Origin: Oceanobacillus halotolerans
Lineage (GTDB): Bacteria; Bacillota; Bacilli; Bacillales; Amphibacillaceae
Length of the DNA: 64,000 nt
Reading direction: 5' to 3'
NCBI RefSeq assembly: GCF_010993955.1
Contig: NZ_WIXL01000002.1
Span: 310,001-374,000 of the forward strand
The position numbers and the translations under genes are program-made. Below the pieces are notes generated by a model that saw only the letters and a program-made list of their open reading frames with translations, had not been told where the DNA came from and made no database searches. Below, piece after piece: positions 1-64,000 of the stretch; within the stretch, counting starts at the first letter, position 1; the number at the start of each line of letters is the position of its first letter.

Positions 1-2227
1 CTTTTATTTCATCATATAATGCTTCTACTCTTTCTGGTACAGAAGTATCATTTGTTTTCAACATATTTGCCGTCGTCTGCAATAACTCCAGCTTGTCTTT
101 CACATACATATAGGCTTGTTTACTTGTTACTGCTTCAATTCTTCTCGTACCTGCTCCAATACCTGATTCTGTTACAATTTTAAACATACCGATTTCCGCA
201 GTGTTGTTCACATGATTACCGCCACAAAGCTCTAAACTAAAATCGCCAATCTTCACTACTCGAACAACATCTCCATATTTTTCTCCAAAAAGTGCCATTG
301 CTCCCATTTGTTTAGCTTCTTCCAAGTTCTTATAATCTACAGTAGTGGATATGGACTCCCAAATTTTCTCATTTACAATTTGCTCTATTTCTTCAAGTTG
401 TTCACCGGTTACGGCATCAAAATGAGAGAAATCAAAGCGTAAACGATCAGGTGCAACTAAAGACCCAGCCTGATTAACATGGTCGCCTAACACATCTTTT
501 AGTGCTTGGTGTAATAAATGGGTTGCTGTATGATTTTTCATCGTTAGTGTACGCAATTGCTCATCAACTAGTACTTCCACTTCATCATTTATATGAAATG
601 TACCTTCAACTACCTGAAGCTGGTGTACATGTTGTCCATTCGGTGACTTTTGAACATCCTTTACAAAGCCAGAAGCATGTTTTGTTTTTATCCATCCATG
701 ATCGGCAACTTGTCCTCCACTCTCTGCATAAAATGGAGTCTCAGCTAGTAGAACAGATACCTCTTCCCCTGTTTTTGCTGTCTCTAGCTGTTCTTTATCC
801 CTAATAATATGAAGTAATGTTGTCGTCCCTTCCAACTTGTCATACCCTATAAACTTACTATCCACATCCAATTCACTAAAGATATCATCCTGTACTTGCA
901 TCGAGTCTACCTTTTGGCGGGCACTTCTAGCACGTTCTCTTTGTTGTGCCATCTCCTTTTCAAAACCTTCTTCATCAATCGAGAATCCTTTCTCATGTAC
1001 ATACTCCTCTGTTAACTCCTTAGGAAAGCCATACGTATCATATAGTCGAAATACTTCCTCTCCTGGAAAAACAGAACTACCTTTCTTTTCCTCTTTTTCC
1101 ATTATCGATGATAAAATGGTAAGACCTTCGTTTAATGTCTCATGGAATCGCTCTTCTTCTGTCTTAATTACCTTTTGAATATACTCTGCTTTCTGATTAA
1201 CTTCTGGATAGTAGTCTTTCATAATATCCCCTACTGCTGGAACGAGTTGGTACATAAATGGCTTTTCAATACCTAATTGTTTCGCAAATCGTACCGCACG
1301 GCGTAACAACCTTCTTAATACATAACCTCTACCTTCATTGGATGGTGTTGCACCATCACCAATTGCAAATGCGACAGTACGAATATGGTCGGCAATCACC
1401 TTAAAGGCTGTATCCATTTCTTCAGATTTTCCGTATGTCGTTTCTGCTATTGATGAAGTCTTTTCAATAATTGGCATAAATAAGTCTGTTTCAAAGTTTG
1501 TTGGCGTATCTTGAATGACAGATACTATACGTTCTAATCCCATACCAGTATCAATATTTTTCTTGGGTAGTGGGGTATACGTATCATCTGGATTATGATT
1601 AAATTGAGAAAATACTAAATTCCATATTTCTAAATAACGTGCATTTTCACCACCAGGATATAGTTCAGGGTCTTGAGGATCATTTCCATATTTTTCTCCT
1701 CTATCATAGAAAATTTCCGTATTTGGTCCACTTGGTCCTTCCCCAATATCCCAAAAGTTTTCCTCTAACCGAATAATACGATCTTTCGGTAACCTTATAT
1801 CATGTAACCAAATATCATATGCTTCATCATCTTCAGGATGCACTGTTACAGACAAGCGTTCAGGATCGAATCCAATCCATTTATCACCAGTTAAGAATTC
1901 CCACGCCCACTCAATTGCTTCTTTTTTAAAGTAATCTCCAATTGAAAAGTTACCTAACATTTCAAAAAAAGTGTGATGTCTCGCTGTATATCCAACGTTT
2001 TCTATATCATTTGTCCGAATGGATTTCTGCGCATTTACGATACGGGGATTATCTGGAATCACTCGACCATCAAAATATTTTTTTAGTGTTGCTACCCCAC
2101 TATTTATCCAAAGTAATGTTGGATCTTCCTTTGGTACAAGTGATGCACTAGGTTCTACTCGATGACCTTTTTCTTTAAAAAAGTCTAAAAATAATTGCCT
2201 CACTTCAGCTGATGTTAGTTGTTTCAT
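1..2227 (-). CDS. alaS: Alanine--tRNA ligase (3' end outside window)
   Basis: Class II synthetase charging tRNA-Ala in the cytoplasm. I translated the frame by hand: it opens [17 protein letters not shown] and stays open to base 1, so about 742 of the usual ~880 residues are present. Visible parts are the N-terminal catalytic domain, the HTATHLLH editing-domain motif (HxxxH) and the second zinc/editing motif ELCGGNHV. The missing part would be the C-Ala domain. The ATG at 2227 follows a GGAGG-type ribosome binding site. The gene lies about 440 bp downstream of its T-box terminator, with two repeat elements between. Family assignment is certain; only the 3' end is unseen. Confidence 0.97.
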
Positions 2228-2294
2228 ACTATTTCCTCCCAATTTATACATATTAGTTTGATTTGTTTCTAATTTTTGTCTAGAACGAAAGTGC

Positions 2295-2480
2295 AAGTGC
2301 CCTGACCACCCCCGATTAGAAAACTAGGCTTTTCGCCAAGTTCTTATGGCGAAAGCCTTAGTTGCACTTATGCAGTAAGCATGTTTTATTTCTGATCTGC
2401 CAAGCATAAGCCAAGCCTCGACGTGGCGCTTTTTGCGCGTAATGTTGATTGACTTATGACCTCGACGGGGGGAGGCACTG
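2295..2480 (+). repeat. Repeat family A, copy A1
   Basis: About 185 bp. The shared core is ATTAGAAAAC, a TTGGC/GCCAAG hairpin, GGCGAAAGCC, CTTATGCAGTAAG, TCTGCCAAGC, then GCGCTTTTTGCGCG and a GACCTCGA...GGGG end. Ends are imperfectly complementary, so the whole unit can close on itself. This copy lies in the alaS 5' leader, antisense to the transcript. Confidence 0.85.
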
Positions 2481-2531
2481 GAGCTGAACGTGGCTGTTCC
2501 TGTTGTTCAGCTATCCACAGCTCTTTTTTTA

Positions 2532-2654
2532 CACGTTAGGAAAGTATAAAATTTTAGCTAAGAAGTGGACTCAACGTTGCTAAAATTTTAATGTCCCAAG
2601 TATAAGAAAAACTAACGCATTCGCTAAAGGACGAGCGAATTCGAGTTTTTCTAA
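2532..2654 (-). repeat. Repeat family B, copy B1
   Basis: About 120 bp built of two hairpins: an AGAAAAAC...GTTTTTCT arm pair enclosing the AGCGAAT/ATTCGCT stem, and an AAAATTTTAGC...GCTAAAATTTT arm pair. It ends in CCTAACGTG (read on the minus strand here). It lies in the alaS leader between the T-box terminator and copy A1. Confidence 0.85.
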
Positions 2655-2668
2655 TAATTTCCTAGACG

Positions 2669-2935
2669 ATAAAAAAATCCCATCTCTGCACTAGCAGGGA
2701 CGAGATTTGTTCGCGGTACCACCCTAATTATGAATAAGTTACATTATTCATCACCTTAATCATGGTAACGGCATGATACCGGCGGGGATTAACCGCACTC
2801 CAGTTTAGCTTTCCACGATGTCTCAATAGGATTTCTTACAGCCATTGGAAATCCCTCTCTGTAAAAGGCGTTTCGTGTACTCGGAACCTTCAGCATTTTA
2901 GCTTTATAAAAGTTACGAAAATATATCTAATTTTA
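2669..2935 (-). ncRNA. T-box leader of alaS
   Basis: Read on the minus strand, the conserved T-box AGGGTGGTACCGCG is at 2712-2725. It is followed by a G/C stem and a T-run (about 2668-2710) forming the intrinsic terminator. Upstream are a stem I with an AGAGAGG segment and a distal loop, and a GCT triplet in GAAAGCTAAAC that could be the alanine specifier (tentative). Uncharged tRNA-Ala should stabilise the antiterminator and let transcription pass into alaS. Confidence 0.93.
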
Positions 2936-2941
2936 CCCGAT

Positions 2942-2970
2942 ATTATAGAAAGATTTTCAAAAAATGTCAA
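2942..2970 (-). promoter_or_regulatory. SigA promoter of the alaS T-box transcript
   Basis: TTGACA (2965-2970), 17-bp spacer, TATAAT (2942-2947): a perfect consensus on the minus strand. The -35 box contains the TGA stop codon of the upstream permease gene. Start of transcription is expected near 2935. Confidence 0.88.
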
Positions 2971-4034
2971 TCCATCTGCCTTATTGTAAGGATATGCGAT
3001 ACAATTACCTTCATAATTGTTAATAATGGGACTGCCACTATCATTCCAATTACACCACCAATTTGTCCTCCTAAAAGAAGTGCAAATATAATCGCAATTG
3101 GATGGGTCTCTACACTTTTTCCAACAATATATGGGGATAGAAAGTTCCCTTCAACCAGTTGAATAACAAATATTACAATAATCGCAATGATCACGAGTTT
3201 TGTGGATACTGTCATCGTGATAGCGACAACTGGAATAGCACCGATGATGGGCCCGAAGTAGGGGATTATATTGGTTAAACCCATAACAACGCCTAACACA
3301 AGTGCATATGGGATTTGCAAAAAATAAAATGCAATAAACGAGATAACACCGACAAAAAAACTAACGAGTAATAACCCCCGAATATAACCACCTAGACTTT
3401 CATCTATTTTATGAACTAGGCTGCTTGTTTGAGATTGATATTTAGACGGTATCCATGTTTTTATATATTGTTTTATTTTCTGGTAGTCTTTTAGAAAATA
3501 AAATACTAATACGGGAATAACCGTTAATAGTACAATCATATCAAAAACTTTTGTTACTCCACCTACAATGTTTCCAATTATTTCATCGACACTAGCTTCT
3601 ATATCATAAATTAATTGATCCATCTTATCATGAACCGTCTCAGGAAGAAAGGCTGTGTATTCATATAATTGATACACAAATCCCTTGTACATCTCCAGTA
3701 GTTCAGGTAATTGTTCATTCAAGTCATGTAATTGATGAACAATCGTCGGATATACACGATAGATTAAATAACTAATTCCTCCAAAGAACAATACATATAT
3801 GAAAAGTATGGCTAAACTCCTGGGAATATTTAAACGTTGTATTTTAGTTACTATCGGATAGAGAAAATAAGCAATTAAACAAGAAATTAAAAAAGGTGCC
3901 ATAAGGCTCCATATAAATGAAAAAAAAGCTCCATAGATTGGAGACAATTTAGCTACTAAATAAAGAAATAAAAATAAAAATATACCTAGAAGAATCCAAT
4001 AAAGAAAAGTCAATGGTGTCTTTTTATCCATCAT
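2967..4034 (-). CDS. AI-2E family transporter (YrrI-like permease)
   Basis: Polytopic membrane protein of 355 residues in the AI-2E/UPF0118 family; family members are linked to autoinducer-2 export or cation antiport, and substrate cannot be read here. It has paired N-terminal hydrophobic segments, a central hydrophilic stretch (about residues 85-150) and a C-terminal cluster with NIIPYFGPIIGAIP, typical of the family. I chose the ATG at 4034 because AAGGAG lies nine bases upstream; a TTG 24 bases earlier has no good ribosome binding site. The gene precedes alaS as in B. subtilis, and its stop codon lies inside the alaS promoter -35 box. Confidence 0.88.
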   Translation of the reverse strand: MMDKKTPLTFLYWILLGIFLFLFLYLVAKLSPIYGAFFSFIWSLMAPFLISCLIAYFLYPIVTKIQRLNIPRSLAILFIYVLFFGGISYLIYRVYPTIVHQLHDLNEQLPELLEMYKGFVYQLYEYTAFLPETVHDKMDQLIYDIEASVDEIIGNIVGGVTKVFDMIVLLTVIPVLVFYFLKDYQKIKQYIKTWIPSKYQSQTSSLVHKIDESLGGYIRGLLLVSFFVGVISFIAFYFLQIPYALVLGVVMGLTNIIPYFGPIIGAIPVVAITMTVSTKLVIIAIIVIFVIQLVEGNFLSPYIVGKSVETHPIAIIFALLLGGQIGGVIGMIVAVPLLTIMKVIVSHILTIRQMD

Positions 4035-4087
4035 ACGAACTCGCTCCTTAGCTGCCAATTTGATATCAGTTGCTTACTAAGAAGAGT

Positions 4088-4279
4088 CTACCATTGTACT
4101 TTCCTTTCATCTTCTGTGAATAAGTCGTTTAGTGAGCTTAAAGATCCATCCGATTCCACTTGGTGGAGCGTTAATTCATTATTAATGACTGCCATCTCTA
4201 TAAAACAGTTCCAACAATAGTATTGTTCAGATCCAATTATTCCGATATCCTTACTATTACAATTCGGGCATTTTAGCAT
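4088..4279 (-). CDS. Small zinc-ribbon protein
   Basis: A 63-residue protein with CPNC near the N-terminus and CWNC about 18 residues later, a four-cysteine zinc-ribbon arrangement, then an acidic C-terminal tail ending VQW. AAAGGAG lies eight bases before the ATG, and it is 53 bp upstream of the permease on the same strand. Small proteins of this type sit near recD2 and yrrI in Bacillus. I cannot give a function; nucleic-acid or protein binding through the zinc ribbon is an inference. Confidence 0.75.
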   Translation of the reverse strand: MLKCPNCNSKDIGIIGSEQYYCWNCFIEMAVINNELTLHQVESDGSLSSLNDLFTEDERKVQW

Positions 4280-4408
4280 ACATAAAGCTCCTTTATCGTC
4301 AAGTATCCATTATTATGCTATCCTAACCCGAATACAAGTAAAATATACATCGTTACAGAGTTGCATTGCGTATAATCTATATAATGCACAGTAACATTTA
4401 GCTAATAT

Positions 4409-4537
4409 TACCGCTACGGAAAAACATTTCGCTTTCCGCGGACTCCCCACGAGCCTCCTCACTCGTAACCTCGTTGCGGGGTCTCTTAGGCTCGTTTTTC
4501 CGCAGGAGTCTCCATGTTTTTCCTCCGCTAAGTTGTA
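4409..4537 (-). repeat. Repeat family D, copy D1
   Basis: About 130 bp with GGAGACTCCTGCGG-type start (minus strand), GAGACCCCGCAA in the middle, GAGGAGGCTCG, and CGCGGAAAGCGAAATG at the end. Matches copy D3 at 31250-31375. Weak reading frames through it are by-products of GC-rich repeat sequence. Confidence 0.8.
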
Positions 4538-4639
4538 TTGCCACATTTTTATCATTACTATTGACAATATAACAGTTGATCGAAGCGAATGATAGACATT
4601 GTCAATATTGCGTCTTTTTAATATAGAAAACTATTCGAA

Positions 4640-4712
4640 GCTGTGGAAAATGCGAGACTCCTACGGGAAAAGGAACAGTCTGAAGACCCCACAGCGAGTG
4701 CTTTTAATAGAA
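4640..4712 (+). repeat. Repeat family D, partial copy D2
   Basis: Contains GCGAGACTCCTACGGGAA and GTCTGAAGACCCCACAGCGA, the left half of a D-type unit, running directly into family A copy A2. Confidence 0.65.
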
Positions 4713-4719
4713 AAAGGTC

Positions 4720-4893
4720 TAGCGCCTTGGTCACCCCCGATTAGAAAACTTGGCTTGTCGCCAAGTGGTGAAAGCCTTAGTTGCACTTATGCAGTAATAA
4801 AACTTTTCTTATCTGCCAAGCTTAAGACGAGCCTCGGCGTGGCATTTTGTACCACAAAGAGGATTGACTTAAGACCTCGAGGGGGTAGATGCT
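4720..4893 (+). repeat. Repeat family A, copy A2
   Basis: Full-length copy from AGCGCCTTGGTCACCCCCGA to GAGGGGGTAGATGCT. The ends are inverted (AGCGCC...CCCCC against GGGGG...GGCGCT in the consensus). Followed 15 bp later by a family C copy. The 4280-5146 gap between the zinc-ribbon gene and recD2 is filled by D1, D2, A2 and C1. Confidence 0.85.
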
Positions 4894-4908
4894 AGACCTA
4901 GACAATGC

Positions 4909-5033
4909 TCGCGAGGAGGCTGAAGCGTTCCCCGTGGCAAAGAAGACACTGTGAAAACGACCAGAGAGAGTTTGAACAGATGTCGCGCTTGTGCCCATGG
5001 TGAAAGCGAGTGTTTTCCACAGCGAAAATTTAG
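4909..5033 (+). repeat. Repeat family C, copy C1
   Basis: Core GAGGCTGAAGC, AAGAAGACACTGTGAAAACG, TTTGAACAGATGTCGC, TTGTGCCCATGGTGAAAGCG. Same core as 17610-17720, and reversed at 25950-26056 and 30763-30868. Reading frames inside C copies give look-alike peptides (SATSVQTL...HSVFF), which marks them as repeat-derived and not genes. Confidence 0.8.
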
Positions 5034-5146
5034 CACTCACTTTATAAAGAATTAAGGAAGCCATACTAAACATTTACTGCGTATAATATATCAACTGTGC
5101 ATTAACATTTATTAGGATAATGTACCAATCTGCTAGAAACAAACGA

Positions 5147-7471
5147 TTACATAAAATCATATGGGGAGATATCTTCTTCCTCTTCTTCCGTAAAAGTCTC
5201 AGACGCATTTATCCTTTCTATTAGTTGTTCTTTCAATGATGTATACCGTTGATTTGTATCATAGGTTTGAATCCCTTGTAGAAAAGCTGAATGATCACCA
5301 CAAATAATTAAGGATTGTTTACTTCTTGTAATAGCTGTATATAGCAAGTTTTTTCGCAGCATTCGACGATATGCTGGTAAAACAGGCATGACTACAATTG
5401 GGAATTCACTGCCCTGAGACTTATGAATCGAAATACAATAGGCATGCATAAAGTTTATATAGTCTTTACGCTCATAGACCACTTCTTTCCCATCATAAGA
5501 AATCACAATCTGTTCAACATGATCCGTATTTTCATCCTCTTCAAAAATGGCGACTACTTCCCCAATATCTCCATTAAACACACCATCTTCTGGTTGATTA
5601 ACAAGCTGGATAACTTTATCCCCAATTCGATAGATGCTATCCTTTACCTTCACTTCCCGTTTTCTAGCATCTTTTGGATTCACTAATGCCTGAAGTTCCT
5701 TATTAATATTTGTAATTCCGGCCATGGAACGATACATTGGTGCTAGCACCTGAATGTCTTTTACATCAATTCCTCTTTCTACTGCTCGTTTCACTATTTT
5801 TGTTAACACCTCAACCATTTGAGAAGCATGGCAGGAAATAAAACTAAAATCTTTATCGTTTTGTAAAGATGTTGATGTGCATCGATCGTGTTTTATTTCA
5901 TGTGCTAACTGAATAATTTTCGATCCTTCTTTTTGTCGATACACTTCTTGAAGACTAACAAATGGCAAAATATTACTGCTTAATAAATCGGATAAAACTT
6001 GGCCAGGACCAACTGATGGTAATTGATCTTCATCTCCCACTAATAGGACTTGCATTTCATCTGAAATCGCTTTAAAGAGACTATTGGCTAACCAAATGTC
6101 GACCATCGAAAATTCATCAACTATAATAAATTTTCCGGATAGTTGTTCCCGCTCATCCTTTTCGAACGTATTCTTTCCATCCCATCCTAAAAGACGGTGT
6201 ATCGTGACAGCTGGTAATCCAGTTGATTCATTCAATCGTTTTGCAGCACGTCCTGTTGGTGCAGTTAAAATAAATGGGTAAGTGGATTCATCTTCATAAT
6301 CTTTCGGATCCAGAGCAAGATCGTGAATGGCAGCATATGCTTGAAGAATCCCCTTAATGACGGTTGTTTTTCCTGTTCCAGGACCGCCTGTTACAATCAT
6401 TACTTTGGAATGAAGTGCCTTTTGAATGGCTTCGAATTGATCTTTCCCGTAGCTAATTACTTCTTCTTCTTCTACTTCACCCGTAATTTTCATTAATTCT
6501 GCAATAGGTATTGTATCTTTCACAGGCTGGTTAATTAATCTTTGTAAATGGGAGACAAAACCATCTTCGGCGTAATAAAGGGATGGTAAATATATTTTTC
6601 GATGCTGAATGACGATTTTCTTTTCACTATTTAATTGTTCTAGTTGTTCGACAATTACTTCCTTTGGTAGTGATACACTATTTATTGTTAATAATTGAAG
6701 CATTCGTTGGATACATTCATCATAAGGCAAATAGACATGTCCATCCTGTATGCTATTTTGTAAAACATAGATACAGCCAGCCCCAATTCGTGTTGGATGT
6801 GTTGAGGAAATCCCATTTTGTCTTGCTATCTCATCTGCTGTTTGAAAGCCAAATCCTTCTATATCAAATACATATTGATAGGGATCTTGTTCTAATATTT
6901 CAATCGCATTTTCCTTGTACACTTTATAGATAGTTTGTGCCATTTTTAATCCGATTCCATACTTGGATAATGTTACGACTATATGCTCAAAACCTTGATT
7001 TTCTTGTAACATTTTTGTGAGTGATTGTGCCTTATCCTGCTTCAAGTTTGGTACTTCCTTTAACACATCTGGATCATTTAATATTTTAGATATTGCGTTT
7101 TCTCCTAAGATATCAACAATTCTTGTCGCTGTTTTTTTCCCAATACCGTAGAACAAATCACTCGATAAATATGCAATCAAACCATCTTTTGTATCTGGGA
7201 TAAAGGTTTGGTACGTTTCTACTTTAAATTGCGTTCCAAATTTCGGATGCTCTTCAAAACTACCATAAAATTGATAAATGGTGCCTTCTTGTAAATTAGA
7301 AAAGTGTCCTTTAGCAACTATATCTTTTGCCTTATAATCTTCATTTGTGTCATGAATCTTAATTTTAGCAATAGAGAAATGCTCTTCTTCATTATGAAAA
7401 ATGGTATAGATCAATTCCCCTTTTATATAACTCCGATCATTTGGTTGGTTTGATTGCAATTGTCGTTCCAT
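5147..7471 (-). CDS. recD2: ATP-dependent RecD2-type 5'-3' DNA helicase
   Basis: SF1B helicase of 774 residues acting in DNA repair and replication-fork maintenance. The N-terminal half has the RecD2-specific region with helix-hairpin-helix segments (about residues 90-225, including GIGKKTATRIVDILG). Walker A is GGPGTGKTT near residue 361, motif II is VDEFSMVD, and the C-terminal helicase motifs are CISIHKSQGSEFP and LLYTAITRSKQS. An SH3-like stretch, GDKVIQLVNQPEDGVFNGDI, lies before them. Length fits B. subtilis YrrC (~800). It starts 17 bp after the TPR gene with an AAGG site just upstream, so the two are probably cotranscribed. Confidence 0.95.
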   Translation of the reverse strand: MERQLQSNQPNDRSYIKGELIYTIFHNEEEHFSIAKIKIHDTNEDYKAKDIVAKGHFSNLQEGTIYQFYGSFEEHPKFGTQFKVETYQTFIPDTKDGLIAYLSSDLFYGIGKKTATRIVDILGENAISKILNDPDVLKEVPNLKQDKAQSLTKMLQENQGFEHIVVTLSKYGIGLKMAQTIYKVYKENAIEILEQDPYQYVFDIEGFGFQTADEIARQNGISSTHPTRIGAGCIYVLQNSIQDGHVYLPYDECIQRMLQLLTINSVSLPKEVIVEQLEQLNSEKKIVIQHRKIYLPSLYYAEDGFVSHLQRLINQPVKDTIPIAELMKITGEVEEEEVISYGKDQFEAIQKALHSKVMIVTGGPGTGKTTVIKGILQAYAAIHDLALDPKDYEDESTYPFILTAPTGRAAKRLNESTGLPAVTIHRLLGWDGKNTFEKDEREQLSGKFIIVDEFSMVDIWLANSLFKAISDEMQVLLVGDEDQLPSVGPGQVLSDLLSSNILPFVSLQEVYRQKEGSKIIQLAHEIKHDRCTSTSLQNDKDFSFISCHASQMVEVLTKIVKRAVERGIDVKDIQVLAPMYRSMAGITNINKELQALVNPKDARKREVKVKDSIYRIGDKVIQLVNQPEDGVFNGDIGEVVAIFEEDENTDHVEQIVISYDGKEVVYERKDYINFMHAYCISIHKSQGSEFPIVVMPVLPAYRRMLRKNLLYTAITRSKQSLIICGDHSAFLQGIQTYDTNQRYTSLKEQLIERINASETFTEEEEEDISPYDFM

Positions 7472-7488
7472 CCCTTATCCCCACTATT

Positions 7489-8157
7489 CTATTCATTCAT
7501 ATGTTTCAATAGCTCTTCTACTTGTTTTTTACCATTTGCTGCTAACACATGGTCTGATTGTGCTTCAAGTGCAGCATCAAAATGTCTTAAACTTTCTTTT
7601 GGTTGATCTTGATATAGTGCAATAACACCTAAATTATAGTGTGCATCACTATGTTGATCGTTTAAAGATAGTACTTTATGAAAAATTGGTTCTGCCTCTG
7701 ATATATGGTCACTTTGTGCAAGTGATAATCCATATTGAAATAACATTTCCTCATCATCTGGATTTAGCTCAGTGGCACGTAATAAGTAAGGGAGTGCTAA
7801 CTTGTCATGTTCTTGTTTTTGAAATGTTATACCAAGCATATAGTAGACATCTGCTTCTTCTAACCCTAGTTCAATCGCTTTTTGATAATTCTCTTGTGCT
7901 TTCGGATATAATGACTGTTCAAAGTACAAATTTCCTAAACCGTAATAGGCTGTTGCTGCATGTGGATCTATTTCAATTGCTTTTTCAAAAAAACGTTGGG
8001 CGCGTTGATAGTCGTTTATATGAAGTAATAGGTTGCCAAAATTAATATATCCTACGGGCTGTTCAGGATTCTCTTCAATTTCCTCTGTAAACAACTTAGC
8101 CGCCTCTTCATAATTCTGTTCTTTCATTAAGTGAATCGCTTCTTTATTTTTATTCAT
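7489..8157 (-). CDS. Tetratricopeptide-repeat protein (YrrB-like)
   Basis: A 222-residue soluble protein made almost wholly of 34-residue TPR units, recognisable from repeated GYINFGNLL, AYYGLGNLYFE, DVYYMLGITFQ, MLFQYGLSLA and AHYNLGVIAL positions. TPR superhelices bind protein partners; the partner is not evident. B. subtilis YrrB sits in the same place between mnmA and recD2. I chose the ATG at 8157, nine bases after GAGGAG; a TTG six bases earlier is less likely. A loose inverted repeat in the 8158-8242 gap may end the mnmA message. Confidence 0.88.
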   Translation of the reverse strand: MNKNKEAIHLMKEQNYEEAAKLFTEEIEENPEQPVGYINFGNLLLHINDYQRAQRFFEKAIEIDPHAATAYYGLGNLYFEQSLYPKAQENYQKAIELGLEEADVYYMLGITFQKQEHDKLALPYLLRATELNPDDEEMLFQYGLSLAQSDHISEAEPIFHKVLSLNDQHSDAHYNLGVIALYQDQPKESLRHFDAALEAQSDHVLAANGKKQVEELLKHMNE

Positions 8158-8242
8158 TATCAACCACTCCTCTCTTTACATCAAAGAAAAGGATCTAGTT
8201 CTATCAACAATAACTGTCTTCAAGAACACGATCCTATTGTTT

Positions 8243-10512
<2,270 letters not shown>

Positions 10513-10538
10513 TTGGTTTCGTTCCTTCCTTACAAAGA

Positions 10539-10958
10539 CTAGATATAAAACATATAAGCTTCTTGCACTTGATCATTTTCATGATGAACTAAATCTTCTA
10601 ATGTGGTGGTATCGAGTACTTCCTTTACAGCATCACGAATCCTTAGCCAAAGTGCCTGCTTGGCAGGATCTTCATCCTCAATCCCTTCGACTGGCGTTAT
10701 GGGTCCTTCTAATACACGAATAATATCTCCTGCCTTAATATCTTTCGGCTCTTTGGCAAGGATATACCCACCGTATGCACCTCTAATACTTTTGATTAAC
10801 CCAGCATTCCGTAGGGGTGTAGCTAGCTGCTCTAAGTAATGTTCACTGAGATCATTATTTCGAGCAATTGCCTTTAGAGATAGCGGGCCATCCCCATTAT
10901 GTTTTGCTAGTTCAATCATGATCGTTAAACCATATCTTCCCTTAGTTGATATCTTCAT
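10539..10958 (-). CDS. cymR: Rrf2-family regulator CymR
   Basis: Winged-helix Rrf2 protein of 139 residues beginning MKISTKGRYGLTIMIELA, with the helix-turn-helix at about residues 25-50 (LSLKAIARNNDLSEHYLEQL). It has no cysteine at all, so unlike IscR/NsrR it cannot bind an Fe-S cluster; this fits CymR, which in B. subtilis acts with CysK as master repressor of cysteine metabolism. AGAGGTG precedes the ATG. It is divergent from rarA, and the 376-bp gap holds repeats A3 and B2. Confidence 0.92.
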   Translation of the reverse strand: MKISTKGRYGLTIMIELAKHNGDGPLSLKAIARNNDLSEHYLEQLATPLRNAGLIKSIRGAYGGYILAKEPKDIKAGDIIRVLEGPITPVEGIEDEDPAKQALWLRIRDAVKEVLDTTTLEDLVHHENDQVQEAYMFYI

Positions 10959-10983
10959 TATTTACACCTCTATACTTCTTATA

Positions 10984-11066
10984 AAGCTTGGCCTATCGCC
11001 AAGCCTTTATGGCGAAAGCCTTAGTTGTATTTATGCAGTAAGAAAGTTTTATGCTTTCTTATCTGC
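10984..11066 (+). repeat. Repeat family A, truncated copy A3
   Basis: Only the left third of family A (AGCTTGGCCTATCGCCAAGC, GGCGAAAGCC, TTATGCAGTAAG). It then passes straight into family B at CTTATCTGC|TTAGAAAAA, so B appears to replace the right part of A. Confidence 0.75.
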
Positions 11067-11188
11067 TTAGAAAAAATCGCATTAGCTCGTCCTTAGCGAA
11101 TGTGTTCGTTTTTCTTATACTTGGGACATTAAAGTTTTGGCAACGTCGAATCTACTTCTTAGCTAAAATTTTATGCTTTCCTAACGTG
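11067..11188 (+). repeat. Repeat family B, copy B2
   Basis: Runs from TTAGAAAAAATCGC to CCTAACGTG and has both characteristic hairpins. Fused to the truncated A3 copy in the cymR-rarA divergent region. The remaining 11189-11334 must hold the rarA promoter and shows a GGAATAC/GTATTCC inverted repeat. Confidence 0.82.
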
Positions 11189-11334
11189 TAAAAGGAATAC
11201 CATCAATCCGTTTAATTATATCTCACTCTAAGCTATGGGCTATTATAGCATGAAATGTATTCCTCTTGCATTTTAAGAAAATCATCTCTACGCTTTTAGT
11301 AGATAACTTTAATTTTAAACAAAGGACGATTCTT

Positions 11335-12615
11335 ATGAAACAAAAACCACTTGCCTTTCGCATGAGACCTACTCATATCCGTGATATTATCGGACAAGAC
11401 CATTTAGTTGGAGAAGGAAAAATCTTGCATCGCATGATCCAAGCAGAACGTTTAGCATCAATGATTTTGTATGGACCACCTGGGACCGGCAAAACATCCA
11501 TGGCAGTTGCCCTTGCGAAAAGTTTAGGTATACCTGTCAAAATGCTTAATGCTGTCGTTGATAAGAAGAAAGATATGGAAATCGTTGTTGAAGAGGCAAA
11601 AATGACTGGTCAACTCGTATTAGTTTTAGATGAAGTTCATCGACTTGATAAAGGGAAACAAGACTTTCTCTTACCATATTTAGAAAATAATACCATTACC
11701 TTGATTGGCTGTACAACGAGTAATCCTTATCATTCTATTAATCCTGCAATAAGAAGTAGATGCCATTTATTTGAATTACACACCCTAACTGGGGATGATA
11801 TTCAACTAGCATTAAAACGTGCAATACATGATGAGGAAAATGGACTTGGAATGTATCATATTTCCATTACCGAAGAAGCAATAAGTCATATTGCCAATAC
11901 ATCTAATGGAGACTTACGAGCTGCTCTAAACGGAATAGAATTAGCGGTTGTATCCACTCCTGAAAACGATGAAGGAGAAGTTGTGATCACATTAGATATT
12001 GTCGAGGAATGTATGCAAAAGAAAAGCTTTTCTCACGATAAAAATGGTGATGCTCATTATGATGTTTTATCCGCTTTTCAAAAATCAATTAGAGGCAGTG
12101 ATGTGGATGCAGCATTACACTATTTAGGAAGACTGATTGAAGCTGGTGATTTAGATAGTATAGCAAGAAGAATGATTGTTTGTGCCTATGAAGATATTGG
12201 TCTTGCTAATCCCCAAGCTGGACCACGAGCACTAGCCGCTGTTGAAGCTGCGGAACGAGTAGGTTTTCCTGAAGCTAGAATACCACTATCTGTTGCGATT
12301 GTAGAGTTATGCTTATCACCAAAATCCAATACTGCCTACAAGGCTTTAGATGGAGCTTTATCTGATATTCGCAATGGAAAAAGTGGTGATATTCCAAATC
12401 ACCTAAAAGATGCTCATTACCAAGGTGCAAAAACCTTAGGTAGAGGTGTTGACTATAAATACCCTCATCATTATGAAAACGGATGGGTGAGGCAACAATA
12501 TTTACCGGATTCTATCAAAAATAAAAACTACTATCACCCAAAAAATTCTGGTAAGTTTGAACAAGCGTTAAAGCAAGTATATGATAAAATTAAATCTGAA
12601 AAAAATAATTACTAG
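11335..12615 (+). CDS. rarA: Replication-associated recombination protein RarA (YrvN)
   Basis: AAA+ ATPase of 426 residues related to clamp-loader subunits (RarA/MgsA/WRNIP1), acting at stalled replication forks. N-terminal MRPTHIRDIIGQDHL, Walker A GPPGTGKTS near residue 50, Walker B LVLDEVHRL and sensor GCTTSNP are followed by the helical oligomerisation domain with EDIGLANPQA and the C-terminal KYPHHYENGWVRQQYLP. I place the start at ATG 11335, after AAAGGACG; the frame is open upstream but has no ribosome binding site. Same locus as B. subtilis yrvN. Confidence 0.94.
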   Translation: MKQKPLAFRMRPTHIRDIIGQDHLVGEGKILHRMIQAERLASMILYGPPGTGKTSMAVALAKSLGIPVKMLNAVVDKKKDMEIVVEEAKMTGQLVLVLDEVHRLDKGKQDFLLPYLENNTITLIGCTTSNPYHSINPAIRSRCHLFELHTLTGDDIQLALKRAIHDEENGLGMYHISITEEAISHIANTSNGDLRAALNGIELAVVSTPENDEGEVVITLDIVEECMQKKSFSHDKNGDAHYDVLSAFQKSIRGSDVDAALHYLGRLIEAGDLDSIARRMIVCAYEDIGLANPQAGPRALAAVEAAERVGFPEARIPLSVAIVELCLSPKSNTAYKALDGALSDIRNGKSGDIPNHLKDAHYQGAKTLGRGVDYKYPHHYENGWVRQQYLPDSIKNKNYYHPKNSGKFEQALKQVYDKIKSEKNNY

Positions 12616-12718
12616 ATATATGAGGTATAAATCCTTTTCATAACGGTCAAAATAGAAATACCAAAAGAAATCTATAGATTATATGAAATTACCGTTATTG
12701 TAAAAGGAGTGGAAGAAA

Positions 12719-13381
12719 TTGGTTAAAGTCAGACAAGATGCTTGGTCTCATGAAGATGATCTATTACTTGCCGAGACAGTGTTACGTCATATAAGAGAAG
12801 GTAGTACACAACTAAATGCATTTGAAGAAGTCGGTGATAAATTAAATCGGACATCAGCTGCATGTGGATTTCGTTGGAATGCTGAGGTAAGAGCAAAATA
12901 CGAAAATGCTATTGATCTTGCAAAAAGACAACGAAAAGAAAGAAAACGTGCAATGGCTAAAGAGCAGCAACCAGTGAAAAAAGAAGTTGTTGCCCAAACT
13001 AGTCAACAGCTTACTGACACAGATATAAATTGGAATCAATCAATGAATACTGAAAGCTCATTAACACTTGATAGGGTTATTCAATTTCTTACAGATATGA
13101 AAAAGGACTATCAGGCTTCTAATCAATCGAAACAAACACTAGAAGAAACACAAAAAGAAAATGAGCAGTTACGCGAAAAAGTAAGTGAATTAGAAAAAAA
13201 ATTAGCAGATACAGAAGATCAGTTAAATACAATTCAAGAAGACTATCAAGTGTTTATGCAAATTATGGATCGTGCTAGAAAGATGACTGTATTAGAGGAT
13301 CAAGGATCTTTAAAAACTCCAGCCTTCAGAATGGACAAAAATGGAAATCTCCAACAAGTAGCAGAAGGATCCAATCATTAG
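12719..13381 (+). CDS. RsfA/YlbO-family prespore-type transcription factor
   Basis: A 220-residue protein with an N-terminal Myb/SANT-like DNA-binding domain ([20 protein letters not shown], then [10 protein letters not shown], about residues 8-65), a basic region, and a long C-terminal coiled coil (about 140-195). This layout matches RsfA-family regulators, of which B. subtilis RsfA modulates sigma-F genes. It starts at TTG 12719 behind a strong AAAGGAGTGG. Its TAG stop codon is the TAG of the ATTAGAAAAC that opens repeat copy A4. Which paralogue it corresponds to cannot be decided by eye. Confidence 0.85.
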
Positions 13382-13541
13382 AAAACTAGGCTTATCGCCA
13401 AGCCTTTATGGCGAAAGTCTTAGTTGCACTTATGCAGTAAGAAAGTTTTGTTTCTTATCTGCCAAGCATAAGCCAAGCCTCGACGTGGCGCTTTTTGTGC
13501 GTAATTGTGGATTGTCTTATGACCTCGAGGGGATAGGCGCT
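13377..13541 (+). repeat. Repeat family A, copy A4
   Basis: Starts at ATTAGAAAAC, which overlaps the last codons of the RsfA-family gene, and ends GAGGGGATAGGCGCT. Followed directly by module copies M1 and M2. The left outer arm (AGCGCC...CCCCC) is missing. Confidence 0.83.
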
Positions 13542-13600
13542 GGCCGATGAAAACTCGTGCGTCCTTATGTCTATCGGCACTAGGACGTCAATCGCTCTCA
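13542..13600 (+). repeat. Module M, copy M1
   Basis: GGCCGAT pairs with ATCGGC across a GTCC-containing loop and is followed by ACTAGGACGTC. It abuts the right end of A4. Confidence 0.72.
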
Positions 13601-13657
13601 CTGGCTAAATTCGTCACGTCCTGTGACAACGCCAGCACTAGGACGTCCTGTCCGTCG
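13601..13657 (+). repeat. Module M, copy M2
   Basis: CTGGC pairs with GCCAG, enclosing GTCACGTCCTGTGAC, followed by CACTAGGACGTCCTGTCCGT. The stem differs from M1 while the tail is constant. Confidence 0.72.
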
Positions 13658-13678
13658 AAGCTGGACGTGGCCTTTCCT

Positions 13679-13905
13679 ATATAAGTGCGTGTTCAAAAAG
13701 GAGGATTAAAAGGACCGAGTCGGCTAAGGTCTCGGGCATCCTGTTACAACGCCGACACTAGTACGTCCTGTACGTCGGAAGTTCGGGGCAGCGTAGCTTT
13801 GAGTAGCTGAATGTTTGCATTTAATACATGAGTAACGGAAAAGCAAGCTAACAGAAACACAGATGCGTCATATTCACTGGACTTTTTGAACAACCTCTAA
13901 AAGAC
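13679..13905 (+). repeat. Long palindromic element E with a nested M module
   Basis: Bounded by TGTTCAAAAAGGAGG on the left and CTTTTTGAACAACCTC on the right, an inverted pair, as in a small non-autonomous element. Inside at 13719-13778 is M3: GTCGGC pairs with GCCGAC, then ACTAGTACGTCCTGTACGTC. No open reading frame of note. Single copy in this window. Confidence 0.65.
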
Positions 13906-13941
13906 AGTAATGAGGCCAACTTTTTATACTTTCTTACCTTT

Positions 13942-14058
13942 TTAGAAAAACTCGCATTCGCTCATCCTTTAGCAAATGTGTTTAGTTTTTCTTATACTTA
14001 GGACATTAAAATTTTAGCTACGTCGAGTCCACTTCTTGGCTAAAATTTTCCTAATGTA
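13942..14058 (+). repeat. Repeat family B, copy B3
   Basis: TTAGAAAAACTCGCATTCGC to CCTAATGTA. The preceding GCCAACTTTTTATACTTTC also resembles sequence before copy B4, so the unit may extend about 25 bp left. It lies just beyond the 6S RNA terminator. Confidence 0.8.
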
Positions 14059-14061
14059 TTA

Positions 14062-14120
14062 AAAAATCCCCAATAAAAATACGCTTCCATGACACATTGG
14101 AGGCGTTTTTTTATTGGGAA
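14062..14120 (-). terminator. Terminator after 6S RNA
   Basis: On the minus strand CCCAATAAAAAAACGC...GCGT and TTTTTATTGGG pair around TCCAATGTGTCATGGA, followed by GATTTTTT. A- and T-runs flank both sides, so it may also act on plus-strand transcripts. Confidence 0.75.
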
Positions 14121-14135
14121 TTATAAGTAAAAACT

Positions 14136-14339
14136 ATCAATCCCAATCGTGCCGTCTATATCTAGTTTTGATCCCGCTCCTGGCAGGTGGGTGCCCTGTT
14201 CTATATCTTGTACGTCCTCTATTTCAAGGCATGCACGCAATATAGAAACATCAGGCTCCCATTTTAATTAGTGTTCGGTCAAAACGATTTTGATAGACGC
14301 ACACATTAGGATTGATGAGTAATCATTTTCTTTATTTGT
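14136..14339 (-). ncRNA. ssrS: 6S RNA (BsrA-type)
   Basis: Minus-strand transcript with a long closing stem: ATCAATCCTAATGTG (near the 5' end) pairs with CACGATTGGGATTGAT (3' end), continued by GCGTCTAT with ATAGACGGC. An internal region contains CCTGATGTT, CATGCCTTGAAAT and GGCACCCACCTGC around a large bubble, as expected for 6S RNA, which binds the SigA holoenzyme and mimics an open promoter. Position next to aspS matches B. subtilis bsrA. Mature length would be about 180-200 nt; exact ends are inferred from the promoter and the stem. Confidence 0.85.
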
Positions 14340-14345
14340 ATTTAT

Positions 14346-14374
14346 ATAGTACCATACAGAATTTCCGTTTTCAA
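14346..14374 (-). promoter_or_regulatory. Promoter of 6S RNA
   Basis: TTGAAA (14369-14374), 17-bp spacer ending TGG (extended -10), TACTAT (14346-14351) on the minus strand. It places the start near 14339, a few bases before the closing stem, and shows that the RNA is independent of aspS. Confidence 0.75.
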
Positions 14375-14442
14375 TAAATAATCATATGAAGTGTTGTTTA
14401 CAGATGTTACGAATTAACAACAATTGTTTTGTTTAAGCATAA

Positions 14443-16203
14443 TTACTCTTTTAAATGAATACCTAGTTCATCTAATTGCTCTACGGAAACTTCACTTGGG
14501 GCATCTGTCAGTAAATCGGATGCAGATGCTGTTTTCGGGAATAAAATGGTATCCCTTAAATTAGTACGTCCAGCTAATAACATAATGATCCGATCTAACC
14601 CTAGAGCAATTCCACCATGTGGCGGTGCTCCATATTCTAATGCTTCCATTAAAAATCCAAACTGTTCATTGGCTTCCTCCAAAGAAAAGCCTAATACTTC
14701 AAACATTTTTTCTTGTTGTTCCCGTTTGTATATACGTAGTGAACCTCCTCCAAGTTCATAACCATTTAACACAAGGTCATACGCATTCGCACGTACACTG
14801 CCAGGATCAGTTGATAGCTTATCAATATCTGCTTCTACTGGTGATGTGAATGGATGGTGTGCTGCAAAATATCTGCCTAAGTCTTCATCATATTCTAGAA
14901 GTGGCCAATCTGTAACCCATAAAAAGTTAAAACGGGAGGTATCAATTAACCCTAAATCATTTCCTAATTTCAGACGGAGTGCACCTAATGCATCATACAC
15001 AATCGCTTTTTTATCTGCACCAAATAATAATAAGTCACCATCACTTGCTTCTGCTCGATTTACAATTCCTTCCTTCTCTTCATCTGTTAGAAACTTTGCA
15101 ATCGGACCTTTTAATTCTCCGTCTTCTACTTTTAACCAAGCTAGTCCTTTGGCCCCATATACCTTTACAAAATCAGTTAATTTATCAATATCTTTTCGTG
15201 AATAATCATTAGCATGTCCTTTTACATTTAATAAACAAACTGTTCCGCCTGATTCAATTGCACCTTGGAATACTTTAAATGATGAATTTTCAACAATATC
15301 TGGAACGTGGATTAACTCCATTTCAAATCGGGTATCTGGCTTATCAGAACCATAGCGTTCCATTGCTTCTTGATAACTCATTCTTGGGAATGGAACAGGA
15401 ATATCCAATCCTTTTACTTCTTTTAATATTTTATGCATCATTTGCTCTGTCATTTCCATAATCTCTTCACTAGTCATAAAAGATGTTTCAATATCAATTT
15501 GTGTGAATTCTGGTTGGCGATCAGCTCGTAAATCCTCATCACGAAAACAACGGGCAATTTGATAATACCTTTCAAAGCCACTCATCATAATTAGTTGCTT
15601 AAAAAGTTGCGGGGATTGTGGTAATGCATAAAATTCCCCTTCATGCACACGACTTGGGACTAAATAATCACGTGCTCCTTCAGGTGTACTTTTGGTTAAG
15701 ATAGGTGTTTCCATTTCAAGGAATTCGTTGTCATTTAAGAAATTACGAACGACCTGTGTTGTTTGATGGCGCAATTTAAATGTATCCTGTAGATCTTTAC
15801 GACGCAAATCGATATAACGGTATTTTAACCGTAAATCTTCTGCTACATCTGTATTCTCTTGTATTAAGAATGGTGGTGTTTTTGCTGAATTGATCACGTT
15901 TAATTCAGTAGCAATTACTTCTATAGTACCTGTTTCCATCGCTGGATTAATCGTTGCTTTATCTCGTTTGACCACTTTACCCGAAACTTCAATAACAAAT
16001 TCTGTGCGAACATCTTCTGCAATCGCCAAAGCTTCAGCAGAATAGTCTGGATTGAAAACAACCTGAACAATACCTGATTTATCCCGCAAATCAATAAAGA
16101 TTAAACCACCTAAGTCCCGGCGTTTTTGTACCCATCCTTTTAACAGAACATTTTTATCAATCTCTGTCTCCCGTAATGTACCAGCAAATACTCGTTCCGT
16201 CAT
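14443..16203 (-). CDS. aspS: Aspartate--tRNA ligase
   Basis: Class IIb synthetase of 586 residues charging tRNA-Asp. It begins [20 protein letters not shown] with the OB-fold anticodon-binding domain, then motif 2 [18 protein letters not shown], the bacterial GAD insertion (about 290-420) and motif 3 [16 protein letters not shown] near the C-terminus. The start ATG overlaps the hisS stop by four bases (ATGA), implying translational coupling. Whether the enzyme also charges tRNA-Asn (non-discriminating) cannot be read from motifs alone. Transcribed from the hisS T-box promoter. Confidence 0.97.
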
Positions 16204-17486
16204 GATTGACTTCCTCCTTGCACTTTTTCTGCAACATAATCTACTATTTTATCCAATGGAACCTCGACTTGATCCCCTGTATCCATAGCTTTTACGTTAG
16301 CCACCTGTTTTTCTAGCTCACTTTCTCCAAGAACGATCGTATATTTAGCTTTTAATCGATCAGCAGCTTTAAATTGTCCTTTCATTTTTCGCTGTTGATA
16401 ATCCTTATCTACCTGCACATTTTGCTGTCGTAATTGATGAACAACTTTTACACCTTCTTTTTGTGCCATTTCTCCTTGAGCGATAACAAAACAATCTAAC
16501 GCCTCATTTACTGGGAGCTCGATGTTTTCCACCTCAAGTGCCATTAATAATCGTTCAATCCCCATTGCAAAACCAATTCCTGGGGTATCTGGACCACCCA
16601 GTTCTTCTACTAAGCCATTATAACGTCCACCACCTGCCAGTGTAGTAATAGCGCCGAATCCTTCAGCTTCACTCATAATTTCAAACGCTGTATGGTTATA
16701 ATAATCTAATCCACGAACTAAGTTTTGATCTACTTCATAATCAATTCCCATCGCTTCTAAATACTCTTTTACTTTCTCGAAATATTCTTTTGACTCGTCA
16801 TTTAAATAATCTAAAATGGCTGGTGCTGTTTTCATTGCAGGATGGTCTCTATCAGTTTTACAGTCCAAAATACGTAGTGGATTTTGCGCTAAGCGAGATT
16901 GACAATCCGAACAAAGCTCTGATTGGTGTGGTGTAAAGTGTTCCACTAATGCATTTCGGTAATCCTGTCTACTTTCTTGATCTCCAAGGCTATTTATGAA
17001 TAATTTCAAAGAAGAAAGCCCTAGTTTTTGATAGCAAGTCATAGCAAGATCAATAACCTCTGCATCAACTGCTGGATCACTACTTCCTAGAACTTCGACA
17101 CCAAATTGATTTAGTTGACGCATTCTACCTTGTTGAGGTCGCTCATATCGAAACATTGGTCCAAAATAATACATTTTAACTGGTTGGTTAACAGCTCCAT
17201 GTAATTTATTTTGAACAAATGCACGAACAACAGAAGCTGTCCCTTCTGGGCGCAATGTTAAACTTCTCCCACCTCGATCTTCAAATGTATACATTTCCTT
17301 TTGAACGATATCTGTTGTATCCCCAACACCGCGTTGGAATAACTCTGTATGTTCAAAAATAGGTGTCCTGATTTCCTCATAACAATAATGATTACATATC
17401 CGTTTAATTTCATTTTCTACATATTGCCATTTTTTTGCATCCTTTGGCAGGATGTCCACTGTTCCCCTTGGTGCTTTCATGCTCAT
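16200..17486 (-). CDS. hisS: Histidine--tRNA ligase
   Basis: Class II synthetase of 428 residues charging tRNA-His. It carries motif 2 [19 protein letters not shown], the histidine-specific [14 protein letters not shown], motif 3 [12 protein letters not shown], and a C-terminal anticodon-binding domain (about 330-428). A GGGGGT site lies eight bases before ATG 17486; an internal ATG two codons later is also possible. First gene of the hisS-aspS operon, about 340 bp downstream of its T-box terminator, with repeat C2 in between. Confidence 0.97.
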
Positions 17487-17604
17487 TTACGATACCCCCT
17501 AGTTATCTTAACTTCCTTTATTACTTACTTTACATAAGTCTGTTTTTTATTAAATTTTTGTTATTTCAAGTATGCATCCTTAACGAATAATTGATATATT
17601 ATGT

Positions 17605-17722
17605 GCAATACTTCCGCGGGAGGCTGAGGCCGTGCCTGCGGCGAAGAAGACACTGTGAAAACGAACAGTTTGAGCAGATGTCGCACTTGTGCCCGTGGTG
17701 AAAGCGTCTGGATCGGAAATTC
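17605..17722 (+). repeat. Repeat family C, copy C2
   Basis: CTTCCGCGGGAGGCTGAGG, AAGAAGACACTGTGAAAACG, TTTGAGCAGATGTCGCAC, TTGTGCCCGTGGTGAAAGCG, ending GGATCGGAAA. Flanked by AT-rich TTGATATATTATGTGCA on the left and ACGACGTATAATATAT on the right, which recur around other copies. It lies in the hisS leader between T-box terminator and gene. Confidence 0.78.
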
Positions 17723-17826
17723 AATTTCGTTACGACGTATAATATATATTATAAGCAATAAGTTATGCGAAAAGAGTCTTTATAAAAATTCACTTTTGTG
17801 TTGGATTTTCACTTTTTTTATGGTAC

Positions 17827-18123
17827 AAAAAAACCCTCATCCCTATATGAAAAAGGGACGAGAGTTTACCCGCGTTGCCACCCTAGTTGACGCACAAAAT
17901 GCATCCGCTTATACACAGTTAACGCCTGCAAAACGTCTACACCTACTACATTCAGCTAGTAATAAATGATTCGATATAGATCCCTCAGGAATGTCTTTCA
18001 TTAGACTATTATGCAAAAATGCTTTCAGCCATGGCATTTTCTCTCTTTTCATATAGGATCTAACTACTTTTTCCCTCATCGGTTTTACTATTTCACATAA
18101 GTAATTACACTACTCTAAACATG
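17827..18123 (-). ncRNA. T-box leader of hisS-aspS
   Basis: On the minus strand the T-box AGGGTGGCAACGCGGG is at 17870-17885, followed by a CTCGTCCCTTTTTC/AGGGATGAGGG stem and a T-run (17827-17866) as terminator. A long stem I region lies upstream. Uncharged tRNA-His would be the expected effector; I could not assign the specifier triplet with confidence. Confidence 0.92.
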
Positions 18124-18129
18124 TCATCT

Positions 18130-18158
18130 ATAATAATCGTTCCACCAAATATTGTCAA
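18130..18158 (-). promoter_or_regulatory. SigA promoter of the hisS T-box transcript
   Basis: TTGACA (18153-18158), 17-bp spacer, TATTAT (18130-18135), minus strand. The -35 box contains the TGA stop codon of the upstream small gene. Confidence 0.85.
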
Positions 18159-18328
18159 GTACGAGTAATCCTTTTCTTTAGCTTCTTCACTTCACCTAAT
18201 GAAATCCCCAATTCTTCGGCAATCTCCATGTGGTTGGCATGTCCCTCCATTTCCATAAATTGATGTAAATCAACACCAAAAATATCCTTATTATTAGATG
18301 AATTCCACTGTTTCTCCTGCATTCGCAT
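18155..18328 (-). CDS. Small YrzK-like protein
   Basis: A 57-residue protein found by direct translation of the minus strand: it starts MRMQEKQWNSSNNKDIFGVD and ends LGEVKKLKKRITRT. AAGGAGGT lies about nine bases before the ATG. The C-terminal half (HMEIAEELGISLGEVKKLKK) reads like a sigma-factor/HTH-type helix-turn-helix. Position between the yrvJ-like amidase and hisS matches B. subtilis yrzK, so identity with that uncharacterised protein is inferred from context. It is divergent from the amidase gene. Confidence 0.72.
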   Translation of the reverse strand: MRMQEKQWNSSNNKDIFGVDLHQFMEMEGHANHMEIAEELGISLGEVKKLKKRITRT

Positions 18329-18425
18329 AACCGATGTACCTCCTTTTTAATTGGTATAGTTTTGCCATAACGCTCTATTTTTATTAAAATAAGCAATAGA
18401 GATTTGTTAACGGAGGAGGAATCCA

Positions 18426-19475
18426 ATGATTCGTAGTATATACCTGTTTGTACTAATGTTTAGTATAGTAATTTTACTGTCACAATCTTTGCCACATCCT
18501 GTTTTTGCAAATGAAGCAATTATAACAGCTGATCATGTTAATGTGAGAACGGGTCCTAGTATTCATTATGAACAAATTGGACAAGTTCATACGGATGAAG
18601 AATACCCTATCATCCAGCAACAAAATGGATGGGTGGAAATTGAGTATCAAAATCAATCAGGATGGATTACTTCAGAATATGTACACATTCAACAGGAAAC
18701 AGAATCGAACGGTAATTTGCAAAAAACAAATATCATTATCCAAAATGACAATACACACATACGTGAAGGTGCCTCTTCAAGTTATCCTATCGTAGATTTT
18801 GTGAATAAAGGAGAGGAACTTTCAATTATCTCACAAGAAGGGAATTGGTATGAGGTAAAAGATGAACAAATTCATGGATATGTTTTAAAAGATCTAGTAG
18901 ATGAACGGAACGAAACAACTAGCACAAATGGATTTGACAATAAAACAATTGTGATTGATGCAGGTCATGGTGGGAAAGATGTTGGGGCAATCGGTGCATC
19001 AGGAACATATGAAAAAGATTTCACATTCCAAACGGCACTTGCCTTAAAAGAAGAACTTAACCTTTTGGGTGCTAATGTGATTTTAACAAGAGATGAAGAT
19101 GAATTTATTTCGTTAAATAGTCGAGCTAGCCTTGCAAATCGTTATCCTACAGATGCCTTTATTAGTCTTCATTACAATAGCACGTTAGATATGCCAGATG
19201 TGACAGGAGTTGGGACATATTTTTACCATGATCAAAATAAATCTTTGGCTAAATCCATTCAACAGAATATTATTAAAGAAACGAACGCCAAAAACCGTGA
19301 TATCTCATTTGGAGACTTTCAAGTAATGCGGCAAAGTCGTGTGCCATCTATTTTGGTTGAATTAGAGTTCATATCTAATCATGAAAAGGAACAACTATTA
19401 CTAACAAACGGCTACCAAAAAAAGCTTGTAACAGGAATCGTAAAAGGACTACAATTCTATTTTAGTAGTCTTTAA
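18426..19475 (+). CDS. N-acetylmuramoyl-L-alanine amidase with two SH3b domains (YrvJ-like)
   Basis: Secreted cell-wall hydrolase of 349 residues. Signal peptide is residues 1-28 (cleavage after HPVFA). Two bacterial SH3 domains follow (about 32-85 and 105-155, each with a VRTG/IREG start and a W-x-E core), then an Amidase_3 domain (about 172-347) with zinc ligands in IDAGHGG, TYEKDF and ISLHYN and the catalytic glutamate in LVELEFISN. AGGAGGA precedes the ATG. B. subtilis YrvJ is longer with more SH3b repeats. It may act in vegetative or sporangial wall turnover. Confidence 0.9.
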   Translation: MIRSIYLFVLMFSIVILLSQSLPHPVFANEAIITADHVNVRTGPSIHYEQIGQVHTDEEYPIIQQQNGWVEIEYQNQSGWITSEYVHIQQETESNGNLQKTNIIIQNDNTHIREGASSSYPIVDFVNKGEELSIISQEGNWYEVKDEQIHGYVLKDLVDERNETTSTNGFDNKTIVIDAGHGGKDVGAIGASGTYEKDFTFQTALALKEELNLLGANVILTRDEDEFISLNSRASLANRYPTDAFISLHYNSTLDMPDVTGVGTYFYHDQNKSLAKSIQQNIIKETNAKNRDISFGDFQVMRQSRVPSILVELEFISNHEKEQLLLTNGYQKKLVTGIVKGLQFYFSSL

Positions 19476-19580
19476 AAATGGCACTTTTCACATACTTAGT
19501 GGTTTTCTACTACGCAAGACGTTTCATACTAGAAAGTAACAATCTTTTAGAAAACATTTTAGAAAACAGCCTTAAAAATA

Positions 19581-19622
19581 AAAAAAGTGGGATTAGACTA
19601 AATTTCTAATCCCACTTTTTTA
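19581..19622. terminator. Bidirectional terminator between amidase and dtd
   Basis: AAGTGGGATTAGA and TCTAATCCCACTT pair around CTAAATT (19585-19617), with A-run left and T-run right, so it can stop both converging transcripts. Confidence 0.88.
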
Positions 19623-20066
19623 TTTATCTTTACTATCAAGTATAATCGTAACTGGCCCAACATTAGTGAATCGGACATCCATCATTTCACCAAATTGCCC
19701 TGTTTCGACTCGAACTCCTTCTTCAAGTAGTCGTTTATTAAATTGATTATACCATTGAGTCGCTACATCAGGTTTTGCCGCCTGTATATAGCTTGGTCTT
19801 CTCCCTTTCCGAGTGTCAGCATATAACGTAAATTGTGATATGGATAAAACACTTCCACCAGTATTGATTAAGGAATCATTCATTTTTCCATCATCATCTT
19901 CAAATATACGCAAATGCACTAATTTACGAACAATATAATCTACATCTTCTTCTTGGTCATCATGCGTTACGCCTAATAGGACAACTAATCCATTAGCAAT
20001 TTGACCAACTACTTCGTCTTCAACTGTTACACTTGCATTTTTTGCTCGTTGAATTACTGCTCTCAT
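19620..20066 (-). CDS. dtd: D-aminoacyl-tRNA deacylase
   Basis: Removes D-amino acids (and glycine from mischarged tRNA-Ala) from tRNA. 148 residues starting [20 protein letters not shown]. The substrate-pocket motifs [18 protein letters not shown] and the Gly-cisPro motif NVGPVTIIL near the C-terminus are present. It lies 23 bp after rel on the same strand, the standard rel-dtd arrangement, with GGGGGC-type site upstream. Confidence 0.96.
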
Positions 20067-20089
20067 CCCACTACGCCCCCTTGAAAAAG

Positions 20090-22291
20090 TTACTGTATTG
20101 TTCTTGTTACGGCATAAACATCTTGTATTTGCTTAATTCGTTCAACAATTTTTCGTAAGTGACTAGTATTATGAATTAAAATAGTAATGTTAATAACAGC
20201 CATTTTATTTCGATCAGACTTTCCATTTACTTTCGTAATATTTGTCTTCATTTCATTAACAACTTGTAATACTTCATTTAATAAACCACGTCGATCATAT
20301 CCTGATATTTCTAAGTCAACATGATATTGTTTCTTCGTTGTTTGGGTATTTTCCCATCTTACATCCAATTGTCGTTGCTTTGCCTCTTCTGTTTGAACAT
20401 TCGGACAATCCGCGCGATGTACAGAAACCCCACGGCCTTTTGTAATATATCCGATAATTTTGTCACCTGGTACTGGATTGCAGCATTTAGATAAGCGAAT
20501 TAATACATTATCTATCCCTTCTACTTTAACACCAGAATCCCGCTTTTGTGCTCTATATTGTTTAACATCATTATTTACTTCTTCAATCGTATCCTGTAAA
20601 TCTTGTTCTTTTTGCTGGGAGCGTCTAACTTTTTCGGTTAATCGTGTAGCAATTAATGCGGCAGTGATCCCTTGGTAGCCAACCGCTGCATACATATCAT
20701 CTTCATTTGTAAAGTTAAACCGTTCGTAAACACGTCCTAGATTGTCGGAAGTCAGTACTTTTTTTGGTTCAATTCCTAAAGCTCTAATTTCGCGTTCAAC
20801 CGCTTCTTTCCCTTTTTGAATATTTTCTTCACGACGCTGTTTTTTAAAAAACTGTTTAATTTTATTTTTTGCTTGTGATGTTTGTGTTATTTTCAACCAA
20901 TCCTGAGAAGGTCCATAGGAATGTTTGGACGTCATCACCTCTATAATGTCGCCATTTTTCAATTCATAATCGAGTGGTTCCATTTTACCATTCACTTTTG
21001 CACCAATTGTTTTATTACCAATCTCCGTATGAATACGATAAGCAAAGTCTAACGGAACAGACCCTGATGGAAGTTCAATCACATCCCCCTTTGGTGTAAA
21101 TACATACACCATATCCGAGAATAAATCCATTTTAAGAGATTCCATAAATTCCTCTGCATCATGGGTTTCATTTTGCCATTCTAATATTTCGCGAAACCAA
21201 GTTAATTTTTCTTCAAATGATTTCTTTTCTTTTCCAAGCTGTCTTCCCTCTTTATACGCCCAATGTGCTGCGATTCCATACTCTGCAATCTCATGCATTT
21301 CCTTCGTCCGAATTTGAACTTCCAGCGGATCCCCTTTGGGACCAATAACGGTTGTATGCAAGGATTGATAAAGATTAGGCTTCGGCATTGCAATATAATC
21401 CTTAAAACGCCCTGGCATTGGCTTCCAACAAGTATGAATAATCCCTAAAACCGCATAACAATCCTTAATACTATTTACGATAATACGTACAGCTAACAGA
21501 TCATATATTTCACTAAACTGTTTACTTTGTTTTACCATCTTTGAATAAATACTATATAAGTGCTTGGGTCTACCAGAAATATCAGCATGAATGTTAACAT
21601 CCTTTAGCTGCTGATTGACTTCTTCCATTACCTCTTCTACATAAGACTCACGTTCTTCTCGTTTTTGTTTCATCAGTTGAACAATCCGATAGTACTGTTG
21701 CGGATTCAAATAACGTAGAGCAGTATCTTCTAATTCCCATTTAATGGTAGAAATCCCTAAGCGGTGAGCTAATGGCGCGAAAATTTCTAATGTTTCATTT
21801 GAAATACGACGTTGTTTATCAGGTGGTAGGTGTTTCAATGTACGCATGTTATGCAGACGATCTGCAAGTTTTATCAAAATAACACGTATATCCTTCGCCA
21901 TTGCAACAAACATTTTCCGATGATTTTCTGCTTGTATTGCTTCTTTGGATTTATACTTAATTTTACCTAGTTTCGTAACACCATCAACAAGCATCGCAAC
22001 TTCATGGTTAAATTCCCTTTCTAAATCTTTAATTGTCACTTCTGTATCCTCTACAACATCATGCAAAAACCCACCAGCAATTGTTTCAGGATCCATTTCT
22101 AGTTCTACTAGGATCCCTGCTACCTGCACTGGATGAAGAATATAAGGCTCGCCTGATTTACGGTACTGATCACGGTGTGCGTTTTCAGCAAATTCATATG
22201 CATGACGTAAAAAATCGATATCCTTTTCTGAGAGATATTGTCTAGCATTTTCAAGTACGTCTTCCATTGTTAAAACTTCCATTTTAGCCAT
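20090..22291 (-). CDS. relA: Bifunctional (p)ppGpp synthetase/hydrolase Rel
   Basis: Stringent-response enzyme of 733 residues making and degrading (p)ppGpp. Domains in order: HD hydrolase ([27 protein letters not shown]), synthetase ([19 protein letters not shown]), TGS ([17 protein letters not shown]), zinc-finger ([16 protein letters not shown] ... HRADCPN) and C-terminal ACT. Both catalytic domains have their signature motifs, so both activities are expected. I chose ATG 22291 (MAKMEVLT) with AGGTG six bases upstream; an ATG 18 bases earlier has no ribosome binding site. Confidence 0.96.
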
Positions 22292-22378
22292 ATAATCACC
22301 TATATTCATTGTAGAGAATAACTTTTATAATAGTATCAAAAATATTTATGAAAAAGTAAAGAAATAAATATTATAAAG

Positions 22379-22460
22379 CTTAACTCATTCGGCAAAGTTT
22401 TCAACTCGACAGGTCGTGCTAGTACTTGCGAATGACGTGCGCGCTCTTAGTCAGCCTGTT
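22379..22460 (-). repeat. Degenerate F/M-type repeat
   Basis: AACTCATTCGG at the left, GTCGTGCTAGTACTTGCGAATGACG in the middle and CAGCCTGTTAGTT at the right match, with gaps, the F2 element at 58321-58440 in the same order. Located between rel and apt. The rest of the 22310-22544 gap holds only a weak GGTCTG/CAGACC hairpin after apt. Confidence 0.55.
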
Positions 22461-22544
22461 AGTTAACGCGATAACTCTTACCTTTATAAGAATAGGTCTG
22501 ACGATGTATTTAAACGCCAGACCTTTTCAATCATACTCTTTTTA

Positions 22545-23057
22545 TTAATAACGCATTAGTGTAAGTACATCATAACCTTCTAATTTATCTAATCCATTTA
22601 GATATGATAATTCAATTAAAAATGCACACCCAACTACTACACCACCAAGTTGTTCTACCAAATTAATGGTTGCTTCAATCGTACCACCTGTTGCAAGTAA
22701 ATCATCTGTTATTAACACACGTTGGCCAGCCTTTATTGCATCTTTGTGGATTGTCAATACATTTTTACCATACTCTAAACCGTAGTCAACCTTAATAACC
22801 TCTCGGGGTAATTTCCCTTCTTTCCTTACGGGAGCAAATCCTACTTCTAACGCATAGGAAACAGGGCAACCAACAATAAACCCTCTTGCCTCTGGCCCAA
22901 CAACAATATCAATTTCTTTTTGACGTGCATACTCAACAATTTCATCAACTGCAGCTTTATATGCTTTCCCATTATCCATTAATGGGGTAATATCTTTAAA
23001 TTGAATTCCTTCCTTTGGCCAATCTTCCACAATTTTAATATAGTTTTTATAATCCAT
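22545..23057 (-). CDS. apt: Adenine phosphoribosyltransferase
   Basis: Purine salvage: adenine + PRPP to AMP. 170 residues, the usual length. The PRPP-binding loop [13 protein letters not shown] is at about residues 114-126, with the N-terminal [11 protein letters not shown] and the base-binding PEARGFIVG. The start codon overlaps the end of recJ by 11 bp on the same strand, as in B. subtilis recJ-apt, so translation is probably coupled. Confidence 0.97.
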
Positions 23058-25386
23058 TCCTTACTTCCTCCTCGGACACGTACCCATCACTAACTGCCAT
23101 ACAGTCTTGAAACCAGGACTTTAATTGTTGATAGGTTGAATAGTATAATGCTTTTTCCAGTTGTGCTTTTCTTAATCGATTTTGATATAGCTTAGAATCC
23201 TTTAAATCTTTCTTAATAGGATTTTTATTACAAGTAATGACACCTTTATTTATTTTAACAAATCCTAATTCAAAAAACACTTTCGACATAAAAATAATTC
23301 GATCTTTTGTCCAAGATTTCATATTCATGATCAAATGTATTTCTTTATTCAAATCTAGCGTATTTCGTTTTCGAATTAAGCCATAATACCATTTAAAATC
23401 CTCTCTGGATGGGAATGGCTTCATATATACACTGTCACTCACATTATAACATGCATATATCTTGGAAGGACTTGTATGTTTGATTATTTCCTTTAATTCG
23501 TCACTTTCATTAGGTAAATCTAGAATAATTAAACTATCAATATTAGTAAATGACGGAACAGAAGTATTATAGCTTATAACATGAACCCATTCAGGTAATG
23601 ATCTACTACTATCTTCCATATTTTCACCAATAGCAAGAAACCCCTCATTTTCATTTGTTAATGTATTAAAATCAACCTGTTTTTTTCCACGATAATCGAA
23701 TAGTTGCCAATCATCAATTTTTATATCTTGTACAATGACTTGCATTTTCTTCGTACCATTCCACTCATTTATGGATAGTTCGCCAATAATTGAAATCGGT
23801 GTATTTGGAGCTATTTGATGGTAGAGATCTCCTAGCTGAAAACCTATTCCATCAACAGAATGGTCAGCTTCTTTAAACAATAATTTGATATGTTTTTGTC
23901 CATTTCCAATTTGTCTAATTTGTGCTGGTACATGGTTCATATGAAAAACAGGTTTGGGATTCCCCATTCCAAAAGGTGCTAAACGGGAAAGATCGTTTAC
24001 TAATGTTTCAGTAATATCACTAATCGATAATGTCTTACATATCTCTACTTCTTGTGTGAAATCTTCTGGTCGCAATTGGTCATATATAAGCTTGTTTAGT
24101 TCTAATTGTATTGTAGAAAGGTTATCTAAAGGGAATGTCATCCCTGCTGCTTGTGCATGACCACCAAAATGAGTGAATAAGTTTCGTACCTTCATACAAT
24201 TATGGAATAAATCAAAGGCTGGTATACTTCGAGCAGACCCCTTTGCCTCATTTGTGTCTGTTTTAACTGTTAACACGATAGCAGGACGTTCATACTTTCG
24301 CACTAAGCGAGAAGCAACAATACCTAGAACCCCTTCATTCCATCCTTCTTTAGCTACGATAATAACTCCTTGATCAGAAGGATCTATCATCTCCACTGCT
24401 TCACTGACAATGGTTTTGACAATTTCCTGACGCTCTTGGTTCAACGAATCTATTTGATTAGCATACATTTCTGCTTCTTCTCTATTCTTTGTTGTTAACA
24501 ATCGTACTGCTAAGTCAGCATCCTGAAGTCTTCCAACAGCATTAATTCGCGGTCCTATTAAAAAACCAACATCTTCTTCTGTCACATTTCCATCTATTTT
24601 ACAATGGTTTTTGAGTGCCTGAAGACCAGAACGTTTACTTGTGGTAAGTACCTTTAATCCGTAATACGCAAGAATACGATTCTCATTTATCAATGGTACT
24701 AAATCAGCTATTGTACCAATTGCTACTACATCTAAGAATTGCTTCGGAAAATAACCTAATAAATTTTCAGCAAATTTAAAAGCTACACCAACTCCTGCTA
24801 ACTCTTTAAACGGATAATCATTTGAACATTTTGGATGAATAATCGCATATGCATCTGGTAACTGGTCTTGGACTTCATGATGATCCGTAATGATTAAATC
24901 AATACCAAGTTCCCTGGCAACTTCCGCTTCATGTAGTGCAGCAATACCTGTATCTACTGTAATAATGAGCGAAAAACCACTTTCGTAGGCTTTTCGGAAT
25001 GCTTGTTCATTTGGACCATAACCCTCTGTAAAACGATTTGGTATATAATAATCACAGTTTGCACCAAGTTCCTCTAATGTTTCAAGCATGACAGTAGTAG
25101 AGCTTACACCATCTGCATCATAATCACCATATATTAATATTTTTTCATTATGATGGATTGCTTCGTGTACTCGATTTGAAGCAATGTCAATTGAATCTAA
25201 AGTAGCAGGGCTATGTAATTCGTTTAAATCTGGCGATAGAAACGATTGTGCCTCCGCTTTTGTTTGAATACCTCGTTGAGATAATAATTCCGTTATTATA
25301 GGGGACATGTCACTGAAGTTGTCCATCCACTTTGCATTATTTTCTGGTGATGATCTAAAATTCCATCTCATCTTACTTTTTAACAT
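23047..25386 (-). CDS. recJ: Single-stranded-DNA exonuclease RecJ
   Basis: 5'-3' ssDNA exonuclease of 779 residues for recombination and mismatch repair. DHH-domain motifs are [12 protein letters not shown] (about residues 82-93), VDTGIA and TDHHEV; the DHHA1 part has [11 protein letters not shown] and [11 protein letters not shown] (about 395-425). An OB-fold and the Firmicute-specific RecJ C-terminal domain follow. GGGGTG lies upstream of ATG 25386; a second ATG five codons in is possible. Upstream neighbour is the LapA-domain gene, downstream apt. Confidence 0.95.
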
Positions 25387-25461
25387 ATATAATTACACCC
25401 CTGACTTTACTATTATACAAGACGAGGTCAATGGTAGCAATGTGAAAAAATGAGATCGAAA

Positions 25462-25797
25462 TTAGTATTCATCACCTGATTTCTCATTCGTAGTCTCTGG
25501 TGATCCCCCCATTTCTGCCTCTTTTTCTAGATTGTTTTCTTTAAGTAATGTATTTAAGCGTTCATTTTCTTCTTTATACTTTCTTATAGAACGCTCTAAA
25601 CGAAATACTTTTATCATCCCAACAGCTGCGGTTATAATCCCACCCATTAAAACCGCAAACAATATAAGTAAAACTAAGGGAATTTCTCCTGATCCAAACA
25701 CAAAATTGACTTGCACTGGTTCAACATTTGCAACAGCAAATATCGCTACAATAATAACGACAATAATGGCGATAATTGTATAGGTTTGTCCTTTCAT
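25462..25797 (-). CDS. LapA-domain membrane protein (YrvD-like)
   Basis: A 111-residue protein with two transmembrane helices (about residues 4-22 and 40-62) separated by the LapA-domain signature VQVNFVFGSGEIPLVLLIL, then a cytoplasmic coiled coil and an acidic tail. The domain is named for E. coli LapA (lipopolysaccharide regulation), which cannot apply in a Gram-positive; role unknown. I chose ATG 25797, seven bases after AGGAGG; an ATG one codon earlier is equally near. Same place as B. subtilis yrvD between recJ and secDF. Confidence 0.82.
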   Translation of the reverse strand: MKGQTYTIIAIIVVIIVAIFAVANVEPVQVNFVFGSGEIPLVLLILFAVLMGGIITAAVGMIKVFRLERSIRKYKEENERLNTLLKENNLEKEAEMGGSPETTNEKSGDEY

Positions 25798-25947
25798 CAT
25801 CACCCCTCCTTTACACTCGTATCTTATCATTACCCAATCTCCGTTTAAAAAATTACTTATCAAAGAAGACCTATTTTCTATTATATAAACGTTTTTTCAA
25901 TTTAAATCTTCATGAATAATTGGTAGATATGCGAATATCTTACCGTT

Positions 25948-26056
25948 CCAGCAGAACACTTCGCTTTCACCAGGGCATAAGCGCGACATCTGTTCAAACT
26001 TGTTCGTTTTCACAGTGTCTTCTTTGCCATGGACGCCGCCTAAAGCCTCCTCTACA
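25948..26056 (-). repeat. Repeat family C, copy C3
   Basis: Reverse orientation: CGCTTTCACCAGGGCATAAG, GCGACATCTGTTCAAAC, CGTTTTCACAGTGTCTTCTT, GCCTCCTCT. Ten bases later A5 begins, the same C-then-A junction as at 30868-30881. Confidence 0.8.
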
Positions 26057-26066
26057 GAAAAGCTTA

Positions 26067-26240
26067 AGCGCCTTGGTCACCCCCGATTAGAAAACTTGGC
26101 TTGTCGCCAAGTGGCGAAAGCCTTAGTTGCACTTATGCAGTAAGAAAATTTTTCTTATCTGCCAAGCTTAAGCCGATCCTCGGCGTGGCGCTTTTTGCGC
26201 GTAATGAGGATTGACTTAAGACCTCGAGGGGGTAGGTGCT
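26067..26240 (+). repeat. Repeat family A, copy A5
   Basis: Full length, AGCGCCTTGGTCACCCCCGA to GAGGGGGTAGGTGCT. Confidence 0.85.
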
Positions 26241-26245
26241 GAAGC

Positions 26246-26300
26246 TAGACATCGGAAGAAAACCGCTTCCTGCGGGGGCTTCGGACACGTGCTGTCGCCA
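26246..26300 (-). repeat. Family D-like half unit D4
   Basis: Read on the minus strand: GACAGCACGTGTCCGAAGCC, CCGCAGGAAGCGG, TTTTCTTCCGATG. A matching piece follows copy A6 at 31117-31172, so an A-D junction recurs. Confidence 0.6.
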
Positions 26301-26303
26301 TAC

Positions 26304-26340
26304 CCAAAAAATCAAACCCTTGTTTTTCAACAAGGGTTTG
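26304..26340 (-). terminator. secDF terminator
   Basis: CAAACCCTTG and CAAGGGTTTG form a perfect 10-bp stem, followed on the minus strand by ATTTTTT. It lies just beyond the secDF stop codon. Confidence 0.9.
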
Positions 26341-26346
26341 TAAACA

Positions 26347-28605
26347 TTATACTTGTGGTCCTTCTGGTTTCTTTTTCTTCACAAATACAACTGGTTTCTT
26401 TTTAATCATTTTCCCGCGCCATACAAGCCATATTTGTGCTGCTAAAAATAGGGAAGAATACGTACCTACTAGCAGACCGACTGCTAAAGCAATTGCAAAC
26501 CCCGTGATTGACTGAGCACCTAGGAAAAGAAATGCCAATACAGCTAACATAGTTGTTACAGTTGTATTAATACTCCGCATAAACGTTTGAACTAAACTTT
26601 TGTTAACCACTTTTGCGAGCTCTTTAAACGATTTAACACGTTTCTTTTTCTTTAAGTTTTCTCGAATCCGGTCAAAGGTTACAATGGTATCGTTGATTGA
26701 GTAACCGACAATTGTCAGGATAGCTGCAACGATTGTAATATCAAATTCTATTCTAGTTAAGCTGAAAATAGCAAGAACAAAAAATGCGTCGTGTAATAGG
26801 GCAATTAATGCTGTAATTGCAAAGAAGAATTCAAAACGGAATGTAACATAAATAATCATAAAAATCGATGCAATTCCGACTGCATAAATAGCATTTTTTA
26901 CTAATTCTTCTCCTACGATAGGGGAAACGACACTAACACTAGGCTCATTCCCATACAAGCCAACAAAATGTTCTTTAACTTCCGCAATCTCATCTTCTGA
27001 TAATACAGTATCATATCTTGTCACGGCAATATCATTATTATCACCAGAAAGAACGATTGACTTTGGCTCCAATCCTAATTCATCTAGATTTTTTTCCACT
27101 TCCTCACTAGTCAATCCATCTTCTGCTAAAATCTCGACACGTGATCCACTAGTAAAATCGATTCCAGGATTTAATTGGAACAAGAGAATAGAAGCTAATC
27201 CTAATATGACCATTACAATAGAACCTGTAAAGAATTTCTTACGATGTTGTACGACATTTACTTTCCGGTCCATAAAGGTCACATCATCTGTCTCTTTATA
27301 ATCCGCAATATCCTGAATATCTTTCTTCTTAACACCAAACCAGGTTGGCTTTTTATTTAAAAATCTACTCTTCACCCATAGGCCTAGCAATAACCTTGAC
27401 CCATAAACTGCTGTTAAAAAGCTAACCACAATACTGACGATTAACATCGTTGCGAATCCTTTAACAGAGCTTGTCCCAAAGATAAATAGTACTGCAGCAG
27501 CAATTAATGTCGTTAAGTTGGCATCAAAAATGGTAGACAACGAGTTTTTAGATCCTGCTTTAAACGAAGCCATAATTGATTTACCAGACTTAATTTCTTC
27601 TTTTATTCGTTCAAACGTAATAACATTTGCATCGACTGCCATCCCGACTCCTAAAATGAGAGCAGCTATTCCAGGGAGGGTAAGCACACCATTCATTAAC
27701 TCAAACACCAATAATACTAAATAAATGTAAATACTTAAATTAACGGCTGCAATAACACCTGGAAAACGATAGACAACCATCATATAGACAAAAATTAAAC
27801 CTATTCCAATAAATGCAGCAAATACCGTTTTATTTAAAGCCTGTTCCCCAAATTGTGCACCAACAGAATCTGAATATAACTCCTCCATATGAACTGGTAA
27901 TGAACCAGAATTAATAATGTCAGCAAGTCGTTGTGCTGATTCAACCGTAAAATTACCAGTAATCATGACATTCGTTGTATTTAAGGTCTCATCCACACCT
28001 GGTGCTGATACATATTTTGGTTCCTCTTTGGTCACTTCTTCCTGATAGGAGTCCTCCTCTTGATAGTCCATCCAAATGACGAGACGATTATCGGGTTCCC
28101 CCATATTCTTAATTTTTGTTGTTACCTCACCAAATTTGGAGGCATCCTTTAATTGAAGTGTAACAATTGGTGCATTTGTTTGTGGATGAAAGTCTTGCGT
28201 GGCACTCCCTTCTTCCACATCTGTACCATCTAAATATTCTTTATCATTGACATCTCGGAAGGAAAGTCTTGCAGATGTAGCTAGCATTTCTCGAGCTTCT
28301 GTCTGGTCTTCTACACCAGCCAGCTGAACACGGATTCTGTCCTCTCCTTCAATATCAATACTTGCTTCACTAATCCCTAAGCGGTTTACTCGGTCATTTA
28401 ATGTTTGAACCGTTGATTCTAATAAACTCCGTGTTACATCTTGCTCCTCATCGACAGGCTCAACCTCATAAAGGACTTCAAATCCTCCTTGAAGATCTAG
28501 TCCTAAGTTAATGTCTTTTGTTATACCTGTTACCGTTGTTCCAATCGTTGTTGCAAATAACAAGACGATTAGAAAGAAGGCAACAATTCTGCCTCGATAT
28601 TTCAT
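26347..28605 (-). CDS. secDF: Fused protein translocase subunit SecDF
   Basis: Membrane protein of 752 residues that uses proton motive force to help Sec-dependent export. SecD half: TM1 (about 8-26), large extracellular P1 domain, then five helices with GVGMAVDANVITFERIKEE. SecF half starts near residue 430 with TM7 and repeats the motif as GYSINDTIVTFDRIRENL. The natural SecD-SecF fusion of Bacillus is kept, and the conserved acidic residues of motif D4 are present in both halves. The C-terminus is basic. Followed by its own terminator. Confidence 0.96.
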   Translation of the reverse strand: MKYRGRIVAFFLIVLLFATTIGTTVTGITKDINLGLDLQGGFEVLYEVEPVDEEQDVTRSLLESTVQTLNDRVNRLGISEASIDIEGEDRIRVQLAGVEDQTEAREMLATSARLSFRDVNDKEYLDGTDVEEGSATQDFHPQTNAPIVTLQLKDASKFGEVTTKIKNMGEPDNRLVIWMDYQEEDSYQEEVTKEEPKYVSAPGVDETLNTTNVMITGNFTVESAQRLADIINSGSLPVHMEELYSDSVGAQFGEQALNKTVFAAFIGIGLIFVYMMVVYRFPGVIAAVNLSIYIYLVLLVFELMNGVLTLPGIAALILGVGMAVDANVITFERIKEEIKSGKSIMASFKAGSKNSLSTIFDANLTTLIAAAVLFIFGTSSVKGFATMLIVSIVVSFLTAVYGSRLLLGLWVKSRFLNKKPTWFGVKKKDIQDIADYKETDDVTFMDRKVNVVQHRKKFFTGSIVMVILGLASILLFQLNPGIDFTSGSRVEILAEDGLTSEEVEKNLDELGLEPKSIVLSGDNNDIAVTRYDTVLSEDEIAEVKEHFVGLYGNEPSVSVVSPIVGEELVKNAIYAVGIASIFMIIYVTFRFEFFFAITALIALLHDAFFVLAIFSLTRIEFDITIVAAILTIVGYSINDTIVTFDRIRENLKKKKRVKSFKELAKVVNKSLVQTFMRSINTTVTTMLAVLAFLFLGAQSITGFAIALAVGLLVGTYSSLFLAAQIWLVWRGKMIKKKPVVFVKKKKPEGPQV

Positions 28606-28658
28606 CTATACGTTTCCTCCTCATTCATTCCAGGACTCTTAATATATATCCATGAACA

Positions 28659-28967
28659 TTAAGTAGTTTCATCATCATTATTTGTTAAAGCAGCAATAGA
28701 GGCCATTATATCATCATTTTGGGTTTCTTGATATGTATCTACTGTAAGATAACTCATATAAATATTAGAACTAAGATGGAAAATATCTTGAACTACTTCA
28801 TGTAACCGTTTTGTTGGATTACCTCTCCAAACTTTTTTCATGAGACAATTCCAAACATTTTCCTTTGTTGCTTGTGTATACCCCATTAATTGTAATTCGT
28901 TCACTTTGCTCTCTAAAGCAGGTTGTAAGGTAGTTCTCCATTCTTCAACCGTTTTCGTACGTGTCAT
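28659..28967 (-). CDS. comN: Post-transcriptional regulator ComN-like
   Basis: A 102-residue protein matching the ComN (YrzD) family: EWRTTLQPALESKVNELQLMGY, ENVWNCLMKKVWRG and LHEVVQDIFHLSSNIYMSYLT. In B. subtilis ComN acts on comE operon mRNA and localises with DivIVA. Location between secDF and spoVB is the same as B. subtilis yrzD. It is divergent from spoVB over 130 bp containing a CATATATATCATTGTATATG palindrome (29044-29063). Confidence 0.87.
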   Translation of the reverse strand: MTRTKTVEEWRTTLQPALESKVNELQLMGYTQATKENVWNCLMKKVWRGNPTKRLHEVVQDIFHLSSNIYMSYLTVDTYQETQNDDIMASIAALTNNDDETT

Positions 28968-29097
28968 TACACCAATCCCCCTACCATTAAGTAGTACATT
29001 AATATTAATTCACACCTTTTGTCATGCTTGGCCCACTCTTTCGCATATATATCATTGTATATGAAAATTTAATTTTTGAGAAGGCAGGTCGTCGTCC

Positions 29098-30651
29098 ATG
29101 GCCAAACAAACATTTCTACAAGGAACAATCATTTTGATTATGGCAGGTCTTATCACACGATTTTTAGGTTTTATTAACCGATTAGTGGTAGCACGGTTAA
29201 TGGGAGAAGAGGGTGTAGGCCTTTATATGATGGCATTGCCAACACTTTTTCTCGTTATTACATTAACACAGCTTGGACTACCTGTTGCCATATCTAAACG
29301 CGTAGCAGAAGCCGAAGCAAGAAACGATCAACAAAAGATTAAAAAAATCCTTACTGTTTCGTTTGCGATCACCGCCGTTACATGTATTTTATTCACAACT
29401 GGAATGATCCTTTTTGCACCATTTATTGCTTCCACTTTATTAACAGATGGACGAACTATTTATCCGTTAATCGCGATAAGCCCAATTGTTCCAATCATTG
29501 CAATATCTTCTATCTTAAAGGGATACTTCCAAGGAAAGCAAAACATGAAACCGCAAAGCTTCGGTCTCGTAATAGAACAGATCGTTCGTATTGCATGTGT
29601 TGCGTTTTTTGTAAATCTACTACTGCCTTATGGCGTGGAATTTGCTGCTGCTGGAGCAATGTTTAGTGTTATCTTAGGTGAATTCGCTTCATTAGCTTTT
29701 ATGTTTTATCTTTTTAAGCGAAATAAATCGATTAAGGTTAGAAACCGTTTCTTTCATTACTTGAAAACTAGTAAAAGCACCTTACGTGAATTGTTTTCTA
29801 TTGCGTTACCTAGTACAGGCAGTCGTTTAATTGGCTCCATATCTAACTTCTTAGAACCAATTTTGGTAGCTCAAAGTTTGGCAATCGCTGGTGTGGCTAC
29901 AACAATAGCTACAAAACAGTATGGTGAGCTTACAGGGTTTGTGCTTCCATTATTATTTTTACCAACATTTATTACTAATTCACTATCCATTGCATTAGTT
30001 CCTAATATTTCAGAAGCAGAAGCAAATAAAAATAAAAAACTAATTCATTATCGAATCCATCAATCTATTCGAATTTCATTTGCTTCTGGTGCAATTGCAA
30101 CGATTGTCTTAACTTTTTTTGCGGAACCAATTTTAACGTATATGTATGGAACAGATAATGCTAGCCGGTTCCTCGTATTTATGGCACCATTCTTTATTTT
30201 ACTTTACATTCAAGCTCCTTTACAGTCTGCTTTACAGGGTCTAGATCTTGCAAAGCCAGCAATGTGGAATAGCTTGGTAGGCGCATTCTTTAAGTTTATT
30301 GTACTCTTTTTCCTTGCATCAAACCCTGATTTTGGAATTATGGGTGTTGCCATTGCCATGTCTGTAGGTGTTGTGCTAGTAACCCTAATGCATTTAGCAT
30401 CATTAAAAAAAGCCATTCATTTCTATATTCCATTTAAAGATTTATCAAAAATGGCTTTACTTTTATTAATGACCGGCGTGGTTGGACATCTTTTAAAAGG
30501 CATATATGATGGAATTGGACAACAAAATATTATAGCCTTTATCTGCTTACTCATTTTATTAACCTTCATTTATCTATTATTCTTACTCATATTACGATTT
30601 GTTACCAAAGAGGAATTAAAGCAAATCCCTCTTATCCAACGATTTGTGTAA
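29098..30651 (+). CDS. spoVB: Stage V sporulation protein B (MOP-family flippase)
   Basis: Polytopic membrane protein of 517 residues with about 14 helices in the MurJ/SpoVB polysaccharide exporter family; SpoVB is needed for spore cortex synthesis. Signature stretches include GLITRFLGFINRLVVARLMG at the N-terminus and GYFQGKQNMKPQSFGLVIEQ. AAGGCAGG lies upstream of ATG 29098. Gene context next to comN and secDF supports SpoVB over other paralogues of this large family. Confidence 0.92.
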   Translation: MAKQTFLQGTIILIMAGLITRFLGFINRLVVARLMGEEGVGLYMMALPTLFLVITLTQLGLPVAISKRVAEAEARNDQQKIKKILTVSFAITAVTCILFTTGMILFAPFIASTLLTDGRTIYPLIAISPIVPIIAISSILKGYFQGKQNMKPQSFGLVIEQIVRIACVAFFVNLLLPYGVEFAAAGAMFSVILGEFASLAFMFYLFKRNKSIKVRNRFFHYLKTSKSTLRELFSIALPSTGSRLIGSISNFLEPILVAQSLAIAGVATTIATKQYGELTGFVLPLLFLPTFITNSLSIALVPNISEAEANKNKKLIHYRIHQSIRISFASGAIATIVLTFFAEPILTYMYGTDNASRFLVFMAPFFILLYIQAPLQSALQGLDLAKPAMWNSLVGAFFKFIVLFFLASNPDFGIMGVAIAMSVGVVLVTLMHLASLKKAIHFYIPFKDLSKMALLLLMTGVVGHLLKGIYDGIGQQNIIAFICLLILLTFIYLLFLLILRFVTKEELKQIPLIQRFV

Positions 30652-30762
30652 TATGCTGATTAAAATTGTTAGAAGTTCTATACACCTTGTCTAAATATCT
30701 AACAGTATAAATCGTAATGCATAGTTGATGTAAATTGCGACGTAAATTGCGTCGTTGATTTC

Positions 30763-30868
30763 CGCTTCGGACAGTCGCTTTCACCATGGGCATAAGTGCG
30801 ACATCTGTTCAAACTTTACGTTTTCACAGTGTCTTCTTTACCGCAGGCACGGCCTCAGCCTCCTCTTT
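30763..30868 (-). repeat. Repeat family C, copy C4
   Basis: TTCCGCTTCGGACAGTCGC, TTTCACCATGGGCATAAG, TGCGACATCTGTTCAAAC, GTTTTCACAGTGTCTTCTTT, GCCTCAGCCTCCTCT. Preceded by GACGTAAATTGCGTCGTTGA, a flank resembling those of other C/D copies. Confidence 0.8.
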
Positions 30869-30880
30869 AAAAAAGCTAAA

Positions 30881-31057
30881 AGCGCCTTGGTCACCCCCGA
30901 TTAGAAAACTTGGCTTTTCGCCAAGTGGCGAAAGCCTTAGTTGCACTTATGCAGTAAGAACGTTTTCTTTCTTATCTGCCAAGCTTAAGCCGAGCCTCGG
31001 CGTGGCACTTTTTGCGCGTAATGAGGATTGACTTAAGACCTCGAGGGGGTAGGCGCT
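30881..31057 (+). repeat. Repeat family A, copy A6
   Basis: Full length, AGCGCCTTGGTCACCCCCGA to GAGGGGGTAGGCGCT. Its two ends are the clearest inverted pair of the family. Followed without a gap by M4. Confidence 0.87.
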
Positions 31058-31115
31058 GGCCTATGAAAACGCCACGTCCTTATGTCTATCGGCACTAGGA
31101 CGTCCTGTCCGTCGT
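31058..31115 (+). repeat. Module M, copy M4
   Basis: GGCCTAT...CTATCGGC stem (one mismatch) around AAAACGCCACGTCC, then ACTAGGACGTCCTGTCCGTC. Confidence 0.72.
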
Positions 31116-31116
31116 C

Positions 31117-31172
31117 GCTAGACATCGGAAGAAGACCACTTACTGCTCAGGTCTAGACACGTGCTGTTCCTG
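31117..31172 (-). repeat. Family D-like half unit D5
   Basis: Contains CTAGACATCGGAAGAAGACC and GACACGTGCTGTTCCTGCAG; same order as D4 after copy A5. Confidence 0.55.
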
Positions 31173-31249
31173 CAGGAGTCTACTATCCTACGCTTCAATC
31201 AACTGCTATATTAGCAATAGCAATGATAAGAAAGAGGTCAGCCATATTA

Positions 31250-31375
31250 GTGAAGGAAATACATGGAGACTCCTGCGGGAAGTAGGAGATCGGTGAGACC
31301 CCACAGGGCGTTAGCCAGAGGAGGCTCACCACTTCCCCGCTAAAAAGCGAAGTGTATTTCTGGAACGGATAAACA
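31250..31375 (+). repeat. Repeat family D, copy D3
   Basis: GGAGACTCCTGCGGGAAG, GGTGAGACCCCACAGGGCG, AGAGGAGGCTCACC, CCCCGCTAAAAAGCGAAG. Opposite orientation to D1. The 30652-31701 gap is thus C4, A6, M4, D5, D3, a hairpin and F1, with no gene. Confidence 0.8.
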
Positions 31376-31449
31376 TTCTATACATCGCCTTAACTTACGT
31401 CGCATTCTATAGATAATACGACGTTAAAAACAATAAAAGAGCTAAACAC

Positions 31450-31500
31450 AAAAACCATATCGCTTTACTAGAATGTTAGCGATATGGTTTTTATTTTTTG
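31450..31500. terminator. Terminator-like hairpin
   Basis: AAAACCATATCGCTT and AGCGATATGGTTTTT pair around TACTAGAATGTT, with A-run left and T-run right. Possibly the spoVB terminator displaced by about 800 bp of repeats. Confidence 0.75.
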
Positions 31501-31530
31501 TTACAACTAGTTTTCTGTTTATCCCGCATG

Positions 31531-31668
31531 TAACGTGCAGTAAGACCCCCATTTCAAGATTTCGAGAGATCCAAGAAAGATAAGTGGGGGATCAAACTGC
31601 CCGTAAATGTCCGATTCGTTCAACTAACAATCAGTGGGGGAGGAAAGGAAACCCCCACTGATTGAAGT
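31531..31668 (+). repeat. Two-hairpin element F, copy F1
   Basis: Hairpin a: GACCCCCATTT...AAGTGGGGGATC with the CAGTAAG/ACTGCC flanks. Then a TCCGATTCGTTCAACTAAC spacer, then hairpin b: CAATCAGTGGGGG and CCCCCACTGATTG (31628-31664), a perfect 13-bp stem with an 11-base loop. Reappears reversed at 58321-58518 with a larger loop. Confidence 0.7.
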
Positions 31669-31701
31669 TTCACTTTATTCACAAACAAAAATACAATCAC
31701 T

Positions 31702-33015
31702 TCATGAAGTCATCCCAATATAAGGAAGCAAATATCGCACATAAATGTAAATGGTTGAAACGACTAACGAAAATAGAACAAAAGGTACCCCATATAACAT
31801 AAACCGGATAAACGGTATTCGTTGATTAGCACCCTCTGCTAACCCCGCTACTACAATATTAGCCGATGCACCTATTAGTGTAGCATTCCCGCCTAAACAA
31901 GCTCCTAATGCTAGTGACCACCAAATCGGGTCTAAGTAGATCATTCCATAACTTTCAAACTCCTGAATGACTGGAATCATTGCTGCAACAAATGGAATAT
32001 TATCTACAATTCCAGAAAATAAACCAGATACCCATAGAATTAATAGAGCAGTATAGGTAAAGTTACCATCTGTATATAACATAATTCCTTTGGCCAACTC
32101 GTCAATAATCCCTACTTCCTGCAACCCCCCTACTAAAGTGAAAAGTCCAATAAAGAAAAATAGCGTTACCCATTCCACCTTCTGAAAAACCTGTTCTGTC
32201 TCTATTTCATTTTCTGTCAGTAAAAGCAATAATATTGCTCCACTAAGTGCTATAACTGTTAACTCAATGTGCAAAAATGAATGTAGCATAAACCCAAAAA
32301 GTGTCATACACAAAACAGCAGTAGATTTATAAAGCATTGGTGACTTCACAATATAAGATTCTGCCTCTATTTCCATCAATTCGTTTGTATCAATCGATAT
32401 CTCGTTAAAGGAACGCCGAAACAATAAGACAAGTAAAAACAATACAACAATAAAAATAAAAAGTGCTAATGGAGCAAGATGGATTAAAAATGATAGAAAC
32501 GTTAGTTCTTCCACTGCTTGACCAATCATTATATTCGGTGGATCACCAATTAAGGTAGCAGCCCCACCTATATTTGAGCTTAGGATTATTGCTAATAAAT
32601 AGGGAAAAGAAGGTAACTTTAATAGACTAGTGATTTTTAAAATAATCGGAACAAATATTAAAACAGTAGTTACATTGTCCAATAATGCTGAACCAACTGC
32701 AGTTAATATGCTAATACCGATTAAGAGAGGAATCGGTGAGCCACGAACCTTTTGTGCAAAACGAACTGCAATAAAGGAAAATAATCCGGTTTTTTCCGTA
32801 ATAGCAATGAGAACCATCATGGAAAACAATAGGGCAATTGTATTCCAATCAATATATTGGACAAAAACATCACTTGTTGTATAAATTCCAGTTAATAAAA
32901 ATAATGTCCCCCCTGTTAAAGCGACAACTGCTCGATTAATCTTTTCCGTCATGATAAACATATAGCAGATAACAAATATGATTGTTGCAAAAATAATACT
33001 CATAATCCACCTCAT
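31702..33015 (-). CDS. ArsB/NhaD-superfamily anion or Na+/H+ permease
   Basis: Integral membrane protein of 437 residues with about 11-12 helices. Repeated superfamily motifs are GGAATLIGDPPNIMIGQA (about residues 145-162) and LGGNATLIGASANIVVAG (about 385-402), characteristic of the ArsB/CitM/NhaD group. Substrate (arsenite, citrate-metal, sodium) cannot be decided. I chose ATG 33015 after AAAGG; a TTG 33 bases upstream is open but weak. It lies alone between repeat-filled sequence and a divergent membrane-protein gene, so it may be an addition to the otherwise conserved order. Confidence 0.82.
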   Translation of the reverse strand: MRWIMSIIFATIIFVICYMFIMTEKINRAVVALTGGTLFLLTGIYTTSDVFVQYIDWNTIALLFSMMVLIAITEKTGLFSFIAVRFAQKVRGSPIPLLIGISILTAVGSALLDNVTTVLIFVPIILKITSLLKLPSFPYLLAIILSSNIGGAATLIGDPPNIMIGQAVEELTFLSFLIHLAPLALFIFIVVLFLLVLLFRRSFNEISIDTNELMEIEAESYIVKSPMLYKSTAVLCMTLFGFMLHSFLHIELTVIALSGAILLLLLTENEIETEQVFQKVEWVTLFFFIGLFTLVGGLQEVGIIDELAKGIMLYTDGNFTYTALLILWVSGLFSGIVDNIPFVAAMIPVIQEFESYGMIYLDPIWWSLALGACLGGNATLIGASANIVVAGLAEGANQRIPFIRFMLYGVPFVLFSLVVSTIYIYVRYLLPYIGMTS

Positions 33016-33142
33016 CTTATAACCTTTTTGAAACAAGCCCTTTAACAAATATATGCAGTAATTAAATAAATATTTTCAGTCTATTTTAGAATTTCTTGAA
33101 TAAATTTGTAATAAATGGACAAACAAGGGGGAGGAAAACATT

Positions 33143-33529
33143 ATGAGACAGCAACAAATTGTTGCAGTATTGTACGGTTGGATTGTGGTACTCGGCCTTA
33201 TTTTAATAACAAGTGTTTTACTAGCTTTTGTACTACGATTTATGACCATGACAGAAGGAACTCTAGCATGGGTTACCTTAGCTGTTGGGCTAATTTCATT
33301 ATTTATCGGAGGAATTATAGCTGGTGCAAAAGGAAAACAAAAGGGATGGATTATCGGTACACTTACTGGATTAGGGTTTACGTTGTTTACATTCCTCGTG
33401 CAATATCTAGGTTATCAACAGACTTTTTCGCTAGAACAATCTCTACACCATGTTGGATATGTTCTAGCAGCCTTAATTGGTGGTGTAATAGGGGTGAATT
33501 TGGCAGGATCTGAAGAACAAAACACCTAA
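33143..33529 (+). CDS. TIGR04086-type four-helix membrane protein (YrzE-like)
   Basis: A 128-residue protein with four hydrophobic segments (about 8-30, 40-60, 68-90, 98-120) joined by the basic AGAKGKQKGW loop. It matches the small TIGR04086/YrzE membrane family next to yajC in Bacillus; no function is known. GGGGGAGG precedes ATG 33143. A terminator follows 11 bp after the stop. Confidence 0.8.
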   Translation: MRQQQIVAVLYGWIVVLGLILITSVLLAFVLRFMTMTEGTLAWVTLAVGLISLFIGGIIAGAKGKQKGWIIGTLTGLGFTLFTFLVQYLGYQQTFSLEQSLHHVGYVLAALIGGVIGVNLAGSEEQNT

Positions 33530-33537
33530 TAAACTAG

Positions 33538-33567
33538 AAAAAACCAGGGATTAGACCCTGGTTTTTT
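33538..33567. terminator. Terminator after the YrzE-like gene
   Basis: AAACCAGGG and CCCTGGTTT pair around ATTAGA, followed by TTTT; A-run on the other side, so it may also work for minus-strand transcripts ending at yajC. Confidence 0.88.
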
Positions 33568-33638
33568 CGTTATGACACTTTTTCTTCTCTATGTACCTTA
33601 ATACGGAATAGATACAGTCTGTTAGTATTCACATTGTA

Positions 33639-33902
33639 TTATGATTCATTTTTCACGTCTCTAACAGCTGAACGGTCATACGTTAACTTAGTACCATCAC
33701 TAGCTTGAATGACAATTGTATCTTCATCTAGTGCATGGATTACACCATGAAAACCACCAATTGTAATAACATTATCACCTTTTTGCAAGTCTGCCTGCAT
33801 CTGTCTTACCTGTTTTTGTCTTTTTTGTTGTGGTCTTATCAGTAAGAAATAAAAGATTACAAACATAAGAATAATTGGTGATAGGGATATTAGCAAGTCC
33901 AT
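33639..33902 (-). CDS. yajC: Preprotein translocase subunit YajC
   Basis: An 87-residue SecDF accessory protein with one N-terminal transmembrane helix (about 6-24) followed by the family signature LLIRPQQKRQKQ and a small soluble domain (DNVITIGGFHGVI). Last gene of the queA-tgt-yajC operon, 19 bp after tgt; same order as most bacteria. Confidence 0.95.
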   Translation of the reverse strand: MDLLISLSPIILMFVIFYFLLIRPQQKRQKQVRQMQADLQKGDNVITIGGFHGVIHALDEDTIVIQASDGTKLTYDRSAVRDVKNES

Positions 33903-33921
33903 TATTTAGCTCACCTCCTTA

Positions 33922-36107
<2,186 letters not shown>

Positions 36108-36128
36108 GCTGATCTCCCTCTATAAAAC

Positions 36129-36326
36129 TTATCGAAACTTTCCTAGGATAAAAAAGATGAGCGATAAAATAATACTAACTACAATCGATGTCATAATAGG
36201 AAAATGAAAGGAAACATTTCCTTTTTTAAAACTAATATCACCAGGTAATTTTCCAATATACGTCCAAATTATCCCGATGACAAGAAAAACGATTCCTAAT
36301 ATAATAAAAAGTTTTCCTATATTCAT
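36129..36326 (-). CDS. DUF2905 small membrane protein
   Basis: A 65-residue protein with two transmembrane helices (about 4-24 and 41-61) around the conserved [19 protein letters not shown] loop, the DUF2905 signature. Function unknown. Its start overlaps the ruvB stop by four bases, so it is translationally coupled to ruvB, as in other Bacillaceae. Confidence 0.88.
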
Positions 36327-37330
36327 TCCACATCGTCCTCTTTTATCCCAAAATGCTGATAGGCTTTAGGTGTTACGACACGCCCTCTAGGTGTGCGCTG
36401 AATAAAACCGATCTGCAGCAAATATGGTTCATACACATCCTCGATTGTTTGTGATTCTTCACCAATAGTTGCAGATATGGTATCCAGGCCAACTGGTCCA
36501 CCATTAAACCCATCAATTATGCCTTTTAATAGTTTATGATCAATATGATCTAGACCTACTTCATCCACTTGTAACATTTGCAGTGCTTCATTTGTGGTTT
36601 CCAAACTAATTTCTGATTCACCTTTTACTTGTGATATATCACGAATACGTTTTAAAAGACGATTTGCTATCCGTGGTGTCCCGCGTGATCGGCGAGCTAC
36701 TTCCACTGCAGCTTCTTTAGAAATGTTACTATCAAATATATCAGCAGTTCGTTCAATAATGGAGCATAATGCATCCGTATCGTAATATTCAAGACGACTT
36801 AATACCCCAAAGCGATCGCGAAGTGGTGCTGAAAGTAATCCAGCTCTTGTTGTTGCTCCAACTAAAGTAAACGGAGGCAAGTCAATTCGGACAGAACGTG
36901 CACTAGGTCCAGTACCAATAACGATATCAAGGAAAAAGTCCTCCATGGCAGGGTATAAAACTTCTTCGACTGAACGGGGCAACCGGTGTACTTCATCAAT
37001 AAATAATACATCACCTGGTTCCAAGGAGGACAAAATAGCAGCTAAATCACCTGCTCGTTCAATTGCAGGTCCAGAGGTTGAACGAAACTGTACCCCCATT
37101 TCATTGGCAATAATAGCTGCTAATGTCGTCTTTCCAAGTCCAGGTGGGCCATATAGTAACACATGGTCTAAGGGTTCTTCTCGCATTTTTGCCGCTTGAA
37201 TAAAAATACTTAAGTTTTCTTTAACTTTTTGTTGCCCAATATATTGGTTTAAGTTTGTGGGGCGAAGACTAAGTTCAACAGATGAATCTGTATCCTGTAA
37301 TTCACCTGTTACCATCCGTTCTTCCATCAT
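36323..37330 (-). CDS. ruvB: Holliday junction helicase subunit RuvB
   Basis: AAA+ motor for branch migration. 335 residues: Walker [15 protein letters not shown], Walker [14 protein letters not shown], sensor GATTRAG and the C-terminal winged helix with [24 protein letters not shown] precedes a double ATG; the second (37327, MEERMV) is equally likely and closer to the B. subtilis start. 13 bp after ruvA. Confidence 0.97.
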
Positions 37331-37343
37331 GATTCCCCCCTTG

Positions 37344-37952
37344 TTAATTTTTCATAAGCAGTGCTAAAGCTTTTCGTATTAATTCATCCGTAGTACTGTC
37401 CGTTTCTTGTTTCAGCTGCGGCATAATGGCTTTTAATTCTTGTTCTCGATACCCTAAAGCTAATAAAGCTTCTTTCGCTTCTGTAACCGTTTCTGTCACT
37501 ACATTAGAGCTATTATTTGCAGTTTTTGTATCTGAAGCAGAAATGGAAAGAGCTGTTGTTAGCTTCCCTTTCAAATCTAATACGATTTGACGAGCTGTTT
37601 TCTTTCCAACACCGGGAAATGATGTTAAAAATTTGTCATCCTCCCGTTCAATTGCCTCAACGAAACTAGCTATATCAACACTACCTAAAATAGCTAAAGC
37701 ACCTTTAGGACCAATACCAGAAACAGATATCAGTTTCGTAAACAAGTATTTTTCATCTTCATTTTTAAAGCCATACAGTATGTGTGCATCTTCTCGAACA
37801 TAATGATAGGTATGTACTTTTACAACATCATTTAACGCTGACTGAAATACAAAAGGATTGGCGCAAATTATTTCATACCCAACCCCTTGAACATCGAGAA
37901 TAATCGCATCATCATAAATTGCTGTTAATTTTCCCTTTATATATGCTATCAT
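37344..37952 (-). CDS. ruvA: Holliday junction helicase subunit RuvA
   Basis: Tetrameric junction-binding protein of 202 residues that loads RuvB. N-terminal OB-fold starts [15 protein letters not shown]; helix-hairpin-helix motifs are [14 protein letters not shown] and [16 protein letters not shown]; the C-terminal domain ([15 protein letters not shown]) contacts RuvB. Head of the ruvA-ruvB-DUF2905 operon. Confidence 0.96.
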
Positions 37953-38023
37953 ATCAGTTTCTCCTCTTTAATCTTCCTTTAGTTTAACATATCCATGTGG
38001 TACATGACAGAAATAGGCGGGCG

Positions 38024-38060
38024 AAAAAAACTTCTATTCCATTATGAAATAGAAGTTTTT
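38024..38060 (-). terminator. yebC terminator
   Basis: AAAAACTTCTATTTC and AATAGAAGTTTTTTT form a stem on the minus strand just after the stop codon; flanking A/T runs allow action in both directions. Confidence 0.85.
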
Positions 38061-38064
38061 AGGC

Positions 38065-38796
38065 TTAATTGGACTCTTGTAGGTTATGATAAATATCCTG
38101 TACATCTTCACTTTCTTCTAACGTATCAATAAGTGCATACATTTTCTCTTCATCTTCATCTGATAGTTGATTATAGTTTTGAGGGATCATTGTAACCTCA
38201 GACTCTTGTAGTGAATACCCACTTTCGCGCAGATGATCACATACCTCCTGAAAACTTTCAGGTGCTGTATATATTTCATAAGCACCTTCTTCTACGACAA
38301 TATCATCTGCACCAGCCTCAATTGCTTCTAATGTAATTTCATCTTCATCAATGGAACCATCTTCATTTAAAACAACAATATATCCTTTTCGGTCAAACAT
38401 AAAGGATACACTACCATTCTCTCCTAGGTTACCTCCATTTTTCTTAAATGCATGTCTAACCTCAGCAGCAGTTCGATTTTTATTATCTGTTAGGACTTGA
38501 ACAATAACGGCAACACCTCCAGGTCCATAACCTTCATATGTTAATTCCTCGAAACTCGCACCATCTATTGTGCCAGTAGCTTTTTTAATAGCGCGATCAA
38601 TATTATCATTTGGCATATTATCTGCTTTTGCCTTATCAATTGCCAACCGCAAAGCAGCATTTGTATCTGGGTCTCCCCCACCTTGTTTCGCTGCCATATA
38701 AATTTCCTTTGCGTGGCGCATAAATATTTTACCCTTTTTAGCATCTTGGGCATTTTTTCTTCTTTTGATATTATTCCATTTAGAATGACCAGCCAT
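38065..38796 (-). CDS. yebC: YebC/PmpR-family protein (YrbC)
   Basis: A 243-residue cytoplasmic protein beginning [20 protein letters not shown], with [11 protein letters not shown] and [21 protein letters not shown], diagnostic of the family. Members have been described as transcription regulators and, more recently, as factors helping ribosomes over difficult (proline-rich) stretches. Upstream on the minus strand the 38797-39361 gap holds A7, M5 and B4. Confidence 0.95.
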
Positions 38797-38908
38797 TGGG
38801 CATTCTCCTCTCTCTTAATGTCCTTTTTTACTATATCAAAAATACGAATGAGATGAAAGTGAGGCTCCACTTGAGATTTCTTCCTCCAAGCTTTCAGAAC
38901 AAAAGCGC

Positions 38909-39080
38909 AGGCGCCTTGTTCACCCCCGATTAGAAAACTTGGCTTGTCGCCAAGTGGCGAAAGCCTTAGTTGCACTTATGCAGTAAGTAGTTTCTTATCT
39001 ACCAAGCATAAGCCAAGCCTCGACGTGGCGCTTTTTGCGCGTAATGTGGATTGACTTATGACCTCGAGGGGGTAGGCGCT
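38909..39080 (+). repeat. Repeat family A, copy A7
   Basis: GCGCCTTGTTCACCCCCGA to GAGGGGGTAGGCGCT, full length, followed without a gap by module M5. Confidence 0.86.
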
Positions 39081-39137
39081 GGCCGATGAAAACGCCACGT
39101 CCTGTGGCTTCATCGGCACTAGGACGTCAATCGCTCG
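39081..39137 (+). repeat. Module M, copy M5
   Basis: Best-formed copy: GCCGATGAA and TTCATCGGC make a perfect 9-bp stem enclosing GCCACGTCCTGTGGC, followed by ACTAGGACGTCAATCG. Confidence 0.78.
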
Positions 39138-39203
39138 AAGCTGGACGTGGCTGTTCCTGTATATGAACAAAATAAAGCCAACATTTTATACATTCTTATC
39201 TTT

Positions 39204-39326
39204 TTAGAAAAACTTGCATTCGCTCGTCCTTAGCGAATGGGTTAGTTTTTCTCATACTTGGGACATTAAAATTTTAGCCACGTCGAATCCACTTCTTAGC
39301 TAAAATTTTTATACCTTCCTAACGTG
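39204..39326 (+). repeat. Repeat family B, copy B4
   Basis: TTAGAAAAACTTGCATTCGC to CCTAACGTG, with both hairpins. The preceding GCCAACATTTTATACATTC matches the flank of B3. Confidence 0.84.
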
Positions 39327-39333
39327 CAATGAA

Positions 39334-39363
39334 AAGAACCTTTGTTTCGCACAAAGGTTCTTT
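39334..39363 (-). terminator. Terminator of the YhcN/YlaJ lipoprotein gene
   Basis: AAAGAACCTTTGTG and CAAAGGTTCTTTT pair around CGAAA on the minus strand. The stem begins inside the TAA stop codon; the T-run is short. Confidence 0.7.
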
Positions 39364-39931
39364 AATCAAGGTCAATATTAAAAAGATCTTCTATCTCTTG
39401 TTCCACATCTTCTCCCATATTTGCTTGATTTAACCGGGAGTCCAGATTACGCATGCGCTCCCAATAGATATCATCGGTATATACGACAATCTTTTTGTCC
39501 TGAACAAATTCCTTTATATCTTCCTCAATATTATCAGGAACATGGTGGTCATGGTGTTTATTTAACATTACGGCAACCACTACTCGGTCATCTGTTGAGG
39601 CAACTTGAACTTGCCTAATATCGTTGCGCTGTCTTAGATGCTCTGCTATTTCCTCCGATTCTTCATTTGTAAAAGCATCCGTATAGCGATTATTGTTCTC
39701 AGATCGATTAATATCATCACGATTAGTTTGAGGATACCCTCCTCTTTCCCCAATAGATTGATCATCTATACCTAATCGTTCTCTTTTTTCACCTTCAGAT
39801 TCATAATGGATTGGCTGAGGATCCGATTGATTACCGTCTCGTTGGGCGTTTTCGTCTATATGATCTGTATCATTACAAGCAATAACGAAAGGGACCATCA
39901 AGCTTATAGTGATAAAAGATCTCCATTTCAT
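39362..39931 (-). CDS. YhcN/YlaJ-family sporulation lipoprotein
   Basis: A 189-residue lipoprotein. The signal peptide ends in the lipobox VIAC (cysteine about residue 19). A charged low-complexity linker rich in Asn, Asp and Arg is followed by the YhcN/YlaJ domain (about 85-180) with VVVAVMLNKHHD and a VYTDD segment. Family members are spore membrane or cortex proteins; B. subtilis CoxA, next to safA, is one, so this may be its counterpart. Its GGAGG ribosome binding site lies in the arm of a perfect 14-bp hairpin (39938-39971). Confidence 0.85.
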   Translation of the reverse strand: MKWRSFITISLMVPFVIACNDTDHIDENAQRDGNQSDPQPIHYESEGEKRERLGIDDQSIGERGGYPQTNRDDINRSENNNRYTDAFTNEESEEIAEHLRQRNDIRQVQVASTDDRVVVAVMLNKHHDHHVPDNIEEDIKEFVQDKKIVVYTDDIYWERMRNLDSRLNQANMGEDVEQEIEDLFNIDLD

Positions 39932-39937
39932 ACAATA

Positions 39938-39971
39938 ACCTCCCTTATAACTAGTTTGTTATAAGGGAGGT
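39938..39971 (-). promoter_or_regulatory. Hairpin sequestering the lipoprotein ribosome binding site
   Basis: ACCTCCCTTATAAC and GTTATAAGGGAGGT are perfectly complementary over 14 bp with a 6-base loop. On the minus strand the second arm contains GGAGG, seven bases before the ATG at 39931. No T-run follows, so it does not look like a terminator of nadE. Confidence 0.75.
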
Positions 39972-40003
39972 CTTTTAAAGCTGTTATTTATTCCCAATCC
40001 AGC

Positions 40004-40744
40004 CTATTTTTGTTCAAATTGTGGAGTAGGATTTCGTTTGTGTGCTGTACGTTTATGCATTCTTTCTATAATTTCTTGATCCTTTTCAGGGATACTTTCT
40101 CCTTTTAAATAAGCATCAATTTTTTCATATGTGGTTCCCATCTCTGTTTCATCTGTCTGCCCTTCCCATAAATCAGCACTCGGTTTTTTGTTAATAACAG
40201 AATCCGGGACATCTAAGGCTTTTGCTATTTCGCGGACTTCCTGCTTCGTAAAAGATGAAAGTGGTAGGATATCTACACCACCATCTCCATATTTTGTAAA
40301 ATAACCAGTATACCACTCAGCTGCATTATCGGTTCCAACTACTAAATAATTATAATTCGTAGCGATTGTATACAACGTACTCATTCGTAATCTGGCACGT
40401 AGATTTGCATCTGCTAACTGATCATTTTTTTCATTGAACTCACCTTTTGCTACTACCGAATCCTTAATAGTGGCATACATTACATCATGCGTTTCTGTTA
40501 AGTCAACTGTAACAGAATCAATTCCACATTTTTCTACCACACTATTGGCATCTTCCATATTTTCAGACTTCGTATGAATTGGCATCAGCACACCCAACGA
40601 ATGATCAGGTACCGCGCGTTTAATTAGATTGGCAACAACTGCTGAATCAATTCCACCGCTAACACCTACCAAGAGGCCATTTACACCTGTTTCTTTCACC
40701 TGTTTCTGAAGCCATTCCACTATTTCATTAATTGTTTGCTCCAC
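40004..40744 (-). CDS. nadE: Ammonia-dependent NAD+ synthetase
   Basis: Final step of NAD synthesis: deamido-NAD + NH3 + ATP. 246 residues: PP-loop VGVSGGIDSAVVANLI near residue 27, GTDNAAEWYTGYFTKYGDGG, and C-terminal KKPSADLWEGQTDETEMG. No glutaminase domain is present. It is about 25 residues shorter than B. subtilis NadE and lies among spore-coat genes, which suggests a separate history from the usual Bacillus nadE locus; this is an inference. Last residues end before the hairpin of the lipoprotein gene. Confidence 0.94.
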   Translation of the reverse strand: MEQTINEIVEWLQKQVKETGVNGLLVGVSGGIDSAVVANLIKRAVPDHSLGVLMPIHTKSENMEDANSVVEKCGIDSVTVDLTETHDVMYATIKDSVVAKGEFNEKNDQLADANLRARLRMSTLYTIATNYNYLVVGTDNAAEWYTGYFTKYGDGGVDILPLSSFTKQEVREIAKALDVPDSVINKKPSADLWEGQTDETEMGTTYEKIDAYLKGESIPEKDQEIIERMHKRTAHKRNPTPQFEQK

Positions 40745-40779
40745 AAGTACCGCTCCTATTCTTATTATGGTATCTTGTT

Positions 40780-41754
40780 TTATTTTAACATTAAATTGAT
40801 TTCTTCCAAAAACCTTTTGCGCTTAATCCATTGTTTTTCAAGTGATTGTAGATAGTGTTGTATATTATTTGGATAGTTCCTACTCAGAAAATGTAACCAT
40901 TCTCGAAACATATCACTAGGAATGAATAAAGTTAACAGCCATCTTCTAGTTTCCGATTCTGGTACCATTTTATAAGTAAGAAGTTTATCTACGTTCCAAT
41001 TTACATGCGGTAAAAAACGTTGTCCTAACTGTATATAGTCATATATCTGTGGATTTAATGCCAGTAAGTCAAAGTCAATAAGGTATACCTTTTCCCTATA
41101 TTTAAGAAAGTTATGCGAGGCTACATCACCATGTACCCAAATCCCATTGCGAATAGCATGATCTATATCTTGATCCCATGGAAATTTTGCAACGAGCCGT
41201 AAATATATCGCTGTTGTTTGTACAATATCATGATATAAATTCTCATAGCCCCATTTTTCAAAAATGTATCGAGTTTTCTTAAACCTCATTAAACGTTGAG
41301 ACCAACGGACATAGAAAGGATCTCTTTTGATTGGATGATCGATATAAACAGAAGTAGCTTTTTGATGAAATAAACGGAGCCGATGTAACGCTTCTATGCG
41401 ATCTGCTTCATTCCGATAACTAATCGATTCCCCATTTATATATGGAGCAATTGTCCAATAAGCATGTTTATCATGAATCATTTCCTTACCGTTTGGAAAT
41501 GGCAAGAAAGAAATAATTCCACGGTCGTGAATTTGTTTAAAGAATTCCCATTGTTGTTTTACAATATCCCCTTTTTGATATTTTTTTAGGATAAGCTTTT
41601 TATTATCTCGGTCCTCAATAAGAAATACATTCTTCTTAATCGTTTGGACATGTTTTAGTTCCAAATTACCCTCTTTATATAAAAAAGAATAGAGACGATA
41701 AAAATAATTATCGTCTCTTTGTTTATTTCTATTCACCGCTAGAATCATCCCCAT
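40780..41754 (-). CDS. CotS-family kinase-fold spore coat protein
   Basis: A 324-residue protein of the aminoglycoside-phosphotransferase-like fold used by CotS, CotI, YtaA, YutH and YsxE. The ATP-lobe lysines are in KKLILKKYQKGD; the catalytic loop is GIWVHGDVASHNFL (H-G-D-x5-N) and the metal-binding DFD is in VYLIDFDLLAL, so the key residues of an active kinase remain. The ATG at 41754 overlaps the end of safA by 26 bp, so it is probably translationally coupled to safA. The frame is open further upstream only because it overlaps safA. Confidence 0.85.
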   Translation of the reverse strand: MGMILAVNRNKQRDDNYFYRLYSFLYKEGNLELKHVQTIKKNVFLIEDRDNKKLILKKYQKGDIVKQQWEFFKQIHDRGIISFLPFPNGKEMIHDKHAYWTIAPYINGESISYRNEADRIEALHRLRLFHQKATSVYIDHPIKRDPFYVRWSQRLMRFKKTRYIFEKWGYENLYHDIVQTTAIYLRLVAKFPWDQDIDHAIRNGIWVHGDVASHNFLKYREKVYLIDFDLLALNPQIYDYIQLGQRFLPHVNWNVDKLLTYKMVPESETRRWLLTLFIPSDMFREWLHFLSRNYPNNIQHYLQSLEKQWIKRKRFLEEINLMLK

Positions 41755-42781
41755 CCTGTTCTTCTTCCTCTTCCCTATATCCATCAGAAAAAGGTGGGTA
41801 TCCTGGAGGTGTTGGATATAGATTTGCTTGTGGTGAATGATGTTGAGCAAAATCAGGATAAGGTTGAAATCCATGCGGACCCCCTTCAAATGTTCCTGGA
41901 GTTGGTACTTGCATATAGCCATTAGAATATGGTTGTGCATCAACATATGGTTGTTGTGGGAATCCTTTGTCTTGGCATCCACAATCTTCACCAGCAGTTG
42001 TAAAGGCATGCTTTGGTAATGGCATACCTGAAGACTCAGATGATTCCATCATATTCCCCTGTACGAAAGGGTGCATCATTTGTTGTGTATGACCTGGAAA
42101 TCCTTGTGGCATGACTGGCATTTCAGCAGGAAAATGAGCCTGATGCATTGGAACACAGCAACTTGGATGAATCACATAATAGACTGGTGGCATCGGCATC
42201 GGTATTGGCATTTGATGGGCAGGCATCATTGCTTCTGGTTCATGTTGTGGTTGTTGTATTGATTGTTGCGGTTGCTGTTGCGGTTGCTGTTGCGGTTGCT
42301 GTTGCGGTTGCTGTTGCGGTTGCTGTTTCGGTTGCTGTTTCGGTTGCTGCTGCGGCATTTCTGTTTTTGGTTCTGTATAGCTTGGCATTTGTGGAATATT
42401 AATAGTGGTGTGTTCCTCTAAATCCTGTGTCATCTGAGGCATTTGCATAGGTTGTGGCGGCATTTGCGGAAGCGGTTGTGTAGGTAATTCTGGTTTTATA
42501 TCTTTTGGCTTTTTATCATCATCTTCTTTTATTGCTGGAATCGGCTTTGGTGAAATGTCTTTGTAAGGCTTTTCTGTTTTTGGCTTTTGTGTTTCTTTTA
42601 TATCAGCCGTATGTTGTTTTACCGCTTTCGTATTACTTGGAATTTTTATTTTCATACCTGGCATAATCATATCTGGACTAGATAGCTGTGGATTTAGTTG
42701 TATGACTTGATCTAAATCAACGCCATGTTTTTGAGCAATATCTGCCAACGTATCTCCTTTTTGTACAACGTGAATTTTCAC
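41729..42781 (-). CDS. safA: Spore coat morphogenetic protein SafA
   Basis: Inner-coat morphogen of 350 residues. An N-terminal LysM domain (about 1-47: IHVVQKGDTLADIAQKHG to PGMKIKIP) anchors it to the spore cortex; the rest is Pro/Gln/Met-rich with a run of QPQQ units (about 140-170) and a cysteine- and histidine-containing middle, then an acidic end. I chose the GTG at 42781 because AAAGGAG lies eleven bases upstream and the LysM starts here; B. subtilis SafA has the same layout (387 aa). Last 26 bp overlap the kinase-fold gene. Confidence 0.92.
   Translation of the reverse strand: MKIHVVQKGDTLADIAQKHGVDLDQVIQLNPQLSSPDMIMPGMKIKIPSNTKAVKQHTADIKETQKPKTEKPYKDISPKPIPAIKEDDDKKPKDIKPELPTQPLPQMPPQPMQMPQMTQDLEEHTTINIPQMPSYTEPKTEMPQQQPKQQPKQQPQQQPQQQPQQQPQQQPQQSIQQPQHEPEAMMPAHQMPIPMPMPPVYYVIHPSCCVPMHQAHFPAEMPVMPQGFPGHTQQMMHPFVQGNMMESSESSGMPLPKHAFTTAGEDCGCQDKGFPQQPYVDAQPYSNGYMQVPTPGTFEGGPHGFQPYPDFAQHHSPQANLYPTPPGYPPFSDGYREEEEEQDGDDSSGE
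42260..42352 (-). repeat. 12-bp tandem repeat inside safA
   Basis: GTTGCTGTTGCG (plus strand) is repeated about seven times, encoding QPQQ units with a few K or I changes at the edges. Near-identical codon copies point to recent slippage expansion, so copy number may vary between strains. Confidence 0.88.
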
Positions 42782-43062
42782 GATTGACCATACTCCTTTC
42801 TGATCTGATTGCACCTGGGCTAATCACTCATTAACACCATATGCAAGAGCATGACAAAAGTTGATTTTTATTGGCAAAAAAAGTTACTTTCTAAAGGATT
42901 GTATTTTCCACACCCTGGTCATCAAACAATTGATCTAAAATGCAACGTAACTTTAGCATGACTTCCTTCCACCTTTATAAGATGAGTACTAATCCAGCTG
43001 GAACGGTAAGTTACGTCACATTTTATATTAACTACGAAAACCGCAAAGTATATGAAAAGATC

Positions 43063-43177
43063 CTTAGAAAAGCTTGCATTCGCCCGTCCTTAGTGAATGT
43101 GTTAGTTTTCTTATACTTGGGACATTAAAAGTTTAGCCACGTCAGGTCCACTTCTAAGCTAAAATTTTTCTAACGTG
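43063..43177 (+). repeat. Repeat family B, copy B5
   Basis: TTAGAAAAGCTTGCATTCGC to CTAACGTG; slightly shorter in the second hairpin. The rest of 42782-43062 shows no gene; it must hold the safA promoter. Confidence 0.82.
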
Positions 43178-43182
43178 CAAAA

Positions 43183-43215
43183 AAAAAGAACCAAACAACC
43201 TTTTTGTCTGATTCC
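43183..43215 (-). terminator. pheB terminator
   Basis: GAATCAGACAA and TTGTTTGGTTC pair (with G-U pairs) around AAAGG, followed by nine T residues on the minus strand. Confidence 0.83.
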
Positions 43216-43222
43216 TTCAACT

Positions 43223-43672
43223 TTATTGAGCCCCTGAACTTAAAATATCCACACGCTTAACAAAGTCCAATTGTTTTAATGCATGAATTAACTGATCGAT
43301 CGTGCCATTTATTTGTGAAGCATCTAATGACAAGGTAACGTTCGCTCTACCTTGAATAGGTATGGTTTGATGAATAGTTAATACATTACATCCTTTATCT
43401 GAAGCGATCTTTAATAAATTAGAAAGTGTACCTGCCCGGTCCTCTAAAAGAAAAAACAACGTAATAATTTTTTCTTTTACCATTGCTTGAAATGGGAATA
43501 CAGCATCTTTATATTTATAATAAGCACTTCTAGACAAATCAACCTTACGAACAGCTTCTTGTATAGTATGAGCCGTTCCCCGTTCCAATAACTCTTTTAC
43601 CTCCATTGTTTTCCGAATTGACTCCGGTAATACATCACTACGTACTAAATAGAACTTTTCCTCGTGTTCCAT
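43223..43672 (-). CDS. pheB: ACT-domain protein PheB
   Basis: A 149-residue protein with an N-terminal helix-turn-helix-like part ([22 protein letters not shown]) and a C-terminal ACT domain (about 70-147: [20 protein letters not shown]). B. subtilis PheB lies between obg and pheA; here no pheA follows. A role in sensing an amino acid, perhaps phenylalanine, is inferred from the ACT domain. I chose ATG 43672 behind GAGGGAG. It lies 11 bp beyond the obg stop; last gene of the cluster, followed by a terminator. Confidence 0.88.
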
Positions 43673-43682
43673 AATCTCCCTC

Positions 43683-44972
<1,290 letters not shown>

Positions 44973-45509
44973 TCATTTATCCAATGGTATTGATACGATA
45001 AAAGATACTCCATTTGTTTCTTCACTAACTTTGATTGGAAACGAATTAATTGAACTTAACATTTGCTTTACATGAACAGTATTTTGCAAACATCCATTTA
45101 TCAAAAACATAAATTGGACAGTTTGATTTTCACTATTTTTTGTTACATGTAGTGTGACCTCATATAATTCAGTTTGATCTAATTCATTTTTAATTAGATG
45201 TAGGATATCATCACACTGTTTTTGAATACGCGAATCCCAATTCGATAAATCGATATGATCAGCATCTATATGATATGTTAATCGTAAATTGGTATGTATT
45301 GTGTTGAATTGCATGATCCACAATATAATTTTTGGTGCGTTCAACTGCATTAAATTCCGTTCTTGTTGGAAATCCTCCATAAACTGATTTAATTTTGCCT
45401 CTACTTTATCCATCTTCCCCATCTTTACATAGCCTTGAATGACCTGTAAATGATTTAATATATCATGACGATAATGACGTATTAAATGAATAACTTCTTG
45501 TTCTTCCAT
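44973..45509 (-). CDS. spo0B: Sporulation initiation phosphotransferase Spo0B
   Basis: Phosphorelay protein of 178 residues passing phosphate from Spo0F to Spo0A. The four-helix dimerisation domain has the phosphorylated histidine in RHDILNHLQVIQGYVKMG (first residues of the H-box, about residue 16); the C-terminal part (about 75-178) has a kinase-like fold without ATP-binding motifs. Length is near B. subtilis Spo0B (192). I chose ATG 45509 after GGAGGGG. Its place between rpmA and obg is conserved. Confidence 0.92.
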   Translation of the reverse strand: MEEQEVIHLIRHYRHDILNHLQVIQGYVKMGKMDKVEAKLNQFMEDFQQERNLMQLNAPKIILWIMQFNTIHTNLRLTYHIDADHIDLSNWDSRIQKQCDDILHLIKNELDQTELYEVTLHVTKNSENQTVQFMFLINGCLQNTVHVKQMLSSINSFPIKVSEETNGVSFIVSIPLDK

Positions 45510-45557
45510 TAATTTCCCCTCCACTATTAGAAAAGTATAGCAGAAAAAGGAAGGAAT

Positions 45558-45602
45558 TAAAAAAACTCCAACCTATTATTAAAGAACAATAGGCTGGAGC
45601 TC
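45558..45602 (-). terminator. Terminator between rpmA and spo0B
   Basis: GCTCCAGCCTATTGTTC and AATAGGTTGGAG form an imperfect stem followed by a T-run on the minus strand. It separates the ribosomal-protein genes from spo0B-obg. Confidence 0.83.
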
Positions 45603-45615
45603 TACATGATACAGA

Positions 45616-46244
<629 letters not shown>

Positions 46245-46256
46245 AAGCGAATACCT

Positions 46257-46565
46257 TTACGCATTAATTTTTTCTACTACCAATTTCGTATAAGGTTGAC
46301 GATGACCTTGTTTGCGATGGTAGTTCTTTTTCGGTTTGTATTTAAATACAGTAATCTTCTTTTGACGACCATGTTTTTCTACTTTTGCAGTAACACTAGC
46401 ACCATCTACGTATGGAGCACCTACTTTCACATCATCTCCGCCTACGAAAAGTACTTTATCAAATGTTACTGTTTCATCAGAATCCGCAGATACTTTTTCA
46501 ACGTAAATCTCTTGGCCTTCTTCTACTTTTACTTGTTTTCCACCTGTTTCAATAATTGCGTACAT
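46257..46565 (-). CDS. rplU: 50S ribosomal protein L21
   Basis: 102 residues beginning [18 protein letters not shown], with the C-terminal family signature [27 protein letters not shown] precedes the start. First gene of rplU-prp-rpmA, behind a structured leader. Confidence 0.98.
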
Positions 46566-46665
46566 ACTTGCACCTCCTTAATAACTCAGACTCGCCATAC
46601 AGGTAACCAATAAGGTTTTACAACCTGTTCTGTGCGGTTGTAGCACTGGTGCTACGATGATTAAC
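46566..46665 (-). ncRNA. L21-type ribosomal protein leader
   Basis: About 100 nt between promoter and rplU. It has a perfect GTAGCACCAGTGCTAC palindrome (46640-46655) and a second hairpin ACAGGTTGTAAAACC/GGTTACCTGT near the gene. This fits the autoregulatory L21 leader of Firmicutes. Boundaries come from the promoter and ribosome binding site. Confidence 0.75.
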
Positions 46666-46671
46666 GTATTG

Positions 46672-46701
46672 ATGTTACCATGTACACAATCACTTTGTCA
46701 A
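46672..46701 (-). promoter_or_regulatory. Promoter of rplU-prp-rpmA
   Basis: TTGACA (46696-46701), 18-bp spacer, TAACAT (46672-46677) on the minus strand. Confidence 0.8.
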
Positions 46702-46822
46702 GTACTGTTCGCTATTATCATTTTGTTAAGGATCTTTTCGCATTCATTGTTGTTTTTAACATCGCATCTTCTAAATCAGTGCTGACTTAACACTCACCTT
46801 ATAAGGAATGAAGTATAGCATG

Positions 46823-47686
46823 TTAAACACTATAGGTAACAATCTCCCCAATTGACTTATTGTATTGCTTATCATAAAAATAACTTTTTAAGCATTCCGA
46901 TTCATCCAACGCTTTTCGTTGTTTTCCTGGAAAGGTAATGTAAATATAATGTCGCTTCTCCCGTCTAAATTGCGTAAAAATATCCATTAATGACGTTTGG
47001 TGTGGTACAACGATTGGTTGGATATGTTTTATCGATACACTATTTTCATATCGTTTTAAGAGAAAACGAATAAAAACATAATACCGTTTTTTCCATTCCG
47101 ATCGATTTTCCATTATTAAAAATAGCATAACTAAAAACGCACTAAGTGTAAATGGGAAAAAAACAAGTTGCACAACCAAAAAACAAATACATGTTACGAT
47201 TGAAAAAAGTATAATTACATCATAGGCTTTCTTGAAGGGTAAATACTTTGAAAATAATAAAAATAGGAACTTACCTCCATCCAAAGGCCATATCGGTAAA
47301 AGATTAAAGATCAAAATTGTTGTATTATAAAAAAATATTAAGGTAATAACAGATCCCGGTAATAGTTCATAGATTGAAAGAAAATAGGCCAATCCATAAA
47401 TAAGTAAGTGTTGGAAAGGGCCAGCAATGGTAACGAGCGCTTCTTCATAGATTGGCCGATTCCCATGCTCGTCCGTATCCATCACTCCCCCAAATATCCA
47501 TAGCATTACTTTTCGAATACGCCACTTAAATACTCTTGCCATCAAATAGTGACCAGATTCATGAATGAATACAATTGATAAGATAATCAATAATTCTAAG
47601 AATGTACCTGTTATAAAAGCGATAATCATAAACACCAAAAGTATCGGATGTAGCTGGATTGGTGGTATATACTTAAGGACGCTCAT
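46823..47686 (-). CDS. spoIVFB: Intramembrane metalloprotease SpoIVFB
   Basis: Site-2 protease of 287 residues that cleaves pro-sigma-K in the mother cell. Several hydrophobic helices; zinc motif HESGHYLMA (about residues 43-47) and the second metal motif NLLPIWPLDGGKF (about 128-140). The C-terminal part resembles a CBS domain. The start overlaps the spoIVFA stop by about 15 bp, so translation is coupled; a TTG one codon upstream is an alternative start. As in B. subtilis it lies just upstream of rplU. Confidence 0.93.
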   Translation of the reverse strand: MSVLKYIPPIQLHPILLVFMIIAFITGTFLELLIILSIVFIHESGHYLMARVFKWRIRKVMLWIFGGVMDTDEHGNRPIYEEALVTIAGPFQHLLIYGLAYFLSIYELLPGSVITLIFFYNTTILIFNLLPIWPLDGGKFLFLLFSKYLPFKKAYDVIILFSIVTCICFLVVQLVFFPFTLSAFLVMLFLIMENRSEWKKRYYVFIRFLLKRYENSVSIKHIQPIVVPHQTSLMDIFTQFRREKRHYIYITFPGKQRKALDESECLKSYFYDKQYNKSIGEIVTYSV

Positions 47687-48443
47687 CAACTTGAATCACC
47701 TGTACTGGATCAATATACTCATTATCTTTTTCAATTGAAAAATATACGGTATCGCTTTCTGCGGTTGGAGAAAACATTCCAATTTTATGACTATTCCCAA
47801 CGAATTGATATAGATGCACATCAATGGAACTTAAATTTCCATAGGTGGACTTACTTCCGTCAGCATGTTGTACAATCACCGTTTTTTTAGTCTCTGGATC
47901 ATTTCCAGCAAACACAACAACCCCTTCGTTAAGAACAGAGACATCCACAGATTCCCCAGGAGCAATCCTTATACCAGATCCATTGACTTGAAAAGATTCC
48001 GTTACACTTCCCGATACCGGTAATGCCAATGGTCTAGTACTCGCTTCTGTTTGACGATCTGGTGCAAATGCTAATGGTGATCCAAACGTTTCTTTATACC
48101 ATAAATTCATTTTAGCGAATGGGAACTCTTCTGTTAGTGCATTGCTTGTCCATTCTTTTGGTTTGGAAAGAAAATCTGTATCCATCTGATACAACAACGC
48201 CGTAACCAAAAATAAGAGAACGGATAGAATACTTTTTAATACAAGACCTGACACAAATGAACTACTATCTTTTTTTTGCATGGACCCACTTGAAATGATT
48301 GGAGCATAACCATGTTTTTCCTCTTCTTCAGGAAAAGTTGGGGTTATATACTTTGTGTAGCCTTCTTTTGATTGTACTCCACGTTTTTTTCGTTTTGAAA
48401 TAGATTTACGTACTTTTTCGACTCCTTTACTCATACATATCAC
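47673..48443 (-). CDS. spoIVFA: SpoIVFA, partner and inhibitor of SpoIVFB
   Basis: 256-residue single-pass protein that holds SpoIVFB inactive together with BofA until forespore signalling. A basic N-terminus is followed by a transmembrane helix (about 68-86) and an extracytoplasmic LytM/M23-like domain (about 155-250: VVFAGNDPETKKTVIVQHADG, GNSHKIGMFSP). The zinc-binding residues of a true M23 peptidase are not evident. I used the GTG at 48443 (GGAG seven bases upstream); ATG 48434 is possible. It keeps the minD-spoIVFA-spoIVFB order. Confidence 0.9.
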   Translation of the reverse strand: MICMSKGVEKVRKSISKRKKRGVQSKEGYTKYITPTFPEEEEKHGYAPIISSGSMQKKDSSSFVSGLVLKSILSVLLFLVTALLYQMDTDFLSKPKEWTSNALTEEFPFAKMNLWYKETFGSPLAFAPDRQTEASTRPLALPVSGSVTESFQVNGSGIRIAPGESVDVSVLNEGVVVFAGNDPETKKTVIVQHADGSKSTYGNLSSIDVHLYQFVGNSHKIGMFSPTAESDTVYFSIEKDNEYIDPVQVIQVDERP

Positions 48444-48557
48444 AATCCTTCTCCATACTTTTGTACAAGTATATGAACCAGAATGGAAAAGTAGACATAA
48501 AAAATAGTGTACAGAAATCTAGTTCCCATACACTAAACCGTATACTTATGTAATTAA

Positions 48558-49355
48558 TTAAGTACGCATACCAAAAAATTTCTTTACTTTTGAAAACATC
48601 CCTTTTTCATCCTCTAATGATTGTAATGGTACTGTTTCACCTAAAATTCTTCTAGCAATATTACGGTATGCAATAGATGCTTTAGAATTTGGTGTTAACG
48701 CTACGGGCTCCCCATGATTCGATGACTTAATCACTTCATCATCATCAATAACAATACCAATTAGATCGATGGAGAGAATTTGAACAATATCATCAATGTC
48801 AAGCATATCACCGCTTTTTATCATATGATTACGTATACGATTAATGATAAGACGAGGTGCTTCCATTTCCTCTTTTTCCAATAATCCAATGATACGATCC
48901 GCATCACGAACACTAGATTTTTCAGGAGTTGTAACAACGACTGCCTTATCAGCTCCAGCAATTGCATTTTGAAATCCTTGTTCAATACCTGCCGGACAAT
49001 CAATAACAATATAATCATAGTCTTGTTTTAATTGTTTTATAATGGTTTCCATTCCTTCACTTGTTACTGCTGTTTTATCACTAGTTTGAGCAGCAGGCAA
49101 CAAAGAAAGTGATTCAAAACGTTTATCTTTTATTAATGCTTGGTGTAATTTACAGCGTTCCTCTATCACATCTACAATGTCATAAATTATTCGGTTTTCT
49201 AATCCCATCACAACATCCAGATTTCGAAGACCAATGTCTGTATCAATTAAGCACACTTTCTTTTCCATAAGAGCTAGTGCTGTCCCTATATTCGCAGTTG
49301 TCGTTGTTTTTCCTACACCGCCTTTTCCCGAAGTGATTACGATTGCCTCACCCAT
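48558..49355 (-). CDS. minD: Septum site-determining ATPase MinD
   Basis: ParA-family ATPase of 265 residues that carries MinC on the membrane and keeps Z rings away from poles. Deviant Walker A SGKGGVGKTTTTANIG (residues 9-24), switch I CLIDTDIGLRNLD, switch II VIDCPAGIEQGF, and the C-terminal amphipathic membrane helix SKVKKFFGMRT. I chose ATG 49355 behind AAAGGAG; it overlaps the minC stop by 8 bp. Confidence 0.97.
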   Translation of the reverse strand: MGEAIVITSGKGGVGKTTTTANIGTALALMEKKVCLIDTDIGLRNLDVVMGLENRIIYDIVDVIEERCKLHQALIKDKRFESLSLLPAAQTSDKTAVTSEGMETIIKQLKQDYDYIVIDCPAGIEQGFQNAIAGADKAVVVTTPEKSSVRDADRIIGLLEKEEMEAPRLIINRIRNHMIKSGDMLDIDDIVQILSIDLIGIVIDDDEVIKSSNHGEPVALTPNSKASIAYRNIARRILGETVPLQSLEDEKGMFSKVKKFFGMRT

Positions 49356-50034
49356 TAGACATTCTCCTTTCAAACCCGCTTAAACTTTTTCGCTTTTGTG
49401 AAAGAACCTGTACTTGATCGATAACAATTTTATCTGTTTCTTTATCAATAATACCGCATTCCATATAGACGCCCTCTGCTTCATAATCTGGTGCCCGACT
49501 AATACAATCAGCAATTCGTAGTTGGGTAGGGTTCATATAAGATGCAGCAATAACCGCATCTTTATCACCATTAGCACCCGCATGTGCAATTCCTAGCAAA
49601 TTACCCATAATATAAATATTACCAGTAGTAACTACTTTTCCTCCCGGATTCACATCACCAATTAGTAATAAATCACCAGTAATCTCTAAAACTTGTCCAG
49701 ACCTTATGATTCTATTAATCGTTTTAACCTCACTATCTTCCTTCCAAGCAAGTGCTTCTTCTCGCTGAATCACTTCTGAATCAATAGATTGAACAAATAA
49801 GTTGTTTTTTTGACTAATTATATCATGTAATTGTTCCTTTTGTTCTTTATTTAAATAACGATGGCCAAGCTTTACTGTGACAGATACTAGTTTTCCATCA
49901 TTGGTAGGCTGTGTATCACCTAATTTTTCATCAAGTTCCTTAAAAATAGCTTCAAGCGAACAGGTATCATCTATTAATAAAGTTAGCCCATCTCGTGTTC
50001 CTTTAATTGTTATTGCTTGCTTCTTTTCATGCAC
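49348..50034 (-). CDS. minC: Septum site-determining protein MinC
   Basis: FtsZ-assembly inhibitor of 228 residues. N-terminal domain (about 1-100) contacts FtsZ; the C-terminal beta-helix domain has NRIIRSGQVLEITGDLLLIG, NPGGKVVTTGNIYIMG and HAGANGDKDAVIAAS. Forms the conserved mreBCD-minCD cluster. Confidence 0.96.
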   Translation of the reverse strand: MHEKKQAITIKGTRDGLTLLIDDTCSLEAIFKELDEKLGDTQPTNDGKLVSVTVKLGHRYLNKEQKEQLHDIISQKNNLFVQSIDSEVIQREEALAWKEDSEVKTINRIIRSGQVLEITGDLLLIGDVNPGGKVVTTGNIYIMGNLLGIAHAGANGDKDAVIAASYMNPTQLRIADCISRAPDYEAEGVYMECGIIDKETDKIVIDQVQVLSQKRKSLSGFERRMSNG

Positions 50035-50048
50035 GATATGTTCACCTC

Positions 50049-50096
50049 ATTAGAAAACTAAAGCTTTTAAAAAGCCTTTATAGGGAAAGCCTTTCC
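50049..50096 (+). repeat. Degenerate fragment of family A
   Basis: ATTAGAAAACTAAAGC, AAAGCCTTTATAGGGAAAGC resembles the first quarter of family A with point changes. Located between mreD and minC. Confidence 0.45.
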
Positions 50097-50190
50097 CCAT
50101 GTATAGTAGAACTTCTTGACCTTCCACTATAAATTAACACCAAAAATCAATATATTATTTCATCTTTATTGAAGCCTATAACTATTTAAT

Positions 50191-50730
50191 TTACACCGAT
50201 TCGCCCATATGAAGTAATTCTCTTTGCCATGCCAATAGACGTTTTGCAAAGATCGGATACAATATTACCATAAATATAAAATTAGCTAATAAAGTAGGTA
50301 ATAAACGATAGATCGTATATTCTTTTATGGGGATATCTGATATTCCTACGACAAAGAATATAATATTAATAATACCTTCCGCAACGGCGATACTTAAGGT
50401 GCCTAGTAATATGGTCACATAAAAATTTGCGTGAAATATTTTCTTTAAACCATGTGTCATATAAATGGTAATAGAATAGGTAAACATGTATACGCCTAGA
50501 ACACTAGTATATACTACATCAATTAACAAACCAAAAATTAAACCATATAGTACACAAAAATAAGTGTTTGCTCGATCATAAAAGATTGCCACAAATACTA
50601 GAAATATAAGGACCCAATGTGGAATGATAACAGAATTTCCTGTAACCAAGTTTGCAGGGAGCAGTTCAAAAGCAACTCCTTCTAAAATTAATAATAAGAA
50701 GAGAATAGCAGGTATGATAAGTCGCTTCAT
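50191..50730 (-). CDS. mreD: Rod shape-determining protein MreD
   Basis: Membrane protein of 179 residues with about five to six helices, part of the elongasome with MreB, MreC and RodA. The VYTSVLGVYMFTYSITIY segment is typical. Its start overlaps the mreC stop by 4 bp. Confidence 0.93.
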   Translation of the reverse strand: MKRLIIPAILFLLLILEGVAFELLPANLVTGNSVIIPHWVLIFLVFVAIFYDRANTYFCVLYGLIFGLLIDVVYTSVLGVYMFTYSITIYMTHGLKKIFHANFYVTILLGTLSIAVAEGIINIIFFVVGISDIPIKEYTIYRLLPTLLANFIFMVILYPIFAKRLLAWQRELLHMGESV

Positions 50731-51611
50731 TCTGCATCCTCCTCTTCAGCTGTAACGTCCTCTTGACCATTCAATAGTCGATCCACAACAATAACATTAT
50801 TAATTTCATACATATTAGCTGCTGGTTCTACTAAAGCTGTATTCGTTAGCCCGTATTGATCTGGAATAACATCAGTTACAGTACCAATCATTAATCCAGC
50901 TGGAAACACTCCACCCATTCCTGAGGATACAACAAGTTCTCCTTCTTCAATCTCCGTGTCAGACTCATCAATGATCTTAAATAATAGGGAGTCTGTTTCC
51001 TTATCATATTCTTCTATCAACCCAAAAATATCATCGTTACCTTCCTCACGAGAGATGGTAGCCGAAATACGATTAAATTGGTCAAACCCAGATAGTAACT
51101 GTACATGAGAAGAAAACTCTGATGTTGCTTGAACCTTTCCTATCATCCCTTCTGCTGTAATGACGGCCATGTTTGTTTCTACCCCATCTTGTTCACCTTT
51201 ATTAATCGTAATTTGTTCTACCCAACGTTCAGGTGACCTTGATGTTACAGTAGCATGAATTGGATTGAAGTCTCGAAGTGAGTCTGATTTATCCAAGGTA
51301 TTTCTTAATTCTTCATTTTCTTCCTTTATCTCTTGTACCTCATAAATAAGGCTTTTATATTCTGCTAATTTTTCTTTTAGTAGTTGATTTTCATTATAAG
51401 TATTTTTTATATCATCTATATTTGAAAAAATAGATGCAACATAGCTTACCGGTGTATGAATAACACTTTGTACCCATCCAACAGTGTCATTAATAAATTT
51501 TTCAGGCATCGTTAGACTATCTCTATCCCGTAATGAATAACCAATCATAGCAACAAGTATAATAATTCCACATAAGATTATAAATAATCGTTTTTTACGA
51601 AATACTGGCAT
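50727..51611 (-). CDS. mreC: Cell shape protein MreC
   Basis: Single-pass protein of 294 residues: N-terminal transmembrane helix (about 8-26), coiled coil (about 65-105: NTYNENQLLKEKLAEYK), then the two-barrel MreC domain with ATVTSRSPERWVEQITINKG, GMIGKVQATSEFSSHVQLL and VVSSGMGGVFPAGLMIG. Ends in an acidic tail. It links cytoplasmic MreB filaments to wall enzymes. Confidence 0.96.
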   Translation of the reverse strand: MPVFRKKRLFIILCGIIILVAMIGYSLRDRDSLTMPEKFINDTVGWVQSVIHTPVSYVASIFSNIDDIKNTYNENQLLKEKLAEYKSLIYEVQEIKEENEELRNTLDKSDSLRDFNPIHATVTSRSPERWVEQITINKGEQDGVETNMAVITAEGMIGKVQATSEFSSHVQLLSGFDQFNRISATISREEGNDDIFGLIEEYDKETDSLLFKIIDESDTEIEEGELVVSSGMGGVFPAGLMIGTVTDVIPDQYGLTNTALVEPAANMYEINNVIVVDRLLNGQEDVTAEEEDAE

Positions 51612-51625
51612 GTAACCACCACTTT

Positions 51626-52666
51626 TTAATCAACTGTTGGACGAGAGGATACATTCGGATGGGAACGGAAATGTTGAATGTATTCTAAGGATTTACCTGT
51701 TCCAATTGCAACACTATCCAATGGATCGTCTGTAACAAAAACAGGCATTTTTGTCTCATCACTAATAACTTTATCTATATTTCGAAGAAGAGAACCTCCA
51801 CCTGACAATACAATACCACGATCCATGATATCAGCAGCTAGCTCTGGAGGTGTTTTTTCTAGCGTATTTTTTACGGCTTCCACAATAGCATCAACTGTTT
51901 CTTTTAAAGAGGTTGCTATCTCACTAGAGGTTATCGTGATGGTTTTTGGTAATCCTGTAAGTAGGTCTCTTCCCCGAATGTCCATTTCTACGTCTTCAGA
52001 TACCTCACCAGCTGTTCCGATATCCATTTTAATCGATTCTGCTGATCGTTCGCCAATCATCAAATTATATGTTTTTCGTATATACTGAGTGATCGCCTCA
52101 TCCATATTATCACCTGCTGTACGGATTGATTGACTTGTAACTACTCCACCTAGGGAAATAACGGCAACTTCAGTCGTTCCCCCACCAATATCAACAATCA
52201 TACTACCCGTTGGTTCCCAAACAGGTAATCCTGATCCAATTGCAGCTGCAAAAGGTTCAGCAATCGGAAATGCATCTTTTGCGCCAGCTTGTTTCGTTGC
52301 GTCCACTACTGCACGCTCTTCAACCATTGTAATACCAGATGGTACACAGATCATGACATTTGGTTTTCTTGCAAAGAAAGAGCGATTACGCATAGCTTTT
52401 TTTATATAGTATTTCATCATGACGGCTGTAGTATCATAATCAGCTATAACGCCATCTTTCATTGGCCGTATAACCGAAATATTTCCTGGAGTTCTACCAA
52501 TCATATTACGTGCAGAATTTCCAACAGCTTCAATTTGTCCTGTTTCTATATTTTTGGCAACTACTGATGGTTCACGGAGAACAACACCCTTACCTTTTAC
52601 AAACACGAGTGTATTAGCCGTCCCTAAGTCAATCCCTAGGTCTTGCGAAAAGCTAAATTTTCCCAA
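51626..52666 (-). CDS. mreB: Cell shape actin homologue MreB
   Basis: Actin-like ATPase of 346 residues that directs lateral wall synthesis. Phosphate-1 motif [14 protein letters not shown] (about 8-21), phosphate-2 [17 protein letters not shown], adenosine motif [12 protein letters not shown] chose the TTG at 52666, six bases after AAAGGGAG; the frame is open eight codons more but those lack a ribosome binding site and the family N-terminus is reached here. Heads the mreBCD-minCD group. Confidence 0.97.
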
Positions 52667-52811
52667 AAAAATCTCCCTTTCCAATAGCAAATCTGTCGTT
52701 GTATGTAGCTTTACTATATCGATTTATTTTGTATGATGCAATATAGCACCATTTTTTTGATATTTTATCTTATTTTAAACGTTAAAGGGTAGGATAATAC
52801 AAATCAGAAGA

Positions 52812-52969
52812 AGCGCCATTTTTCACTTCATTAGAAAAACTCGCATTCACTCATCCTTAGCGAATGTGTTAGTTTTCCTTATACTTGGAACATTAAAATT
52901 TTAGCCACGTCGAGCCCGCTTCTTAGCTAAAATTTTATACTTTCCTAACGTGAAATGAAAACTGGCGCT
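52812..52969. repeat. Stem-enclosed family B copy (B6 with outer inverted repeat)
   Basis: Core B6 is 52831-52952 (TTAGAAAAACTCGCATTCAC to CCTAACGTG). Outside it AGCGCCATTTTTCA (52812-52825) and TGAAAACTGGCGCT (52956-52969) form an inverted pair with one mismatch. It looks like a radC terminator stem whose loop is occupied by a B element. Confidence 0.75.
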
Positions 52970-53022
52970 AACCTATTTGTTTTCTATATAATTATACGAA
53001 AAAAATACTAAAATAGATAGTG

Positions 53023-53712
53023 CTATAAGTACCCTTTTTCCTTTAAAGAAATAAATTTTCGATCACCTATCACTAAATGATCAAGAAGTTCTATTCCTAT
53101 CATTTTACCAGATTCAACTAAACGCCGTGTGACGTGAATATCTTCTTGTGAGGGAGATGGGTCGCCTGAGGGATGATTATGAGCACAAATGATGGAAGCG
53201 GCGGAACGTTTCACTGCTTCACGGTAGACTTCACGAGGGTGAACAATGGAAGCGTTTAAACTTCCAATGAAAATGGTCTGCCTATGAATGATTTGATTCT
53301 TGGTATTCAAAAAAAGTACAACAAAGTGTTCCTGTTTCAAGCTACGCATTTCTTCCATCACAAAATCAGCACCATCTTCAGGGGAGCGAATGACATAACG
53401 TTCATTTGGTCTAAAGGTGTTTAAACGTTTTCCAAGCTCTAGTGCAGCTAGTACTAAAACACCTTTTGCATTCCCAATCCCACGTATTGCTGTTAATTCC
53501 TCAATAGTTGCATCTTTTAATAACTTTAACCCTTCAAAATGGATTAGTAATCGGTTGGATAATTCCATAACCGACTCATTTTTCGATCCACTTCCTAATA
53601 GAATTGCTATTAGTTCTTGATTCGACAAATGATCTGCACCTAATTTCACTAGACGCTCCCTTGGCCTATCTTCTTTTGGAACATCTTTTATCATAATGGA
53701 TGATAATGTCAT
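53023..53712 (-). CDS. radC: JAB/MPN-domain protein RadC
   Basis: 229-residue protein with an N-terminal helix-hairpin-helix (AIRGIGNAKGVLVLAALELG) and a C-terminal JAMM metallo-domain with the E...HxHxSGD...D motif: AASIICAHNHPSGDPSPSQED. Named for repair, but no such role is established. I chose ATG 53712; a second ATG two codons earlier touches the AAGGAGGA site. Upstream neighbour is spoIIB; the maf gene found between them in B. subtilis is absent here. Confidence 0.93.
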   Translation of the reverse strand: MTLSSIMIKDVPKEDRPRERLVKLGADHLSNQELIAILLGSGSKNESVMELSNRLLIHFEGLKLLKDATIEELTAIRGIGNAKGVLVLAALELGKRLNTFRPNERYVIRSPEDGADFVMEEMRSLKQEHFVVLFLNTKNQIIHRQTIFIGSLNASIVHPREVYREAVKRSAASIICAHNHPSGDPSPSQEDIHVTRRLVESGKMIGIELLDHLVIGDRKFISLKEKGYL

Positions 53713-53901
53713 TACCATTCCTCCTTCGCTAAGATAGTATAATCTTAGCGACTAAAAACAAAATCCACAAACACCTAAAATTCCATTTTATCTAACTCTA
53801 TTTCTGTAAAATTACAGTTTATTTAGCGAAAGAGGAAATTCTAACGATTAAAACCTGGCAGAAATATATTCTTCATAAAGATTTAAAGGTTATAATTGTT
53901 T

Positions 53902-54849
53902 TTATAGGACTTGCTCCTCTAGTTCATACCATATTTGTAATAATAGATAATGTGCTCGATTTTCATCAGCAGCTTCCATTTCCTTATTAAGCTCTTTTAA
54001 TGTATTGTGTAATGGAGATAACGTTTCTGATTCTGTTGGAAAAGCTTCTAGAACTTTATTCCAACCTTCCGTCTGTAACGATCCATTTTGACTAACAGAT
54101 TTTAATGACGCTTTCCACTGATCACTAACATTATGTATCCACTGAGCTTCCTTTTCATTCAATGTTAGTTCCACTTCATCTGTCTGCCATTCTTTTACAT
54201 ATACTTCCTCATCGATAGTTGCTGCTAGTTCATTAGCATGTTCTTTTGTGCTAGCAACTCCTGTGAAAAGGAAATAACTTTCTCCATCATTCCACACAAC
54301 AGATGAATACCCAGAATTCTCAAGGTCTTTAGCGGCCTCTTCGGCATTAGGTTCATCAGAAAAAACCCCTGCTTGTACAACAAAACCTGTTAATGCTGGA
54401 AGTGAAGCAGATGAATTGGCCGTGACCTGAGGCTCATCTTCTTCAGTCGTTTGGTGCGAGTCATCATCGCCCTCATCATCTATAACCGCAGGAACGGATG
54501 AATTAGTATCACCAGTACCAGTGTAGTCATCCATTCCTCCAAAAAAATTCAACATAATAAAGCCTAGTATGGATCCTACTCCTATTGCAGATAAGATTGC
54601 AAATAAGATTGGCTTCAAATTTTTGAATCCCTTTTTCTTCTTTTGGAGGCCTCTATGAATATCGTCAGGATCATGCTGACGCGCATATGCAGGTATGTCC
54701 ATTTTATCATCTGATCCTTCTACAGCAGCAGCCATTTCATCATGTAATTCTTCAGGGTTAGTAGCACCACTAGTTTCTGCCGATTCAGATGACTGTTTAG
54801 TAGATTTCTTTTTGTTTAATTTAACGGTAATTGATCTTTTATTTTCCAC
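53902..54849 (-). CDS. spoIIB: SpoIIB-like SPOR-domain protein
   Basis: 315-residue bitopic protein: basic N-terminal segment rich in Lys and Ser, a transmembrane helix (about 84-104, ILFAILSAIGVGSILGFIML), an acidic linker, and a SPOR-like peptidoglycan-binding domain (about 155-235, LTGFVVQAGVFSDEPNAEEA). In B. subtilis SpoIIB lies between folC/comC and maf-radC and aids septal wall remodelling during engulfment. Context and layout agree; sequence of SpoIIB is poorly conserved. Confidence 0.85.
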   Translation of the reverse strand: MENKRSITVKLNKKKSTKQSSESAETSGATNPEELHDEMAAAVEGSDDKMDIPAYARQHDPDDIHRGLQKKKKGFKNLKPILFAILSAIGVGSILGFIMLNFFGGMDDYTGTGDTNSSVPAVIDDEGDDDSHQTTEEDEPQVTANSSASLPALTGFVVQAGVFSDEPNAEEAAKDLENSGYSSVVWNDGESYFLFTGVASTKEHANELAATIDEEVYVKEWQTDEVELTLNEKEAQWIHNVSDQWKASLKSVSQNGSLQTEGWNKVLEAFPTESETLSPLHNTLKELNKEMEAADENRAHYLLLQIWYELEEQVL

Positions 54850-55164
54850 GTTCTCCCCTCACTTTTAGCTGTTTATTTCACTCTAGCACACAAAATATAA
54901 AAAGTAAGGCGAGATTTGTAGCACTTCGAAAAAACCTTTCAACATATCTTTTCCTATTTCCTAATAATTCGTCATATTTCATAACACGTGATAAAAATTG
55001 ATTGTTAAAGATTATTGCTTTTCCTGTATGATTTTTCATGAATAGTTGATATATTATGCGCAGCAGGCTTTTGCTATAATTACCGCTACGGAAATCAATT
55101 GCGCTATATACGACGCATCATATACATGTTACGACGTTAAAAAACAACAAAAATACAAAAATCC

Positions 55165-56448
55165 TTATAAAAGTGACATATATTTTCGAACTTCCGTTAT
55201 AAAATGAAAAGATCCTGTGACAAAGTAGATAGCATCCTTGTCCCCTTTAAGAAAGTGCTGTAATTTAGCCCGCCAATCTATAGTAAAATCTTGTTCTCCT
55301 TGAAGCTGCATATTTTCTAGTTGTTGAAGTGTAGCAGCACGCTTATGATTAAAGGTCGTTATCGTAACCGTTGAAAAGTGTCCATCTACCATTTGTAGCA
55401 TCGTTTGAATATCTTTATCTTGAAATGCAGCAAATAATAAATGTTTTTCATGAGCTGGATAGATTTCTTCTACAGTTTCGACAAATAACTCCATACCAGC
55501 TGGATTATGTGCGCTATCGGCAATTATGACTGGATCTGTATAAATCTGTTCATACCTTCCTGGAATTGTTACCTTACTCAGACGCTTCAGCGTGTATTCC
55601 CAGTTGATGTGATAACCTTCTGATTGAAGTAGGAATAAGCCTTTGATAGCTACAGCACTATTTTCAACTTGATGTTTACCCTGAGCTAGTATTCTTACCG
55701 TTTGGTTATGTTTTTCGTCATGCCAACTATATCGTTGTATACTTAATTCTTGTTGTCTGTTTGAATAAGAAAAGTCGTGTGACAGTGCATATAATGGAGC
55801 TTCTTTAATGAATGCTTCCTTTTGAATAACTTGAAAAGCTGTACTGTAGACACTTCCTATAATAACGGGCGTTTGATGCTTAATAATACCCGCTTTTTGA
55901 TAGGCAATTTCCTGTATGGTACCACCTAAGAAGTGCGTATGGTCTAGTTCTACATTTGTAATGATCGAAAAAAGAGGAGTAAGGCAATTGGTTGTGTCTT
56001 CTCTTCCTCCCATTCCTGCCTCTATTAGTGCAATTTCGACATGTTGAGAAAAATATAGAAACGCTAGGGCTGTTATAATTTCAAATTCACTGGGCTCCTC
56101 TAAATGCTGATCCAACTCATTTATTGCAGGTAACATGGTATTTAATAATGAAATAAATGTGTCCTCATCTATTAGTGTATTATTGTCAAGAATGTGTCCC
56201 CGTCTACCAGCTAAACTCGGGGAAGTGAATATACCTACTCGATAACCGTTTGCTGCTAAAGCTTGACTTAAAAAATTCGCTGTAGACCCTTTTCCATTAG
56301 TTCCTGCAATGTGAATAGCCTTTATTGTTTCTTGAGGATCACCGAGTAAGTGAAGTAGATGGATTATACGTGTTAAACCTGGTTTTATCCCTAACGAAGC
56401 ACGATTTTCAAAAAATGTTTCAACTTCTTCTATTGATGTGAACATCAT
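55165..56448 (-). CDS. folC: Folylpolyglutamate synthase/dihydrofolate synthase
   Basis: Mur-ligase-type enzyme of 427 residues adding glutamate to folates. IHIAGTNGKGSTANFL is the P-loop (about residues 42-57); VELDHTHFLGGTIQEIAYQKAGII gives the domain-linking signature; ADSAHNPAGMELF lies in the C-terminal domain. I chose the double ATG at 56448 behind AGGTAGGG. It is divergent from the ATP-grasp pair. The comC gene next to folC in B. subtilis is missing; 54850-55164 holds only AT-rich sequence and a fragment of C/D-repeat flank (55034-55140). Confidence 0.95.
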   Translation of the reverse strand: MMFTSIEEVETFFENRASLGIKPGLTRIIHLLHLLGDPQETIKAIHIAGTNGKGSTANFLSQALAANGYRVGIFTSPSLAGRRGHILDNNTLIDEDTFISLLNTMLPAINELDQHLEEPSEFEIITALAFLYFSQHVEIALIEAGMGGREDTTNCLTPLFSIITNVELDHTHFLGGTIQEIAYQKAGIIKHQTPVIIGSVYSTAFQVIQKEAFIKEAPLYALSHDFSYSNRQQELSIQRYSWHDEKHNQTVRILAQGKHQVENSAVAIKGLFLLQSEGYHINWEYTLKRLSKVTIPGRYEQIYTDPVIIADSAHNPAGMELFVETVEEIYPAHEKHLLFAAFQDKDIQTMLQMVDGHFSTVTITTFNHKRAATLQQLENMQLQGEQDFTIDWRAKLQHFLKGDKDAIYFVTGSFHFITEVRKYMSLL

Positions 56449-56534
56449 ATACCCTACCTTTGTCATCTGATATAATAGTTGTCGAATTATTGTTTTTTAT
56501 CACGTAATATATTTTTTATATAAAGAAAGGAAGA

Positions 56535-57443
56535 TTGCGATTGAGTCTCCATGCATGGATTATTTACAATGGCCACCTGCCTAGTAATAAATTTATCGAC
56601 TTTGCAGAATGGCTACATAGTGCCGCTATTAAACGTAATATTACAGCAGAAATGATTCCAAATCACGAGTTATTAGCATTTTTATCGGGTAGCTCACTTG
56701 AATTACGACAAACAAATCCAGCACCATTACCAGATTTTGTTCTATTTACCGATAAAGATATATACTTAGCTAAACAACTTGAATTATTAGGTATTCCTGT
56801 ATTTAATAATGCAGAAGCAATTAGTGTTAGCGATAATAAAATTACTTCTTATCAAATATTAGCACAACATCAGCTGCCTATTCCAAAAACAATTATTGCT
56901 CCGAAAATATTTAATAACCATACAACAATCGATGACGCTTTTATAACCAATGTTATCAACTCATTAGGTTTCCCAATGATTATAAAAGAAGCTTATGGAT
57001 CATTTGGAGAACAAGTCTATTTAATTGAAGACAAATCAGCAATGCTATCTAAAGTAAATGCACTTCTAGGAAAAGAATTTGTCTTTCAAGAATTCATTCA
57101 TACTAGTTATGGAAAAGACTGTCGTTTACATGTTGTTGGAAATCAAGTGGTTGCTAGTATGATGCGAACTGCTTCAGATGACTTTAGAGCAAATGTAACT
57201 GCTGGTGGAACAATGAAACGCTATAATCCTTCACCTATTGAACAAAATATAGCTATTTCAGCAACCAAGGCAATCGGAGCTCATTTTGCTGGTGTAGACT
57301 TATTATTTGGTAAGAATAACAACCCAATTATTTGTGAAATCAACTCCAATGCGCATATTCGAAATATGTATGATTGTACATCAGTTAATGTAGCAGATTA
57401 TATTATCGATTATATTGTTAAAACAGTAAAGCCTAAACATTAA
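56535..57443 (+). CDS. RimK-like ATP-grasp ligase 1
   Basis: A 302-residue ATP-grasp enzyme. N-terminal alpha/beta domain (about 1-100); ATP-grasp from about 105, with NKITSYQILAQHQLPIPKT, the phosphate-loop region IKEAYGSFGEQVYLIED, QEFIHTSYGKDCRLHVVG, DDFRANVTAGG and the metal-binding ICEINSNAH. These match the RimK/glutamate-ligase group (ATP-dependent amide bond formation on a carboxylate). Substrate is unknown. TTG start at 56535 after AAAGGAAG; TTG 56541 is possible. It is followed after 13 bp by a second ligase. Confidence 0.83.
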   Translation: MRLSLHAWIIYNGHLPSNKFIDFAEWLHSAAIKRNITAEMIPNHELLAFLSGSSLELRQTNPAPLPDFVLFTDKDIYLAKQLELLGIPVFNNAEAISVSDNKITSYQILAQHQLPIPKTIIAPKIFNNHTTIDDAFITNVINSLGFPMIIKEAYGSFGEQVYLIEDKSAMLSKVNALLGKEFVFQEFIHTSYGKDCRLHVVGNQVVASMMRTASDDFRANVTAGGTMKRYNPSPIEQNIAISATKAIGAHFAGVDLLFGKNNNPIICEINSNAHIRNMYDCTSVNVADYIIDYIVKTVKPKH

Positions 57444-57456
57444 AGGATGAGATAAC

Positions 57457-58320
57457 TTGACGAAAACTGGTTGGCTTATTTATCGAAAAGAGGATGCAAA
57501 ACAAAACGAGGGGTTTATTCAGTGGTTTATGGATGAAGCAAGTGCAATTGATATTTCTATAGAACTAGTATATCGTGAACAGGTTCAAATTGGTATTATG
57601 AATCAAAAACTAAGTATTTTAAAAGATGGAGAAAGTACTTCTTTTCCTAACTTCGCGATTGTTCGTACAATAGACCCCTTACTAAGTTCACACTTAGAAA
57701 ATATAGGTATTACGGTATATAATTCCTCATATGTAGCATCAATTTGTAATCATAAAGCAATGACACATCAAGAGGTAATGAAACTTCATATTCCGATGGT
57801 CAATACCATTTTCACAACAAAAGATACCATATCACCAGCAGCTCCCCCTATCGAATATCCCTTTGTGATCAAGGATGTACATAGTAGAGGGGGGAAACAT
57901 GTTTTCTATGTGAACAACGAAAGAGTGCTTAAAGAAAGTTTAATGAAAATAACGAGCCAGGATATTCTTATTCAGGATTGTAAGGTTCAACTCGGAAAAG
58001 ATGTTCGTGTGTTTGTCATTGGAAAAGAGATCATCGCGGCAGTATTACGGGAAAGTCAGACGGATTTCCGTGCCAATTTTAAATTAGGTGGTCAAGCATC
58101 CATCTATCATCTATCTTCTTCAGAAAAACAGATGATCCAAAAAATTGTTAAGCATTTCGATTTTGGCATGGTTGGCATCGATTTCTTAATAAATCATGAT
58201 GGAACACTACTTTTTAATGAAATAGAGGATGTTGTTGGATCTCGCACATTAAGTGCTGTAAGCGATATTAATATTGTTAAGCAGTACCTTCACTATATAA
58301 AGGATGATTTAATAAAGTGA
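57457..58320 (+). CDS. RimK-like ATP-grasp ligase 2
   Basis: A 287-residue paralogue of the preceding gene: NHKAMTHQEVMKLHIPMVNT, VIKDVHSRGGKHVFYVNN, QDCKVQLGKDVRVFVIG, TDFRANFKLGG and LLFNEIEDVVGSRTLS. At the position of the usual E-x-N metal site it has E-I-E-D, so Asn is replaced by Glu. Starts at TTG 57457 behind AAAGGAT, and the two genes are surely cotranscribed. Possible roles include making a heterodimer or two successive ligations on a peptide, protein tail or cofactor; none can be shown from sequence. Confidence 0.82.
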   Translation: MTKTGWLIYRKEDAKQNEGFIQWFMDEASAIDISIELVYREQVQIGIMNQKLSILKDGESTSFPNFAIVRTIDPLLSSHLENIGITVYNSSYVASICNHKAMTHQEVMKLHIPMVNTIFTTKDTISPAAPPIEYPFVIKDVHSRGGKHVFYVNNERVLKESLMKITSQDILIQDCKVQLGKDVRVFVIGKEIIAAVLRESQTDFRANFKLGGQASIYHLSSSEKQMIQKIVKHFDFGMVGIDFLINHDGTLLFNEIEDVVGSRTLSAVSDINIVKQYLHYIKDDLIK

Positions 58321-58518
58321 AACTCATTCAGTAGGGGTTTTGCGACGCACAGGACGTGCTAGTGCCGACGTTGGCGATTGACGTGGCGTTTTTAGTCGGC
58401 CTTCATCCCCTACTAAATGTTAGTTGAACGAATCAGGACTTTACTGGCAGTTATCCCCCACTTACACTTCCTTGAAACGCGAAGTCTTGAAGTGGGGGTC
58501 TTACTGCCAGTTAAGACG
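58321..58518 (-). repeat. Two-hairpin element F with M in its loop, copy F2
   Basis: Reverse orientation to F1. Outer hairpin b is AACTCATTCAGTAGGGG/CCCCTACTAAATGTTAGTT, and its loop contains module M6 (58342-58400: on the minus strand GCCGAC...GTCGGC then ACTAGCACGTCCTGTGCG). Hairpin a follows: ATCCCCCACTT...AAGTGGGGGTC with CAGT flanks. Confidence 0.72.
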
Positions 58519-58526
58519 TGATAAAA

Positions 58527-58572
58527 TAAACCAAAGTGGAATTTCAACTTAAGAAATTCCACTTTGGTTTTT
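58527..58572 (-). terminator. valS terminator
   Basis: AAACCAAAGTGGAATTTC and GAAATTCCACTTTGGTTT form a perfect 18-bp stem around AACTTAA; A- and T-runs on both sides, so it probably serves the converging ATP-grasp and valS transcripts. Confidence 0.92.
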
Positions 58573-58594
58573 AAATTATTTTTGGAAAAAGAAC

Positions 58595-61243
58595 TTACCC
58601 TTTTAACTCTTCTAAGCGAGCTTTCACTTTTGCTTGTTTATCCAAGTAATCTTTCTCTTTTTGTTTTTCTTCCTCCACTACTGCTTCAGGAGCTTTGTTC
58701 ACAAATCCTTCATTCGCTAACTTTTTCTGAACACGCTCCACTTCTTTCGTCCACTTCTCTAATTCTTTTTCTAAGCGAACAATTTCCTTATCAAAGTCAA
58801 TTAATCCTTCAAGTGGCAAGAAGATTTCAGCACCTGTTACCACAGCGGTCATCGCTTTATCTGGAGCATCGACACTTGTTGCGATAGTTAATTCACTTGG
58901 ATTACAGAACCTTTCCAAATATTCACGGTGCTGCTCCAATTCACTTACAACTTTATCATTCTCAGCTTGGATGAGGAGTTGTATTTGTTTAGACATTGGT
59001 GTGTTGACTTCAGCACGAATATTTCGCACTGATTTAATAATGGCAACGAGTCGTTTCATTTCTTTGGAAGCCTGTTCATCATGAAATTCATCACGAACCT
59101 CAGGCCATTTTGCCACCGTAATAGACTCACCTTCATGTGGGAGCTGCTGCCATATTTCCTCGGTAATAAATGGCATGTATGGATGCAGCATGCGCATTGT
59201 TTGATCTAACACATAAGCTAACACAGAACGAGTTGTTTTCTTTTTCGCTTCATCATCCCCATATAAAGGAAGTTTAGCCATTTCAATATACCAGTCACAC
59301 AATTCATCCCAAATAAAATTATAGAGATACCGTCCTGCTTCTCCAAATTCATATTTAGTTGTGTTCTTCGTAACCTGTTCAATCGTTTCATTTAAACGGG
59401 TCAAAATCCATTTATCAGCAAGTGTCAAATCACCAGTAAGATCAATGTCTTCATAGCTGAAGTCTTCCATATTCATTAAGGAGAAGCGGGAAGCATTCCA
59501 TACTTTATTGGCAAAATTCCATGTTGCTTCTACTTTTTCCCAATGGAAGCGCAAATCCTGACCTGGTGTAGATCCTGTTAATAAGAAGTAACGTAAGGAG
59601 TCAGCACCATACTTATCAATAACATCCATTGGATCAACGCCATTACCGAGCGATTTACTCATTTTACGTCCTTGTGCATCTCGAATCAAGCCATGTACTA
59701 AAACATCTTTGAATGGACGTTTTCCAGTGAATTCTTTTGATTGAAAAATCATTCGAGCTACCCAGAAGAAAATAATATCATAGCCAGTAACTAAGACATC
59801 TGTCGGGAAGTAACGCTTAAAATCCTCAGCGTTTTTATCGGGCCAACCCATGGTAGAAAATGGCCAAAGCGCACTAGAGAACCACGTATCCAATACATCT
59901 TCATCCTGCTCCCAATTTTCGATATCTTCTGGGGCTTCTTTTCCTACATATACCTCTTTTGTTTCTTTGTGATACCATGCTGGGATACGATGGCCCCACC
60001 ACAATTGACGGGAAATACACCAATCACGTATATTTTCCATCCAATGTAAATACGTACGTTCAAATCGGTCTGGCACAAAGTTGACTTTATCTTCACTATT
60101 TTGCAGACCAATTGCCTCATCAGCTAATGGTTGCATTTTCACAAACCATTGTGTTGATAAGTAAGGTTCAACAACAGCCCCACTGCGTTCGGAATGTCCT
60201 ACTTGATGGGTATGGTCCTCAATCTTAAACAACACACCTTGTTCTTCTAGATCTTTTACAATTTGCTTACGGCATTCAAAGCGATCCAGACCTTTATAAT
60301 CACCCGCGTTTTCATTCATCGATCCGTCTTCATTCATGATAAGAATTCGTTCTAAGTTATGACGGTTTCCGATATCAAAGTCATTCGGATCATGGGCAGG
60401 TGTTATTTTAACCGCACCAGACCCCATTTCCATATCGACATAATCATCTGCTACGATTTCAATCTCACGACCAACAATTGGAAGTACTACTGTTTTCCCA
60501 ATTAAGTGCTGATAACGTTCATCATCTGGGTGTACTGCTACCGCTGTATCCCCCAACATTGTTTCTGGACGGGTAGTTGCTATTTCGATTGTTTCCTCAC
60601 TACCTTTAATTGGATATCGCATATGATAAAACTTTCCTTGCACCTCTTCATAGATAACTTCTATATCTGAAAGAGCTGTTTTCGTATCAGGGTCCCAATT
60701 AATGATATATTCACCACGATAAATGAACCCTTTTTCATAAAGGGTGACAAATACTTCGCGCACTGCATCAGATAACCCCTCATCTAAGGTGAAACGTTCA
60801 CGGGAATAATCAACTCCTAAGCCTAATTTTTCCCATTGCGCGCGAATGAAATCAGCATACTCACCCTTCCATTCCCAAGCTTTTTCTAAGAACTTCTCTC
60901 TGCCTAAATCATATCGGCTTTGTCCCTCTTCTTTCAGCTTTGCTTCTACTTTTGCCTGTGTTGCAATCCCAGCATGGTCCATTCCAGGAAGCCATAATAC
61001 ATCATATCCCTGCATCCGCTTCATTCTGGAGATCGTATCCTGCATCGTGGTATCCCATGCATGTCCCAGATGCAACTTCCCTGTAACATTTGGAGGCGGG
61101 ATAACAATAGAAAATGGCTCCTTATCCGGATTATTGGTTGCTTCAAAGAACTTCCCTTCCACCCAAAACTTATATCGATCTTTTTCTACTGCTTGTGGAT
61201 CATATTTTGATGACATGGACACTTCCTTTTCTTTCTCGCTCAT
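58595..61243 (-). CDS. valS: Valine--tRNA ligase
   Basis: Class I synthetase of 882 residues. HIGH-type motif is [15 protein letters not shown] (about 48-62), the CP1 editing domain contains [24 protein letters not shown] is [14 protein letters not shown] (about 524), followed by the helical anticodon domain and a C-terminal coiled-coil arm. AAGGAGGA precedes ATG 61243. Controlled by its own T-box leader. Confidence 0.98.
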
Positions 61244-61265
61244 GTGTTTTCCTCCTTCAAGTATA

Positions 61266-61533
61266 ATAAAAAACCCTTTTCATCCTTAAAAAGGACGAAA
61301 AGGGTATAATTCCGTGGTACCACCTTTATTTGCAAGTTATATTAATAAGACTAGTTAACTTGCACACTCACATTGATAACGGTTTTCAACCGGCTTCTCC
61401 TACTATTTTTCAAAGAAGCTGTATCAAGGGCGACCTTCCAAAATAATACAAACCAGGAAGTTTCCAGCCAAGCCTTCCCTCTCTATGGGTGATTATTTTG
61501 TACTCTTCCCTCTCTTCACATTTCCTGTATGGT
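61266..61533 (-). ncRNA. T-box leader of valS
   Basis: On the minus strand T-box AAAGGTGGTACCACGGAA at 61309-61326 is followed by the terminator stem CCCTTTTCGTCC/GGATGAAAAGGG and a T-run (61268-61305). A GTA triplet in AATAGTAGGAGAAG is a candidate valine specifier (tentative). Length about 265 nt. Only about 20 bp separate the terminator from the valS ribosome binding site, unlike alaS. Confidence 0.92.
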
Positions 61534-61539
61534 ACTTAT

Positions 61540-61568
61540 ATTTTAATATGACGATATGATAAATACAA
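61540..61568 (-). promoter_or_regulatory. Promoter of the valS T-box transcript
   Basis: TTGTAT (61563-61568), 17-bp spacer, TAAAAT (61540-61545) on the minus strand. Confidence 0.65.
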
Positions 61569-61654
61569 CTTATAAATCAATATTGCACAAAACAAGTTTG
61601 TCTATACATATCTTATTATAAAGCAGCCAAAATGTGAAGCGAGAGGGTGATTTA

Positions 61655-61843
61655 ATGGCTCGTTTTTACCGTTATAGATTACCACCATGGGCATTAAGGT
61701 GTATTATTATCCTAGAAAGAGTAACATTACCGATTTTAATCTTTCAATTAATACGAACCCTATTTTTCCCTTCTACTTTAGATGTGTTTTTATTAGGGTT
61801 ATTAGTTGGTCTGTTTATCGCATTTTATTTGGAATGGATTTAG
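61655..61843 (+). CDS. Small membrane protein of unknown function
   Basis: A 62-residue protein starting MARFYRYRLPPWALRC, with a basic N-terminus and two hydrophobic segments (about 14-34 and 42-60). I chose ATG 61655, preceded by GAGAGGG; the frame is open seven codons further. Its last four bases overlap the end of ysxE on the opposite strand. I do not recognise a family; the basic start and two helices suggest a membrane-anchored accessory protein. Confidence 0.62.
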   Translation: MARFYRYRLPPWALRCIIILERVTLPILIFQLIRTLFFPSTLDVFLLGLLVGLFIAFYLEWI

Positions 61844-62850
61844 CTTTCGAGGGATTCATCTAAGAAAGAGGGCTCAATCATGTCATTGAACTTTTGAGAA
61901 AACTTTATTGCTAAAAGCAGTTGTCGATAAGTATGCACAAGCTCCTTCATATGATCTATTGTAGTCGAAAAATCACCACTATCATATTGTTTTATAAGGT
62001 TGATATAATCGGTAGGATCTAGTAGGTAAATTGCTAATAACCGTAACTCTATCTTAGATAAATTATTTTCTTTTGTATAAATATCAAATAAATCAATAAG
62101 TGCTTCGCCTGGTTGATCATGGTATTTACATTCTTCCTTTATGAATCTGGATAAATCTATACAAGCATTTCCAAAGAAAGCATTTTCCCAATTGATAATT
62201 GACGTATGTTGGTGATGAAGTACGTGGGAAAATTGAAGTTGACCATGGCATAAGCTAAAACTCCACCTAGTTTGTTCTTCTAGCAATTCCATAAATCCTG
62301 TAAGATGATTGATAAGTTCATAAAATACAAATTCTAAATCACGATAATGTGTACAAACTTGTAAGCCAAATGGTGACATGTATGGTTCACTTTCAAATTT
62401 TTCCACATACCCAATTAACATAGAATGCATCTCCAAACAATAACTATGATACTGTTTAAACTGCTGTGCTGAGTGTTTTGGATCCATAGAAAGCGATTGT
62501 TTGGTTATGGCATGTATGTTTCCTATACTTCTATATATATTTTCAATTGCTTGTTGTTTCGTTACCTGTTGTGAATCAACCCATGGAGTCAAGTACCAAA
62601 TCGATTGATCACCATAAGTATATAGTTCCCTATCTTTTGTTAAATAAAGTGGTAACACATCAATTAAATGGCTGGAATATGCTTGATCATAGACCCTTTT
62701 CCAATTATCAATTTCACTATTTGATAAGGAACTTTTCTTTAATGCATAAACTGCATTACCATCAGAGACTTGATAAAGACGGTCTGTAACTGTTTTTACT
62801 TCTTTTGTATATACACCATATTGATTTAAAATGGTTTCGATCATTTTCAC
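61840..62850 (-). CDS. ysxE: YsxE, CotS-family kinase-fold spore coat protein
   Basis: 336-residue protein of the CotS/YutH/YsxE group with an aminoglycoside-phosphotransferase-like fold. The catalytic loop reads SLCHGQLQFSHVLHH, where the usual H-G-D-x4-N has Gln for Asp and His for Asn, and the DFD position reads IINWENAFFG. So key catalytic residues are changed and it may be a structural coat protein. B. subtilis ysxE likewise follows spoVID and YsxE is a SpoVID-dependent coat protein. I chose GTG 62850 five bases after AGGTGG. Confidence 0.87.
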   Translation of the reverse strand: MKMIETILNQYGVYTKEVKTVTDRLYQVSDGNAVYALKKSSLSNSEIDNWKRVYDQAYSSHLIDVLPLYLTKDRELYTYGDQSIWYLTPWVDSQQVTKQQAIENIYRSIGNIHAITKQSLSMDPKHSAQQFKQYHSYCLEMHSMLIGYVEKFESEPYMSPFGLQVCTHYRDLEFVFYELINHLTGFMELLEEQTRWSFSLCHGQLQFSHVLHHQHTSIINWENAFFGNACIDLSRFIKEECKYHDQPGEALIDLFDIYTKENNLSKIELRLLAIYLLDPTDYINLIKQYDSGDFSTTIDHMKELVHTYRQLLLAIKFSQKFNDMIEPSFLDESLES

Positions 62851-62872
62851 ATCTACCACCTACTAAAATTAG

Positions 62873-62904
62873 ATACCCCTTGATATGAAAAGATCAAGGG
62901 GTAT
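62873..62904 (-). terminator. Hairpin between spoVID and ysxE
   Basis: ATACCCCTTGAT and ATCAAGGGGTAT form a perfect 12-bp stem around the loop at 62885-62892. Only a weak T-run follows on the minus strand, so it may attenuate or stabilise and not fully terminate. Confidence 0.7.
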
Positions 62905-62909
62905 ATAGA

Positions 62910-64000
62910 TTATTTAACTGGAATATATAGCAATTGCCCTTCTGAAATTTCATCATCTGTTAACCGATTTTGCTTAACAAGTCGAACCTTAGATACATTA
63001 TATTTCTCTGCAATTGATTCTAGTGAATCGTCTCCTTGTACAATACATAACTTCATCTTTGTGTATGTGTCTTCTTCCTCATCTCTGAACATATCTGCTA
63101 AATAGCCTACATCTCTAATTTCATCTGATTCACTTTCATCGTTACTATCGATATTGGGGGATTCATCAAAGTCTATACTAGGTGAATGTGATTCGTTCCA
63201 TATCACTTCTGTACTTTCCCCTTCCGTATCCTCTAATGAGGGTGATTCAACTGAGGAAGATTCATCATCCTTTTGGAAAAATTCCTTAAGGCTTTGTGTC
63301 TCCTTATACTTCCAACGGTCTTTTTCCTTTTCCTGATTTGAATGATCATCTTTATCTTCTACAAAATCTGAAGATAATGGTGGTGTATCTTTTGTATCGA
63401 TTGATTCATTAACAGAAGAGGATTCATTTAGTTCTTCTTGTGTTTGATTAATTTCAAATTCAAAAAATTCATCTTCCTCTTCACTACGTTGAGACGCAGC
63501 ATATGCTTCTGACTCAGCACTTTCCTCTACTGATTCTTCAATTGAGCTACTTTCGATATCCTCCTCTTCTTGTTCTTCATCGCGAATTCCATTAATCTCA
63601 ATAACAGAATTAAGGTTTAGCTGACTATGATTTGGTAGCTCATAGTCAAATGACTCAACACTTACCGTTATATCATTAATGTCCGATACACGATAAGTGG
63701 GAACAGAAATCTCTACAGGGAACCGATGAACAAATTCCACTTGCCCGTCTTCCCTATCCATCACTCTTTCCACATAACGTTTCGAATGAAAGTCATCAAA
63801 ATCCTCCACCTCATCTTTTAGCTCATTTAGAGTGTCTACTTTTTGATACTCACCCTGAAGTTCTATAACACCTCTAATAGATATATACTCATGAAAAGGC
63901 TGGATTGATATTTCTGGGTCAAGAGAGATCCCTAACATTTCCGAAACTTCCTGTCCCTTTTCAAAATACAATGATTCATTTAACTCGAACCGAAATACTC
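62910..64000 (-). CDS. spoVID: Coat morphogenetic protein SpoVID (5' end outside window)
   Basis: Protein needed for coat encasement of the spore. The frame is open to base 64000, reading VFRFELNESLYFEKGQEVSE, which lines up with the B. subtilis N-terminus, so only about the first six residues are missing. A conserved N-terminal domain (about 1-130) is followed by a very acidic, Glu/Ser-rich stretch (about 140-300) and a C-terminal LysM domain (LCIVQGDDSLESIAEKYNVS to EGQLLYIPVK). Upstream of ysxE as in B. subtilis. Confidence 0.93.
   Translation of the reverse strand, partial: VFRFELNESLYFEKGQEVSEMLGISLDPEISIQPFHEYISIRGVIELQGEYQKVDTLNELKDEVEDFDDFHSKRYVERVMDREDGQVEFVHRFPVEISVPTYRVSDINDITVSVESFDYELPNHSQLNLNSVIEINGIRDEEQEEEDIESSSIEESVEESAESEAYAASQRSEEEDEFFEFEINQTQEELNESSSVNESIDTKDTPPLSSDFVEDKDDHSNQEKEKDRWKYKETQSLKEFFQKDDESSSVESPSLEDTEGESTEVIWNESHSPSIDFDESPNIDSNDESESDEIRDVGYLADMFRDEEEDTYTKMKLCIVQGDDSLESIAEKYNVSKVRLVKQNRLTDDEISEGQLLYIPVK

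Follow-up and report, generated by a model that had tools for sequence, protein, structure and literature searches.

ATP-grasp ligases of the RimK fold add tails to ribosomal proteins and cofactors, and they also serve in the synthesis of lysine and arginine. Cyanophycin synthetase contains ATP-grasp and Mur-ligase domains, and YheC and YheD, the spore-linked ATP-grasp proteins of Bacillus, are encoded by tandem ATP-grasp genes in the Bacillaceae. A precedent for two ATP-grasp ligases that act in turn is provided by MyfA and MyfB, which do so on methylofuran according to PMC8141765.

In the window, the 64,000-nucleotide stretch of the Oceanobacillus halotolerans genome analyzed here, two genes for ligases of this fold lie in tandem on the + strand. 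G1 (56535-57443, 302 codons) encodes a RimK-like ATP-grasp ligase, and G2 (57457-58320, 287 codons) encodes a second one that resembles ArgX and LysX. Both reading frames are intact and have TTG starts, with 13 bases between the stop of G1 and the start of G2. Coordinates and strands agree with the initial annotation, in which the pair was placed divergent from folC (55165-56466, − strand; TIGR01499 340.9 bits, cut-off 162.65) and convergent with valS (58595-61243, − strand); the name valS is that of the initial annotation, and homologues of this gene are found at the same place in related genomes. Within the stretch between folC and G1 (56467-56540, + strand), a ribosome site, AAAGGAAG (56526-56533, + strand), and a −10-like word, TGATATAAT (56468-56476, + strand), can be read from the sequence. 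From this ribosome site, the gap is 7 bases to the TTG at 56541 and 1 base to the TTG at 56535; the spacing is better for the second TTG, and the true start of G1 is probably at 56541, giving a protein of 300 amino acids. The promoter of G1 is a guess, because TGATATAAT is absent from the list of the consensus scanner and because the 11 promoter-like sites that the scanner reported are no excess over the shuffle mean of 10.5. Between G2 and valS lies a terminator-like hairpin on the − strand (58528-58570; 18 pairs, then a T-rich tail), the only one found, versus a shuffle mean of 1.1. The initial annotation saw no gene for a small precursor peptide next to the pair; among the open reading frames of at least 60 amino acids, the first one after G2 (58564-58887, + strand) is antisense to the end of valS.

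The sequence directly after G2 is a 200-base repeat with two hairpins (58321-58520; fold z-score −4.54), which also occurs at 31531-31645 of the window. It has at least 42 matches in the same genome, a lower bound in that 40 of 155 candidate places were scored, and 31 of the 42 comprise the second half only. On the − strand, the first half contains the Bacillaceae-1 RNA of Rfam (58346-58411; 36.9 bits, cut-off 35); this RNA appears to be a single module within a bigger element that looks mobile.

Both proteins match the Pfam RimK model (PF08443; gathering cut-off 21), G1 with 144.5 bits (E 3.6e-42) and G2 with 90.3 bits (E 1.5e-25). With the subfamily model TIGR00768 (RimK family alpha-L-glutamate ligase; cut-off 143.4), G1 scored above the cut-off (195.9) and G2 just below it (133.8). 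For single functions we used the curated cut-offs of NCBIfam, and neither protein reached any that was tested: G1 and G2 scored 105.6 and 52.2 bits against the RimK-S6 equivalog (cut-off 331), 140 and 90.4 bits against the LysX/ArgX equivalog TIGR02144 (275.6), 124.2 and 62.5 bits against MptN (350), and 63 and 41.8 bits against CofF (300). The score of G1 with the cyanophycin synthetase model was far below the cut-off (34.4 bits, cut-off 850), and neither protein matched the YheC/YheD family PF14398 at E values up to 0.1. As the initial annotation had proposed, G1 and G2 are RimK-fold ligases that fit no tested family of proven function. Their AlphaFold models are confident (pLDDT 90.7 for G1 and 90.4 for G2), and the best fold matches are E. 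coli RimK 5zct for G1 (Foldseek E 5.8e-26, 26% identity) and ArgX 3vpb for G2. By sequence and fold, the nearest solved relatives are RimK for G1 and ArgX/LysX for G2.

The two ligases had been described as paralogous. They are indeed related (22% identity, E 2e-27; profile-profile alignment of 291 columns, nearly the whole length, E 3.3e-48), but as ancient relatives and not as recent duplicates. In a tree of 45 rows that included E. coli RimK, Pseudomonas RimK, ArgX and LysX, the 17 G2 rows formed one clade (support 99/99) and the 17 G1 rows, together with one distant Bacillota protein, formed another (98/94). Because the clades are separate and the identity is 22%, we consider G1 and G2 to be old separate lineages and reject a recent duplication. 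The deeper order with respect to RimK and ArgX/LysX is not firm. In a second tree of 37 of the 45 rows, which left out L104, L169, L212 and three ATP-grasp proteins encoded beside the gene A5 (see below), G2 joined ArgX/LysX with a support of 90/81, and topology tests on this tree rejected neither a G1+G2 clade (p 0.362) nor a G1+RimK clade (p 0.164).

G1-G2 is a real recurring unit among the relatives of Bacillus. In the order sample, an even sample of 249 genomes, G1 was present in 50 genomes (threshold E up to 1e-60), G2 in 52 and both in 45. The 45 genomes bear 13 family codes, and their coordinates place the two genes next to each other on one strand in 44 of them; in the exception (G110), about 4 kb separate the two. 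The number for G2 was derived from 58 listed genomes by dropping five in which the hit was G1 itself (G003, G007, G042, G196 and G220) and the outlier G215 (CEVN), and it still counts G223, where the gene is cut by the end of a contig, and G132, where it is short and divergent. G1 occurs without G2 in five genomes and G2 without G1 in seven, so the pairing is not strictly obligate, although widespread occurrence as unlinked singletons, which the initial annotation had considered, is not what was found. One genome (G117) has a stop in each of the two genes, which indicates that the pair is dispensable there. Within the family of the window's own genome, 18 of 19 examined genomes carry G1. We also compared 102 loci, some of which may be from the same strain; 98 were scorable, as L113, L116, L162 and L172 gave no scorable G1 with a neighbour. 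The tandem G1-G2 was seen in 80 of the 98, and the gap was between −4 and +17 bases in 51 of the 80, the first in-frame starts being used and overlaps hence being overstated. The named loci, among the best 80 of 490 relatives, are nearly all from relatives of the Bacillaceae, and Clostridium polynesiense also has the tandem. The pair is rare in a phylum sample of 348 genomes (own genome included), in which three other genomes matched G1 at E up to 1e-50 and four others matched the G2 alignment (A2) at E up to 1e-25. As all four of the latter scored higher with the G1 profile, no true G2 is among them, and a wide spread in the phylum was rejected. The candidacy of the pair for an uncharacterized pathway, put forward in the initial annotation, stands, since the pair recurs as a unit and fits no proven-function family tested. 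Searches of open-licence papers brought up nothing on these genes, an absence that carries little weight.

Three unverified records labelled 'Bacteriophage sp.' (L273, L274 and L275; MT838360, MT838010 and MT835788) look like bacterial contigs; two of them, both gut contigs, carry the G1-G2 tandem with overlapping ends, and the third carries a G1-like gene. A function in anti-phage defence was rejected, as there was no PADLOC match at E up to 0.01.

Apart from one position in the metal motif of G2, the residues of the active site that were checked are strictly conserved in both proteins. K151, D195, R197, R211, D255, E268 and N270 of G1 are invariant in 111 of 111 homologues (four of them, L212-L215, distant proteins of other Bacillota), as are K139, D182, R184, R198, N207, D242, E255 and R263 of G2 in 92 of 92 (including the outlier L172). 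When the sequences were aligned to E. coli RimK, the residues K141, D187, R189, D248, E260 and N262 of the latter were found to be kept in 105 of 105 G1 proteins; G2 differs at N262 only, the corresponding residue being Glu in 88 of 88 proteins and Asn in ArgX. The substitution lies in the metal motif NEIEDVVGSR of G2, in which Glu257 replaces the usual Asn; it was observed in 91 of the 92 homologues, the sole exception being L172.

The acceptor site presents a different picture. According to PMC10092738, the polyglutamate chain is held in Pseudomonas RimK by S7, R8, S14 and R64. These contacts are kept in neither G1 (105 proteins) nor G2 (88 proteins), as judged from the N-terminal and less sure part of the alignment: S7 is replaced by Ile, Val or Leu, R8 by Tyr (99 of 105 G1 and 88 of 88 G2), and S14 mostly by Phe or Tyr. 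At the position of R64, all 105 G1 proteins have an Asp that is part of an invariant Asp-Lys-Asp, and G2 shares with ArgX an Arg in the adjacent column, which is invariant in G2; gaps nearby make the exact column unsure. Moreover, no long acidic C-terminal tail was seen on ribosomal protein S6 in the genomes inspected, 15 that carry G1 and 10 that do not, and we rejected S6 as the substrate for this reason. The lack of the RimK tail contacts and the replacement of R64 by Asp suggest that G1 probably acts on an acceptor other than an acidic glutamate tail. Thus, of the initial reading of the pair, the RimK-fold tandem has held, but the addition of glutamate to tails has been weakened by the altered acceptor contacts and by the lack of a long acidic tail in S6.

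The search for fixed partner genes, suggested at the outset, identified three, but in a minority of lineages only. A3 encodes an FGase-like hydrolase that is recurrent beside the pair in some lineages. The hydrolase label is weak, given that the cut-off of the N-formylglutamate amidohydrolase family PF05013 (28.9 bits) was not reached; with a threshold of E 1, three of seven A3 members matched it, the lowest E being 1.3e-4, the relative L207 scored 23.8 bits, and a PDB search with the A3 profile returned nothing usable. A4 encodes a protein of 586-644 amino acids with weak CDC48_N/double-psi-barrel matches below the cut-offs and with an end that, by reading, looks like membrane spans. A5 encodes a FolC-like Mur ligase (TIGR01499 244-248 bits, cut-off 162.65), and the nearest solved chains are folylpolyglutamate synthases. 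In the Sutcliffiella-type loci L126, L218 and L219, five genes stand in a row, A4-A3-G1-G2-A5. Shorter versions are G1-G2-A5 in L115, L119, L120 and L125, which are also of the Sutcliffiella type, and A4-A3-G1-G2 in L107, L164, L170 and L178. Among the 249 genomes, A3 was found in 20, being directly upstream of G1 in eight, which are eight of its 10 strongest matches, and away from the pair in 12; A4 was found in 10, beside G1-G2 in eight and clustered with A3 in all 10; and A5 was found in 14, directly after G2 in seven and away from the pair in the other seven. Two genomes have A3-A4-A5 in the absence of G1-G2. In one of these and in two more A5 loci, A5 has a neighbour that encodes a distant RimK-like ATP-grasp protein; the ATP-grasp proteins that adjoin A5 in L264, L265 and L207 branch in the tree far from either ligase of the pair. 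The gap between valS and folC in the relatives L268, L270 and L202 holds A5 alone, G2 alone, or A3 and another gene. In L119, the stretch between folC and G1 contains a start that resembles the one of A4 in L126 but no long listed frame, and it appears to be what is left of A4 and the hydrolase gene after decay. One interpretation, which we infer from these arrangements, is that A3, A4, A5 and the pair are one ancestral module that has undergone lineage-specific losses. At the thresholds used, A3, A4 and A5 are all absent from the window's own genome, and they occur in a minority even of the genomes with the pair; the larger cluster may, therefore, say nothing about the pair in the window. Outside the window, the own genome has a surface-polymer-like cluster (G000:C1:515000-534000, L047) that encodes a TupA-like ATP-grasp protein, four ATP-grasp proteins that each carry an acylphosphatase domain, and a PGA_cap protein, next to genes that resemble, by reading, ABC and glycosyltransferase genes.

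The genes of the pair are intact and conserved, frequently in strict pairing; the catalytic residues are invariant, the tail site of RimK is absent, and neighbours recur in some lineages. We think it reasonably likely that G1 and G2 serve one ATP-dependent step of amino-acid conjugation, either as two enzymes in succession or as a pair of subunits. Like other ATP-grasp ligases, each would convert a carboxylate with ATP to an acyl-phosphate and then couple it to an amino group, G1 as a catalyst of the RimK type whose acceptor pocket is changed and G2 as a relative closer to ArgX/LysX whose metal site is changed. The two would share one acceptor, which might be a small molecule or the end of a protein. 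In the extended cluster, the FolC-like Mur ligase could add a further amino acid, the FGase-like hydrolase could trim or recycle the product, and the double-psi-barrel-like protein, with its putative membrane spans, could anchor the step at the membrane. A more far-reaching proposal, which we put forward tentatively and with more doubt than confidence, is that a so far undescribed conjugation pathway of the Bacillota has the pair at its core, and that in this pathway the A4-type membrane protein, the FGase-like hydrolase, the two unlike ATP-grasp ligases and the FolC-like Mur ligase build and trim a conjugate, the metal site of G2 (D, E, E) is of a new type, and lineages keep subsets, the genome of the window the two ligases only.

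The main alternative to two catalysts in one step is that catalysis is left to G1, while G2 has a non-catalytic or regulatory role and shapes or limits G1, the exchange of Asn for Glu having ended or altered catalysis. The Glu in the metal site, fixed in nearly all G2 proteins where RimK and ArgX have Asn, could indeed reflect lost activity. Since the other checked residues of G2 (K139, D182, R184, R198, D242 and E255) are invariant, and since seven genomes have G2 but not G1, which would be strange if G2 were no more than a subunit of G1, we regard this alternative as unlikely. We consider the remaining ones to be less likely than a regulatory G2. Alpha-linked glutamates occur in E. coli folates, and we know of no gene for them. 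One could envision that G1, G2 or both add an alpha-linked residue to the tetrahydrofolate polyglutamates made by FolC. Analogous enzymes are CofF, a ligase for F420 by its NCBIfam name, and MptN, for which PMC8141765 describes tail addition on methanopterin. A divergent folC is upstream of G1 in 79 of the 98 scorable loci, the genes are co-directional with folC in L175 (valS-G1-G2-folC) and L166 (valS-A3-G1-G2-A4-folC), and the second FolC-like gene directly follows G2 in the Sutcliffiella-type loci. However, the folC neighbourhood may be an inherited site only: pairing persists at several other genomic sites (among them those in L159 and L161) in several families, which makes adjacency to folC common but not required. 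Furthermore, the Asp that G1 has in place of the Arg with which RimK meets the acidic chain would suit an anionic glutamate tail badly, and we consider folate tailing improbable.

Some of the other sites invite the hypothesis of a modification in sporulation or germination, akin to that of the YheC/YheD proteins. By reading, genes for GerA-type germinant receptors lie between G1 and G2 in L124 (Gracilibacillus) and L176, the pair adjoins a spoIIR-like gene in L160 and a yyaC-like gene in L169, it follows an FtsK/SpoIIIE-like gene in L273, and spoVID-like and spoIIB-like genes are near it in the window. These neighbours vary between lineages, though; the upstream words in the related pairs L161/L261 and L159/L263 are TATAAT-like −10 words with no evident spore-sigma words (by eye, with no statistic), and neither protein matches the YheC/YheD family, all of which leads us to view a spore role as quite improbable. 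The least probable reading, in our view a remote one, is C-terminal glutamylation of S6 or another protein as carried out by RimK. Among solved structures, the closest to G1 are those of RimK, but the tail of S6, the missing contacts at S7, R8, S14 and R64, and the distance of G1 from the RimK equivalog cut-off all argue against it.

Two successive ligases of one conjugation step thus remain the reading that we prefer. As the known ligases of this fold tail ribosomal proteins or cofactors or work in lysine and arginine synthesis, the wide retention of an unassigned pair points towards a metabolite or a modification, possibly one that is undescribed in these bacteria. What makes the pair testable, by enzyme assay and by metabolomics of mutants, is its strict pairing together with the fixed Glu of G2 and the recurrent partners.

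Compared with the described systems, G1 is most like RimK, the S6:glutamate ligase, in its fold and in the six catalytic positions kept; it is unlike RimK in that the contacts with the polyglutamate tail are missing from G1 and G2, the equivalog score is far below the cut-off, S6 lacks a long acidic tail, and G1 is paired with G2. ArgX and LysX, the LysW:Glu and LysW:aminoadipate ligases, are the best solved relatives of G2, and G2 and ArgX have in common a metal motif of the shape N-E-x-x-D; G2 differs in the Glu that takes the place of the motif Asn, in its score (90.4 bits versus 275.6 for LysX) and in the tree, where the join has a support of 90/81. The combination of ATP-grasp and Mur ligase in cyanophycin synthetase is also seen in the clusters of G1-G2 with a FolC-like gene, but here the proteins are separate, the Mur ligase is of the FolC type, and G1 scores 34.4 bits versus 850. 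YheC and YheD are likewise encoded by tandem ATP-grasp genes, whereas G1 and G2 do not match their family PF14398 at E up to 0.1. MptN, CofF and MyfA/MyfB are RimK-related ligases that act on the tails of cofactors, MyfA and MyfB as two in turn (PMC8141765); G1 is below the cut-offs of MptN (124.2 of 350) and CofF (63 of 300). The fold of G1 and G2 is ordinary, and it is the pairing, the metal motif of G2 and the partner genes that are unusual.
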